IMG/VR virus record: IMGVR_UViG_3300048592_001375
Location: 1-37,456 of that record
Strand: one strand, 5' to 3'
From: a virus
Length of the DNA: 37,456 nt
In this document: positions 1 to 37,456 of the stretch, piece by piece
How positions within the stretch are numbered: the stretch's first letter is position 1
Layout of the letters: every line of letters begins with the position of its first letter
Position numbers and translations under genes: made by a program
The notes under the pieces: model-generated
The model's input: the letters and a program-made list of their open reading frames with translations, nothing else
Told to the model about the DNA's origin: nothing
Database searches by the model: none

Positions 1-123
1 AGCCGCAAGACGCTGGAACGTGCCGCGCGACTCGTGCGCGGGTTCATCCGTGTTGACGGAGAGATTCAGGAGTACACGGCGCAAGAATGGGTACGAGTGC
101 CGTTCCGTGATCTGATTGGATAA
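1..123 (+). CDS. 3' end of an unknown cassette gene
   Basis: The window opens inside an open reading frame whose last 40 codons are visible, ending in VRVPFRDLIG and a TAA at 121-123. The stop codon lies inside the first box (GGATAAC) of the palindromic site that follows, exactly as the stops of the next genes do, so this is the gene of the cassette to the left. I recognise no family in the visible residues. The array therefore continues beyond the left edge. Confidence 0.6.
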   Translation, partial: SRKTLERAARLVRGFIRVDGEIQEYTAQEWVRVPFRDLIG

Positions 124-177
124 CGCTTCGGTTCACCCGGGCGTACTCGCCTCGGGTGCAACCGATTTGTTATGCCG
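118..177 (+). repeat. attC-like palindromic site 1
   Basis: An imperfect palindrome of about 60 bp. It starts GGATAAC (118-124) and ends GTTATGCC (169-176). The inner arms are CGGTTCACCCG (129-139) and CGGGTGCAACCG (153-164), which pair completely except for one extra C in the second arm. Box, arm, short loop, arm, box is the layout of integron attC sites. The extra base is in the second half; canonical attC carries it in the first half. Confidence 0.6.
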
Positions 178-196
178 CTTTTTGGAGGAGGGTTAA

Positions 197-487
197 ATGA
201 CCAGTGCATCCAAGTCTATGCCGAATCCCGATCATTTCGGACGCCGGAATTGGCCGTGGCCCGGCCATCCTGGCAGCCAATTGGCACTGTGGCACGGACT
301 CTACCAGAAGATTAGAGAGCTTCGCGACGGACCCTACAAAGAGGATCCCGATGCCTTGTGGCAATCGCTGGAAGCCCTCACGTATCATCTGCGCGACCTG
401 GGCGAACAACTGGACAACTTGTGGCAGGCCCGCCGCGAAGAAAACAGACGTGCCCGTGATTCCGTGCCCGTGGATCCGCCGGCATAA
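197..487 (+). CDS. Cassette protein, unknown function (96 aa)
   Basis: The ATG at 197 has a strong GGAGGAGGG ribosome binding site at 183-191, 10 bp after the end of site 1. The TAA at 485-487 lies in the GGCATAAC box of the next site. The protein is 96 aa, hydrophilic, with a Trp-rich N-terminal third and a helical, charged C-terminal half (a likely coiled coil from about residue 40 to 85). It ends VPVDPPA, and the last five codons resemble the ends of two other genes in this array. No known family is evident. The placement, not the sequence, makes it a cassette gene. Confidence 0.65.
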   Translation: MTSASKSMPNPDHFGRRNWPWPGHPGSQLALWHGLYQKIRELRDGPYKEDPDALWQSLEALTYHLRDLGEQLDNLWQARREENRRARDSVPVDPPA

Positions 488-572
488 CGTCCAGGTGTGA
501 CCGGGCGGCGGCCGGTTGCTTTCCATTTTGGTCGACCTGATCCGCCGCTCCGGTCGACACGTAGTTATCCGG
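482..572 (+). repeat. attC-like palindromic site 2 (long form)
   Basis: A 91-bp imperfect palindrome from GCATAAC (482-488) to GTTATCC (564-570). Inner arms are GTGTGACCGGGCGGCGG and CCGCCGCTCCGGTCGACAC. The second arm has two extra bases seven positions apart, the same spacing as in site 5. The variable loop holds TTCCATTTTGG. Length is inside the known attC range. Confidence 0.58.
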
Positions 573-573
573 C

Positions 574-819
574 TTTTCCGGAGTAAGGATTTTACTTGAT
601 GGGGGCTAAGCCGTGGCTGATGCCCTCCGGTCGGCAGCGTTAGAGCGCCCACCCGTGCTCGGCGGGCTGCATGTCGCGAAAGCGAACCGTGACCGTGATG
701 AACGGCACGCGAAGTGACTGGTAAAGGCAGGTGGGACCCATGCAGTGAGGGGAGATCTGCGAAGCCCGGCTGGCCACGGGAGCCGGGATTTTTCCGTGTC
801 CGTGTTTCGTGCATTGTCC
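574..819 (+). other. Cassette body without a convincing ORF
   Basis: This stretch lies between two palindromic sites and so is a cassette-sized unit. The longest plus-strand frame with a ribosome binding site (GGAGTAAGGA, then ATG at 599) closes after 14 codons at 643. A 26-codon GTG frame (745-825) ends in the next site but has no convincing binding site. The sequence is G-rich with several short complementary blocks (for example CCCGGCTGGCCACGGGAGCCGGG at 765-787 contains self-complementary parts). It may carry an RNA or a promoter, or be a decayed gene; I cannot tell. Confidence 0.35.
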
Positions 820-878
820 GGATAACGACCAAGGTTCACCCGGCGGTACTCCGCTCGGGTGCAACCGTAGTTATGCCG
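820..878 (+). repeat. attC-like palindromic site 3
   Basis: A 59-bp site from GGATAAC (820-826) to GTTATGCC (870-877). The arms GGTTCACCCGG and CTCGGGTGCAACC enclose the loop CGGTACTCCG, with one extra C in the second arm. It is nearly identical to site 4 and closely matches site 1. Confidence 0.6.
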
Positions 879-902
879 TTTTTTTAGAGGGAGGTTTGAT
901 CC

Positions 903-1289
903 GTGACATACATTCCGATTCCCGTCGCCGTGGCCCATCAGATCGGCGACCGTCACAAGAAAGACATTGTGCTGATCGTCGGTTGGGACGAGGACAGCAA
1001 CAAGACCAACATCGTCACGTGGGGCCGTGAGCCGCCGCAAAAGGAAGCGGCTGCCAAGGCCGGCGACACAGTCGTCAAGCAGCTCGGTCTGCTGATGGAT
1101 GGCCACGCGGACGTTCACGAGGACTTCCGCCGCGAAGGCGAAGCGGCCCTGGAGGTGGACAGGCTACGGTTGCTGGCCGTGGAACTGTGGAACGTCAGAG
1201 GTCCCTATTCGCTCAGTGTCGAGGACGAGGAGAAGATGCTTGCGCGGTTCCCGTGGCTCCGTGCCGTGTCCGTGGATTCGCCGGCATAA
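903..1289 (+). CDS. Cassette protein, unknown function (128 aa)
   Basis: A GTG at 903 preceded by GAGGGAGG at 887-894 starts this 128-aa protein, and its TAA (1287-1289) is inside the next palindromic site. It is soluble and acidic. The N-terminal half (MTYIPIPVAVAHQIGDRHKK, then an IVLIVGWD strand and WGREPPQKEAAAKAGDTVVKQLG) looks like a compact alpha/beta fold, the type of small protein common among phage early genes. It ends VSVDSPA, matching the end of the cassette gene at 197-487. No family is identified. Confidence 0.68.
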   Translation: MTYIPIPVAVAHQIGDRHKKDIVLIVGWDEDSNKTNIVTWGREPPQKEAAAKAGDTVVKQLGLLMDGHADVHEDFRREGEAALEVDRLRLLAVELWNVRGPYSLSVEDEEKMLARFPWLRAVSVDSPA

Positions 1290-1341
1290 CGACCGCGGTT
1301 CACCCGGCGGTACTCCGCTCGGGTGCAACCGTAGTTATGCG
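1283..1341 (+). repeat. attC-like palindromic site 4
   Basis: A 59-bp site from GGCATAAC (1283-1290) to GTTATGC (1334-1340). Its arms GGTTCACCCGG / CTCGGGTGCAACC and its loop are the same as in site 3. One extra C lies in the second arm. The upstream stop codon is in the first box. Confidence 0.6.
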
Positions 1342-1364
1342 GTTTTTTCAGGAGGATTTGTGGC

Positions 1365-1574
1365 GTGGCTAGATACCGATTGACCGTGTTGCCAGAGCAG
1401 GGGAACGATTCACCAGAGGTCTACTTCATCGAGTCTCGTAAAACGATCGACCGATCCGTGCTGTCCGTGGCTGGTTTGCTGCTTGATGGCGGGATTGAGA
1501 CGCAAGTCGTGTTGGATCAACTGCCGACAGCCGAGTCCTACGTGTCCGTGTGCGAACTTGGACGCTCGGCATAA
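1365..1574 (+). CDS. Cassette protein, unknown function (69 aa)
   Basis: The GTG at 1365 has AGGAGG at 1350-1355 with 9 bp spacing. The nearby GTG at 1360 is in another frame that closes after a few codons, so 1365 is chosen. The 69-aa product begins MARYRLTVLPEQGNDSPEVYF and looks like a small beta-rich protein. The stop (1572-1574) is in the next palindromic site. No family is recognised. Confidence 0.58.
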   Translation: MARYRLTVLPEQGNDSPEVYFIESRKTIDRSVLSVAGLLLDGGIETQVVLDQLPTAESYVSVCELGRSA

Positions 1575-1659
1575 CGAACAAGGATCACCCGGTCGCCGCG
1601 GGTGACTTTCCATTTTTTGCGACCCGATCGGCGACTCGGGTGCATCCGTTGTTATGCCG
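1569..1659 (+). repeat. attC-like palindromic site 5 (long form)
   Basis: A 91-bp site from GCATAAC (1569-1575) to GTTATGCCG (1651-1659). The arms GGATCACCCGGTCGCCG and CGGCGACTCGGGTGCATCC pair with two extra bases, seven positions apart, in the second arm. The loop contains TTCCATTTTT, as in site 2, so sites 2 and 5 form a long subtype. Confidence 0.6.
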
Positions 1660-1681
1660 TGTTTGGTGTGGAGGAAATCCC

Positions 1682-1912
1682 GTGGAGTGCCCATTAGGCC
1701 AAGCGTGTGCGCTGCCAGAGTGTGACCCGTGGTGCCATTACGATTTGGAGAATGGCAACGCGACGAACCCGCTGGAGTTGAGATGGTGCCCCGAGTGTGA
1801 CCGCGAGACCAAGCACCGGCGGCTATCCGTGTCGTGTGTCGAATGTACCGTGTGCCTGGAGACGACAGCGGACATCGTGTCCGTTCCGTGTCCCGTGGAT
1901 TCACCGGCATAA
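1682..1912 (+). CDS. Cys-rich cassette protein (76 aa)
   Basis: The GTG at 1682 follows a GGAGG at 1670-1674, about 23 bp after site 5; the frame is open further upstream but only through the palindrome, so the internal GTG is preferred. The 76-aa product has eleven Cys, arranged as CPLGQAC, CDPWC, WCPEC and CVECTVC, which suggests one or two small zinc-binding knuckles. It ends CPVDSPA. The TAA at 1910-1912 is inside the half site that follows. Function is unknown. Confidence 0.55.
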   Translation: MECPLGQACALPECDPWCHYDLENGNATNPLELRWCPECDRETKHRRLSVSCVECTVCLETTADIVSVPCPVDSPA

Positions 1913-1929
1913 CTACTGATTAACCCGCC
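1906..1929 (+). repeat. attC-like half site 6 (first half only)
   Basis: GGCATAAC (1906-1913) and then TGATTAACCCG resemble the first box and first arm of the complete sites. No second arm or GTTATGC follows; the 10-bp repeats start at 1931 instead. This looks like the truncated right edge of the cassette array. Confidence 0.5.
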
Positions 1930-1930
1930 T

Positions 1931-1987
1931 TGACCGAGACTGACCGAGACTGACCGAGACTGACCGAGACTGACCGAGACTGACCGA
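1931..1987 (+). repeat. Iteron array: 5.7 copies of TGACCGAGAC
   Basis: Five exact 10-bp direct repeats (1931-1980) and a sixth partial copy (1981-1987) whose last base is the A of the next gene's ATG. A 10-bp period puts every copy on the same face of the helix. The core octamer TGACCGAG recurs four times inside the downstream gene. I infer binding sites for the encoded winged-helix protein, serving autoregulation or replication initiation. No normal ribosome binding site fits in front of the ATG. Confidence 0.75.
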
Positions 1988-2877
1988 TGGAACGGCAACT
2001 GAGTCTAAATCTTGGGACCGAAGAAGAGCGAGTTGCGAGCGTGCGGACCTACCTGCAGCCAGTCGAGCTGGCACCGCGTCAAGTCGCCGCAGTGGCCCTG
2101 ATTGTGGGCTGTGGCGAGGCGATCCAGGTACTTGGTCAGCCCGCTCGCCGTTGGTGTGCCGACAAGGCCACCATCTCTGAAAAGGCCAAGAAATACGGGC
2201 TAAATTGCTCTGGGAACACGTTCCTGCGGGCGGTCGAAGAGCTGGAGTTTCGGCGAATTGTGGGTGTCCTGCGGAACACGCGGCCGTGGACTTACGCGGT
2301 GTCGTTGGCGGCGCTGGCGAAAGTGGAAATGCGACGCAACGATCCGATTGCGGCGCTGGAGTCGTTGCCTTGCTTCGGGGGCCTAGAGGGGGGTGACCGA
2401 GGCGAATCTCGGTCACCCTCGGTCACCCTCGGTCAGGGCGCTCGTGACCGTGAAAGAATACATACTCAAAATCCGTGTCCTACCGTGTACCGTGCTTCCG
2501 TGGACGTCACGAGCGGCGGCGGATTGGCTGACCGAATGCAGCGGCCGTGGGATCGGGCAGCGGGATTGTGTGACGAGGACCTGGTCCGCGCCGTGGTGGA
2601 GGGCGACCTGGATCCGATACGGCGGCTGTGGGAAGAGGCGAAGGTGCTGGAGTGGGTGGGCTGCAATCGTGCGGTTAGCGATGACGAGACGCTTCGATTC
2701 CTTGCGATCGTCCACCACTGTGCGACGTCGCCGGGGATCAATCAGAGCCGCATGGGCGTGCTGGTCAATCGCGTCAAGCGTGGGCTGGACGCGACCAAGA
2801 CGCGGCAGGCATCGGACCAATGGGCGGCGGCGGTGATGGCTCGGCGGCACAAGCATGCGGAGGCAGCGGCAAGATGA
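1987..2877 (+). CDS. Winged-helix protein, candidate phage replication initiator
   Basis: A 296-aa protein. Residues about 10-110 hold an alpha-helical region with a likely winged helix (KATISEKAKKYGL, then NTFLRAVEELEFRRIVGVL). A low-complexity linker follows at about 135-165, and a second helical domain at about 185-290 (VRAVVEGDLDPIRRLWEEAK, then LRFLAIVHHC). The linker is encoded by four copies of the same octamer that forms the upstream iterons. N-terminal DNA-binding domain, origin repeats inside the gene, C-terminal partner domain is the layout of lambda O-type initiators; sequence homology to O is not evident. The ATG at 1987 is the only good in-frame start but overlaps the repeats and lacks a clear binding site. 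The gene ends in an ATGA overlap with the next. Confidence 0.6.
   Translation: MERQLSLNLGTEEERVASVRTYLQPVELAPRQVAAVALIVGCGEAIQVLGQPARRWCADKATISEKAKKYGLNCSGNTFLRAVEELEFRRIVGVLRNTRPWTYAVSLAALAKVEMRRNDPIAALESLPCFGGLEGGDRGESRSPSVTLGQGARDRERIHTQNPCPTVYRASVDVTSGGGLADRMQRPWDRAAGLCDEDLVRAVVEGDLDPIRRLWEEAKVLEWVGCNRAVSDDETLRFLAIVHHCATSPGINQSRMGVLVNRVKRGLDATKTRQASDQWAAAVMARRHKHAEAAAR
2394..2435. repeat. Intragenic iterons, candidate replication origin
   Basis: TGACCGAG occurs at 2394-2401 on the plus strand, and its complement CTCGGTCA at 2408-2415, 2418-2425 and 2428-2435, the last three with an exact 10-bp period. The first and second copies face each other. It is the same octamer as the upstream array at 1931-1987. 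An origin inside the initiator gene is known from lambdoid phages; the assignment here is inference. Confidence 0.6.
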
Positions 2878-3089
2878 GCGAAGGTCTGGACGTACTGCGG
2901 CGGCGGATCGCCAACGAGTTCCCCCACGTGTCGATTGACGCATGCGTCGAGATCGCCATGCGTGGGGCGTGCCTGGTCGTGTCTGGCGACGAGATCGAGG
3001 CGTTAGTGAGTTGTGAGGCGGACCTTGCCCTGTTGCGGCCCAGGCCGCTGGGGACGCTGCTGCAGCCGCAACGGAGGCTGTTCGAATGA
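2874..3089 (+). CDS. Small protein of unknown function (71 aa)
   Basis: The ATG at 2874 overlaps the TGA of the previous gene (ATGA), so the two are translationally coupled and the longer upstream start is not needed. The 71-aa product (MSEGLDVLRRRIANEFPHVS...) is helical and slightly acidic, with an Arg-Pro-rich C-terminus. No family is recognised. Its position suggests an early-gene or replication accessory role. Confidence 0.6.
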   Translation: MSEGLDVLRRRIANEFPHVSIDACVEIAMRGACLVVSGDEIEALVSCEADLALLRPRPLGTLLQPQRRLFE

Positions 3090-3132
3090 GACTTTGGCTT
3101 TTGATTCACGGCATTTACTGAGGGGGATTGCG

Positions 3133-3324
3133 ATGCTGTTACCTCGTCAGTCGCCGCCGGTCGATCATCGTGAGCGTGATCCTGCGGTTCCCCAGCGGGG
3201 CCGGGGGCCTCGGCATGTGATCGTCCGGGCTGCGGACGGGCGGGCGATGTTGCTGGGCGAGGCCGTGTGTCGAGGGGAAGTTGGCGGGCGGAACGTGGAG
3301 GGTTCGGCGAACGGCGGGCGTTAG
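3133..3324 (+). CDS. Small basic protein ending in a repeat (63 aa)
   Basis: The ATG at 3133 has GAGGGGG at 3120-3126. The 63-aa product is rich in Arg, Pro and Gly (MLLPRQSPPVDHRERDPAVP). Its last codons (ANGGR and the stop) are supplied by the palindromic repeat that begins at 3304, so the original C-terminus may have been lost. The large protease gene at 17902-19326 also ends in ANGGR from the same repeat family. Function is unknown. Confidence 0.42.
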   Translation: MLLPRQSPPVDHRERDPAVPQRGRGPRHVIVRAADGRAMLLGEAVCRGEVGGRNVEGSANGGR

Positions 3325-3370
3325 CCCGTCCGGTGTGTGTACCCGCCGGGCTAACGCCCGGGGTTCGCCT
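3304..3370. repeat. REP-1 palindrome, paired copy
   Basis: A forward unit (core GGCGGGCGTTAGCCCGTC) is followed by a diverged inverted unit (GGGCTAACGCCCGGGGTTCG). Each unit is itself a palindrome. At least eleven units of this family are scattered over the window at intergenic positions. Confidence 0.85.
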
Positions 3371-3449
3371 GGGGAAAGACTCCGGCGGCTGGCAGGGAGC
3401 TGGCAGCCGGCTTGGCGGGTGCTTGAGGCGGCCGCCAAGGGCAAGGACT

Positions 3450-3487
3450 CCGCTGCGGAGCGTGGAGGGAAACACGCTCCGCGGCGG
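3450..3487. repeat. Strong hairpin ahead of the ParB-domain gene
   Basis: CCGCTGCGGAGCGTG (3450-3464) pairs with CACGCTCCGCGGCGG (3473-3487) across an 8-nt purine-rich loop, with one mismatch. It ends 19 bp before the next start codon and could act on the mRNA leader. No T-tract follows, so it is not a simple terminator. Confidence 0.6.
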
Positions 3488-3506
3488 GTTGGAAGAGGAT
3501 GCTGGG

Positions 3507-5786
3507 ATGTCGATTACGGTCGAAGCGAAACGCCGAAAACGACCTGCGAAAAAAACCGAAGATCCGTGCGCGTGGAAAAACATGGAGGCTTACGAGCCGC
3601 CGGCCGAGCCGCCGGCGGATGCCTTGCCAACCTTCGAGCGAGCGGCAACGGAAGGCATCGGCAAGACGCACATCGCCACGCGTGATGACTGCGGGGCCGA
3701 TGTGCACCTCTGGTCCATTCGCACCGATGCCGGGCAGTGGATGTCAGAGTTGGCTTGCGTTGTGCCGGCGGCCATGCGGAAGTTGGGCCTGCCGAGCAAG
3801 GACGGGAGTATCACGCCGGCGAAGGCGGGCAAGTTCGCCACGCGGACGGAAGCGGAAATTGAGGCGTTGGAGCGGGGGATCGATTGGCTCCAAGAAACGC
3901 GGATCCGGTGTACGGGCGAGGCTGTGACCCTGATTGATGAGGTTTTGGCGATGCTCGAACAGTCGATCAAGGAAATGAGCCAGCGTGATCCCGATCGGCC
4001 GGCCCGCATTCCGGCGCCGGTTGCCGCGGCAACCGGGCGAAAGAACAAGGCGAAACGGCCGGCGCTGGTCGCGGCGGTCGGCTCTGAAAGCCAACCCGCG
4101 GCGGGCCTGGTCGGCGCTCGCGTGGTGGAACTGCCGCTGGACAAGATCCACCGGCGGCCGAGCAACCGGGGCGGGGCGGCGATCGCCATGCCGGACGTCG
4201 CGGACCTGGTGGAGTCGATCGAGGCTCTCGGGCTGTCGCAACCGATCCAAGTGCGGGACACGTCGGACGAACAGAGCCTGCCCCTCGGGCACTACGAGCT
4301 GATCAAGGGCGAGCGGCGGTGGACGGCGTTTCGGGCGCTGGGGCGGGATACGATTCCGGCGATCGTGCTGAGCGGGCTGTCAGCTCGGGAGGCGTCGATT
4401 CACGCCGGCATGGACAACACCCAGGGGCGGGCGTTGGATCCGATTCAGCGGCTGCGCGAGATCCAGCATGCGGTCGACCATGACGGGTGCACGCTGGAAG
4501 AGGCGGCGCTGAGCCGCGGGATCAAGCCGAAACAGGCGGCCGGGGATCTGCGGGTCTTGGAGCTGCCGGCCGATCTGCTGGCGGCGATCGCCGACGGGAA
4601 ACTGGCTATCAGCGTCGCACGGGCAATGCTGCCCTATCGCGAGATCCCGGCGGCAGTGAAGCGGTTTTCCGCGGCGGTCAAGAAGAATGACTATCGGCTG
4701 CAGCGGACTCAGGACGGGGACAAGACATTGCGGCGATTCGTTTTGGACCTGGTCCGCGAAGTGACGCGGCCGCTGGATGCGAGTACGACGTATTACGCGG
4801 GCTATCAGGGTGGGCACGTGCAGTGCGATGCGGGGCTGGTAAAGCGGCTGGACGACGAGGTGAAGGCTAAGGTCAAGGCGGTCGAGGTGCGGATCGATAA
4901 CAAGCCGACACTGCTGGCGACGGATGTCAAGGCGTGGGAAAAGGAAAACGCGGCGGCGGCGGAAGAGCGGAAGAAGCGGGAAGCCAAGTCGCGCAAGGTC
5001 TCGGCGAAGAAAGCGGTGGCGGCAAACAAGCCGGCGAATCCGAACGCGGAGGCCGAGCAAGACAAGAGCCTCGAGGCCAAGGTCAGCGAGTGGAAGCACC
5101 GGTTTTTGCGACAGGCGATCGCGGGGCACCTGGTCGCCGGCGACTATCGGACTCGCAAGGTTGCTCGCTGGGTGGCTGTGGAGGCAAGGCACGGGCAGTA
5201 CGGGCACGTGCTCGATCAGCAGGACTGGCTGGTGTCTGTGGCGGAACTTCGCGGGTTGACCACTCCCGACGATAAGCGATTGGGCTGCATGCTCGACAGC
5301 TGGGATCTGATCAACCGGCTGATCCCGGACAGCGGGGACCCGTGTTCGGACGCCGAGTCGGTGGAGTGCGAGTTGACCCGGCTACTGCTGTGGCCGGTCG
5401 CCGCCCAGGTGCCGGAGGACTCGATCGCGAAGCTGACGCTAGCGAGGCAGCTGCCGGAGCATTTGCCGGCCCTGGACCGGGAGGGCGTCGAGGTGATCGC
5501 GGAGTATCTGGCAGGGCCTACGTCCGGCTTCATTTGCAAGCCGTGGGCTACTCGCCTGCAGGATGCGTGGGCACGCGGCCGGCGGCCTGGGTCGGAGGAA
5601 GCGGCGATGATTGCGGCACTGCTCAGCTATCCGAACCGCCGGCAGTTGGCGGATTGGGTCGAGGAGTGGGGCGGCGGTCTGGATACCGGCGGCAAGCTGG
5701 ACGACGTGCGGGCGGAGTTGCAGCAGCTGCATGCGAGCGAAGGGCTCAAGCTGCTGGGGTGTCTGGGCGGCAAGAAGCGGAAATAA
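3507..5786 (+). CDS. Large ParB-domain protein
   Basis: The ATG at 3507 follows a GGAAGAGGA stretch; the frame stays open upstream only through repeats. The product is 759 aa. Residues about 205-300 form a ParB/Srx-type N-terminal domain (VVELPLDKIHRRPSNR, ESIEALGLSQPIQV) with the GERRWTAFRALG box expected in the CTP-binding pocket. A KorB/ParB-like helix-turn-helix follows at about 310-375 (CTLEEAALSRGIKPKQAAGDL). A Lys/Ala-rich coiled stretch (about 475-515) leads to a C-terminal half of unknown fold. Length is far above chromosomal ParB (about 300 aa). Large ParB-domain proteins in phage early regions are common; the role may be regulation or plasmid-like partition, but no ParA is present. 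The stop overlaps the next start (TAATG). Confidence 0.85.
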   Translation: MSITVEAKRRKRPAKKTEDPCAWKNMEAYEPPAEPPADALPTFERAATEGIGKTHIATRDDCGADVHLWSIRTDAGQWMSELACVVPAAMRKLGLPSKDGSITPAKAGKFATRTEAEIEALERGIDWLQETRIRCTGEAVTLIDEVLAMLEQSIKEMSQRDPDRPARIPAPVAAATGRKNKAKRPALVAAVGSESQPAAGLVGARVVELPLDKIHRRPSNRGGAAIAMPDVADLVESIEALGLSQPIQVRDTSDEQSLPLGHYELIKGERRWTAFRALGRDTIPAIVLSGLSAREASIHAGMDNTQGRALDPIQRLREIQHAVDHDGCTLEEAALSRGIKPKQAAGDLRVLELPADLLAAIADGKLAISVARAMLPYREIPAAVKRFSAAVKKNDYRLQRTQDGDKTLRRFVLDLVREVTRPLDASTTYYAGYQGGHVQCDAGLVKRLDDEVKAKVKAVEVRIDNKPTLLATDVKAWEKENAAAAEERKKREAKSRKVSAKKAVAANKPANPNAEAEQDKSLEAKVSEWKHRFLRQAIAGHLVAGDYRTRKVARWVAVEARHGQYGHVLDQQDWLVSVAELRGLTTPDDKRLGCMLDSWDLINRLIPDSGDPCSDAESVECELTRLLLWPVAAQVPEDSIAKLTLARQLPEHLPALDREGVEVIAEYLAGPTSGFICKPWATRLQDAWARGRRPGSEEAAMIAALLSYPNRRQLADWVEEWGGGLDTGGKLDDVRAELQQLHASEGLKLLGCLGGKKRK
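4019..4034. repeat. 16-bp palindrome GGTTGCCGCGGCAACC, copy 1
   Basis: A perfect 16-bp palindrome inside the ParB-domain gene. The same sequence occurs at 15863-15878 and 23624-23639, and its central 14 bp at 29694-29707. The spacing of GTT, C, G and AAC resembles the architecture of bacterial parS, though the central bases differ. Confidence 0.7.
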
Positions 5787-6961
5787 TGTCCAGCAAACGG
5801 CGATCGACGAGTCACGACACGCGGGCACGTGCTGTCACGGAGCCGGCACCGGCCGCGTCACAGACGGCGCCGCTGCGAGGTCACGATTTGGCGTCCAGCT
5901 CGGACACGGAAGTCCGCGAGGGGTTGGCGGCTTGGCTGGACTCGCCGCCTGCGGATCTGCCGGGCTGGTGTCTGCCTGTGGCGACGCGGCTGGCGTCCCG
6001 GCTGGTCTGGACTCGGGACGAGCGCCGGCAGGTGACTCGTATCCTGCGCTGGTATCCGGTCACGCCGGCGCCGCCGGCCGTGTCACAAATTGCGCCGCCG
6101 TCGGGTCACGAGCCGGCAGTCCGGAGCGACACGCAATCCAGCCTGGTGCTGTCACTGTTTTCCGGCGTGGGCCTGCTGGACGCGGCATTCGAAGCGGAGG
6201 GGATTTGTACGGTTCGCGGGCCGGATCTGCTGTGGGGCGGCGACGTGAGGCGGTTCCATCCGCCGGCCGGCTGCTGGTGGGGCGTGATCGGCGGGCCGCC
6301 GTGTCAGGACTTTTCGACGCTCCGGCGAGCTAAGCCGACCGGCGACGGCGAGGAAATGCTGGGGGAGTTTCGGCGCGTGGTCCTCGAGGCTAAGCCGGAA
6401 TGGTGGCTGCTGGAGAACGTCGCCACGGTGCCGGACGTGCGGATCGAGGGGTACAGCTGGCAGCGGATCGATGTCGACCAGGCTTGGTACGCGCCGGTAA
6501 GCCGGCTGCGTCACATCCAGTTCGGGAGCCGTGACGGCCGGACGCTACAGATTCCGCGTGGCACTCGGCACGCGGACTGCGAGCCGTGTGCACTGGCGAG
6601 CGACGATCGGCCGTTCGAGGTCCTCCGTCGGCTGCAGGGGCTGCCGGACGGGTACGATCTGCCGGGATTCACTCGCCAGGCGGCAAAAACGGCGATCGGG
6701 AACGGGGTGCCGATCGTGCTGGGGCGAGTGCTGGCCCGGGCCGTGCTGGCGGCGTACGGTCACGAGGTGAGCCGCAGCGACGTCACGGAGGCGGTCGACG
6801 TGGAGTCGCTGCTGTTGTGTCATTGTGGTTGCGGCCGTCGTGTCACGGGCCGCAAGAGGTACGATTCGGCCGCGTGCAGGAAACGGGCGGAGAGGCGGCG
6901 GCGGTGTGGCACTGCTTGTACTCAAGCAGTGTCTGTGGCGGTGGGGGAGGACACTGCTTGA
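5786..6961 (+). CDS. DNA (cytosine-5) methyltransferase
   Basis: The ATG at 5786 overlaps the preceding stop. The 391-aa product carries C5-MTase motifs in order: I, LSLFSGVGLLDAAF (about 122-135); IV, GGPPCQDFS with catalytic Cys173; VI, ENV (210-212); VIII-like SRLRHIQFG (239-247); X, AIGNGVPIVLGRVLARAVL. The target-recognition region is short. A C-terminal CHCGCGRR...CRKRAERR stretch looks like a small zinc-binding module. The 115 residues before motif I contain two copies of a repeat-derived peptide (VTxAPxAxSQxAP). The last residues are encoded by the REP-2 element, so the native C-terminus was probably overwritten. It likely protects phage DNA or regulates it; no cognate nuclease is adjacent. 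Confidence 0.9.
   Translation: MSSKRRSTSHDTRARAVTEPAPAASQTAPLRGHDLASSSDTEVREGLAAWLDSPPADLPGWCLPVATRLASRLVWTRDERRQVTRILRWYPVTPAPPAVSQIAPPSGHEPAVRSDTQSSLVLSLFSGVGLLDAAFEAEGICTVRGPDLLWGGDVRRFHPPAGCWWGVIGGPPCQDFSTLRRAKPTGDGEEMLGEFRRVVLEAKPEWWLLENVATVPDVRIEGYSWQRIDVDQAWYAPVSRLRHIQFGSRDGRTLQIPRGTRHADCEPCALASDDRPFEVLRRLQGLPDGYDLPGFTRQAAKTAIGNGVPIVLGRVLARAVLAAYGHEVSRSDVTEAVDVESLLLCHCGCGRRVTGRKRYDSAACRKRAERRRRCGTACTQAVSVAVGEDTA
5833..5882 (+). repeat. REP-4 repeat inside the methyltransferase gene, copy 1
   Basis: GTCACGGAGCCGGCACCGGC and following bases resemble copy 2 at 6058-6112 and an intergenic copy at 21735-21786: TCACG, a GCC-GGC-rich palindrome, CGTCACA, GCGCCGCC, GGTCACG. It is read in frame. 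Confidence 0.6.
6058..6112 (+). repeat. REP-4 repeat inside the methyltransferase gene, copy 2
   Basis: GGTCACGCCGGCGCCGCCGG continues as GCCGTGTCACAAATTGCGCC and ends GGGTCACG. It is almost identical to the intergenic copy at 21735-21786 and in the same reading frame as copy 1. Confidence 0.65.
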
Positions 6962-6979
6962 GTACAAGCAGTGCCACAC
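6904..6979. repeat. REP-2 long inverted repeat at a convergent gene pair
   Basis: Two arms of about 28 bp (each containing CACTGCTTGTACTCAAGC or its complement, themselves palindromic) flank a G-rich loop. It spans the 3' ends of the methyltransferase (plus) and the glycosyltransferase (minus), and both reading frames terminate only after crossing it, giving both proteins a CGTACTQAVS tail. Further copies: 12122-12193, 16832-16885 (second arm damaged), 21269-21298 (one arm). It may work as a bidirectional terminator. Confidence 0.85.
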
Positions 6980-8295
6980 GTCCAGACGGCCTGCCAGCGA
7001 TCGGGATCGCGGATCCCGTGCACTGTGATCCAGTCGGGGCACTTGGCACGCCAGCCGGGCCTGGCACGGGCGTGGAATCGGCGGTCCTCGGTCAGTGGGA
7101 TCCCGGCCGCGGCGAGGACCTCGCCCACTTGGCGATCCTCGGCCCAGATAGGAGGCATGTCGGCCGCGGCAATGATCTCGACGGCTCGCCGGCTGAGAAA
7201 ATACCCGCCGCCGCCGCTGGCGTAGGTGCAGGCCGGTCGCCATTTTCCGCCGATGTAGTCGGCGTCCAGATCCTCCAGCGCGACCGCGAATCGCTGGGGG
7301 TGAATGAGCGTGTCGTCATCGCACTTGAACACGTAGTCCCATGCCGGCCCCTGGGCGAGCGCCCAGCGGCAAAAAGCTTGCGTCTTCGCGCTCAGGTTGT
7401 CGTCTCGTACCGGGATCGATAGCGTATTCCGCTCGGCAGGCATGGCTGCGGCGTCGCCACGCAGGAACATCGTGGCACAGCCGAGATATTCCAGCTCGCG
7501 CAACCAGGTCTCGCAACACAGCCGCCGCCGGTCCGCGTACTGGTCGCCGGACATCACGCCCACGATCACGCGGGCGGGCGAGCGAGGCTCAGGCTCCGGG
7601 TGCCCCAGCGCTCGCCGCAACAGAACCCCGCATACCGTGCGAGACTGGAGCAACCAGCTGGCCGAACGCTTGGCAAGCCGGCCTAGCGCGCGGTGAGTCA
7701 GCATGCAGTACAGGGCGTCCGGGTCCGCGTACCAGGTACCAGCCCGCTCCGCCAAGACGGGACTGGGGCCGAACCGGTGGCCCTGCAGCGGATGCACTAG
7801 ATGCGTCGGCACCGTCGCGCATCGGGCGCCCGTCACGGCGATCGCCCGACGCAGCACAGCCGGGCCCAACGCCAGCGGCGGCAGATGCCGCTGGCCACCG
7901 TTCAGCCGCCGGACCATTTCGGCGAGGTATTCGGCGGCGATCCGGCTGCCTGGTCGGCACGCCAGCAAGGCCGACATCATGCGCGGCTTGCGGTACGCGA
8001 GAAAATCCGCTTCGCCCAGGTAGTCCTCCAGCGGTGCCGCAATTGAACGAAAACAGATCCCGTCTGCGTCGACCCAGATCCCGCCGCGGACGGTCAGCAG
8101 CCACGCGCGTAAATAATCGCTCTGAACGTTGGGGGCCTGCCTGCGGATCACCTCCGGCGGTACCGGACCTTGGTACAGGGTGTCCCAGACGCTGTCGTCT
8201 AGCACTTGCACCTCGGGATTGTGACGGCGCAACGTCTGCAGACAGAGGTCAATCCACGGCGGACACGGGCCGACCCAATACGACCAAATAAGCAT
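6922..8295 (-). CDS. Two-domain glycosyltransferase (GT32-like plus GT31-like)
   Basis: The ATG (8295) has GAGGTG seven bases upstream, overlapping the stop of the gene before. The 457-aa product has an N-terminal DXD-type sugar transferase: MLIWSYWVGPCPPWIDLCL, then QSDYLRAWLLTVRGGIWVDADG with D76-A-D78 as the likely nucleotide-sugar motif. From about residue 240 a second domain resembles GT31/fringe-type galactosyltransferases: CETW, FKCDDDT (D326-328), GGGGYFLSRR and EDRQVG. Two transferases in one chain could build a disaccharide. It lies directly downstream of a GT25-sulfotransferase and near the repeat-rich virion proteins. The C-terminal tail comes from REP-2. Substrates are unknown. 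Confidence 0.78.
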   Translation of the reverse strand: MLIWSYWVGPCPPWIDLCLQTLRRHNPEVQVLDDSVWDTLYQGPVPPEVIRRQAPNVQSDYLRAWLLTVRGGIWVDADGICFRSIAAPLEDYLGEADFLAYRKPRMMSALLACRPGSRIAAEYLAEMVRRLNGGQRHLPPLALGPAVLRRAIAVTGARCATVPTHLVHPLQGHRFGPSPVLAERAGTWYADPDALYCMLTHRALGRLAKRSASWLLQSRTVCGVLLRRALGHPEPEPRSPARVIVGVMSGDQYADRRRLCCETWLRELEYLGCATMFLRGDAAAMPAERNTLSIPVRDDNLSAKTQAFCRWALAQGPAWDYVFKCDDDTLIHPQRFAVALEDLDADYIGGKWRPACTYASGGGGYFLSRRAVEIIAAADMPPIWAEDRQVGEVLAAAGIPLTEDRRFHARARPGWRAKCPDWITVHGIRDPDRWQAVWTCGTACTQAVSSPTATDTA

Positions 8296-8305
8296 GCAGG
8301 GCACC

Positions 8306-9691
8306 TCAGCGCAGGACGTGTGTCGTGTGTAACGCCGGGTCGACCCAGGCGGCCGCGGCGGCCAAAGTCTCCGCAGACGGATCGACGCCGGCGAACGCCG
8401 CCAGCGTCCGGACGGCCGCGGCCGGGTCGCTGACGATCGCGTGATAGTCGATCCGCAGGACGCGGTCGGCTGGCAAGGCGGACAGATCACGATCGCGTGT
8501 CTCGACCAGCCGGCGCAGGGTCGGGGCGATGTCGGCAGCTGGCCAGCCCCAGTTACGGAGCTTGCCGAGCGAGGCCACGCACTCAGGGACCGGCCGTTGC
8601 ACGGCGACGAATTTCGCGGCCGGGGCGACCTCCAGAATCTCAGGCACCATCAGGCACAGGCTCGGATGCTTCGCGCCGATCGGCGCGGGCTCTGGTACCG
8701 CGTCGACCCGATCCGCCAGCCAGGTCCGCAGGCCGGCCACGCGCCTGGACCGGCTCATCCGCTCGACCAGCTGGGGCTCCTGATACGCCGCGCGGCAGAA
8801 TTTCGCCAGCTGGCGGGCCTCGAATGTGCCCTTCGGATTGCCGCGGATCGTCGACCAGCCGGCGCCCATGCTGACCCCCAGCTGATGCAACAGGCCCGCG
8901 GTGCAGCTGGTTCCGCCGCGAAACGGGCCCAGGACCACGATCAGCGGCCGCGCCGTGACGCCTTGCACCTTGGCCGCGGCTGCAGCCTCTGCCGCTTTGG
9001 TGATCTGCGCTGCATCCTTCCAGTAGCGGTCTGTCACATCGCGATTGGCGATCGTCGATCGACCGGCCGCCTGGCCGACCAGCCACCGAGGCGGGCACAG
9101 CACGGCCGTATCGTGGGCGGCGTAGTGCCTCGCGTGTAGTCGCCCCAGCTGATGGTCGATGTGGGCCGGCTTGCCGCTGCGGCACGCGGCAAACGGGATC
9201 TGCATCAGATGGTGATAGACTTCCGTCAGCATGGATCCCCGGATGGCCCAGGCGTGGCACCGGTTGACGTTTTGCGCGACCCACAGCTGGTCTGTCAGCT
9301 TGCGAGGGCTTGCCAGATGCTGGCCCCCCAGGTACAGCATCTGCCAGTCTTCCGGCACGTGACGCAGCCAGGCCGTGGCTTCGCGGACGAAGTCCGGCCG
9401 AAACAGGGCATCGTCCTCCAGCAGCAGCACGCTGTCGACGCCGTCCGACAGGCACCGCTCGATGATCGTGAGAAACGATCGATAGATCCCCCACGCCCCG
9501 CGGCCCGCTTGCCAGGCCGGCGGCGGCTGGACACGCTGGCCGTCCACGCCGGCAAAGCGGATCGGGACCGGCCACGGCCAATCGGCCGGCACCGCCGCGG
9601 CGAACCGCTGCCAGCGGTCCTCGCACCGATCGAGGTTGACGCAATAGACCCGTTCGAACGCGGCGGCTGGGTCGGTGATGGGAGTCGACAT
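8306..9691 (-). CDS. GT25 glycosyltransferase-sulfotransferase fusion
   Basis: The ATG at 9691 is chosen over an upstream start because it lies 10 bp after the previous stop; a GGAAA precedes it. The product is 461 aa. Residues about 1-210 resemble GT25 enzymes (VYCVNLDRCEDRWQRF, VLLLEDDALF with E92-D-D94, then ILYLGGQH-like MLYLGGQHLAS). Residues about 248-460 resemble a P-loop sulfotransferase: VVLGPFRGGTSCTAGLLHQL (PAPS-binding loop about 253-262), GAKHPSLCLMVPEI, and KFVAVQRPVPECVASL as the 3'-phosphate loop. This predicts sugar transfer followed by sulfation. GT25 members modify LPS in bacteria and collagen hydroxylysine in animals. Target is unknown; virion glycans or host surface polysaccharide are the candidates. 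Confidence 0.8.
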   Translation of the reverse strand: MSTPITDPAAAFERVYCVNLDRCEDRWQRFAAAVPADWPWPVPIRFAGVDGQRVQPPPAWQAGRGAWGIYRSFLTIIERCLSDGVDSVLLLEDDALFRPDFVREATAWLRHVPEDWQMLYLGGQHLASPRKLTDQLWVAQNVNRCHAWAIRGSMLTEVYHHLMQIPFAACRSGKPAHIDHQLGRLHARHYAAHDTAVLCPPRWLVGQAAGRSTIANRDVTDRYWKDAAQITKAAEAAAAAKVQGVTARPLIVVLGPFRGGTSCTAGLLHQLGVSMGAGWSTIRGNPKGTFEARQLAKFCRAAYQEPQLVERMSRSRRVAGLRTWLADRVDAVPEPAPIGAKHPSLCLMVPEILEVAPAAKFVAVQRPVPECVASLGKLRNWGWPAADIAPTLRRLVETRDRDLSALPADRVLRIDYHAIVSDPAAAVRTLAAFAGVDPSAETLAAAAAWVDPALHTTHVLR

Positions 9692-9701
9692 CGGTTTCCG
9701 C

Positions 9702-10331
9702 TTACGCTTGCAGGTCCGGCACATGGTCTACTTCGCTGGCCAGTCGGATCGCCTCGTCAACCAGGCTGCCGTAGGGATCCGCGAGCGACAGCCGGAATGC
9801 CAGACCGCTGAAAACAGCCTTGGCCGCCGCTGTGACGACGGTTCCCCAGCCGTACTGAGTCGATCCGTCCTGCATCCATTGGACGATCTCGGCCCGGGCC
9901 AGCCGGCAGCCGGCCACGCCCCAGCGGTTCATCTGCTCGGCTCGGCCCAGGCACGCACAATCTGTACGGTGTGCGACGCCGAGATCGGCGAACAGATGCC
10001 ACAGCTGTGAGCCTGGTCCGGTACCTGCCAGCACGGCAGCCAGACGCTGCGATTGCGGCGCAGGAGCGCGGCGAATCAGGTGACCATGCTCCGCGACGAG
10101 GGCGCGGAACGTCTCCCCGTCTGACGGTACGACTGCAATGGCCAGCGACACCACTACGCGGTTGACCTGCCACTTATCCTCCAGCGACGTGCATACGGCG
10201 CAGGCAGACTCAGACGCCACTGCGTCTCGGCCCGCCAAAGTGGACGCCAGCATGCACACAGATGCTCCGCGCACGTGCGGACAGCCGGCGTTAGGGGAAT
10301 TCACAGCCAACGGCGCGAAGTTCATACGCAT
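9702..10331 (-). CDS. Phage protein with a Cys-containing C-terminal motif
   Basis: The product is about 209 aa. GGAG lies 5 bp before the ATG at 10331 (an in-frame ATG at 10325 is equally possible); the start overlaps the preceding gene by 41 bp. The N-terminus is Cys-rich (CPHVRG, CAVC). Around residues 100-150 is GTGPGSQLWHLFADLGV, then CACLGRAEQMNRWGVAGCR, then EIVQWMQ. I have seen this G-P-G-(S/T)-x-L ... C-x-C ... M-x-x-W-G-x-x-x-C arrangement in phage and planctomycete proteins, but know no function for it. The four closely spaced Cys could bind a metal. It is part of the tail-surface/modification operon. Confidence 0.6.
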   Translation of the reverse strand: MRMNFAPLAVNSPNAGCPHVRGASVCMLASTLAGRDAVASESACAVCTSLEDKWQVNRVVVSLAIAVVPSDGETFRALVAEHGHLIRRAPAPQSQRLAAVLAGTGPGSQLWHLFADLGVAHRTDCACLGRAEQMNRWGVAGCRLARAEIVQWMQDGSTQYGWGTVVTAAAKAVFSGLAFRLSLADPYGSLVDEAIRLASEVDHVPDLQA

Positions 10332-10662
10332 AGTCTCCGTCTGTCATAGGGGGATTGGGACACGTACACCCTGTGCTGCCGGTGCATTCGCCAGACCACA
10401 ATACCCAGGTCCAATAGCTCATGCCGCCCAAAGGATTCGTCCACACCCAATAGCAGTCCCCGCCGCAAAATGCGCTGTCAGAATCCGTGTCAGAATCCGT
10501 GCTGGAATCCGTGCTGGAATCCGTGCTGGAATCACTGCTGGAATCACTGCCGCCGCAATCGGTATTGGCGATCTGACCCTCCCAGGTCGGCTCGTCGTCC
10601 GGCGCAAAGCACTCGCAGTCCGCGACCTCCGGGCAATCTACAATTTTCTGCCACACCAGCAT
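10291..10662 (-). CDS. Cys-rich protein with Ser/Asp repeat tract
   Basis: The ATG overlaps the TAA of the gene before (TAATG at 10664-10660), so the longer upstream frame is a shadow. The 123-aa product has a Cys-rich start (CPEVADCECFAP), a central Ser/Asp/Thr tract (about residues 40-63, units SDSSTDSSTDSS and TDSDSD) and a Trp- and Cys-rich C-terminal part (CYWVWTNPLGGMSYWTWVLW, CTGSTGCTCP). No signal peptide is seen. It seems to be a smaller partner of the next upstream gene, which has the same Cys-plus-SD layout. It is most likely a virion surface or tail protein; function unknown. Confidence 0.65.
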   Translation of the reverse strand: MLVWQKIVDCPEVADCECFAPDDEPTWEGQIANTDCGGSDSSSDSSTDSSTDSSTDSDTDSDSAFCGGDCYWVWTNPLGGMSYWTWVLWSGECTGSTGCTCPNPPMTDGDYAYELRAVGCEFP

Positions 10663-12113
10663 TAGATTGACTCCATGCAGCTGACGATCAGCATGTTTCC
10701 GATTGGGAAAGTACCGGGCTCTGGGACCAGGGGGCAATAGCAGTTGGTGCCGTCCGCGCACCCTGATCTCTGTTGCCAGTAGGGGAATTCGGCGGTGCGG
10801 ATGTACGCGCAGTTTCCACAGCCGCAGGTACAGTCGCTGATCACCGTCTCGCCGAGGTACGACGGCGCCAAATCCGGGTACGACGTTGCGCATAACCCTG
10901 GGCACGCCAGCCGCAGTGACCACTCCAGACCAAATGGACCGTTGACGGCCTCCCAGAATCCATGTGCTGCGTTGCACTCGGATTGATCGCACTCGGCAGA
11001 CGAGGTTGACGAGTCCGACGAGTCCGACGAGTCCGACGAGTCCTCCGGCACGTCAACCGCGATCCACGTGCATTGTCCCGAGCAAATCGTGGGCGGATCG
11101 GAGCTGGGCGGATCGGAGCTGGGCGGATCGGAACTCGGCGGATCGGAGCTGGGCGGATCGGAGCTGGGCGGATCGGAGCTGGGCGGATCGGAGCTGGGCG
11201 GATCGGAGCTGGGCGGATCGGAACTCGGCGGATCGGAACTCGGCGGATCGGAGCTGGGCGGATCGGAGCTGGAGTCGGAGCTGGACGAATCGCAGCACAC
11301 ATACACACACTGTGGATCGGTGGTTGTAATACTGCAGAGCAAGCCATTTTCAAACGCCAGCACACTACGACGCTCGCAGACGTTGTCTCCCTGGCGATAC
11401 AAATCACCGTGCCCGACCGTGATGTTGCCGGTGTAATCGCAGCCCGCGCCGGTCCCGCAATACCCAAGGGACATAATGTCCCAGGTGCTGCGGTCGTGGA
11501 ACCATTTGGCGATGCCCTTGGTACCCACGGGGGCCTCGCCGCCGAACTGCCCAGCCAGGTCACAGCGATCGACGACGATAAACGTACCGCCGTCGGCCTT
11601 CACGACCGACGGGCCGAGGAGCAGATAGGCGTTTGCCATGCCGCCGCATCGCAGTTTACTCGCTAATTCGAAGTGCCGCTCCTGCTCGTCCAGAGGGCGG
11701 CAGTAGTAGCGAGGACCGCGGCGCGTCGGCACGCGGTAGACCTCGACCTCGGTCCCCTCGGGCAACCAGCGTAGATCTTGGGTCGGGACCTGGGCCGGGC
11801 ACGCCAATCTGGCAACGACGAACTGCGCGTGGTTGATCTGCGTCTGCGTCCGTTTGCCCGGTTCCTCCGTGTACCATCGATCCAGCAGGCGGACGCAGTA
11901 CGTGTCTGCCGTGGACGGCGGCGGCGAGGGGTACGCCGGAAACTCGTCACAGGTCGCCGTCACACCGAACCAGCGATCCCGGCCCAGCGTGCTGGGCAAC
12001 GGGCGAGTGCGATCCAATTTGAATCCGGGCGTTTGTTCGACCGCGCGCACCGCGGCGGCGATTCGCGTGGCGGACTCACGGTTGAATGTGATAAGGTCTT
12101 TTGACTTAGCCAT
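10662..12113 (-). CDS. Cys-rich protein with (PPSSD)n linker, virion surface candidate
   Basis: ATG at 12113 (MAKSKDLITFNRESATRIAA); the frame upstream of it is only REP-2 sequence. The product is 483 aa. Residues about 1-255 form a globular domain (KWFHDRSTWDIMSLGYCGTGAGC near its end) with several Cys. A linker of about 11-12 PPSSD units follows, then a Cys-rich segment, a second SDSSDSSDSS tract and a Cys-rich C-terminal domain (CTCGCGNCAYIRT). Such acidic Ser/Asp repeats act as extended stalks in surface adhesins and can be O-glycosylated. Its location after the tail genes and beside glycosyltransferases suggests a tail-tip or fibre-like role, which is inference. Confidence 0.68.
   Translation of the reverse strand: MAKSKDLITFNRESATRIAAAVRAVEQTPGFKLDRTRPLPSTLGRDRWFGVTATCDEFPAYPSPPPSTADTYCVRLLDRWYTEEPGKRTQTQINHAQFVVARLACPAQVPTQDLRWLPEGTEVEVYRVPTRRGPRYYCRPLDEQERHFELASKLRCGGMANAYLLLGPSVVKADGGTFIVVDRCDLAGQFGGEAPVGTKGIAKWFHDRSTWDIMSLGYCGTGAGCDYTGNITVGHGDLYRQGDNVCERRSVLAFENGLLCSITTTDPQCVYVCCDSSSSDSSSDPPSSDPPSSDPPSSDPPSSDPPSSDPPSSDPPSSDPPSSDPPSSDPPSSDPPSSDPPTICSGQCTWIAVDVPEDSSDSSDSSDSSTSSAECDQSECNAAHGFWEAVNGPFGLEWSLRLACPGLCATSYPDLAPSYLGETVISDCTCGCGNCAYIRTAEFPYWQQRSGCADGTNCYCPLVPEPGTFPIGNMLIVSCMESI
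11094..11280 (-). repeat. 15-bp tandem repeat coding PPSSD
   Basis: Eleven exact-length 15-bp units (GGATCGGAGCTGGGC type, plus-strand reading), with a few units carrying AACTC in place of AGCTG, followed by degenerate units. Variant units are interspersed, which points to repeat slippage and copying. Unit number is likely to vary between strains. Confidence 0.85.
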
Positions 12114-12121
12114 AGTCTCAC

Positions 12122-12193
12122 GTGTGGCACTGCTTGTACTCAAGCAGTGTCTGTGCGGTCCGGGGGACACTGCTTGAGTACAAGCAGTGCCAC
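12122..12193. repeat. REP-2 long inverted repeat, copy 2
   Basis: Both arms are intact (CACTGCTTGTACTCAAGC and its complement) around a loop with GTGCGGTCCGGGG. It fills the space between the genes at 12196-13251 and 10662-12113, both minus strand, and would form a strong hairpin in their shared transcript. Confidence 0.85.
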
Positions 12194-12195
12194 TC

Positions 12196-13251
12196 TCATA
12201 GGTACAACCCGGCGAAAATGCCCCAGGTCTTATAGTTGCTCTCGGACAGGTACACCTGCCACTGTCCGTATTTCACGGCAATTTCGCCGGTCTTGTCCTT
12301 GAACGTCAAAAGCGGTTGCCCGTCGCCGTTCAGCGGCACCGGTTCACTTAGCGGCATTTGATCCGCATCTGTGAGCCGACGTTGCGGCGCCATCTCTTCG
12401 ATAAACGCGCGGCTATCCTCGTAGATCTCGCCTCCGTGTCCGTCAGGATCTCCGGACATGGCCCGAGCAGCAAAGCCGGCGTCGAGATACTCTGGCCGCC
12501 ATGTTCGGCCGCCATCGTCGATCACGTCAATCCAAATCTCTACCTCGACGTAGTCGCCGTATTGATGATGTCGGCGGGGCGAAGCGCGGAAGTCGCGGGT
12601 CTTGCCGCAGTACTGCGGGATGGTTTTTTTCACGCCGCGATACTGAAACGTGATCGCCACGCTGTTCACCGTGTTGTTCAGCACCTGGTCGCAATTCACG
12701 CTCGCGACGTTGCGCTTGATGCGGATGGCCCACCTATGGTGGTCGATTTCCGGCGGCGGATTGTAGACGGCCAGCGCGCTGTTGACCACGGGTTTCAGGC
12801 CCGTGCCGCTCAATTTTGTGTTCGCGACGCCGGTAAATCCGCCCAGATACTTGGCCTTCTCCGCCGGGCGCTGATACTGGACGGTCTGGACCTCCAGCTC
12901 GGGCCGCATGTCGGTGGGGTTGTCCGTGGGATTGCCGGAGTCGTCGAGGCTTTCCTCATCTACGTCCGAATCGCGATAGGTCAGCGTGACAAACCAGATC
13001 AGCGTTGCCTGGGGGTCGCGTTGGGCGTCGGTGGTGCGCAAGAATGCGGAGGGGCGGGAGTCATTTCCGTAGAGGTACACGTCGCCGATGGCCGCGATGT
13101 TGGCCTCGCTGTAGGCAATCGCTACTTGCGCGCCGTCCTCTGGATCGTCCGTGATCAGACGATAGCGGACCTTGTATTCGCCAATGAATTTCCAGTGGTC
13201 GTAACTGGCCTGGGGCGCGTCGCCGCATTTTTCGTGGGATTGGAATGTCAT
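12196..13251 (-). CDS. Putative tail-associated protein (351 aa)
   Basis: A 351-aa soluble protein encoded downstream of the tape measure gene, the usual place for distal tail and baseplate proteins. It contains long beta-rich stretches (VRYRLITDDPEDG, QVAIAYSEANIA, LIWFVTLTYRDSD, VEVEIWIDVID) and a segment YNPPPEIDHHRWAIRIKRNV. Cys residues are few. I recognise no specific family. Its stop lies only 3 bp from the REP-2 element. The ATG at 13251 lacks a strong binding site. A role at the tail tip fits the position but is not shown by motifs. Confidence 0.6.
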   Translation of the reverse strand: MTFQSHEKCGDAPQASYDHWKFIGEYKVRYRLITDDPEDGAQVAIAYSEANIAAIGDVYLYGNDSRPSAFLRTTDAQRDPQATLIWFVTLTYRDSDVDEESLDDSGNPTDNPTDMRPELEVQTVQYQRPAEKAKYLGGFTGVANTKLSGTGLKPVVNSALAVYNPPPEIDHHRWAIRIKRNVASVNCDQVLNNTVNSVAITFQYRGVKKTIPQYCGKTRDFRASPRRHHQYGDYVEVEIWIDVIDDGGRTWRPEYLDAGFAARAMSGDPDGHGGEIYEDSRAFIEEMAPQRRLTDADQMPLSEPVPLNGDGQPLLTFKDKTGEIAVKYGQWQVYLSESNYKTWGIFAGLYL

Positions 13252-13268
13252 GGGCTTATTGCGTCCTT

Positions 13269-13331
13269 ACCGGACGGGCTGACGCCCGCCGTTCGCCTGA
13301 GAACCGGACGGGCTGACGCCCGCCGTTCGCC
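13269..13331. repeat. REP-1, two units in tandem
   Basis: Two units at 13269-13297 and 13303-13331 (core GACGGGCTGACGCCCGCC), both in the inverted orientation relative to the copies at 15783-15852. The second one is the edge of an inverted duplication (next entry). Confidence 0.85.
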
Positions 13332-13406
13332 GAGGAAACACCATGCGTCCTTTCGATCTCGCGATCCTGATGCAAGCCCAGCCCCGCGGCGTTTTTGCGG
13401 TTGCAC
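13303..13406 (+). pseudogene. Inverted, internally deleted copy of the gpG gene start
   Basis: Read on the plus strand, this repeats the leader and start of the minus-strand gene at 15349-15771: REP-1, GAGGAAACACC, ATGCGTCC, then codons for RPFDLAILMQ. After GATGCAAG it jumps to AGCCCAGCCCCGCGGCG, which in the intact gene lies about 60 bp further on; the join is at a shared AAG. Substitutions (for example TTTCGATCTCGCG for TTTGATCTCGCC) show that the copy is not recent. It lies right behind the tape measure stop. It cannot encode a working protein. Confidence 0.75.
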
Positions 13407-13413
13407 GCCGCGG

Positions 13414-14970
13414 TCATAACTTGGCCTCCGTGATTTTGATCGGATCCGATTTCTTGGCGATCTCCGCCAAGAGCTTCGTCTGCTCTTTCTGACCTCTTTC
13501 AACCGCCTTCTGGGACTGGATTAGCTCGCGGTATTCTTTGGCCCCGTTTTGAATCGCAGAGAATGCCTGCGTGGTCCCCTTCTCCAGCGCGGCGGCGCTC
13601 TGAGCCGGCGCTCGCTGGGCGTCGGCGATTCGCTCTTGGACTTCGAGCGCGGACTGGAGTTCCTCTTTGTACTTCTTGCCGGCTCGCTCTTGGGTCTCCG
13701 GTGTGATCAGCCGCTGATCGAAGAGGGATGTTAATTCCTCCATCTGCCGCTGGTACTTTTCCATCGGGGACTCGACGCCGGCCGTGATGTCGTTGGCTCG
13801 GCGCTGGAAGTCCTCCATCTGCTTCAGAGCTTTTTGCCGAGCGGCCTCGGCCAGCTCTGACGTGGCTGTCGGGTCCTCGGCGCCGATCTCTTCGACGAAA
13901 TGTTCGGGCGGAGCTTTGATGGCACCCTTGGCCGACTTGCCGGCCCTGTCGGCCGAGGCGTTCACCGAGTCGAAGGCCGCGGCGACGCCGGCGACGCCCG
14001 CGGCGGCGATCCCCGCGGCAGCCGCCAGCTTGAGCCAGCCGGCCGGGCCGGACAACGCGGACGCGATCGCCTGAGCTGAAGCGAGGGCTCGCAGTGTGAC
14101 GATCACCGTCCGGATGGCACTATTGAGCCGCGGGATGATCGCCAGCACAGCGGCGAAGCCGGCGACGAATCCGACGAGCTTGGCCGTATTGGCAACGGTG
14201 ACCGGGTCGAGGTTGTTCAGCCAGGCGGCGAACACGGAGACGGCCTCGGCCGCCGAAGTGAGCGCGGGAGCCACGGCGATGGTGGCCTCGGTCACCAGGT
14301 TGCCCAGGGCGGCCTTCATGCGCGTAATGGCGTCGTTTGCCTCCTCGACCTTGGCGGCCTCCAGCCGCGTAATCCCGGTGCCAAGGGCTTCCACGTCCGC
14401 GGCAGCCGCTCGGATCTGGCTGCCGTCCAAAGCGAGAAAGGCGGTCCCGGAGCGGCCGAAGATCTCCATTGCCAGGCGTGTGCGGTCGGTCTCGTTGCCG
14501 ACGCCGCGCAGGGCGTCGGTGATAGCCGCCATTTGGTCCGAAAAGCTCAGGTTCTGCAACTGAGCGGCGGACAGGCGCAACTCGGTGAAGCTCTGGGCGG
14601 CGGAGTCGGTACCGCTGGCCGCCTCGCTGATTTGCTTCATCATCTTGCGGCCGCCGGACTCCAGATCCTGCATGCCGACGCCGGCGAGTTCTGCGGCCAG
14701 CTGGACGCCCTGCAGGGCCTCCGTGGTGATGCCCAGGCGGTCAGAGGTCTTGGCCAGCGCGTCGATCGACTCCATCGTGCTGCTGATCGCCGACGTGATT
14801 TTCGAGACGGCAAACATGCCGGCGAGAGCCCCGGCGACCTTGGTCGCCACGCCGGTGATCGAGCCGGCAAACCCGTTGACGTGGCCCGTGGCCTGCTGCA
14901 GATCCTGACGCAGCGTTGCGCTGCCGGCGGACAGCTGAATGTTGAGGTTGGCGATCGTGCGTTTAGCCAT
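13414..14970 (-). CDS. Phage tail tape measure protein
   Basis: The ATG at 14970 has GGAGG 7 bp upstream; an earlier start would lie in repeat DNA. The 518-aa product begins with MAKRTIANLNIQLSAG and has the long helical N-terminal part of tape measure proteins (TGHVNGFAGSITGVATKVAGALAG, then KTSDRLGITTEALQGVQLAAE). Hydrophobic stretches lie at about 265-345 (LVGFVAGFAAVLAII, AGIAAAGVAGVAAAF), and a charged coiled-coil tail from about 385. The gene follows the G/GT chaperone pair as in other siphophages. The length predicts a rather short tail, of the order of 75-80 nm using the usual ~0.15 nm per residue. Confidence 0.9.
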   Translation of the reverse strand: MAKRTIANLNIQLSAGSATLRQDLQQATGHVNGFAGSITGVATKVAGALAGMFAVSKITSAISSTMESIDALAKTSDRLGITTEALQGVQLAAELAGVGMQDLESGGRKMMKQISEAASGTDSAAQSFTELRLSAAQLQNLSFSDQMAAITDALRGVGNETDRTRLAMEIFGRSGTAFLALDGSQIRAAAADVEALGTGITRLEAAKVEEANDAITRMKAALGNLVTEATIAVAPALTSAAEAVSVFAAWLNNLDPVTVANTAKLVGFVAGFAAVLAIIPRLNSAIRTVIVTLRALASAQAIASALSGPAGWLKLAAAAGIAAAGVAGVAAAFDSVNASADRAGKSAKGAIKAPPEHFVEEIGAEDPTATSELAEAARQKALKQMEDFQRRANDITAGVESPMEKYQRQMEELTSLFDQRLITPETQERAGKKYKEELQSALEVQERIADAQRAPAQSAAALEKGTTQAFSAIQNGAKEYRELIQSQKAVERGQKEQTKLLAEIAKKSDPIKITEAKL

Positions 14971-15394
14971 GTGGGGCCTCCGTGAGCGGATCGGCGCTAG
15001 CCGCCGGTGTGTGCTGTCCGGGGCCATCGCCGGCGGCTAGCGCCGATCCGCTCACACGTCCGCTGCGCCGCTGCCTGTCCCAGTCTGTCCACATGCGATC
15101 GTGTTCGCGGACCGTGGCGGTGATCGTGGCTACGTCGATCTCCTCGGCCGCGGCGAAATACGGATACGTCAGTTTCGGCAACGCAAAATCAGCCGGCAGA
15201 TAGGGGGCGAGCTGGTAGGCAGCGGCGGCCGCCTGTCGGAGATCCGCCCGAGTTTCGCCCCACGGTTCGAGCTGCTCGTAGGCTTGCCAGGCAAACCATT
15301 CGTCCAGCGTTAGGACGCTCAGCAGCTTCTCGACGGTGTAGCCAAGCGTCAAAGCAAGGCGGTAGGTGAACAGGAGTCCGGTGTCTCCGGAGAG
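14963..15394 (-). CDS. gpT-like tail assembly chaperone, made by -1 frameshift
   Basis: The frame has no ATG of its own; it is open from the A9 run of the upstream gene and reads LSGDTGLLFTYRLALTLGYT, then VEKLLSVLTLDEWFAWQAYEQLEPWGETRADLR, which matches the lambda gpT pattern (a short domain with EWMAFYRLEPWG-like sequence). It is thus translated as a G-T fusion of about 269 aa after slippage at 15395-15403. The C-terminal 30 residues are derived from the REP-3 element, and the stop overlaps the tape measure start by 8 bp. Chaperones of this kind wrap the tape measure during tail assembly. Confidence 0.8.
   Translation of the reverse strand, partial: LSGDTGLLFTYRLALTLGYTVEKLLSVLTLDEWFAWQAYEQLEPWGETRADLRQAAAAAYQLAPYLPADFALPKLTYPYFAAAEEIDVATITATVREHDRMWTDWDRQRRSGRVSGSALAAGDGPGQHTPAASADPLTEAPHG
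14990..15055. repeat. REP-3 paired inverted repeat
   Basis: TGAGCGGATCGGCGCTAGCC pairs with its complement (core GGCGGCTAGCGCCGATCC) across a loop of about 20 nt. The element is inside the 3' end of the gpT-like frame and encodes its tail (GSALAAG...AASADPLTE). A single arm occurs at 16278-16302. Confidence 0.8.
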
Positions 15395-15771
15395 TTTTTT
15401 TTTAGCTGGTCGATTTGTTCGGCGCCCGCGTCGCCCAGGCCGGACAGTCGCATCGCATGGGGCAGCAGCTCGGCGACGGCCGAGCTTTCCGCGGTCAACC
15501 AGATCCGGGCGGCATGGTTGCCAAACGGCAGATGTCCGGCCTCGTCGATGATCGTCTCACACAGCACGTCCACGCCCCAGGCGTAGCCGGCCGACTGGTC
15601 GAGGATCTTGCCGGCTTCGTCCTTCTCCAGCCTGCAGGCATCGCCATGCAATCGCAAAAACGCCGCGGGGCTGGGCTTGGCGAGGATCACGGTCGCATCC
15701 CACGCAACGCATTGGACGACTTCCGTCGCCGGCCGTTCTTGCATCAGGATGGCGAGATCAAACGGACGCAT
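15349..15771 (-). CDS. gpG-like tail assembly chaperone
   Basis: The ATG at 15771 begins MRPFDLAILMQERPATEVVQ. The 140-aa zero-frame product has the same length as lambda gpG and lies between the tail tube candidate and the tape measure gene. It ends, after the slippery run, with KKNSPETPDSCSPTALL. Frameshifting would replace this end with the gpT domain. The leader contains GAGGAAACACC; upstream are two REP-1 units. A decayed inverted copy of its first codons lies at 13343-13406. Confidence 0.82.
   Translation of the reverse strand: MRPFDLAILMQERPATEVVQCVAWDATVILAKPSPAAFLRLHGDACRLEKDEAGKILDQSAGYAWGVDVLCETIIDEAGHLPFGNHAARIWLTAESSAVAELLPHAMRLSGLGDAGAEQIDQLKKNSPETPDSCSPTALL
15394..15403 (-). 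promoter_or_regulatory. -1 ribosomal frameshift site (A9 C)
   Basis: On the minus strand the codons are CTA AAA AAA AAC, so A AAA AAC fits the X XXY YYZ rule in the zero frame. Two bases further on, TCCGG-AGACA-CCGGA can form a small hairpin. Shifting -1 joins gpG to gpT in frame. Confidence 0.82.
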
Positions 15772-15782
15772 GGTGTTTCCTC

Positions 15783-15852
15783 GGCGAACGGCGGGCGTCA
15801 GCCCGTCCGGTGATTTCAGCTCAGGCGAACGGCGGGCGTCAGCCCGTCCGGT
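15783..15852. repeat. REP-1, two units in tandem
   Basis: Two units at 15783-15811 and 15823-15852 (core GGCGGGCGTCAGCCCGTC), separated by 11 bp. They lie between the gpG-like gene and the gene upstream of it. Confidence 0.85.
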
Positions 15853-15862
15853 AAAATCCCAC

Positions 15863-15878
15863 GGTTGCCGCGGCAACC
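15863..15878. repeat. 16-bp palindrome GGTTGCCGCGGCAACC, copy 2
   Basis: Exact match to the copy in the ParB-domain gene (4019-4034). It lies just 5 bp beyond the stop codon of the minus-strand gene at 15883-16251. Confidence 0.75.
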
Positions 15879-15882
15879 GCCC

Positions 15883-16251
15883 TCAAATTTCCAGAAACGC
15901 AGCCGCCTGGTTGGCCAGCTGGCCAACCACCGCGTCGGACCAGGTCGTGATGGTCTTCAGCCCCTTGGCCCCCGGGTACAACAGCCGGTTGTGATCCGTT
16001 CCGACGAGACACCGCTGCAGAAACCGCGCCAGCTCGTGGCGTTGTTGCGAGTCGGCGATCGTGCCGACGCTGTCGCGGGCCATTTGCCGGCGCTCAAAAT
16101 GCGTCAACTGGGAGAACAGTTGCCAGGGCGGCATACGGCGGATCCGGGCCGGGCCTGCAGGCGTGGAGACGTCCAGCCAACCGGGTCGCGCATCGTTGGC
16201 CGGAGCGTCTAAGGCGTCGTCGCTCAGGGTGCGGTTTTGGATGTCGTGCAC
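15883..16251 (-). CDS. Putative tail protein (122 aa)
   Basis: The frame is open to an ATG at 16308, but those first residues (SGSALAAG...) are REP-3 sequence. A GTG at 16251 with AAGGA six bases ahead is the better start (VHDIQNRTLSDDALDAPAND). The 122-aa product contains PARIRRMPPWQLFSQLTHFERRQMARDSVGTIADSQQRHELARFLQ and ends AAAFLEI. It lies between the tail tube candidate and the gpG-like gene. I do not recognise a family; a tail assembly role is inferred from position. Confidence 0.6.
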   Translation of the reverse strand: MHDIQNRTLSDDALDAPANDARPGWLDVSTPAGPARIRRMPPWQLFSQLTHFERRQMARDSVGTIADSQQRHELARFLQRCLVGTDHNRLLYPGAKGLKTITTWSDAVVGQLANQAAAFLEI

Positions 16252-16277
16252 AAAAAATCCTTGTGTTGGGCAGGCAC

Positions 16278-16302
16278 CGGCGGCTAGCGCCGATCCGCTC
16301 AC
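16278..16302. repeat. REP-3, single arm
   Basis: CCGGCGGCTAGCGCCGATCC followed by GCTCA, the same as one arm of the element at 14990-15055. It lies immediately behind the tail tube candidate gene. Confidence 0.75.
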
Positions 16303-16307
16303 CATCA

Positions 16308-16721
16308 TCAGGTGCGCGTGATGTCGGTCGTACGCAAGAACGTCACGGTCCGCTGGTAGGTGCCGTTCGCCTGCAGGGACGCCGGTTCCAGCTTAATAAT
16401 TTTGGCGTCAAACTCATCCGTGACCGGCGTATCGTGAGGCGTGACGATCTGGCAAGTAAACTCGGTTTTGTCGTCGAAAGCCGTGTCCAACAGCTCGTGC
16501 GCCGTGTCGCCGGGATGCCAAAATTGATTCACAGAAAAGCTGCTCTTGACCTCGATCCCGAGCAAGGGCACATCAAAATCATCGACCAGATCGCGGCCGT
16601 CGACTTCCTCCCGCTCGCGCGGCGGAGGAGTGACTTCGCGCGTCAACGTCAGAGTAGCCAGCGAGCCACTGAGGTCAGTCTTAAACAGCGTGCCGTGGGC
16701 GACTTGTTTTGCTGCCGGCAT
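16308..16721 (-). CDS. Major tail tube protein candidate
   Basis: A 137-aa beta-rich protein starting MPAAKQVAHGTLFKTDLSGS. Features common to siphophage tail tube proteins are an early GTLFKTDLSG strand, an alternating hydrophobic pattern, the central FDVPLLGIEVKSSFSV and a C-terminal LQANGTYQRTVTFLRT strand. The position upstream of the G/GT chaperones and the tape measure is the standard one for the tube gene. The ATG at 16721 is preceded by AGGGACGT. The identification rests on gene order and overall character. Confidence 0.65.
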   Translation of the reverse strand: MPAAKQVAHGTLFKTDLSGSLATLTLTREVTPPPREREEVDGRDLVDDFDVPLLGIEVKSSFSVNQFWHPGDTAHELLDTAFDDKTEFTCQIVTPHDTPVTDEFDAKIIKLEPASLQANGTYQRTVTFLRTTDITRT

Positions 16722-16831
16722 ACGTCCCTCGCATCAGCTAATCACGGCTCAAGAGCCAGGCTATGTGTGGAAACCATCAGCGAGTAGGCTACGATCGGCA
16801 GGCCGTTGCGCGCGCAGTTCGAGCGGGCGAC

Positions 16832-16922
16832 GTGTGGCACTGCTTGTACTCAAGCAGTGTCGGCGCGGTCCGGGGGGACACTGCTGTACTTTCCACCGGA
16901 CGGGCTGACGCCCGCCGTTCGC
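16832..16922. repeat. REP-2 (damaged) followed by REP-1
   Basis: The first REP-2 arm (16832-16860) is intact. The second starts GGACACTGCT (16876) and breaks off into GTACTTTCCA, after which a REP-1 unit begins (16896-16922, core GACGGGCTGACGCCCGCC). The REP-1 unit seems to have interrupted or replaced the REP-2 arm. The 200-bp gap 16722-16922 holds no gene. Confidence 0.75.
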
Positions 16923-17348
16923 CTATTGCGGCTTCCAGCGCTGGACGTCGTACACGGGAAAATCGATCGGCGTCGCCGTCGCGGCCGGATCCGCGGCCGA
17001 CCCCAGGGCGTGCACGATCGCCGCGCCGATTCCGCCGCCGCCGGCGAGGCTGGCGGCGACCAAGAGATACGGGGCGAACTTGGCGGCCGTGCTGGTGACG
17101 GCCGCGGCCGGGGGCAGAGTCACCGTCTGCGATACGCTGGGCGGCTCGCTCGCGGCGGTGCTGCTGGCCTCGGTGCTCGGCGTCGGAGCGATCCCGTACC
17201 CGGCCGCGTATACGGCTCGGTTGATCCCCATCTTCTGTTGGAGGTCGTCGACCCAGGCTTCACAAGTCGCCGTCCGCAGTCGTTGGCGCGTCATTTCCCG
17301 CTGCAGTTCCAGGAGCTGCTTTAGCTCCGCGATTTCGCCCTGGGTCAT
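16923..17348 (-). CDS. Small protein with one membrane segment
   Basis: The ATG at 17348 has GAGGTG five bases upstream, inside the preceding gene. The 141-aa product has an N-terminal helical region (GEIAELKQLLELQREMTRQR, a likely coiled coil), a Pro/Ser/Thr/Ala-rich middle, and one hydrophobic stretch at about 93-113 (APYLLVAASLAGGGGIGAAI). The stop lies in contact with the REP-1 unit at 16896-16922. It could be a membrane-linked accessory or holin-like protein; there is no decisive motif. Confidence 0.55.
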   Translation of the reverse strand: MTQGEIAELKQLLELQREMTRQRLRTATCEAWVDDLQQKMGINRAVYAAGYGIAPTPSTEASSTAASEPPSVSQTVTLPPAAAVTSTAAKFAPYLLVAASLAGGGGIGAAIVHALGSAADPAATATPIDFPVYDVQRWKPQ

Positions 17349-17526
17349 CGGTCACCTCGTCATCGGTCGCCTCGCCGGGAAACAACGGCCTAGCAGCGGA
17401 CCCGAATACATAGCGGCCCGTCGCGGCGGCTTGCCTGCGGGCCTCCTCCGCCTGCGCGGCTAGCGCCGCGCGCGTGGACTCGCGGTGCGCTGCGACACGC
17501 GCCGCGAGATCGGATTGCTGGGACAT
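17260..17526 (-). CDS. Small Ala/Arg-rich helical protein
   Basis: The ATG at 17526 has AAGGATG upstream. The 88-aa product starts MSQQSDLAARVAAHRESTRA and forms a helix for about 40 residues; its last 30 residues overlap the next gene in another frame and are of low complexity (Gly/Ala/Asp). Either the overlap is real, as in some nested phage gene pairs, or the C-terminus has lost its original stop. Function is unknown. Confidence 0.5.
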   Translation of the reverse strand: MSQQSDLAARVAAHRESTRAALAAQAEEARRQAAATGRYVFGSAARPLFPGEATDDEVTDDPGRNRGAKAAPGTAAGNDAPTTADGDL

Positions 17527-17539
17527 CGGCGCATCCTTA

Positions 17540-17568
17540 CCGGACGGGCTGACGCCCGCCGTTTGCCC
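17540..17568. repeat. REP-1 unit
   Basis: A single unit with core GACGGGCTGACGCCCGCC and a GTTTGCC end, between the genes at 17260-17526 and 17575-17868. Confidence 0.8.
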
Positions 17569-17574
17569 GGGGGA

Positions 17575-17868
17575 CTACTTCACCGCGGGCACGCCCGGAT
17601 GATCGACCGTCGTCGGCACGCGGATGGCTGCGTTGAGCCGGCTCATGTCGTCGGGGCTGTCACTGACCAGCAGCTCCTTCGCGATCATCCCGCCGACAAC
17701 TCTCATATCTTGTCCGGCTCCGTCGCGTTGCCGCGCGGTGGCGAGCTGCGTATCGTCGCGACGACGCGCGATAGCCTCGGCGGAGTCGCCCATGAATAAC
17801 TGCAGGAGACTGTCCATTGCATTTCCTCCCCCGGCCTGGCCGGGCGTCAAAACAGGTACATCTGGCAT
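17575..17868 (-). CDS. Small protein of unknown function (97 aa)
   Basis: The ATG at 17868 starts a 97-aa product (MPDVPVLTPGQAGGGNAMDS) with an amphipathic helix (SLLQLFMGDSAEAIARRRDD) and a Met/Ile-rich centre. It is followed within 30 bp by a further small gene and preceded by the protease gene, so it belongs to one operon. No family is recognised. Confidence 0.55.
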   Translation of the reverse strand: MPDVPVLTPGQAGGGNAMDSLLQLFMGDSAEAIARRRDDTQLATARQRDGAGQDMRVVGGMIAKELLVSDSPDDMSRLNAAIRVPTTVDHPGVPAVK

Positions 17869-17888
17869 ACATCACCTACTCGGTGGCT

Positions 17889-17917
17889 GAGCACCGATGG
17901 GCTAACGCCCACCGTTC
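17889..17917. repeat. REP-1 unit (diverged)
   Basis: Core GATGGGCTAACGCCCACC. It forms the 3' end of the protease gene: the codons for ANGGR and the TAG are repeat sequence. Confidence 0.75.
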
Positions 17918-19326
17918 GCCGGTACTCCGGGCGTCAACAAAAACGTGAATCCTTCGCCGAGCCGTACGGGCTCGGGTGGCGATAGTTCGGCGCCGGTTGC
18001 GGCGTTTACTTTGCGAAAATAGATCGGGGGCAATTTCGGCGCGACCGCGGCCGCCAGCTGCTCGATGTCCACGGCGGGCGAGGTGCCGGCGTTGCCGTCG
18101 CGGCCGGGCGGTCCGGCAGGACCTGGTTGGCCTCGCAAAGCGGGATCGGACAACAGACGCTGATACAGGGCCTCGATCTGAGCCTCGGAGATGTCGCCGC
18201 CGGCGCCGCGGAAACGCGTATCGGCAAGCATGGCCGCGTACAGCGTGGAGACGATCCGCTGTGTCTCCTCGGCCGAGAGGATCGCCGGCGGGCCGGGGTT
18301 GCCTTGCTCGCCCTGCGGGCCTGTCGGACCGCGGAATCGAGGATCGGCCGCGCAGTACTCGAGTAGCACGCGTGCCAGCCGGTCGTAATCGACCGACACG
18401 GAGAATTGCGGTTGCGGTCCCGCGGGCTGTGCTGGGGCCGGCGTTGGGGCCGGCGCGGGGATCGGGACCAGAGGCGGCGGCGGTTGCTGGGGCTGAGCTG
18501 GTACCGGCGCGGGTTGCGGCGGGTAGGCCCAGTCGCCGGATCCGCCGGACTGCGGTCCGCAGCCGGAGGGGCCGCAACTGCCGCCGCGAACTCCACCGAT
18601 GAACAGCCCGCCGTAGCGTTGGCTGACTCGCGTGGCAAACGCGGCGACGGTCGTGTACGCGGGGCCACCCGTGGTGGCAAACGTCTGGGCACTGCCCAGG
18701 GACGCGATCGGCTGGCCGTTGCCGCAGGTGATCACGCCCACGACTTGCCGGTACTGATTGAGCACGGGGCCGCCGCTGTCGCCCTGCATCACGGCGCAGC
18801 GATAATCGGCGAACGCGTTGCCGTTAGCGTCGCGACTGGGCACCTCGGACAAGCGTCCCCACCAGTGCCGCAGTTGATCCGCCGGGCCGCCGTACCCGAC
18901 GAACTCCAGCCACTCCCCGGGCCGTGGTTCGGCCGAGGCAATCTCCAGCGGCTGAATCGTCGGATGCACCGCGACGATAAATCCGAGGTCCGCGCCGGTC
19001 CGATCGGTCGTCGGTTCGCCGGCCGTGGTGGATCCGTCCGACCAGCGGATGGACACCTGCCCATCGAGGCAGTGCCGAGCCGTCAGCACGCCCTGCACGT
19101 CGCCGATCCGGACGTAGCAGCCAGAGCCGGAGCTGGTGGCGTGGCGGCTGGTGGCCCGCACCAGGCAGACGGCCTGTTGATGGACCGCCGTGGCGCTCCA
19201 TTGCCAGACCGTGGCCCGGTCGGCCGCGCGGACGTGGACGCAGCTGGACAGGACGCCGATTGCGGCGCCGAGGATGATCGCCAGAGGCAGGGCGAGGTCG
19301 TAGATTAGGCCGCGCAGACTACGCAT
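17902..19326 (-). CDS. Trypsin-like serine protease with collagen-like segments, lipoprotein candidate
   Basis: The ATG at 19326 overlaps the preceding stop by 8 bp and has GGGAG upstream. The 474-aa product has a lipoprotein-type signal: MRSLRG, hydrophobic LALPLAIILGAAIGV, then LSSC with Cys29. The protease domain (about 40-240) has the triad His85 (LTARHCL), Asp113 (GADLGFIV) and Ser184 (GDSGGPV). A Cys/Gly patch (GGSCGPSGCGPQ) and a Pro-rich stretch (about 268-305) follow. Two collagen-like Gly-X-Y segments at about 333-347 and 399-414 are separated by a repeated helical motif (VLLEYCAADPRFRG, LYAAMLADTRFRG, LYQRLLSDPALRG). It likely acts at the cell envelope or virion surface. Such a protein among tail genes is unusual. 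The final codons come from REP-1. Confidence 0.85.
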   Translation of the reverse strand: MRSLRGLIYDLALPLAIILGAAIGVLSSCVHVRAADRATVWQWSATAVHQQAVCLVRATSRHATSSGSGCYVRIGDVQGVLTARHCLDGQVSIRWSDGSTTAGEPTTDRTGADLGFIVAVHPTIQPLEIASAEPRPGEWLEFVGYGGPADQLRHWWGRLSEVPSRDANGNAFADYRCAVMQGDSGGPVLNQYRQVVGVITCGNGQPIASLGSAQTFATTGGPAYTTVAAFATRVSQRYGGLFIGGVRGGSCGPSGCGPQSGGSGDWAYPPQPAPVPAQPQQPPPPLVPIPAPAPTPAPAQPAGPQPQFSVSVDYDRLARVLLEYCAADPRFRGPTGPQGEQGNPGPPAILSAEETQRIVSTLYAAMLADTRFRGAGGDISEAQIEALYQRLLSDPALRGQPGPAGPPGRDGNAGTSPAVDIEQLAAAVAPKLPPIYFRKVNAATGAELSPPEPVRLGEGFTFLLTPGVPANGGR

Positions 19327-19570
19327 GGCTCTGTTCTCCCGCGTCGGATCCGCGGCTCGGCAGGCAGCCGGCGGGGTTGGCGTGATGATCGTCGTCGTGC
19401 TTGTCCCGTCTAGGAGATGCGGCAGAGTCGCCGCGGACGTGACCGGCGTAGCCGGCCGAGTCGAGGATCGGACGCGGAATCAGGGCTGACAACCGGCGCG
19501 AAAGCGGGGCACCGATCGCCGTGACGATCGCTATCCTCCGACCCAGACCTGTCCTCCGACGCCGATTCAT
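19319..19570 (-). CDS. Small basic protein (83 aa), doubtful
   Basis: The product starts MNRRRRTGLGRRIAIVTAIG and has a short hydrophobic part followed by a His/Asp-rich stretch (RRDKHDDDHHANP). Its stop overlaps the protease start, suggesting translational coupling. The ATG at 19570 lacks a clear binding site. It could be a leader ORF of the protease operon and not a functional protein. Confidence 0.38.
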   Translation of the reverse strand: MNRRRRTGLGRRIAIVTAIGAPLSRRLSALIPRPILDSAGYAGHVRGDSAASPRRDKHDDDHHANPAGCLPSRGSDAGEQSHA

Positions 19571-19750
19571 GCCCCTGACGCTATCCGCGGGGGGCTGTCG
19601 CGCGCGTTATTGCGGCGGGCGGCAGGCGAACGGCGGGCGTTAGCCAGTCCGGTAAGATCACCCGCGGGGCTAACGCCCCGGGTTCGCCTCGGCCCCCGCG
19701 TATGATTCTTGACGCTTTTCTGCCCAGGGAAAAATCTTGGATTTTTTGGC
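19571..19750. other. Divergent intergenic region, left part, with REP-1 pair
   Basis: It contains a forward REP-1 unit (19624-19652, core GGCGGGCGTTAGCCAGTC) and an inverted one (about 19659-19690). Then comes AAAAATC-TTG-GATTTTT (19730-19746), an AT-rich hairpin that could serve as a terminator. A 64-codon minus frame across this stretch is made mostly of repeat sequence and is not annotated as a gene. Confidence 0.6.
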
Positions 19751-19788
19751 TAGGCCCTATTGATTTAGTTTTCAATAGGGCCTATATT
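19751..19788 (+). promoter_or_regulatory. Promoter with overlapping 13-bp inverted-repeat operator
   Basis: TTGATT (19760-19765) and TATATT (19783-19788) are separated by 17 bp, a good sigma-70-like pair reading rightward. TAGGCCCTATTGA (19751-19763) and TCAATAGGGCCTA (19772-19784) form a perfect inverted repeat with an 8-bp spacer that covers the -35 and touches the -10. This is what a repressor operator would look like. The third gene of the module encodes a HTH protein that might bind here. Confidence 0.65.
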
Positions 19789-19835
19789 GGTCGATAGTGA
19801 GTGCAGCAGTCAGTGTGACGGCTGCAAGAAATGAG

Positions 19836-19869
19836 GTGGGGGCCGCGACGCTGGAACGTCCGGCCCCCT
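19836..19869 (+). promoter_or_regulatory. Leader hairpin upstream of the divergent module
   Basis: GGGGGCCGCGACG and CGTCCGGCCCCC pair with one bulge around a loop with CTGGAA. It lies in the mRNA leader between the promoter and the first gene (19898). It may affect mRNA stability or attenuation; no T-tract follows. Confidence 0.5.
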
Positions 19870-19897
19870 GGATCAACCCTGCATGAGAGGATCGATC

Positions 19898-20353
19898 ATG
19901 TGTAGTGTAGCTTGCGAAGTCGCCGGAAGTCGAGTCTACGTCACGGGCAATACCTACCCCATCAAGGATCAGCTCCGATCCGCCGGCTGCCATTGGGACG
20001 GCGATCGCCGCCAGTGGTGGATCGGCAAGGCCAAGGCCGCCGCGGTCCAGGCGGTCATCGCCGGACTGTCCGCCACGTCCCCACAGGCCGCCGGCGAAAG
20101 CGTACCGCCGGCCAAGCAGGCCGAGGACCCCGCCCAAATCAAGATCCTGGGCAAGGCCAAGTACAAGGGCCGCGTGCAGCATCAGACGCTGGCCGGCATG
20201 CAGCGGTTTGTGCGCGACGCCCAGCAGGCCAAGACGGGCGACTGCCCGCGGTGCAAGCAGATGATGGACGCCGGCAAATGGGCAACGTACAACGGCAGCG
20301 GCGACTACGACGACTGCCCCCTGTGCGGCGCGACCGTGCGGATCACCTACTGA
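19898..20353 (+). CDS. Zinc-ribbon protein with a nucleic-acid-binding-like N-terminus
   Basis: Of two in-frame ATGs (19883, 19898) the second has AGAGG at 8 bp and is preferred. The 151-aa product starts MCSVACEVAGSRVYVTGNTY and continues PIKDQLRSAGCHWDGDRRQWWIGKAK, a motif (small beta domain in which the residue must be re-derived, ending WWI) seen in phage and plasmid proteins related to DUF5710-type domains. The C-terminal part has a four-Cys zinc ribbon (CPRCKQMM ... CPLCGATV). It heads the divergent plus-strand module. Function is unknown; DNA or RNA binding is plausible. Confidence 0.65.
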   Translation: MCSVACEVAGSRVYVTGNTYPIKDQLRSAGCHWDGDRRQWWIGKAKAAAVQAVIAGLSATSPQAAGESVPPAKQAEDPAQIKILGKAKYKGRVQHQTLAGMQRFVRDAQQAKTGDCPRCKQMMDAGKWATYNGSGDYDDCPLCGATVRITY

Positions 20354-20369
20354 GCGAGGAGCTACTATC

Positions 20370-20978
20370 ATGACGCAGACTACCTTTGCCCACCGCGATC
20401 TGGACGACGTGTTTGCCAGGCTGCTCGGCTGCTCGGGGCTGGAGTATCGCGACCCGAACGACGGCCAGTCGTCGGATCCCGACGACAAAAAGCGGTATCA
20501 GTACGCCCTGTTCGACGGCCTGTTGTGCAAGCGTGTACTGCCGCCGCCGTCAGTCGGCGACACGTGGCGGGACATGACGACGGGCAGGCTGTCACGCCGG
20601 CCGCCGGACTGGGAGGCGATCGAGTTACCACGCCACTGGGGATTGCTGGTCGCGTGGGCCGAGCATACGCTCGGCCGAGACTGGCCGCACCCGTGGAGTA
20701 TGGGCGGCAGTTGTGCCGCCGGCGTCAACAGCGGCGTCCAGGCGGATCCGGTCCGGATTACGTGGATGCGATCGCGGATCGAGGTATCGGCCGGCCGGAT
20801 GGACTGGCCACAGCGGATCCCGTGCCCGCACTGCTGGCATTGGATCGTCTGGGCCGAGGCGGCGTATGTGCCTGGCTATCGGATCTGTGCCGGCTGCCAT
20901 CGGCATTGGCAGACGGACTGGCCAGAGCGAGGCCGCTGGTCGATGCGTCCCAACGGGCGCAGAGGTTGGCCGTACTAA
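20370..20978 (+). CDS. Protein of unknown function with a zinc knuckle (202 aa)
   Basis: The ATG at 20370 has GAGGAGC at 8-9 bp spacing. The 202-aa product is Trp-rich (about 12 Trp) and carries CPHCWHW ... CAGCHRHW near its C-terminus, a four-Cys metal site with flanking His. The N-terminal half has YRDPNDGQSSDPDDKKRYQYALFDGLL. It is coupled to the next gene by a TAATG overlap. No known family is recognised. Confidence 0.68.
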   Translation: MTQTTFAHRDLDDVFARLLGCSGLEYRDPNDGQSSDPDDKKRYQYALFDGLLCKRVLPPPSVGDTWRDMTTGRLSRRPPDWEAIELPRHWGLLVAWAEHTLGRDWPHPWSMGGSCAAGVNSGVQADPVRITWMRSRIEVSAGRMDWPQRIPCPHCWHWIVWAEAAYVPGYRICAGCHRHWQTDWPERGRWSMRPNGRRGWPY

Positions 20979-21256
20979 TGCCAAAAAAACCCAAGCACAA
21001 ATCCGCCCGCGCCGACGGCCGTGGCGGCTGGCCGGCCGGGAAACGCCGGCACGAGGACGTAGGCGACTGGCAGCGGATCCGGCTCCGAGTCGTATCGCTG
21101 CTCAACGACCGGCCCGAACACGGCCGGGTGTCGATTCGTGCGATCGCCCGCGTGATGGGCGTCGCGGACCGCACGCTCCGGCGCTGGCTACAGGGAGAGG
21201 ACCGCCCGTCGCCGGCGGACCAGGAGCGGCTGCGGACGTGGGCTGCGGAGGTTTGA
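20978..21256 (+). CDS. Small HTH DNA-binding protein
   Basis: The ATG at 20978 overlaps the previous TAA. The 92-aa product has a basic N-terminus (MPKKPKHKSARADGRGGW) and a helix-turn-helix (VSIRAIARVMGVADRTLRRWLQGEDRP, about residues 50-77) of the terminase-small/MerR-like or XRE-like general type. As the only clear DNA-binding protein of the divergent module, it is the natural candidate to act on the operator at 19751-19784. This link is inference. Confidence 0.65.
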   Translation: MPKKPKHKSARADGRGGWPAGKRRHEDVGDWQRIRLRVVSLLNDRPEHGRVSIRAIARVMGVADRTLRRWLQGEDRPSPADQERLRTWAAEV

Positions 21257-21299
21257 TCTGTGCGGCCGGGACACTGCTTGAGTACAAGCAGTGCCACAC
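21257..21299. repeat. REP-2, single arm
   Basis: A loop-like TGTGCGGCCGG is followed by GACACTGCTTGAGTACAAGC and AGTGCCACAC. Only one arm of the family is present, which still forms a hairpin on its own. It lies between the convergent stops at 21256 (plus) and 21300 (minus), the same setting as the copy at 6904-6979. Confidence 0.8.
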
Positions 21300-21713
21300 T
21301 CAGGCCGCGGCGTACCCGAAAATCTCCAGCCGTAGCGGCGCGATGTGCAGGCCCTCGTCGGACTCCACGCCGCGGGGGAGGTAGTCCTCCGATTGGTCCT
21401 CGACCAGCACCAGCTGGATGGTGCCGGCGCCGAACGTGCCCTTCGCGCAGTCCAGGCCGCGGACGGCGTCGCTCAGGGTGTCCAGATCGTCGAGGTTGTC
21501 TGCCACGCACTCCAGGTCCCAACTCTCCTGGAACGGTGGCGTGCCCTGGGCCTGGTCGAGGGTGCGGTCCTGCAGGATCTGCGCGCGGGCAAACCAGATG
21601 TAAAGAGCCTCACGTGACTGGGGGACGTGGTTGTGATGCGCGGACGTGCCGACGATGTTGGCGATCGCGAACTGGGCGAGGAGGAAGGTTCGCAGGTCGG
21701 GACCGATGGCCAT
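21300..21713 (-). CDS. Putative tail terminator / tail completion protein
   Basis: The ATG at 21713 has GGAGCAACCT upstream. The 137-aa product (MAIGPDLRTFLLAQFAIANI ... QILQDRTLDQAQGTPPFQESWDLECVADNLDDLDTLSDAVRG) has the size and mixed alpha/beta pattern of tail completion proteins that follow the HK97-gp10-like gene. The assignment relies mainly on order: connector, head closure, gp10-like, then this. It is followed by a REP-2 arm and the convergent module. Confidence 0.55.
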   Translation of the reverse strand: MAIGPDLRTFLLAQFAIANIVGTSAHHNHVPQSREALYIWFARAQILQDRTLDQAQGTPPFQESWDLECVADNLDDLDTLSDAVRGLDCAKGTFGAGTIQLVLVEDQSEDYLPRGVESDEGLHIAPLRLEIFGYAAA

Positions 21714-21732
21714 AGGTTGCTCCTGATTTGGT

Positions 21733-21796
21733 TGTCACGCCGGCGCCGCCGGCCGCGTCACACATTGCGCCGCCAGCGTGTCACGGTCCGGCAATC
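21733..21796. repeat. REP-4 repeat, intergenic copy
   Basis: TTGTCACGCCGGCGCCGCCG continuing to GCGTCACACATTGCGCCGCC and a further TCACG. It closely matches the copy in the methyltransferase gene at 6058-6112. It fills the space between the genes at 21300-21713 and 21804-22349. Confidence 0.65.
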
Positions 21797-21803
21797 CGGA
21801 GGG

Positions 21804-22349
21804 TTACGTTGCGGCCTCGCGGTCGACCTCGGCCGAGAGTTTGGCCTCGAACGCAGCCACCGCCGCGCCGGCGCTCGAATCGGCGGCTCGGCGGATAGGG
21901 TGCCGCCCCTTGACGCCGGGGTGTCTGATCCGGGCAACGATCGCCACGCGGCCGCTGGGCGTGCGGATGGCGATCGGCCCCTTGCCTTCTTTGGGGATGT
22001 CGTGCGGCCGGATGCCCTCCTCGACGAAATGGATCGGTACAAGATCCCCGCGGCCGCTGATCCCGCCACGGCCCTTGCGGACCTTCTTGCGGGCGCGGAC
22101 CTCGGACTTCTGCCCCACGATCGAGATCACGACCTGGCCGCCGCGGTAGCTGACGATTTTCTGATCCAGCGACCGTTTGAAAAGTCCCGTCAGCCGCGGA
22201 GCGTTGCTGCGAGCCGCCCGGACGAACGGCGCCCCGCCGGCTCGGATGGCTTTTTGCATCGAGCGCTTTTGGATCTTGCCAGGCAGGGTTTCCAGCTTGC
22301 GCAGGGTCGCCGGCAGCCCCTGGACGGTGATCGTGGTGACAGCGGCCAC
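21804..22349 (-). CDS. HK97 gp10-like tail/neck protein
   Basis: A GTG at 22349 with AGGAGG 7 bp upstream starts this 181-aa protein; the stop of the previous gene overlaps it. The N-terminus TTITVQGLPATLRKLETLPGKIQKRSMQKAIRAGGAPFVRAARSNAP fits the HK97 gp10 family (basic helix, then APRLTG). The centre (VGQKSEVRARKKVRKGRGGI) is very basic. The C-terminal ADSSAGAAVAAFEAKLSAEVDREAA is the usual helical end. Family members lie at the neck or tail terminator. Length is slightly above the usual 110-150 aa. Confidence 0.75.
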   Translation of the reverse strand: MAAVTTITVQGLPATLRKLETLPGKIQKRSMQKAIRAGGAPFVRAARSNAPRLTGLFKRSLDQKIVSYRGGQVVISIVGQKSEVRARKKVRKGRGGISGRGDLVPIHFVEEGIRPHDIPKEGKGPIAIRTPSGRVAIVARIRHPGVKGRHPIRRAADSSAGAAVAAFEAKLSAEVDREAAT

Positions 22350-22684
22350 TACAGGGCCTCCTTGCACAACAGCTCGATCTCGACGCCGATGTTGTCGGCG
22401 TCGATCACGGCGCCGATGTTCAGCTGACGGGCGCCAAACAACAGATAGTGCTGACTGGTCAGCGGCGAGTCCGGATCCGCGAACATGCGTACGCGATGGG
22501 TGGCCTCGGCGAAGATCTTTTGCGCGCGGATCAGCTCGAGGCCGGCGAGCTGCTCGATCGAGCAGGGGACCTCCTCGATAACCGTCGTCGGGGCGCCGGT
22601 GATCTGCCCGCGGGCGTCCAGCGTCGTGCTGGGCAGCAGGACCGTGACCACGTGCCGTTTGGTTCCGACGTCGGTTGCCAGCAT
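22349..22684 (-). CDS. Head-tail joining (head closure) protein
   Basis: GTG (22687) or ATG (22684) can start this frame; GGAG is 6-9 bp upstream and the ATG overlaps the preceding TGA, so 22684 is preferred. The 111-aa beta-rich product has VVTVLLPSTTLDARGQITGAP, IEEVPCSIEQLAGLELIRAQKIFAEATHRVRM and LLFGARQLNIGAVIDADN, which is the pattern of SPP1 gp16-like/Phage_H_T_join proteins. The order connector - closure - gp10 supports it. Confidence 0.75.
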   Translation of the reverse strand: MLATDVGTKRHVVTVLLPSTTLDARGQITGAPTTVIEEVPCSIEQLAGLELIRAQKIFAEATHRVRMFADPDSPLTSQHYLLFGARQLNIGAVIDADNIGVEIELLCKEAL

Positions 22685-23292
22685 CACTCGTACTCCAGGA
22701 ACTCATCACCGCACCGCCAGCCCTCGCAGATCTGATGTGCCCGCAGCTCGTGGAGGTCCTTGCCTCGCTGCATGCCGTGGTCTCGGAGCCAGGCGGACTG
22801 GATCAGCAGCAGGATGGCACTCTTGAGATCCTCGTGCCGGTCCTCCAGTTCGCTGGCCGTGTCGGCGTAGCCGGCCACGTATTCGATTTCTACGGCCTCG
22901 GCCTCGGCGTACACGCTGGGCCAGGTCTGGCCGTATTTCAGCGCGATCTGGCCGGGCTCTGGCGCGGTCAACACCTTGTATACGGTCGTGCTGAGCGTCT
23001 GCAGGTCGCCGGCCGTGTCGTAGTATTTGACCGAGGTCACCGATTGCAACGGCGGTCTCGGCAGGTGAATTCGTCCGCGGCCGGCGGGGAAGCGGTCGAG
23101 GCGCAGGATCAGCGTCTGCGACAGGATCGCTCGATTAGCGATCCGTTCGACCTCCTGCGTCGCGGCGGAGATGAGTCGCGATAGATGCTGGTCGTGGTAC
23201 GTGACGCCCAGGGCGATCTCGACTTGTTTTTTCGCCTCGGTCAGAATCACCGGCTGCTCGGCCGGCGGCGTGTCAAGTGACAGGGAATACAC
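22684..23292 (-). CDS. Head-tail connector (gp6-like adaptor)
   Basis: The 202-aa product starts MYSLSLDTPPAEQPVILTEA and has the gp6 layout: KKQVEIALGVTYHDQHLSRLISAATQEVERIANRAIL helical segment, the beta part LRLDRFPAGRGRIHLPRPPLQSVTSVKYYD, and the second helical part LKSAILLLIQSAWLRDHG. It is coupled to the next gene (TGATG). It forms the ring between portal and head closure protein. The start overlaps the small membrane protein gene upstream by 20 bp. Confidence 0.85.
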   Translation of the reverse strand: MYSLSLDTPPAEQPVILTEAKKQVEIALGVTYHDQHLSRLISAATQEVERIANRAILSQTLILRLDRFPAGRGRIHLPRPPLQSVTSVKYYDTAGDLQTLSTTVYKVLTAPEPGQIALKYGQTWPSVYAEAEAVEIEYVAGYADTASELEDRHEDLKSAILLLIQSAWLRDHGMQRGKDLHELRAHQICEGWRCGDEFLEYE

Positions 23293-23608
23293 GTAACACC
23301 TCGCTTGCGGATGGGCTCGGCTCGTCTCGTGTACACCGCAGATTGTCTCGCCGCTCGTGGCCCTCGTAGGGGCACGAAAATTTCAGCAGTTGATCATGCA
23401 CCCTGAGAATGGCGCTCTCGGTATCTTTCACGGCGCTCTCGACCGTGCGAATGGTCTCGGTATTAGCGGCGATCACGGTGCTGGTTTGGTCTAGCACCTG
23501 CAGGACGCGCCCCATGAGCCAGGCTAGCACGCCGATCAGGACCAGGCACAGGCCGGCGAAGCCGTACTGAAGGACGGGTGACAGTATTACAACCTGTTTG
23601 GCTTCCAT
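23273..23608 (-). CDS. Small membrane protein with coiled coil (holin-like?)
   Basis: The 111-aa product (MEAKQVVILSPVLQYGFAGL) has one hydrophobic segment at about 10-34 (VLQYGFAGLCLVLIGVLAWL), then a coiled coil (VLDQTSTVIAANTETIRTVE SAVKD) and a Cys/Arg-containing tail. Small proteins with one N-terminal TM and a coiled coil include holins, spanins and some ion-channel-like phage proteins. An ATG with weak binding-site sequence (GGATACC) starts it. Lysis function is possible but not proven. Confidence 0.55.
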   Translation of the reverse strand: MEAKQVVILSPVLQYGFAGLCLVLIGVLAWLMGRVLQVLDQTSTVIAANTETIRTVESAVKDTESAILRVHDQLLKFSCPYEGHERRDNLRCTRDEPSPSASEVLRVFPVT

Positions 23609-23623
23609 CGGTATCCTTCGTGC

Positions 23624-23639
23624 GGTTGCCGCGGCAACC
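23624..23639. repeat. 16-bp palindrome GGTTGCCGCGGCAACC, copy 3
   Basis: Exact match to the copies at 4019-4034 and 15863-15878. It lies in the short gap between two minus-strand genes (23608 start side, 23650 stop side). Confidence 0.75.
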
Positions 23640-23649
23640 GTGGCCGGCC

Positions 23650-24087
23650 TTACGCCTTGGCCTTGCTACGCGGCAAACGCTTATAGCCCGTCAGCGGCTT
23701 AGCCTTGCCGGCTTTAGCGGCCGCCTTTGCCGGCTTAGCCTTGCCGGCTTTAGCGGCCGCCTTTGCCGGCTTGGCCTTCTTTTTCCCGTCCCGCAGCCGG
23801 GTCAGCTTTCCGTCCGCGTCGCGAACCTCCAGCACGTAGCGGACCACGGCTTGCGGTTTGAAAATCTTGTTCGTGTCCGCGAACTGGTCGACGAGCACGG
23901 CTGTCTGTCCGTTGCCGATCGGGACCGGCCGGTCGCACTTCCATGCGAGGATCAGCTGGTCGAGAATCTTGTTCGCCGCGTCGTAATACCGGCTTCCGAT
24001 CGCCAGCTTCTGCCGTTGCTCGCGGATCAGACGGACCAGCTTGGCCGGCGCCCGTGTCGTCTTGCTGCGTTTCGCTCTCGCCGGCAT
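23650..24087 (-). CDS. Basic protein with histone H1-like Lys/Ala tail
   Basis: The ATG at 24087 has AAGGAG 6 bp ahead. The 145-aa product starts MPARAKRSKTTRAPAKLVRL and has a folded centre (IREQRQKLAIGSRYYDAANKILDQLILAWK, then a beta part with AVVRYVLEVRDADGKL). The C-terminal third is Lys/Ala-rich with two copies of AKPAKAAAKAGK, encoded by a 36-bp tandem repeat (about 23698-23770). Such tails bind DNA in H1/HC2-like proteins. Placed between capsid and connector genes, it may be a virion DNA-binding protein or scaffold, which is inference. Confidence 0.65.
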   Translation of the reverse strand: MPARAKRSKTTRAPAKLVRLIREQRQKLAIGSRYYDAANKILDQLILAWKCDRPVPIGNGQTAVLVDQFADTNKIFKPQAVVRYVLEVRDADGKLTRLRDGKKKAKPAKAAAKAGKAKPAKAAAKAGKAKPLTGYKRLPRSKAKA

Positions 24088-24099
24088 AGTGGCTCCTTG

Positions 24100-24128
24100 G
24101 CGAACGGCGGGCGTAAGCCCGTCCGGTG
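24100..24128. repeat. REP-1 unit
   Basis: A unit with core GGCGGGCGTAAGCCCGTC, directly upstream of the Lys/Ala-rich protein gene. Confidence 0.8.
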
Positions 24129-24131
24129 TCC

Positions 24132-24182
24132 TCACAAAACTCGAACGGCCGGCCGGGTGACATTGCCCCCGCCGGCCGCTCG
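24132..24182 (-). terminator. Candidate intrinsic terminator after the decoration-type gene
   Basis: On the minus strand, GCGGCCGGCGGG and CCCGGCCGGCCG can pair around GGCAATGTCA, followed by TTCGAGTTTTG. It lies about 30 bp beyond the stop of the gene at 24212. The T-tract is short, so termination may be partial, which would reduce transcription from the capsid genes into the connector genes. Confidence 0.5.
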
Positions 24183-24211
24183 AACTCCGCGCAAAAAGTG
24201 TGCGGTCAGAC

Positions 24212-24652
24212 CTACTTGGTGCCCTCGGCCGGGTACACCAATTTCTTGCCGGCGATCGTGCCGGCGGTCTCGTTGTCCACGCTGACACCATCCTTGGCCC
24301 GGTATTGGATCGCCCACACATCGCCGACCGTGGTGGACGTGCCGCGCGTCAGGACGACGCGGACATACCGTTCCCGCGGACGCAAAATATCGATAAACAG
24401 GTCCTCGTCACTGGCCCCCACGTCCACCTCGGAGCCCTCGAGGTCCGCGGCGTCCGACATGTTCGACGCCGCGCCCTGCTCGGCGTGCATGGTGTTGTCG
24501 GCGGCGGGCGTCCCGAAACTAGTCAAAAACATCACGCCGTCGAATCCGGCCATGTCGATGGTCGAACCCGTTACGTCCGAGGTGGCAGCCCCGGCCGCGT
24601 CGGCGACCTTCGTGATTTTGCAACCTTCGCTGAGAAAGCCCTGGCTATACAT
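24212..24652 (-). CDS. Putative capsid-associated (decoration) protein
   Basis: Two in-frame ATGs exist (24661, 24652); AAGGA lies 8 bp before the second, which is used here. The 146-aa product (MYSQGFLSEGCKITKVADAA ... GFDGVMFLTSFGTPAADNTM) is beta-rich with a repetitive acidic segment (DLEGSEVDVGASDEDLFIDILRP) and ends IAGKKLVYPAEGTK. Its position right after the major capsid gene and its size suit a head decoration or stabilising protein. I recognise no named family with certainty. Confidence 0.6.
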   Translation of the reverse strand: MYSQGFLSEGCKITKVADAAGAATSDVTGSTIDMAGFDGVMFLTSFGTPAADNTMHAEQGAASNMSDAADLEGSEVDVGASDEDLFIDILRPRERYVRVVLTRGTSTTVGDVWAIQYRAKDGVSVDNETAGTIAGKKLVYPAEGTK

Positions 24653-24836
24653 TTCGCGCATCCTTTCGCCGTTTGAGTGCCGGCGGCCGTGCCGGAGTCC
24701 CGTCCCTGGTTTCCAGTTCCGCCTCGTGGCGGCGGATCAGTTCCGCCGCTTCGCACTCCGGCAAATCCACCACGTCGCCGGCCTCGTTGCTGGGGCCGGG
24801 GACTCGGATCTGAGCTGTCTTGAGCCGGACGTGCAT
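24645..24836 (-). CDS. Small phage head-module protein (63 aa)
   Basis: The ATG at 24836 starts MHVRLKTAQIRVPGPSNEAG; the motif VVDLPECEAAELIRRHEAE is common in short proteins encoded between capsid and connector genes of HK97-type phages. The C-terminus is basic (KRRKDARNV). It overlaps the next gene's start by 8 bp. Function is unknown. Confidence 0.6.
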   Translation of the reverse strand: MHVRLKTAQIRVPGPSNEAGDVVDLPECEAAELIRRHEAELETRDGTPARPPALKRRKDARNV

Positions 24837-24872
24837 GATTGGTTACCTACCGGGCGGCTTACGCCGCTCCGC

Positions 24873-26525
24873 TTACGCGTGCTGCTGCAACACCTTCACC
24901 GGGCACGCCGTGTCCTGGACGGGCCGCAACAGGTTGCCGTCCGCGGACGCGTGCAAAATGAACGCGGTCTGGTCGTACTCCGCGAACCGTTCGACTAGAC
25001 GCTTCAGCCGCAGGCTGCCGACGCGGCGGATCTTGTAGTTTTCCAAACGGCCGGCCACGATCGTCTTAGCCTCGGCCGAGATGCTGGAAGCCATTTTCTG
25101 GTTGATGACGAACGGCCAGCCTTCGATCGTGTCCACGCCGCCGGTGCGGGTGTTTTCCTGGTAGATCGGCATATTGTTCGTGTCGAGGATCAGCCGAACC
25201 GCCTCCAGCACGGAGTCATGGAACATGAACCGGCAACCGGTCCGGATCGCCGGGTCAATGCTGTGTTGCAGGCCGAGGATGTCGCCCCGCGTAATCGCCG
25301 TTGCGCCGGCCGAGGTTTCCCCGACCGCCGCGCGGGTCACAATCCCGCGGATTTTCGCGGCGCCCGTAGTGCATTCGCTGCTCAGGATTCGCCCGATCCG
25401 CTCGCCCAACATCTGGCCAATGATGGACTCGATATTCACGACGCTATCTCGCATGAGCTGGAAAGGGATCTTGACGAACTTCGAATTGAAGTCGTAAGCA
25501 CCCCAACGCACACTTTCGAAGGTCGGCTGAGCCTCGGTGGACTCCGCGACGTTCTCGTCGGTGTACTGCCCCTCGTTGGCCGTGTCGTCGCCGACCGGCC
25601 AACCCATCGGCTCGCCCGTGGCGGTCGTGATCGTCTCGGCGACCTGGAGCATTGCCCCGTATTCGATCATCGCCAACTCGATGGAGGCCACCAGCGTCCC
25701 GGGGGACGTGACGTAGCCGCCGTCCTCGCCAATCCATTTGGACAAGGCGCGATGCTCCACCAGGTCGGCAAACAGCTCCTGCCGGTTTTCGGGTCGCGTG
25801 GCGCGAATCCGCCGCTGAATCTGCTGGTAGATGTGAGTCGGCGTCAGACGCAACTCGATCTCACCCGTCGCCGGGTCGAACCCGAGGCGTTGGCAGGCCG
25901 CGATATGATCGTCGCCGATCGGCGCGTGGGGAATGCCGCGATAAGCCCAGGCACGAAAAGCGAGCTGGGCATCGCGTCGTTGCTGAGCGTGTGCCCGGGC
26001 CTCGTCGCGATCCTGGAATCCCATGTCGCGGTAGGTCCGTCCGTCCGCTTCGCCGCGATCGTCCAGTCCCGGACGCCGGTCCGCGTCTCGGTTACTCCGC
26101 TCGGTAAATGCCTGCATTTCGGCCAGTCGGCCGGCAACGTCCGCGGAACGGTCCTCTTCCTCGATCGCCGCGCGGACCGTGTCATAGTCTTTGTTTGCCG
26201 CCTCCCAATTCGCTCGCTCATCGGCCGGCCAGAGGTCCAGCGATTCGCCCTTGGCCCGCTTTTCTTTTCGATCGTTGAAGCCCTTGGCCAGGGCTTGGAC
26301 GCGCTGATAGATGGCCCCTGCCAGCTCCCGCATTTCCTTGATGCCTTGCAACTCCTTGACACCGTCGCTCAGTTGCAGGCTGATTCCGAGCCCCAGGCCC
26401 AACGTGGAGATAGCGCCCACGACAGCATCGGCCGAGCAGCTCGCCTGTCCCACCAGGCTAACGACGCAGGTCACCAGGACCACGGCCAACAGGATCTGAT
26501 GCGAGCGTTTCAGAAAGCGATCCAT
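24873..26525 (-). CDS. HK97-fold major capsid protein with an N-terminal hydrophobic segment
   Basis: The ATG at 26525 has GGGGAG with 9 bp spacing. The product is 550 aa. Residues about 8-50 are hydrophobic (ILLAVVLVTCVVSLVG, then AVVGAISTLGLGLGIS). A charged helical delta-like domain follows (about 60-160, MRELAGAIYQRVQALAKGF ...). The HK97 fold covers about 225-550: GGYVTSPGTLVASIELAMIEYGAM, FESVRWGAYDFNSKFVKIPFQLMRDS, IGQMLGERIGRILSSECTTGAAKIRGIV, and GWPFVINQKMASSISAEAKTIVAG. Typical HK97 capsid proteins start near MRELAG, which would be ATG 26333, but that codon has a poor binding site. The hydrophobic extension seems real in the DNA and is unusual for a capsid protein. Confidence 0.87.
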   Translation of the reverse strand: MDRFLKRSHQILLAVVLVTCVVSLVGQASCSADAVVGAISTLGLGLGISLQLSDGVKELQGIKEMRELAGAIYQRVQALAKGFNDRKEKRAKGESLDLWPADERANWEAANKDYDTVRAAIEEEDRSADVAGRLAEMQAFTERSNRDADRRPGLDDRGEADGRTYRDMGFQDRDEARAHAQQRRDAQLAFRAWAYRGIPHAPIGDDHIAACQRLGFDPATGEIELRLTPTHIYQQIQRRIRATRPENRQELFADLVEHRALSKWIGEDGGYVTSPGTLVASIELAMIEYGAMLQVAETITTATGEPMGWPVGDDTANEGQYTDENVAESTEAQPTFESVRWGAYDFNSKFVKIPFQLMRDSVVNIESIIGQMLGERIGRILSSECTTGAAKIRGIVTRAAVGETSAGATAITRGDILGLQHSIDPAIRTGCRFMFHDSVLEAVRLILDTNNMPIYQENTRTGGVDTIEGWPFVINQKMASSISAEAKTIVAGRLENYKIRRVGSLRLKRLVERFAEYDQTAFILHASADGNLLRPVQDTACPVKVLQQHA

Positions 26526-26582
26526 CGCGAAGAACTCCCCATGTAAGAATACGCGGCCGCCTCGGCCGCAATCGATCCTGGG

Positions 26583-26687
26583 CTAATCGACCGCACCCCG
26601 CTGCGACCGCGTAAAGACGCCGGTCTCAGAGGTCGGCCGCCGCCGGCGAGCGTCCATGCTCGCACCGTGCGCGTACGGGCTGGGCAT
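26583..26687 (-). CDS. Possible short ORF (34 aa) upstream of the capsid gene
   Basis: ATG at 26687 with GGGGGCAGGG directly ahead and TAG at 26583-26585. The peptide is MPSPYAHGASMDARRRRPTS followed by ETGVFTRSQRGAVD. It is Arg-rich and of no known family. It may be a leader peptide, or the codon pattern may be chance in structured DNA. Confidence 0.28.
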   Translation of the reverse strand: MPSPYAHGASMDARRRRPTSETGVFTRSQRGAVD

Positions 26688-26817
26688 CCCTGCCCCCTCG
26701 GCGACAGTCAGGTGGGTGAGCACAGCGACCGGCCGTAAAGACGCGTCGAGTCACGAGGCGCACCCTATTCCATGAAAGCATGCCGCCGCGGAAGACGTGC
26801 GCGCGCAGTTCCCCAGG

Positions 26818-26846
26818 CGAACGGCGGGCGTTAGCCCGTCCGGTGT
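26818..26846. repeat. REP-1 unit next to a REP-4-like stretch
   Basis: A unit with core GGCGGGCGTTAGCCCGTC, followed within 15 bp by GTCACGGCCGTGACAGCC and a CGCCGCCGGCCGCGTCACGG stretch. The latter reaches into the truncated methylase gene. Confidence 0.75.
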
Positions 26847-26882
26847 CCGCCCCGAGCCGTCACGGCCGTGACAGCCGTCGAG

Positions 26883-27287
26883 TCACAACCGCGCCGCCGG
26901 CCGCGTCACGGCCGCAAGCACGCCGGCGATCAGCGGATCGTAGTAATCCGGTTCGGTCCGCATTCGCTCGCGAAACTCCGCTTGCGACAGCAGCCACAAG
27001 TGCCGCGCGTGGAGGTCCGCCTCGTTGACCGGCCAATCGGCGGCAAAGCTGACGCCGTCCGGATCGGCCCGCAGGGCTCGCCAGAAGTTCGCGAGGTAGC
27101 AGTCCTTGTCGTTCACCGTCTCCGTTCCGCGGAACGGAGACGGCCGACCCAGCAGCACGGCCCCCGAACCGAAGAACGGCTCCACGTAATTTTGCACGTC
27201 CCCGAACCGTTCCCAAATCAGCGACGAGGCTTTTCGTTTGCCGCCGAAATACGGAAACGGCGAGGCCAGCGGTTTGCTTTTGATCAC
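26883..27287 (-). CDS. Truncated Dam-type (D12 class) adenine methyltransferase
   Basis: A GTG at 27287 has AAGGA 8 bp upstream. The 134-aa product has the N-terminal part of D12-class N6-adenine methyltransferases: motif X, PFPYFGGKRKAS; motif I, NYVEPFFGSGAVLL; and TVNDKDCYLANFWRAL. The catalytic DPPY motif expected near residue 170-190 is absent because the frame stops in REP-4-like sequence (26860-26918). Full-length enzymes have about 260-280 aa. It is therefore most likely inactive, or a SAM-binding remnant. It sits between prohead protease and capsid, an unusual place for a methylase. Confidence 0.75.
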   Translation of the reverse strand: MIKSKPLASPFPYFGGKRKASSLIWERFGDVQNYVEPFFGSGAVLLGRPSPFRGTETVNDKDCYLANFWRALRADPDGVSFAADWPVNEADLHARHLWLLSQAEFRERMRTEPDYYDPLIAGVLAAVTRPAARL

Positions 27288-27308
27288 GTTCGGGATCCTT
27301 CGGGATCC

Positions 27309-27998
27309 TTATGCCGCCTGCCCCAACGCCATCATCCGCAACCGCACGGCGACCTCTTCCGCCTCGTCGTCCCAGGTCCGCCACCACGCATCCCGCTCCG
27401 CACGGACCCTCGCCACGTCGCCGGGATCCGCAGCGCGCACGCCGGACGTTGTGCCGGCATACGCCGGAAATGTCACAGGCCCCACCTCGACCAGCAGAAC
27501 CTCGTCAATCTGCCGGATCTCGACCATCCGCCCGTCGCGGTCCTCTTCGATCCAGGTCACTTTCCGCGGCCAAAACATGAACGAGGACCCGGACACGTCC
27601 CCGCGCCGAATGGGTTCCATCACCAGGTCCCGGACCATTTGCGTGTCCGGCGGCGTCACGGAGTACTTGAGCCCTACCTCGTCGACCGAGAGGACCAGCG
27701 TCGGCGGATCCGCCGCGTTGCGCCCGAGCACAAAATTGGAATCGTGGTTGAACAGCGACCGGACATCGTCCTCGGCGATCGCCCGATCAAACGCCGTACG
27801 GGCAATCCGCTCGTAGCCATCCCGCCACAGCTGGTATTCCGTGCCGGCGTCGCCGGCGCGATAGAAGACGGCCCCGTATCCCTCAATCGCCGTGGGCTGG
27901 TTTTCCCGCTTCTCCCGCAGCTGCAGCCGGCTCGCCGTCAACGGCGTAAACCGCCGCTCCGCCGCCTCGCCCTGATCCCGCTTGGTTTGCTTGCTCAT
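27309..27998 (-). CDS. HK97-family prohead protease
   Basis: The ATG at 27998 has a strong AAGGAGGTG. The 229-aa product has the family pattern: EGYGAVFYRAGD, then RTAFDRAI, SLFNHDSNFVLGR with His85, LKYSVTPPDTQMVRDLV, and GDVSGSSFMFWP with Ser138/139 as nucleophile. The C-terminal LLVEVGPVTFPAYAGTTSGVRA is the typical end of the fold. It matures the capsid and removes the delta domain. It lies between portal and capsid genes as expected, apart from the methylase fragment. Confidence 0.92.
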   Translation of the reverse strand: MSKQTKRDQGEAAERRFTPLTASRLQLREKRENQPTAIEGYGAVFYRAGDAGTEYQLWRDGYERIARTAFDRAIAEDDVRSLFNHDSNFVLGRNAADPPTLVLSVDEVGLKYSVTPPDTQMVRDLVMEPIRRGDVSGSSFMFWPRKVTWIEEDRDGRMVEIRQIDEVLLVEVGPVTFPAYAGTTSGVRAADPGDVARVRAERDAWWRTWDDEAEEVAVRLRMMALGQAA

Positions 27999-28028
27999 AT
28001 CAACACCTCCTTGTGTCTGAGTGCTCGA

Positions 28029-29669
28029 TCACATGTCAATCCACTGCGTGGCAAGCGCCTCGCCGGCGTCTGCCGAATAACGCGCCGATACCTCCTCGAC
28101 CGCCGGCCAAGGGTCCGCCCCGCCGATGCGTTCCTGTGCCGCTTGCAGGTCGCCGCAATACGCGGTGATCAGCGAGCCGGCTACGTCCCGCTGCCGCAAG
28201 CCGCACGCCTCGAGCATGGCCTCCAGCGAGGAGGCAATCTCCGAGAGATGCTTGTCTCCCGATTCGGCCATTCGCTGCCGCCAGGCGTCGAGTTGATGCT
28301 TGCTTGCCGCGCGCTGAGCCTGCCCGTTGATCAGCGTTACCATGCGGTCGACCGTGTTGCGGACCAGCCCGCGGAGAGCGTCCAGCACAGCCGCCCGCTG
28401 TTGATCGTCCGGCGGATCCGCGGGCGTCTCGCCCACCGGAGCCAGGTTGAGCGGTATCAAGAACTTGGACCCCTCGCCGTCCGGGATCGAGTTGTAGTTG
28501 AGCCAGCGGCGAACCTCGTCGCGGCTGAAGATCCCCGAATTCACGCCCTGGACGCCGACACTCACAACCGTGGTGGTATCCGCCCAGTTGAGCGCCGCAA
28601 TGTTGTAGTCGATGAAATGAGTCCGTCGCCGGCGTTGCTCCTCAGTGAGTAGCTTAATGTTGGCCTCTGTCTTGATCCCGATTAGCCAATAGCTCAGAGT
28701 CTCATCATGGTAAGCCCGCCGCGCCGCTTCCTCCGAGTTATAAGAGATCGATTCCGAAACCCCCAGCCGCGACGGCGCAAGCCGATAGAATCGGGCGACG
28801 TTGCGCACCTCCGCTTCCTCGATCTCGTTGGCCTGCGAGTCCGAGGGGTTGACCATCGTCGTGTGAAACTTGAACCCGTCGCGCAGGACCAGCGTTTTGA
28901 ACGCGTTGTCCTTGCTGAACCGCTTGTCCTTGATCGAATCCTCGACCTTCTTTCGCGCGGGATCGCTCGCACCTGGCGGCACCTGCAGCACGCCGCCGGC
29001 GTGGCAGCCATTGGAAAAGAACTTGCTGGTAAACTTCCGCTTCGCCAACTGCAGCCCCACGTTGTGCCGCGCCGCGCGCACGGGCCCGAACGCACTCACC
29101 TGGTCGATCGAGATGTTTTCGAGGATCAACACATCATCCCACGGGATCGCCTCCAGCCGGCCGCCTACCTCCGTGACCACCCACAGCCGGCCGCCGATCC
29201 TCTCCATCACGGTCCGGTCCGGCAGCAGGTTGTACAGCCCGATGGGAGCCCCGTCGCCGCGCCGGTCAATCCACACATACCCCCGCGGCCAAATCAACGC
29301 ATGGACCAGCATCCGCCGCCACAGCATCAACGCGCTGGTCTCCGCGTTGGCCCGTGCGGATAGCGAGATCAGCCCATAGGCCGGATGCTCAAAGTCTTGG
29401 TCCCGATCGTCCCCGTCGCGTCGAAACACCTCCAGCGGGATCTTGCTAACGTCGCCGGAGATCATCCCCACCGCCTGCCAAACCGCAGGCACGGACAGCA
29501 TAGACTCCGGAGTGACAGACTCGCCGGCGTCGGATTCCGACCCCATCCACCCCTCGGCCCGCCAGGCGTCCGGATCGTTGATCGGCACGGCCGGATTCTC
29601 CAGCGTCCGATATTGCGGTCCGTCACCAGCCGGCACATACCCGAGCCACCGTGCGATTCGCGTGAGCAT
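28029..29669 (-). CDS. HK97-family portal protein
   Basis: A 546-aa portal starting MLTRIARWLGYVPAGDGPQY. Recognisable blocks are SVPAVWQAVGMISGDVSKIPLEVFRR, YGLISLSARANAETSALMLWRRMLVHALI, VWIDRRGDGAPIGLYNLLPDRTV, LILENIS, and EVRNVARFYRLAPSRLGVSE followed by the helical wing with NSEEAARRAYHDETLSYWL. The C-terminal extension (about residues 410-546) is helical. It forms the dodecameric DNA entry vertex. It follows the large terminase gene after a 41-bp gap carrying a palindrome. Confidence 0.92.
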   Translation of the reverse strand: MLTRIARWLGYVPAGDGPQYRTLENPAVPINDPDAWRAEGWMGSESDAGESVTPESMLSVPAVWQAVGMISGDVSKIPLEVFRRDGDDRDQDFEHPAYGLISLSARANAETSALMLWRRMLVHALIWPRGYVWIDRRGDGAPIGLYNLLPDRTVMERIGGRLWVVTEVGGRLEAIPWDDVLILENISIDQVSAFGPVRAARHNVGLQLAKRKFTSKFFSNGCHAGGVLQVPPGASDPARKKVEDSIKDKRFSKDNAFKTLVLRDGFKFHTTMVNPSDSQANEIEEAEVRNVARFYRLAPSRLGVSESISYNSEEAARRAYHDETLSYWLIGIKTEANIKLLTEEQRRRRTHFIDYNIAALNWADTTTVVSVGVQGVNSGIFSRDEVRRWLNYNSIPDGEGSKFLIPLNLAPVGETPADPPDDQQRAAVLDALRGLVRNTVDRMVTLINGQAQRAASKHQLDAWRQRMAESGDKHLSEIASSLEAMLEACGLRQRDVAGSLITAYCGDLQAAQERIGGADPWPAVEEVSARYSADAGEALATQWIDM

Positions 29670-29691
29670 CCTTGCTCTCCTATTTCATGCC

Positions 29692-29709
29692 GAGTTGCCG
29701 CGGCAACTC
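29692..29709. repeat. Palindrome GAGTTGCCGCGGCAACTC, copy 4
   Basis: A perfect 18-bp palindrome that shares its central 14 bp (GTTGCCGCGGCAAC) with copies at 4019-4034, 15863-15878 and 23624-23639. It lies between the portal and large terminase genes, adjacent to the latter's stop codon. Confidence 0.7.
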
Positions 29710-29710
29710 A

Positions 29711-31480
29711 CTACAAATACTCCACATCGTGCTCATCGTCGTCATACCAGACCGGCCGTTCATCCTCTTGCGAGGTCGCCAGCCCCACCGCCATGATCGC
29801 CGCGACAACCCCGTCGATCGTCCGCGGATCCCCAGGCTTCTGCTTCACCGGCCGAACATTCTGGTTCGGGTCGGAATACGCGCGCGTATGTCCCAGCTGC
29901 CAGGTCAGCAACGCGTGCCCGTTGTGCCGCACTTTCCGCTCGACGATCAGCCGCCCCACCGTCTTCATCGGCCGGGTAAAGTGTACGATCGTCTGAGGAA
30001 ATTCCGTCCGCGAAACCCCGGACTCCTCGGCAATCTGCTGAGTCAGCCACTCCGCCTGAAACAGAGGATCGAACGCAAAACCCTTGCAATCCAGCCCCTT
30101 GAGCAGCTCGACCAGATCCGCCTTGATCCGCGCGTAGTCGCACGCGTCCCCATCCGTCAACGTAATCAGCCCTTGCTCGGACCAGTACTGATACGGCACC
30201 TTGGCCCCCAGCCGATGCGCCTCCGCCGCCGGCAGCCAGAACCGCGGCCAAATCCAGAGCACCTCGTCTTGCCCAGGATCCGGAAACACAAACACGGCCG
30301 CCGTGGTGTCGTGATGCGTCGCCCCATCGAGCCCAAACCAACAAGGCCACCCGCGCACACGGTCGAGGTCGAACACTTCGAAGCAATCGATCCGCTTGCG
30401 AATCTTCCCCCGCGCCGGCGCCCCCGCGTCCCAGCGATGCAACCCGCCCAGCGTATCGACCCAAGCATCCTCGGCCGTCTTCCAAATCCCCAGCCGCAGT
30501 CGCAACCAGTCCGTCCACTGTGTCGGATCTTGGACCGCTGCGTGATAGTCTGACCGAAAATCGCTCAGCTTCAGAATCGACTTCCGAGTCCGCCCCAGAC
30601 TCGGATTCGCCTTGTACCATGTCTTGGGGTCGTGAGGATCGTCGTCCGTAGCCGCCGCATAAATCCGCCCTAAGAACTGATCGTCGTGCTGCCGCCCGTC
30701 GTTGATAGCCCGGGTCTTGTCGTGCTGCGTCCGGCAAATCGATTGCATCGACGCGCCGGCCGTCGTGATTGCGAAGAACAGCCCCTCGGGCTGGGCCGCT
30801 AGCATCCACTTCAGCGTATTCCAGAATTCCCAATCCACCCACCGGTGCAATTCGTCTGCCAGGCAACTCCCGTTGACCCCGTCCGATGTCGCCGCGTCCG
30901 CGGCCGCGATCGTCCACGTCGACCCCAGGTCCGGATACTCGATTGCCTTGTACCCGTCGCGCGTCACAATCCGCGACAACCCCGCCAGATCCGGCGAGGA
31001 CTCCACCATGCCGATGGCGTTCCCGTGCACAATCGCCGCCTGCTTTTTCACGGTCGCCACGCTGAACACTCGCGTGCTCTGATTCCCATCCGCGTACAAC
31101 AAATAGCACCCGATGGAAGCCATCAGCGGCGACTTCCCCTGTTTCTTGGGACACTCCAAATACGCCCAGCGAAACCGCCGCACAATCCTTTCCCACTCTG
31201 GCGACCAGCGGACCCACGACATCAGCCGCATCAGAAAATCGGTCTGCCAGTCCTGCAGTTCGATCAACCGTCCGAACCACGGCCCCGGATCCGAGATCCG
31301 GCAATGGCGCTGAATGAAGTTGACACAGTGCTCCCCACGCTGCGGAACAAACCAGCAGCCATTGAGCAACGCCCGCTCGTCGGCTTCCTCCCCTTCCCCT
31401 TGGCGCAACCACTTCAGCCAGCCTTTCTTCTTGGCGTCCCTCTTCATCTCGAGCAGTTTCGTCGATTGTCGCTTGGCCAT
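29711..31480 (-). CDS. Terminase large subunit
   Basis: A 589-aa protein starting MAKRQSTKLLEMKRDAKKKG. The ATPase domain has Walker A at about 110-117 (CPKKQGKS), a segment IEYPDLGSTWTIAAADAATSDGVN and Walker B with the acidic pair D209-E210 (SCLADELH). The nuclease domain begins near FGLDGATHHDTTAAVFVFP and ends with TIDGVVAAIMAVGLA. This is the Terminase_1/HK97-like type. It cuts and translocates DNA during packaging. A long ORF in another frame on the same strand (29760-31487) is a GC shadow. Confidence 0.93.
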   Translation of the reverse strand: MAKRQSTKLLEMKRDAKKKGWLKWLRQGEGEEADERALLNGCWFVPQRGEHCVNFIQRHCRISDPGPWFGRLIELQDWQTDFLMRLMSWVRWSPEWERIVRRFRWAYLECPKKQGKSPLMASIGCYLLYADGNQSTRVFSVATVKKQAAIVHGNAIGMVESSPDLAGLSRIVTRDGYKAIEYPDLGSTWTIAAADAATSDGVNGSCLADELHRWVDWEFWNTLKWMLAAQPEGLFFAITTAGASMQSICRTQHDKTRAINDGRQHDDQFLGRIYAAATDDDPHDPKTWYKANPSLGRTRKSILKLSDFRSDYHAAVQDPTQWTDWLRLRLGIWKTAEDAWVDTLGGLHRWDAGAPARGKIRKRIDCFEVFDLDRVRGWPCWFGLDGATHHDTTAAVFVFPDPGQDEVLWIWPRFWLPAAEAHRLGAKVPYQYWSEQGLITLTDGDACDYARIKADLVELLKGLDCKGFAFDPLFQAEWLTQQIAEESGVSRTEFPQTIVHFTRPMKTVGRLIVERKVRHNGHALLTWQLGHTRAYSDPNQNVRPVKQKPGDPRTIDGVVAAIMAVGLATSQEDERPVWYDDDEHDVEYL

Positions 31481-31483
31481 AAA

Positions 31484-31996
31484 TCACGGCCTGTTCTCCT
31501 CGTCGTGTGCCGTCTTCTCGCCGGCCAGCTGCTGGACGCGCGACCCCCGCGGCTGCGTCTTCTTCGTGACGCTTACTCGCTCCTCCGCATACGGCGTCAA
31601 CCCGAACTTAGCCCACAGCCGTTGCAACTCTTTCAACGCCGATCCCATCATCCGCACCTGCGGAGACTCAGACTCGTATCCAGTCTCCGTCTGAAAAGTC
31701 CACCGCGCAGGATCTTCTCGCAACCACGCCGACAGCCGTTGATACGTGTCCCACTGATCACACATCGCAAGCAACGGCTCAAGGTGCAACGGCGTCAACA
31801 CCCGCCGATCCACCAACAGCGGCGCGATCCTCTCCCAGTACGCCCGCCCGTACTCCCCCAACTCCGCCGGCACCTCCGGAGCCACCGTATACGCCTCGGC
31901 CGACACCGCCACGACAGCCGCCACGCCCCCAGCCGCCGGCTGCGATTTCTTCCCGCGGCCGCCTTTGCCCGGTTTGCCTTTCGCTGCCTTGGCCAT
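31484..31996 (-). CDS. Terminase small subunit (P27 family)
   Basis: The ATG at 31996 follows a GGGGGGGG run that serves as binding site. The 170-aa product has a basic Lys/Gly start (MAKAAKGKPGKGGRGKKSQP) and the P27-type core: VPAELGEYGRAYWERIAPLLVDRRVLTPLHLEPLLAMCDQWDTY, then SPQVRMMGSALKELQRLWAKFGLTP. It recognises the packaging site. It overlaps nothing but ends 4 bp ahead of the large subunit start. Confidence 0.88.
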   Translation of the reverse strand: MAKAAKGKPGKGGRGKKSQPAAGGVAAVVAVSAEAYTVAPEVPAELGEYGRAYWERIAPLLVDRRVLTPLHLEPLLAMCDQWDTYQRLSAWLREDPARWTFQTETGYESESPQVRMMGSALKELQRLWAKFGLTPYAEERVSVTKKTQPRGSRVQQLAGEKTAHDEENRP

Positions 31997-32093
31997 ACCC
32001 CCCCCTAAATTTTTCCAAAAAAACACGGAAGACGGCGTAGTGGTCCACGCTGGACGGGCGGACTAGATTCTGACCCCCCTGGGGCCTGCTCGG

Positions 32094-32363
32094 TCATCGG
32101 TTGCCCTTGCGTGTGTTGCATGGGATGCACAGCGACTGCCAGTTGTTTGGATCCCAGAACAGCTGCGGATTTCCGCCGTGGGGAATCTTGTGATCGGTGC
32201 ACTCGGCTGGAACTCGGAGTCCTCGGCGAAGACAGTCGACGCAAAGGGGATGATCGGCGAGATATTGCTTTGAGGTGCGCGCCCAGCGGCGATCGTAGAG
32301 ACGGGCGGCGGCGCTGGGTCGCTTGGTTCTCCTACGCGGCAGCTGGTTTGCGCGGGTTGGCAT
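32094..32363 (-). CDS. HNH endonuclease
   Basis: An 89-aa protein with the HNH layout: CVDCLRRGLRVPAECTDHKI with the DHKIPHGG core, then DPNNWQSLCIPCNTRKG. The two CxxC pairs bind the structural zinc and the DH and N supply the nuclease site. Next to terminase genes, HNH proteins aid cos-type DNA packaging in HK97-like phages. Its start overlaps the upstream gene by about 32 bp. Confidence 0.88.
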   Translation of the reverse strand: MPTRANQLPRRRTKRPSAAARLYDRRWARTSKQYLADHPLCVDCLRRGLRVPAECTDHKIPHGGNPQLFWDPNNWQSLCIPCNTRKGNR

Positions 32364-32730
32364 TGATGGCCGGACATATCAGGCATGGCTTGTAGTACAG
32401 GCGATTGTTGCAGCCTGGGCATCGGTACACGGCCACGCGTCTGGTACGCCGATGCTTGTCGAGGATCCTGCGTACGGCATGCCACGATTGTTGCACCTGG
32501 GCTGCGATGGCTCGGACAGAGGACTCGCCGTTGTCTGAGTAGCGGAGTATGCGTGCCTCGGTGGCCGGGGTGATTGAGCGTCGCCGGCGTCGTCGGACAT
32601 CGTCGAACGGCTGCAGGCGGCGGCACACGGTGGAGGCTACCACTCCGATCTGTCGGCCTGCCTCAGCAAGAGACGCGCCCCGTTCCACCAACTCGATCAG
32701 TGTTGCCGTTTGAGCTTCCGTGCTCATCAT
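32332..32730 (-). CDS. HTH protein with C-terminal zinc-finger-like segment
   Basis: Starts at 32730 or 32727 (MM) fit best, though there is no clear binding site; the frame is open to an earlier ATG at 32796. The product of about 132 aa has two putative HTH units (ASLAEAGRQIGVVASTVCRRL and SSVRAIAAQVQQSWHAVRRIL), as in transposase- or resolvase-type DNA-binding domains, and ends with a CPGCNNRLYYKPCLICP zinc motif. It may regulate or define the packaging site with the HNH protein, which it overlaps. Exact role is unknown. Confidence 0.6.
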   Translation of the reverse strand: MMSTEAQTATLIELVERGASLAEAGRQIGVVASTVCRRLQPFDDVRRRRRRSITPATEARILRYSDNGESSVRAIAAQVQQSWHAVRRILDKHRRTRRVAVYRCPGCNNRLYYKPCLICPAINANPRKPAAA

Positions 32731-32857
32731 GGTCAGGGCTACTGATTGCGGCGCGCGCTGTTGCCGCCCATTGGAAAACGACCGGGTCGCGTCCATGCGT
32801 CTGGGCCGCTACCGTGCAGCCCCGGTTCCACTCGGCTGGGCGGCCGTTGGTGGCAAC

Positions 32858-32903
32858 AAAAAAACGACTGGGCAACGCGGAATCTTTCCACGTCGCCCAG
32901 CCG
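32858..32903 (-). terminator. Intrinsic terminator of the integrase gene
   Basis: On the minus strand a long hairpin (CTGGGCGACGTGGAA and TTCCGCGTTGCCCAG around AGA) is followed at once by seven T. It lies about 50 bp beyond the integrase stop at 32953, so it ends the integrase transcript before the HTH gene. Confidence 0.85.
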
Positions 32904-32952
32904 TGGGCATTATCCTATCTGTGGACGCATTACTTTGCAATGCGGATTTTGA

Positions 32953-33828
32953 TCATTTGCCACCTGGGCGGAACAACAGGTCCACGGCGTGCTGGCGGGG
33001 GACGATGCGTGGGTCGAGGTAGGCGAGCGTTACGGAGCGGCTGCTGTGGCCGAGCAGCTCGGTGGCGTTGCCGCCCGCGGCTTCGAAGTGGCTGGCGACA
33101 CTGCGGCGCATGCGGTGGAACTTACAGTGGCGATTGGCTGGCAAGCCGGCCTGGGAAAGCAGCTTGGTGTAGCGGTTCCACAGGTACGTCCTGCAGTACG
33201 GCCACGGGAAGATCGCTTGCCGCGCCGGCAGTTGCATTGCCTGCAGGGTGGCGACTGTGTCGGCGGCCAGCTTGTACAGGCGATCGTGCCGTTTCCCCTT
33301 ACGCAACTCGGCTGGTACCAGGATGTAGCCGCCTGCCAAGTCTGCGTGTGCCCATTCAAGATCGCGGACCGCTCCGATTCTTTCGCCGGTGTCCCAGCAG
33401 ACGAGATGCAGCGCAGTCCACCAGGCCGCGGCCGCCACGCCGCCGATGGTGCCCGGGATGCGTTCGCAGGCGGCCAACAGTTTGGCGATCTGGGCGGCCG
33501 TCCACGCCTGGGGGATTCGCTCGGGTTCCACCTCGAGTGCGACGTCGGGCCATTCCTGGAGGTATCCCTTCCTGCAGGCGAAGCGCCACATAGCGAGGAG
33601 GTTGGACCGCTCTTTGTTCACCGAAAACGGGCTGCGCGGGATGTGTCGGTAGTGATCGAGGAAGCGATTGACCGTCAGGTCGGTTAGGTCCGCAAGCGTC
33701 GCCGGCCTGGTCAGATACCGGGAGAACGTCCGGATCGTCGTCAGGTACAGCCTGCGCGTGTTGTCCGATCTGGAACGGAGGAAAAGGGGAGCGAACGTGT
33801 CCTCGTAGAAGTTCTGCAGCCGAATCAT
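32953..33828 (-). CDS. Tyrosine recombinase (phage integrase)
   Basis: A 291-aa integrase starting MIRLQNFYEDTFAPLFLRSR. The N-terminal SAM-like domain covers about 1-100 and the catalytic domain 105-291, with Arg150 (DTGERIGAV), His238-Arg241 (HRMR), His261 (LLGHSS) and Tyr270 (TLAYLD). Length is somewhat short, because an arm-binding N-terminal domain is lacking. It is adjacent to a tRNA 3' fragment at 33897-33951, the expected place for the integrase of the left-hand prophage. It is not of the integron IntI type, since the IntI-specific insert is not seen. Confidence 0.9.
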   Translation of the reverse strand: MIRLQNFYEDTFAPLFLRSRSDNTRRLYLTTIRTFSRYLTRPATLADLTDLTVNRFLDHYRHIPRSPFSVNKERSNLLAMWRFACRKGYLQEWPDVALEVEPERIPQAWTAAQIAKLLAACERIPGTIGGVAAAAWWTALHLVCWDTGERIGAVRDLEWAHADLAGGYILVPAELRKGKRHDRLYKLAADTVATLQAMQLPARQAIFPWPYCRTYLWNRYTKLLSQAGLPANRHCKFHRMRRSVASHFEAAGGNATELLGHSSRSVTLAYLDPRIVPRQHAVDLLFRPGGK

Positions 33829-33896
33829 GGTGATGCCTCTTTAGGGTAAATGGATGCTTAATCCAGTCTTCCTCACGAAGCATCGTGCTGTCCGTT

Positions 33897-33951
33897 AATC
33901 CGTGGCTTTTCCCCAGCCTTTTGGCAACAGGTTCGAATCCTGTCCTCTCCG
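33897..33951 (+). other. tRNA 3' fragment, candidate attR core
   Basis: GCC-TTTT-GGC, then ACAGG-TTCGAAT-CCTGT (a perfect T arm), CCTCTCC and G form the 3' half of a tRNA. No GGAGAGG for the 5' acceptor strand exists upstream, so the gene is incomplete. The CCTCTCCG end fits serine tRNAs, and the GCC/GGC stem fits a long variable arm; the anticodon cannot be assigned. Such fragments are left where an element has recombined into the 3' end of a tRNA gene. Confidence 0.7.
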
Positions 33952-33962
33952 CTTTGATTTTC

Positions 33963-34009
33963 GACGCCCTTCGTAAGTTGCTTGTAAGCAAGGACTTGCG
34001 AAGGGCGTC
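33963..34009. repeat. Long hairpin next to the tRNA fragment
   Basis: GACGCCCTTCG (33963-33973) pairs perfectly with CGAAGGGCGTC (33999-34009), and inner blocks AAGT/ACTT and CTTG/CAAG extend the stem around TAAG. It may be the original terminator of the tRNA gene or an integrase-related structure. Confidence 0.7.
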
Positions 34010-34014
34010 TTGCG

Positions 34015-34049
34015 TTTGTCCCAGTCACTGGGACAAACACTGGGACAAA
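34015..34049. repeat. Three copies of ACTGGGACAAA, integrase arm-site candidates
   Basis: TTTGTCCCAGT (34015-34025, inverted), ACTGGGACAAA (34027-34037) and the same again (34039-34049) with 12-bp spacing. They lie between the tRNA fragment and the second integrase. Short repeats in this position are typically integrase or excisionase arm sites. Confidence 0.6.
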
Positions 34050-34196
34050 CCCGACCCTTCAGGCCGCCTGCCGACGTGGTTGACACGCCGGTTCCGCGGT
34101 CGCTGTTGATCGATTTCGCCCAGTTCATCTTCATCGCCGAATCCCACCTATCGCCCGGCCCGTCGCAGACGCCGGGGGTTGAAAAACGAGCAGGTG

Positions 34197-35432
34197 TTAC
34201 TTATCCCGACCGGAACGCTCCTGCTCATCAGCGTCCAGGTGCACGAAATTGATTTGCTCCATCCGCCGGAGGGCATCCTTACGCCCCAGGTGCCGGTAGT
34301 GCTCGACCATCTTCGAGTCGGCGTGGCCGACCCACTCCCGAATCTCACCCTCGGAGGCGCCGCCCAGGAAAGCTTGACTGACGAAAAAGTGCCTGAAACT
34401 GTGCAGCCGGCCATGCTCGAAGCCGATTTCCCCATCCGGTGTCGGGAAGTTTTCGGCGAGAGGTTCGATCACGTCGCGAATGAACACGGTCAGCACGTTC
34501 CGAGGACGGAGTTGGCCTCCACGCTCGGCGTGAAAGACCCGTCCGTCCATACCGCGTGTGATGGTCGCCAGAACCTCGCGCAGCCGAGGATGGATCGGGA
34601 TTATGCGCGACCGCTTGCCCTTGGTCGTTCTCATCGTCCCGGCTAGCTGCTTTCGGCGGCTCGCCCGCTCGTCGGCTACCGTGATCACGTTGTTGGCCAA
34701 GTCGACGTCGCACCAGCGCAGGCCAGCCAGCTCTCCGATTCGCACGCCCAAGTGAGCCAGCGCGAGGATGACGTGGGCCAACCACACCAGCCCCGAAGTC
34801 GATTTGCAATACTTGATCATGGTCGCCACCTCGATACGGGTATAGCAGTACGTGTCGGTGCCCGCGGGCTTGGACAGGGGGTACGTGATTTTGGCCTCAG
34901 CAGGGAGTTTCCCGTTTTCTATAAGCCACTGGTTCACCGACTTTAGCACGGTCAATTCCAGGTAGACGGTCCGGTATGCGTATTTCTTTTTCTTGTTCGT
35001 GGTCAGCCAGTTGCCATACCGCTCCAACACGGACTTGTCGAATCGGCGCCAATCAGCGATTCCGTGCTTCGCGCAGAACTCGGCGTGCTTGTCTCGGACG
35101 GCACGGTAGCGTTTGAGTGTGCCGGGTGACACGCCGCCCATGACGGGGCTCCGGCCGCAGAAGTCGATGAAAGCCTGCCACCCCTGCTGGATGGTCACGG
35201 CTTGGGATGGTTTCGCGGTTTCCGGCTGGGCAATGCCCAGCTTGGCCGCCATGCGCCGGTCGAGGGCCTTCAGGCGTTTGATGGCCTCCTCGCGGTCTTT
35301 TGTTGCCAGCGAGTGTTTTCCTAGGTTCCGTTGGGTGCCGCGTCCATCGGCGTAGAAGACTCCGGCGCGGCAAAAGAGCTTCCACGTGAAGTACTCGCAG
35401 GCGATCGGGGGTTGCTTGGGGCTACGAGGCAT
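34197..35432 (-). CDS. Tyrosine recombinase of a second element
   Basis: The ATG at 35432 overlaps the end of the excisionase-like gene by 11 bp and has GGAG upstream, so the pair is co-translated. The 411-aa product has an N-terminal basic region (MPRSPKQPPIACEYFTWKLF), a SAM-like core-binding domain (about 80-175) and the catalytic domain with Arg231 (GVRIGELAG), His344-Arg347 (HSFR), His370 (VGHAD) and Tyr379 (EHYRHLG). This longer type with an adjacent AlpA-like protein is common on planctomycete genomic islands. It is not closely similar to the integrase at 32953-33828. Confidence 0.92.
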   Translation of the reverse strand: MPRSPKQPPIACEYFTWKLFCRAGVFYADGRGTQRNLGKHSLATKDREEAIKRLKALDRRMAAKLGIAQPETAKPSQAVTIQQGWQAFIDFCGRSPVMGGVSPGTLKRYRAVRDKHAEFCAKHGIADWRRFDKSVLERYGNWLTTNKKKKYAYRTVYLELTVLKSVNQWLIENGKLPAEAKITYPLSKPAGTDTYCYTRIEVATMIKYCKSTSGLVWLAHVILALAHLGVRIGELAGLRWCDVDLANNVITVADERASRRKQLAGTMRTTKGKRSRIIPIHPRLREVLATITRGMDGRVFHAERGGQLRPRNVLTVFIRDVIEPLAENFPTPDGEIGFEHGRLHSFRHFFVSQAFLGGASEGEIREWVGHADSKMVEHYRHLGRKDALRRMEQINFVHLDADEQERSGRDK

Positions 35433-35727
35433 TGTCGGATGTCTCCTGTGATGTGTCGGTGGGTTGCATCCAGTCCGGGCAGCGGCCGGAGAGGTGTTGG
35501 CGAGATTCTGGTGCGGGAGCGGAAGGGGCATTCTGTTCAGAAGCGACTGCTGCGGCACAACGCTCGATGGCGTCGGGCGGAAAAAGCAGACGTCCGCCTG
35601 GACCCGTTGGTTGGAAGTAGAGGAGCTTGCCCTGCCGTTTGAGACGGTGTAGAGTCGCGGAGGACAGGCGACTATAGACGCTAAGTTCTTTGATGGTCAG
35701 GAGTTTGACGGCAGCCTCTTCCGCCAT
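35422..35727 (-). CDS. AlpA/MerR-type HTH excisionase-like protein
   Basis: A 101-aa protein starting MAEEAAVKLLTIKELSVYSR; the segment LLTIKELSVYSRLSSATLHRLKRQGKLLYFQPTGPGGRLLFPPDAIER is the HTH_17/AlpA excisionase fold (winged helix, about residues 9-57). The C-terminus is low-complexity. It overlaps the integrase gene, so it likely controls direction of integration or integrase transcription for the right-hand element. Confidence 0.85.
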   Translation of the reverse strand: MAEEAAVKLLTIKELSVYSRLSSATLHRLKRQGKLLYFQPTGPGGRLLFPPDAIERCAAAVASEQNAPSAPAPESRQHLSGRCPDWMQPTDTSQETSDNAS

Positions 35728-35811
35728 GATCGTGCCCTCGGCGAAGTGGACATTTCTGTGCAGCCCGGTGTGGGCTATCCATCTTCTTCCGTTTCCGAAA
35801 TAATGAGGGCA

Positions 35812-36210
35812 TTACGGTTTGGTGGACGTAGGTGAGGTAGCGCGACCACGAACGTCGGACGCCGAGACCGCCGTTCGACTCCGTGGCGGATGCGAAAGAA
35901 CCACGGCTGGGATGTCATCCTCGGTCCGGTTTTCGTTGACGATGCTCGGCAACTGAGCGAGTTTCCTGACGAGTCGGCAGGCGTGTAGGGCATTCGAGAA
36001 GTTGGTACGTGGATCGAACCGCAGGAGAAAGATGCCAGCCTCCGCGAGTCCCCGCAGTGGCGTCTGGCAGATCGGGCGTAAACCGCTGGGGCGCAGGTTC
36101 GCGACATGCCTTCCTCGAGTCGTTGTCCCGCGTTTCTTCGCGAGACGAACGCCGTCGTCCCCGACCTTCGGATGTGTGGCGACTGGCGCAGGCACTTGGC
36201 ACGTCGCCAC
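35812..36210 (-). CDS. Doubtful ORF between excisionase and HTH gene
   Basis: A 132-aa minus-strand frame whose C-terminal half (GIFLLRFDPRTNFSNALHAC) looks protein-like, while the N-terminal half is Arg/Thr/Pro-rich. Two other frames are open over the same stretch, as expected from GC-rich DNA, and no start has a good binding site. It may be a decayed gene of the second element. The intergenic zone 35728-36274 shows nothing else that I can support. Confidence 0.25.
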   Translation of the reverse strand: MATCQVPAPVATHPKVGDDGVRLAKKRGTTTRGRHVANLRPSGLRPICQTPLRGLAEAGIFLLRFDPRTNFSNALHACRLVRKLAQLPSIVNENRTEDDIPAVVLSHPPRSRTAVSASDVRGRATSPTSTKP

Positions 36211-36274
36211 TGGGAAATGTCTGCGTCCGCCACTTCTCCGGACGCCTCACCCTCGATAGGAGGTGATCGTCGCG

Positions 36275-37456
36275 ATGCCAGAGTCATCAGAATTGCCCCC
36301 GCAACACGAGCAGCCCCAAGACATCGGGCGACCGCCAAGCCAGCTCCATGACCTGCCGCTCCAATTCCGCTGGGAGGTAACCCGTCGGCACCCGTACTAT
36401 CTGGTTTTCTGGCTCAATGCTCTCCTTCACCGTCAGGGGCAGACAGGCGATCCCGATCAAGAACGGCTCCGACATGTGGCAAGCATGATCTTGAACAGCA
36501 TCGGAGTGACCGGCGAGCCGGTTGACCCCGGCATTCCATTTGAAAAACTAGGCGACATCGATCCCATTTTTCTGTCTGGGGCGATCCAGCCTTTGACACT
36601 ACGTGCCATAGCCACGATGTTGATTAGCGCGATGCCGGCGGCTGAGCGAGCTGCGTTGGGCGCATTTTTCATGTCGTCGGGCGACGCCCAATACGCAATA
36701 GACGGTGATGACTGGAGACGCTCTGCCCAGGCAATGCGGGCGATGGATCGATTGGCGCGAGTGCCTAGCGCGAGCTTAGACTCCTATCCGGATGCGCCCT
36801 TGTTCTACATCCACATGGGAGCGTCCCAGCGCACGATAGTCCATGACGTCGAGGACTTCGTTCGTCGTTGGAAGCGGCGTCATGGCATAACTGAACGGCG
36901 ATTCCACACCGAGAAGCTACCGCTCTATCTGCAGGTTTGGGACTTGCGGGAGGGGTGGACCGGTGACCGCTACGATCGGGCCCGTGAGCAGACGCTGAAG
37001 CAAATCTCCCGTCAGTTCAAGGTATCAGTCTCAACTACAGCCAGCCGGTACAATTCAGCATTTCAGCTAATCACCGGACACGATTTCTCGATGGACCTTT
37101 GGCGACGATTGTTGGGACCGCTGAAATTGAGTGGGTTATTTGTGGACGCAGAGGCGATACTCGCAGCTCCGATGCGGCGTCGGCTTGCGTCGCCGATTCG
37201 CCGGGAAGTACCGGACTCCGTCGTCACCCCAAAAGTGCAACGGGCGCACTCGACCGGACTGGTGGAGAACGAGAGCGCCCGCAAAGATGGTGGTCTGGAG
37301 TCCCTCGAAGTGTTGTGGGACGCAGAGGATCTGATGGCGCGAGGATTGTCGGACGAAGAAATTGCAGAGCGTCTGGGAGTCTCACTTGTGGAGATCACCT
37401 ACATCCGGGACCGAACGGAGGAGTTTCGTCAGATCCAGCACGGCCGCAACGAATAA
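36275..37456 (+). CDS. Protein of unknown function with a C-terminal HTH
   Basis: ATG 36275 has AGGAGGT at 36257-36263 with 11 bp spacing; the GTG at 36263 overlaps that site. The 393-aa product has an N-terminal motif LQFRWEVTRRHPYYLVFW, which resembles the start of DUF6499/transcriptional-regulator-type domains found beside integrases in planctomycetes. A middle helical region has VHDVEDFVRRWKRRHGI and QTLKQISRQFKVSVSTTASRYNSAFQLI. The C-terminus has a further HTH (DLMARGLSDEEIAERLGVSLVEITYIRDR). It reads divergently from the AlpA/integrase operon and may regulate it. The stop is at the last base of the window. Confidence 0.72.
   Translation: MPESSELPPQHEQPQDIGRPPSQLHDLPLQFRWEVTRRHPYYLVFWLNALLHRQGQTGDPDQERLRHVASMILNSIGVTGEPVDPGIPFEKLGDIDPIFLSGAIQPLTLRAIATMLISAMPAAERAALGAFFMSSGDAQYAIDGDDWRRSAQAMRAMDRLARVPSASLDSYPDAPLFYIHMGASQRTIVHDVEDFVRRWKRRHGITERRFHTEKLPLYLQVWDLREGWTGDRYDRAREQTLKQISRQFKVSVSTTASRYNSAFQLITGHDFSMDLWRRLLGPLKLSGLFVDAEAILAAPMRRRLASPIRREVPDSVVTPKVQRAHSTGLVENESARKDGGLESLEVLWDAEDLMARGLSDEEIAERLGVSLVEITYIRDRTEEFRQIQHGRNE

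Follow-up and report, generated by a model that had tools for sequence, protein, structure and literature searches.

Organization of the locus

The window analysed here is IMG/VR record IMGVR_UViG_3300048592_001375 (37,456 bp, positions 1 to 37,456). At its left end, hairpin sites alternate with small genes up to a half site next to a presumed replication origin. In the list below, R2 is a covariance model trained on known attC sites and R1 a covariance model built from the phage sites. Complete sites measure 57-58 or 89 bp with the 7-nt boxes counted.

118-175, minus strand (canonical orientation): attC-type site W1; R2 39.3 bits, E 1.2e-7; fold z about -5.5; predicted crossover on the plus strand at 123/124
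197-487, plus strand: cassette gene, 96 aa, no family
482-570, minus strand: attC-type site W2, long loop, extrahelical T-N6-G; R1 65 bits (by construction), missed by R2; predicted crossover 487/488
488-825, plus strand: cassette unit without a clear gene; no fitting ORF of at least 60 aa
820-876, minus strand: attC-type site W3; R2 26.7 bits; predicted crossover 825/826
903-1289, plus strand: cassette gene, 128 aa, no family
1284-1340, minus strand: attC-type site W4; R2 30.4 bits; predicted crossover 1289/1290
1365-1574, plus strand: cassette gene, 69 aa, no family
1569-1657, minus strand: attC-type site W5, long loop; R2 26.7 bits; predicted crossover 1574/1575
1682-1912, plus strand: cassette gene, 76 aa, Cys-rich (zinc-finger-like); short match to an ORF of contig L037
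1906-1929, minus strand: half site, attI-like in position, consisting of a simple hairpin-less box where the array canonically starts, read from the sequence; similar half site in virus L004
1931-1987, plus strand: five iterons TGACCGAGAC, period 10, read from the sequence; presumed replication origin
1987-2877, plus strand: initiator-like gene, 296 aa, with inverted iteron copies at 2408-2436; role assigned from position and iterons
32953-33828, minus strand: tyrosine recombinase, phage integrase (not IntI); PF00589; XerD-like below cut-off; 78% identical in virus L030
33880-33953, no strand: att site, a tRNA 3'-end fragment common to the window and L030 by sequence comparison
34197-35558, minus strand: second tyrosine recombinase (not IntI); PF00589; IntI model score 25 bits (cut-off 265)

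All four complete plus-strand genes stop exactly on the TAA of a left box (487, 1289, 1574 and 1912), and an open frame entering from the left edge likewise stops on a left-box TAA (123). For each of the four, a GGAGG-like site lies downstream of a right box, and most genes start just past that box. In G+C content by codon position, the cassette genes follow the pattern of the phage genes. A preliminary description of this DNA had placed five complete sites and one half site at 118-1929, with each stop codon in the first box and each binding site after the second. The coordinates, folding and arm pattern of the sites, together with the gene ends and the GGAGG-like motifs, bear out all of this.

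Cassette genes have a common 3' end, ccgtgtccgtggattcnccGGCATAA (462-487, 1264-1289 and 1886-1912), giving proteins that end in V(S/P)VD(S/P)PA, and the methyltransferase of L004 has a similar C-terminal end. The cassette without a clear gene (488-825) was considered as a structured RNA and rejected: it is not unusually stable, and no Rfam family matched it at gathering score. The pentamer CCGTG occurs 39 times on the plus strand of positions 1-2600, where 5.7 are expected from the rest of the window. It is found on one strand only, in all reading frames, and spans the cassettes as well as the initiator gene, clustering immediately ahead of each attC left box; it is also abundant in the array regions of L004 and L030.

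The array ends at the same half site in the window and in L004, and in the window this boundary lies beside the five 10-bp iterons and the initiator-like gene. The layout of positions 1931-2436 resembles that of lambda O, five iterons being followed by an initiator-like gene with inverted copies inside; the origin of L004 is arranged alike, with iterons of another sequence. The initiator-like gene matched no family, and neither viral contigs nor isolated phages yielded a relative. When the half-site pattern was searched for in viral contigs, it was found in L004 and in two AT-rich contigs without sites, these two being judged chance matches. Searches of genome contigs gave only Thiodiazotropha, where there is a real array, and one Verrucomicrobiota stretch, which was rejected as an array, its genome being without any R1 match.

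Phage context

HK97-type late genes (portal, capsid and terminase) and the two tyrosine recombinases lie downstream of the initiator-like gene; a search with the terminase returned one distant contig. In L030, late genes are followed by the integrase, att, early genes and the array. Joining the ends of the window gives this order too: the integrase and att come first (33-34 kb), early genes extend to 37.4 kb and the array runs from 0.1 kb; the array is therefore placed in the phage early region. It had been proposed that the array belongs to the phage, lacks an integrase and abuts the replication genes on its right, and each of these points holds: the order in L030 supports the first, no IntI is present in the record (best score 25 bits), and the iterons and initiator-like gene follow the half site.

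The tRNA fragment had also been read as a sign that a prophage reaches further left. This is not established: the fragment is the att site adjoining the integrase gene (32953-33828), and a permuted phage genome would account for the record as well as a prophage would. No complete tRNA was found at this site. Joining the record directly end to end forms no continuous gene, and closure through the gene at 36263-37456 was dropped, as that gene stops with TAA at the last base. The att site lies between two different tyrosine recombinases. Elsewhere in the window, positions 3306-3369 form a near-perfect, REP-like palindrome of 64 bp with the core GGGCGTTAGCCC.

How should the array be classified? 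It is a CALIN, with five attC sites (at least two are called for) and no integron integrase. It is not a complete integron, which comprises an intI gene and an attI site; intI is absent from the record.

Identity of the hairpin sites

Are the hairpins attC sites? Folded as single-stranded DNA, all five are far more stable than their dinucleotide-preserving shuffles, with z from -2.9 to -6.8 and no more than 2 of 200 shuffles folding as well; W2, at z about -3, has compensatory changes in its L arm, and the L arms of the sites covary. The conserved-arm pattern has three matches in the window, compared with 0.00 in shuffles. Each site has two extrahelical bases, six bases apart and both on the 3' arm when read in gene orientation (5/5 sites), with T-N6-C in W1, W3, W4 and W5 and T-N6-G in W2. 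For excision, T-N6-G placed to one side of a folded site is an efficient geometry, and C is usable as the second base (PMC3053210); with both extrahelical bases on a single arm and six apart, the sites have the geometry best excised by IntI enzymes (PMC3053210). The outer boxes, GTTATGC and GTTATCC, depart from GTTRRRY / RYYYAAC, which counts against the cassette-exchange reading, and sites of phage TJE1, Thiodiazotropha and Shewanella also have GTTAT. The site pairing first described is upheld as regards the hairpins, whose folds beat the shuffles; the "one or two extra bases" are two per site, and in four of the five sites the end boxes of one hairpin, said to be complementary, do not pair past ATAAC/GTTAT.

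R2 was trained on attC sites of class 1 plasmids, phage TJE1, the Thiodiazotropha chromosome and Shewanella phage M16-3, and on zero window sites. It is a home-made model, not the published attC model, and its alignment keeps the two extrahelical bases in register. R2 detects W1, W3, W4 and W5 (E 1.2e-7 to 2e-4) and both sites of L004, the only other match in that 75 kb being a weak one on the reverse strand of W5; it also detects one site of L030. On known arrays it finds untrained sites too, including Vibrio sites and three TJE1 sites, and five array-free records gave no match. That R2 misses W2 is a point against the attC reading. In the reverse test, R1 matches known attC sites of Thiodiazotropha and TJE1. 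Because an independent covariance model matches them, the window sites are, on sequence grounds, of attC type.

Polarity of sites and genes

The extrahelical bases lie on the 3' arm of the window sites and on the 5' arm in known arrays, both being read in the direction of the genes. R2 likewise puts the phage sites on the strand opposite their genes, in all seven cases at E 0.05 or better (three viruses: the window, L004 and L030), whereas about 30 sites of control arrays at the same cut-off are all on the gene strand, with none reversed. The usual, not strictly defining, criterion that genes run with attC thus gives 0/7 here and about 30/30 in controls. Judged by the extrahelical bases and the model, attC sites consistently oppose their genes in four viruses. 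Box pairing does not enter into this reading; it was discarded as an indicator of polarity, since either polarity predicts the same pairing. The canonical attC and cassette layout that had been described is therefore right in the type of site, as R2 shows, and wrong in its orientation.

From the polarity it follows that the phage unit is attC, ribosome-binding site, gene and TAA, with the predicted crossover directly behind the stop codon. Neither a host nor a forward-polarity source of such cassettes was found in the searches made, which is a point against the favoured reading. The direction of genes is an unsafe basis for orienting attC sites, and the polarity predicts clearly which strand should recombine in the standard attC x attI assay.

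How do known systems compare? Cassettes of class 1 (aadA, aadB and qac) are like the window in their two-arm hairpin, two extrahelical bases, outer-box crossover and stop codon near the box; unlike the window, their genes are on the attC top strand and the array adjoins intI1 and attI1. In the chromosomal array of Thiodiazotropha (L005), the L arms are nearly the same as in the phage sites, the box is GTTATGC and the closest site has the same extrahelical pair; unlike the phages, it is an ordinary forward array, its genes running with their attC sites, and its genome encodes a full IntI (475 bits). Treponema integrons (PMC3607928) also have an atypical orientation, although there it is the intI gene that is turned, and the parts of that report consulted do not describe genes opposing their own attC.

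Phage CALINs as such are already known. Qi et al. 2023 (PMC9892861) reported 17 in phages; of the six phage attC sites that they tested with IntI1, five recombined. Their examples (TJE1 of Tetrasphaera, P12002L of Polaribacter and PH101 of Pseudoalteromonas) are likewise integrase-less attC arrays with small genes, often DNA methyltransferases. The TJE1 sites match the models made here and, unlike those of the window, lie on the strand of their genes. Qi et al. (PMC9892861) did not report a consistently reversed polarity, a boundary common to unlike phages or a position at an origin. In the open-access papers searched, no report was found of consistently reversed-gene arrays or of a common boundary at a phage origin.

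Other viruses with the same site family

Three further viruses (L004, L030 and L002/L003) have the same site family and polarity with other genes. In L004 (contig 3300037458_001567), two near-identical sites flank a DNA N6/N4-methyltransferase, which is followed by further small genes, the matching half site, its own iterons and an initiator-like gene. The families of its terminase and portal differ from those of the window, and hardly any proteins are common to the two save a short methyltransferase-like segment. A search with the gene-end pattern recovered only L004 again. L030 (3300020222_002583) has four sites, all reversed; it has the att block in common with the window as well as the integrase, and its portal and terminase are of lambda type, the packaging genes being unlike those of L004. 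The third of these viruses is represented by two contigs, L002 and L003, in which one site is good and another decayed. IntI was not found in any of the virus records, most of which are fragments.

Contig L036 combines a window-type integrase with L004-type head genes and has no attC match. Given this combination, the phages resemble mosaics drawn from a single population. Over 9374 bp L030 and L034 are identical; they then diverge, at a breakpoint that is neither an attC nor an empty site. The viral contigs L034 (at 14876) and L035 (at 9374) are identical over 9374 bp, with an abrupt divergence in the early region; L035 has an array further on and L034 shows none before the contig ends.

Probable cassette exchange and its alternatives

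An integron circle joins the boxes to the left and right of one gene, while the two boxes of one hairpin derive from neighbouring cassettes. In the arrays, boxes flanking a gene have a mean matching run of 5.8 of 7 bases, compared with 3.0 of 7 for boxes of the same hairpin. When boxes are shuffled across arrays, 0.4% of trials reach the gene-flank value by run and 1.2% by matches, and every shuffle equals the same-hairpin value; permutation within arrays, where few arrangements are possible, gives p 0.10, which is not significant alone. Pairing across genes and not within hairpins is characteristic of cassettes that moved as circles and argues against a fixed phage stem-loop. Among the records compared, none paired one phage with differing cassettes, and exchange is therefore something we infer. 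Near-identical sites do surround other genes in viruses whose packaging genes are unlike. The condition that the preliminary description had set for refutation, a lack of attC model matches together with an identical gene order in related phages, came out against the stem-loop alternative.

It is likely, then, that the window holds an integrase-less cassette array in the phage early region, with genuine attC-type sites, cassettes exchanged as circles and a reversed pool common to phages. Could the hairpins instead be relics, derived from attC and now serving as terminators or RNA elements between early genes, with no recombination left? A T run follows each right box, terminator-like matches number 6 where 2.2 are expected, no IntI was found and the sites precede ribosome-binding sites. 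However, most of the terminator-like matches are in the loops of the long sites and not at the T runs. A selected terminator or leader hairpin would give a pairing of boxes opposite to that observed, and neither the extrahelical bases nor their spacing, kept in all intact sites of several viruses, is needed by a terminator. We regard loss of recombination as unlikely.

It is very improbable that real cassettes are moved by a phage recombinase in place of IntI. The candidate would be the integrase at 32953-33828, the one clear protein common to the window and L030. Yet it adjoins the common att site with its tRNA 3' end, as an ordinary phage integrase does, and scores as Xer-like; moreover, L036 has the integrase and no attC match, and it was not found in the L004 fragment. 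A phage-specific intergenic stem-loop unrelated to integrons, like the start-associated sequences of mycobacteriophages, was offered in the preliminary description as the main alternative and would suit the grouping of all sites in a single early region, upstream of ribosome-binding sites and adjoining a replication gene, but it is already largely refuted and scarcely credible: an independent attC model matches, the extrahelical bases are of attC type, boxes pair across genes, and near-identical sites surround different genes in unlike viruses.

A possible mechanism and its meaning

Under the favoured reading of exchanged cassettes, a host IntI would most likely act in trans on the folded strand whose extrahelical bases are in the recombining geometry, here the gene strand. 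Crossover would fall directly after each stop codon (GGCATAA/C), and exchange would therefore leave each gene intact. The units of attC, ribosome-binding site, gene and stop codon would be read with the phage early operon, and reversed cassettes may have been selected because the operon reads in that direction. Phages would have favoured cassettes of reversed polarity by selection and would hold a pool of them in common; docking would take place at a fixed half site next to the origin, where replication would expose single strands of the adjoining array. The enzyme, present-day activity, the half site's part in docking and the cause of the polarity are what we infer in this scheme. A further proposal is possible, though rather doubtful: that phages unlike in their capsid and packaging genes keep an exchange locus of their own, with a fixed attI-like half site by the origin, reversed cassettes whose genes the early operon would read and a phage-specific pool shuffled by host integrases during co-infection or lysogeny.

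Most earlier discussion has treated phage cassette arrays as fragments of bacterial integrons that phages acquired. The common site family, the boundary at the origin and the consistently reversed polarity suggest that some phages vary their early genes by cassette exchange, and a DNA methyltransferase among these genes may counter host restriction.

Two minor observations concern other genes of these contigs. In L037, 61-bp repeats were rejected as another array and are repeated gene starts: three short genes (14105, 14495 and 16082) have a common start region of about 61 bp, consisting of a ribosome-binding site and an N-terminus like MTDLERDLLTHCG, with different remainders. CsrA-like regulator genes can be read from the sequence in L004 (5329-5514, minus strand) and L002 (2575-2755).
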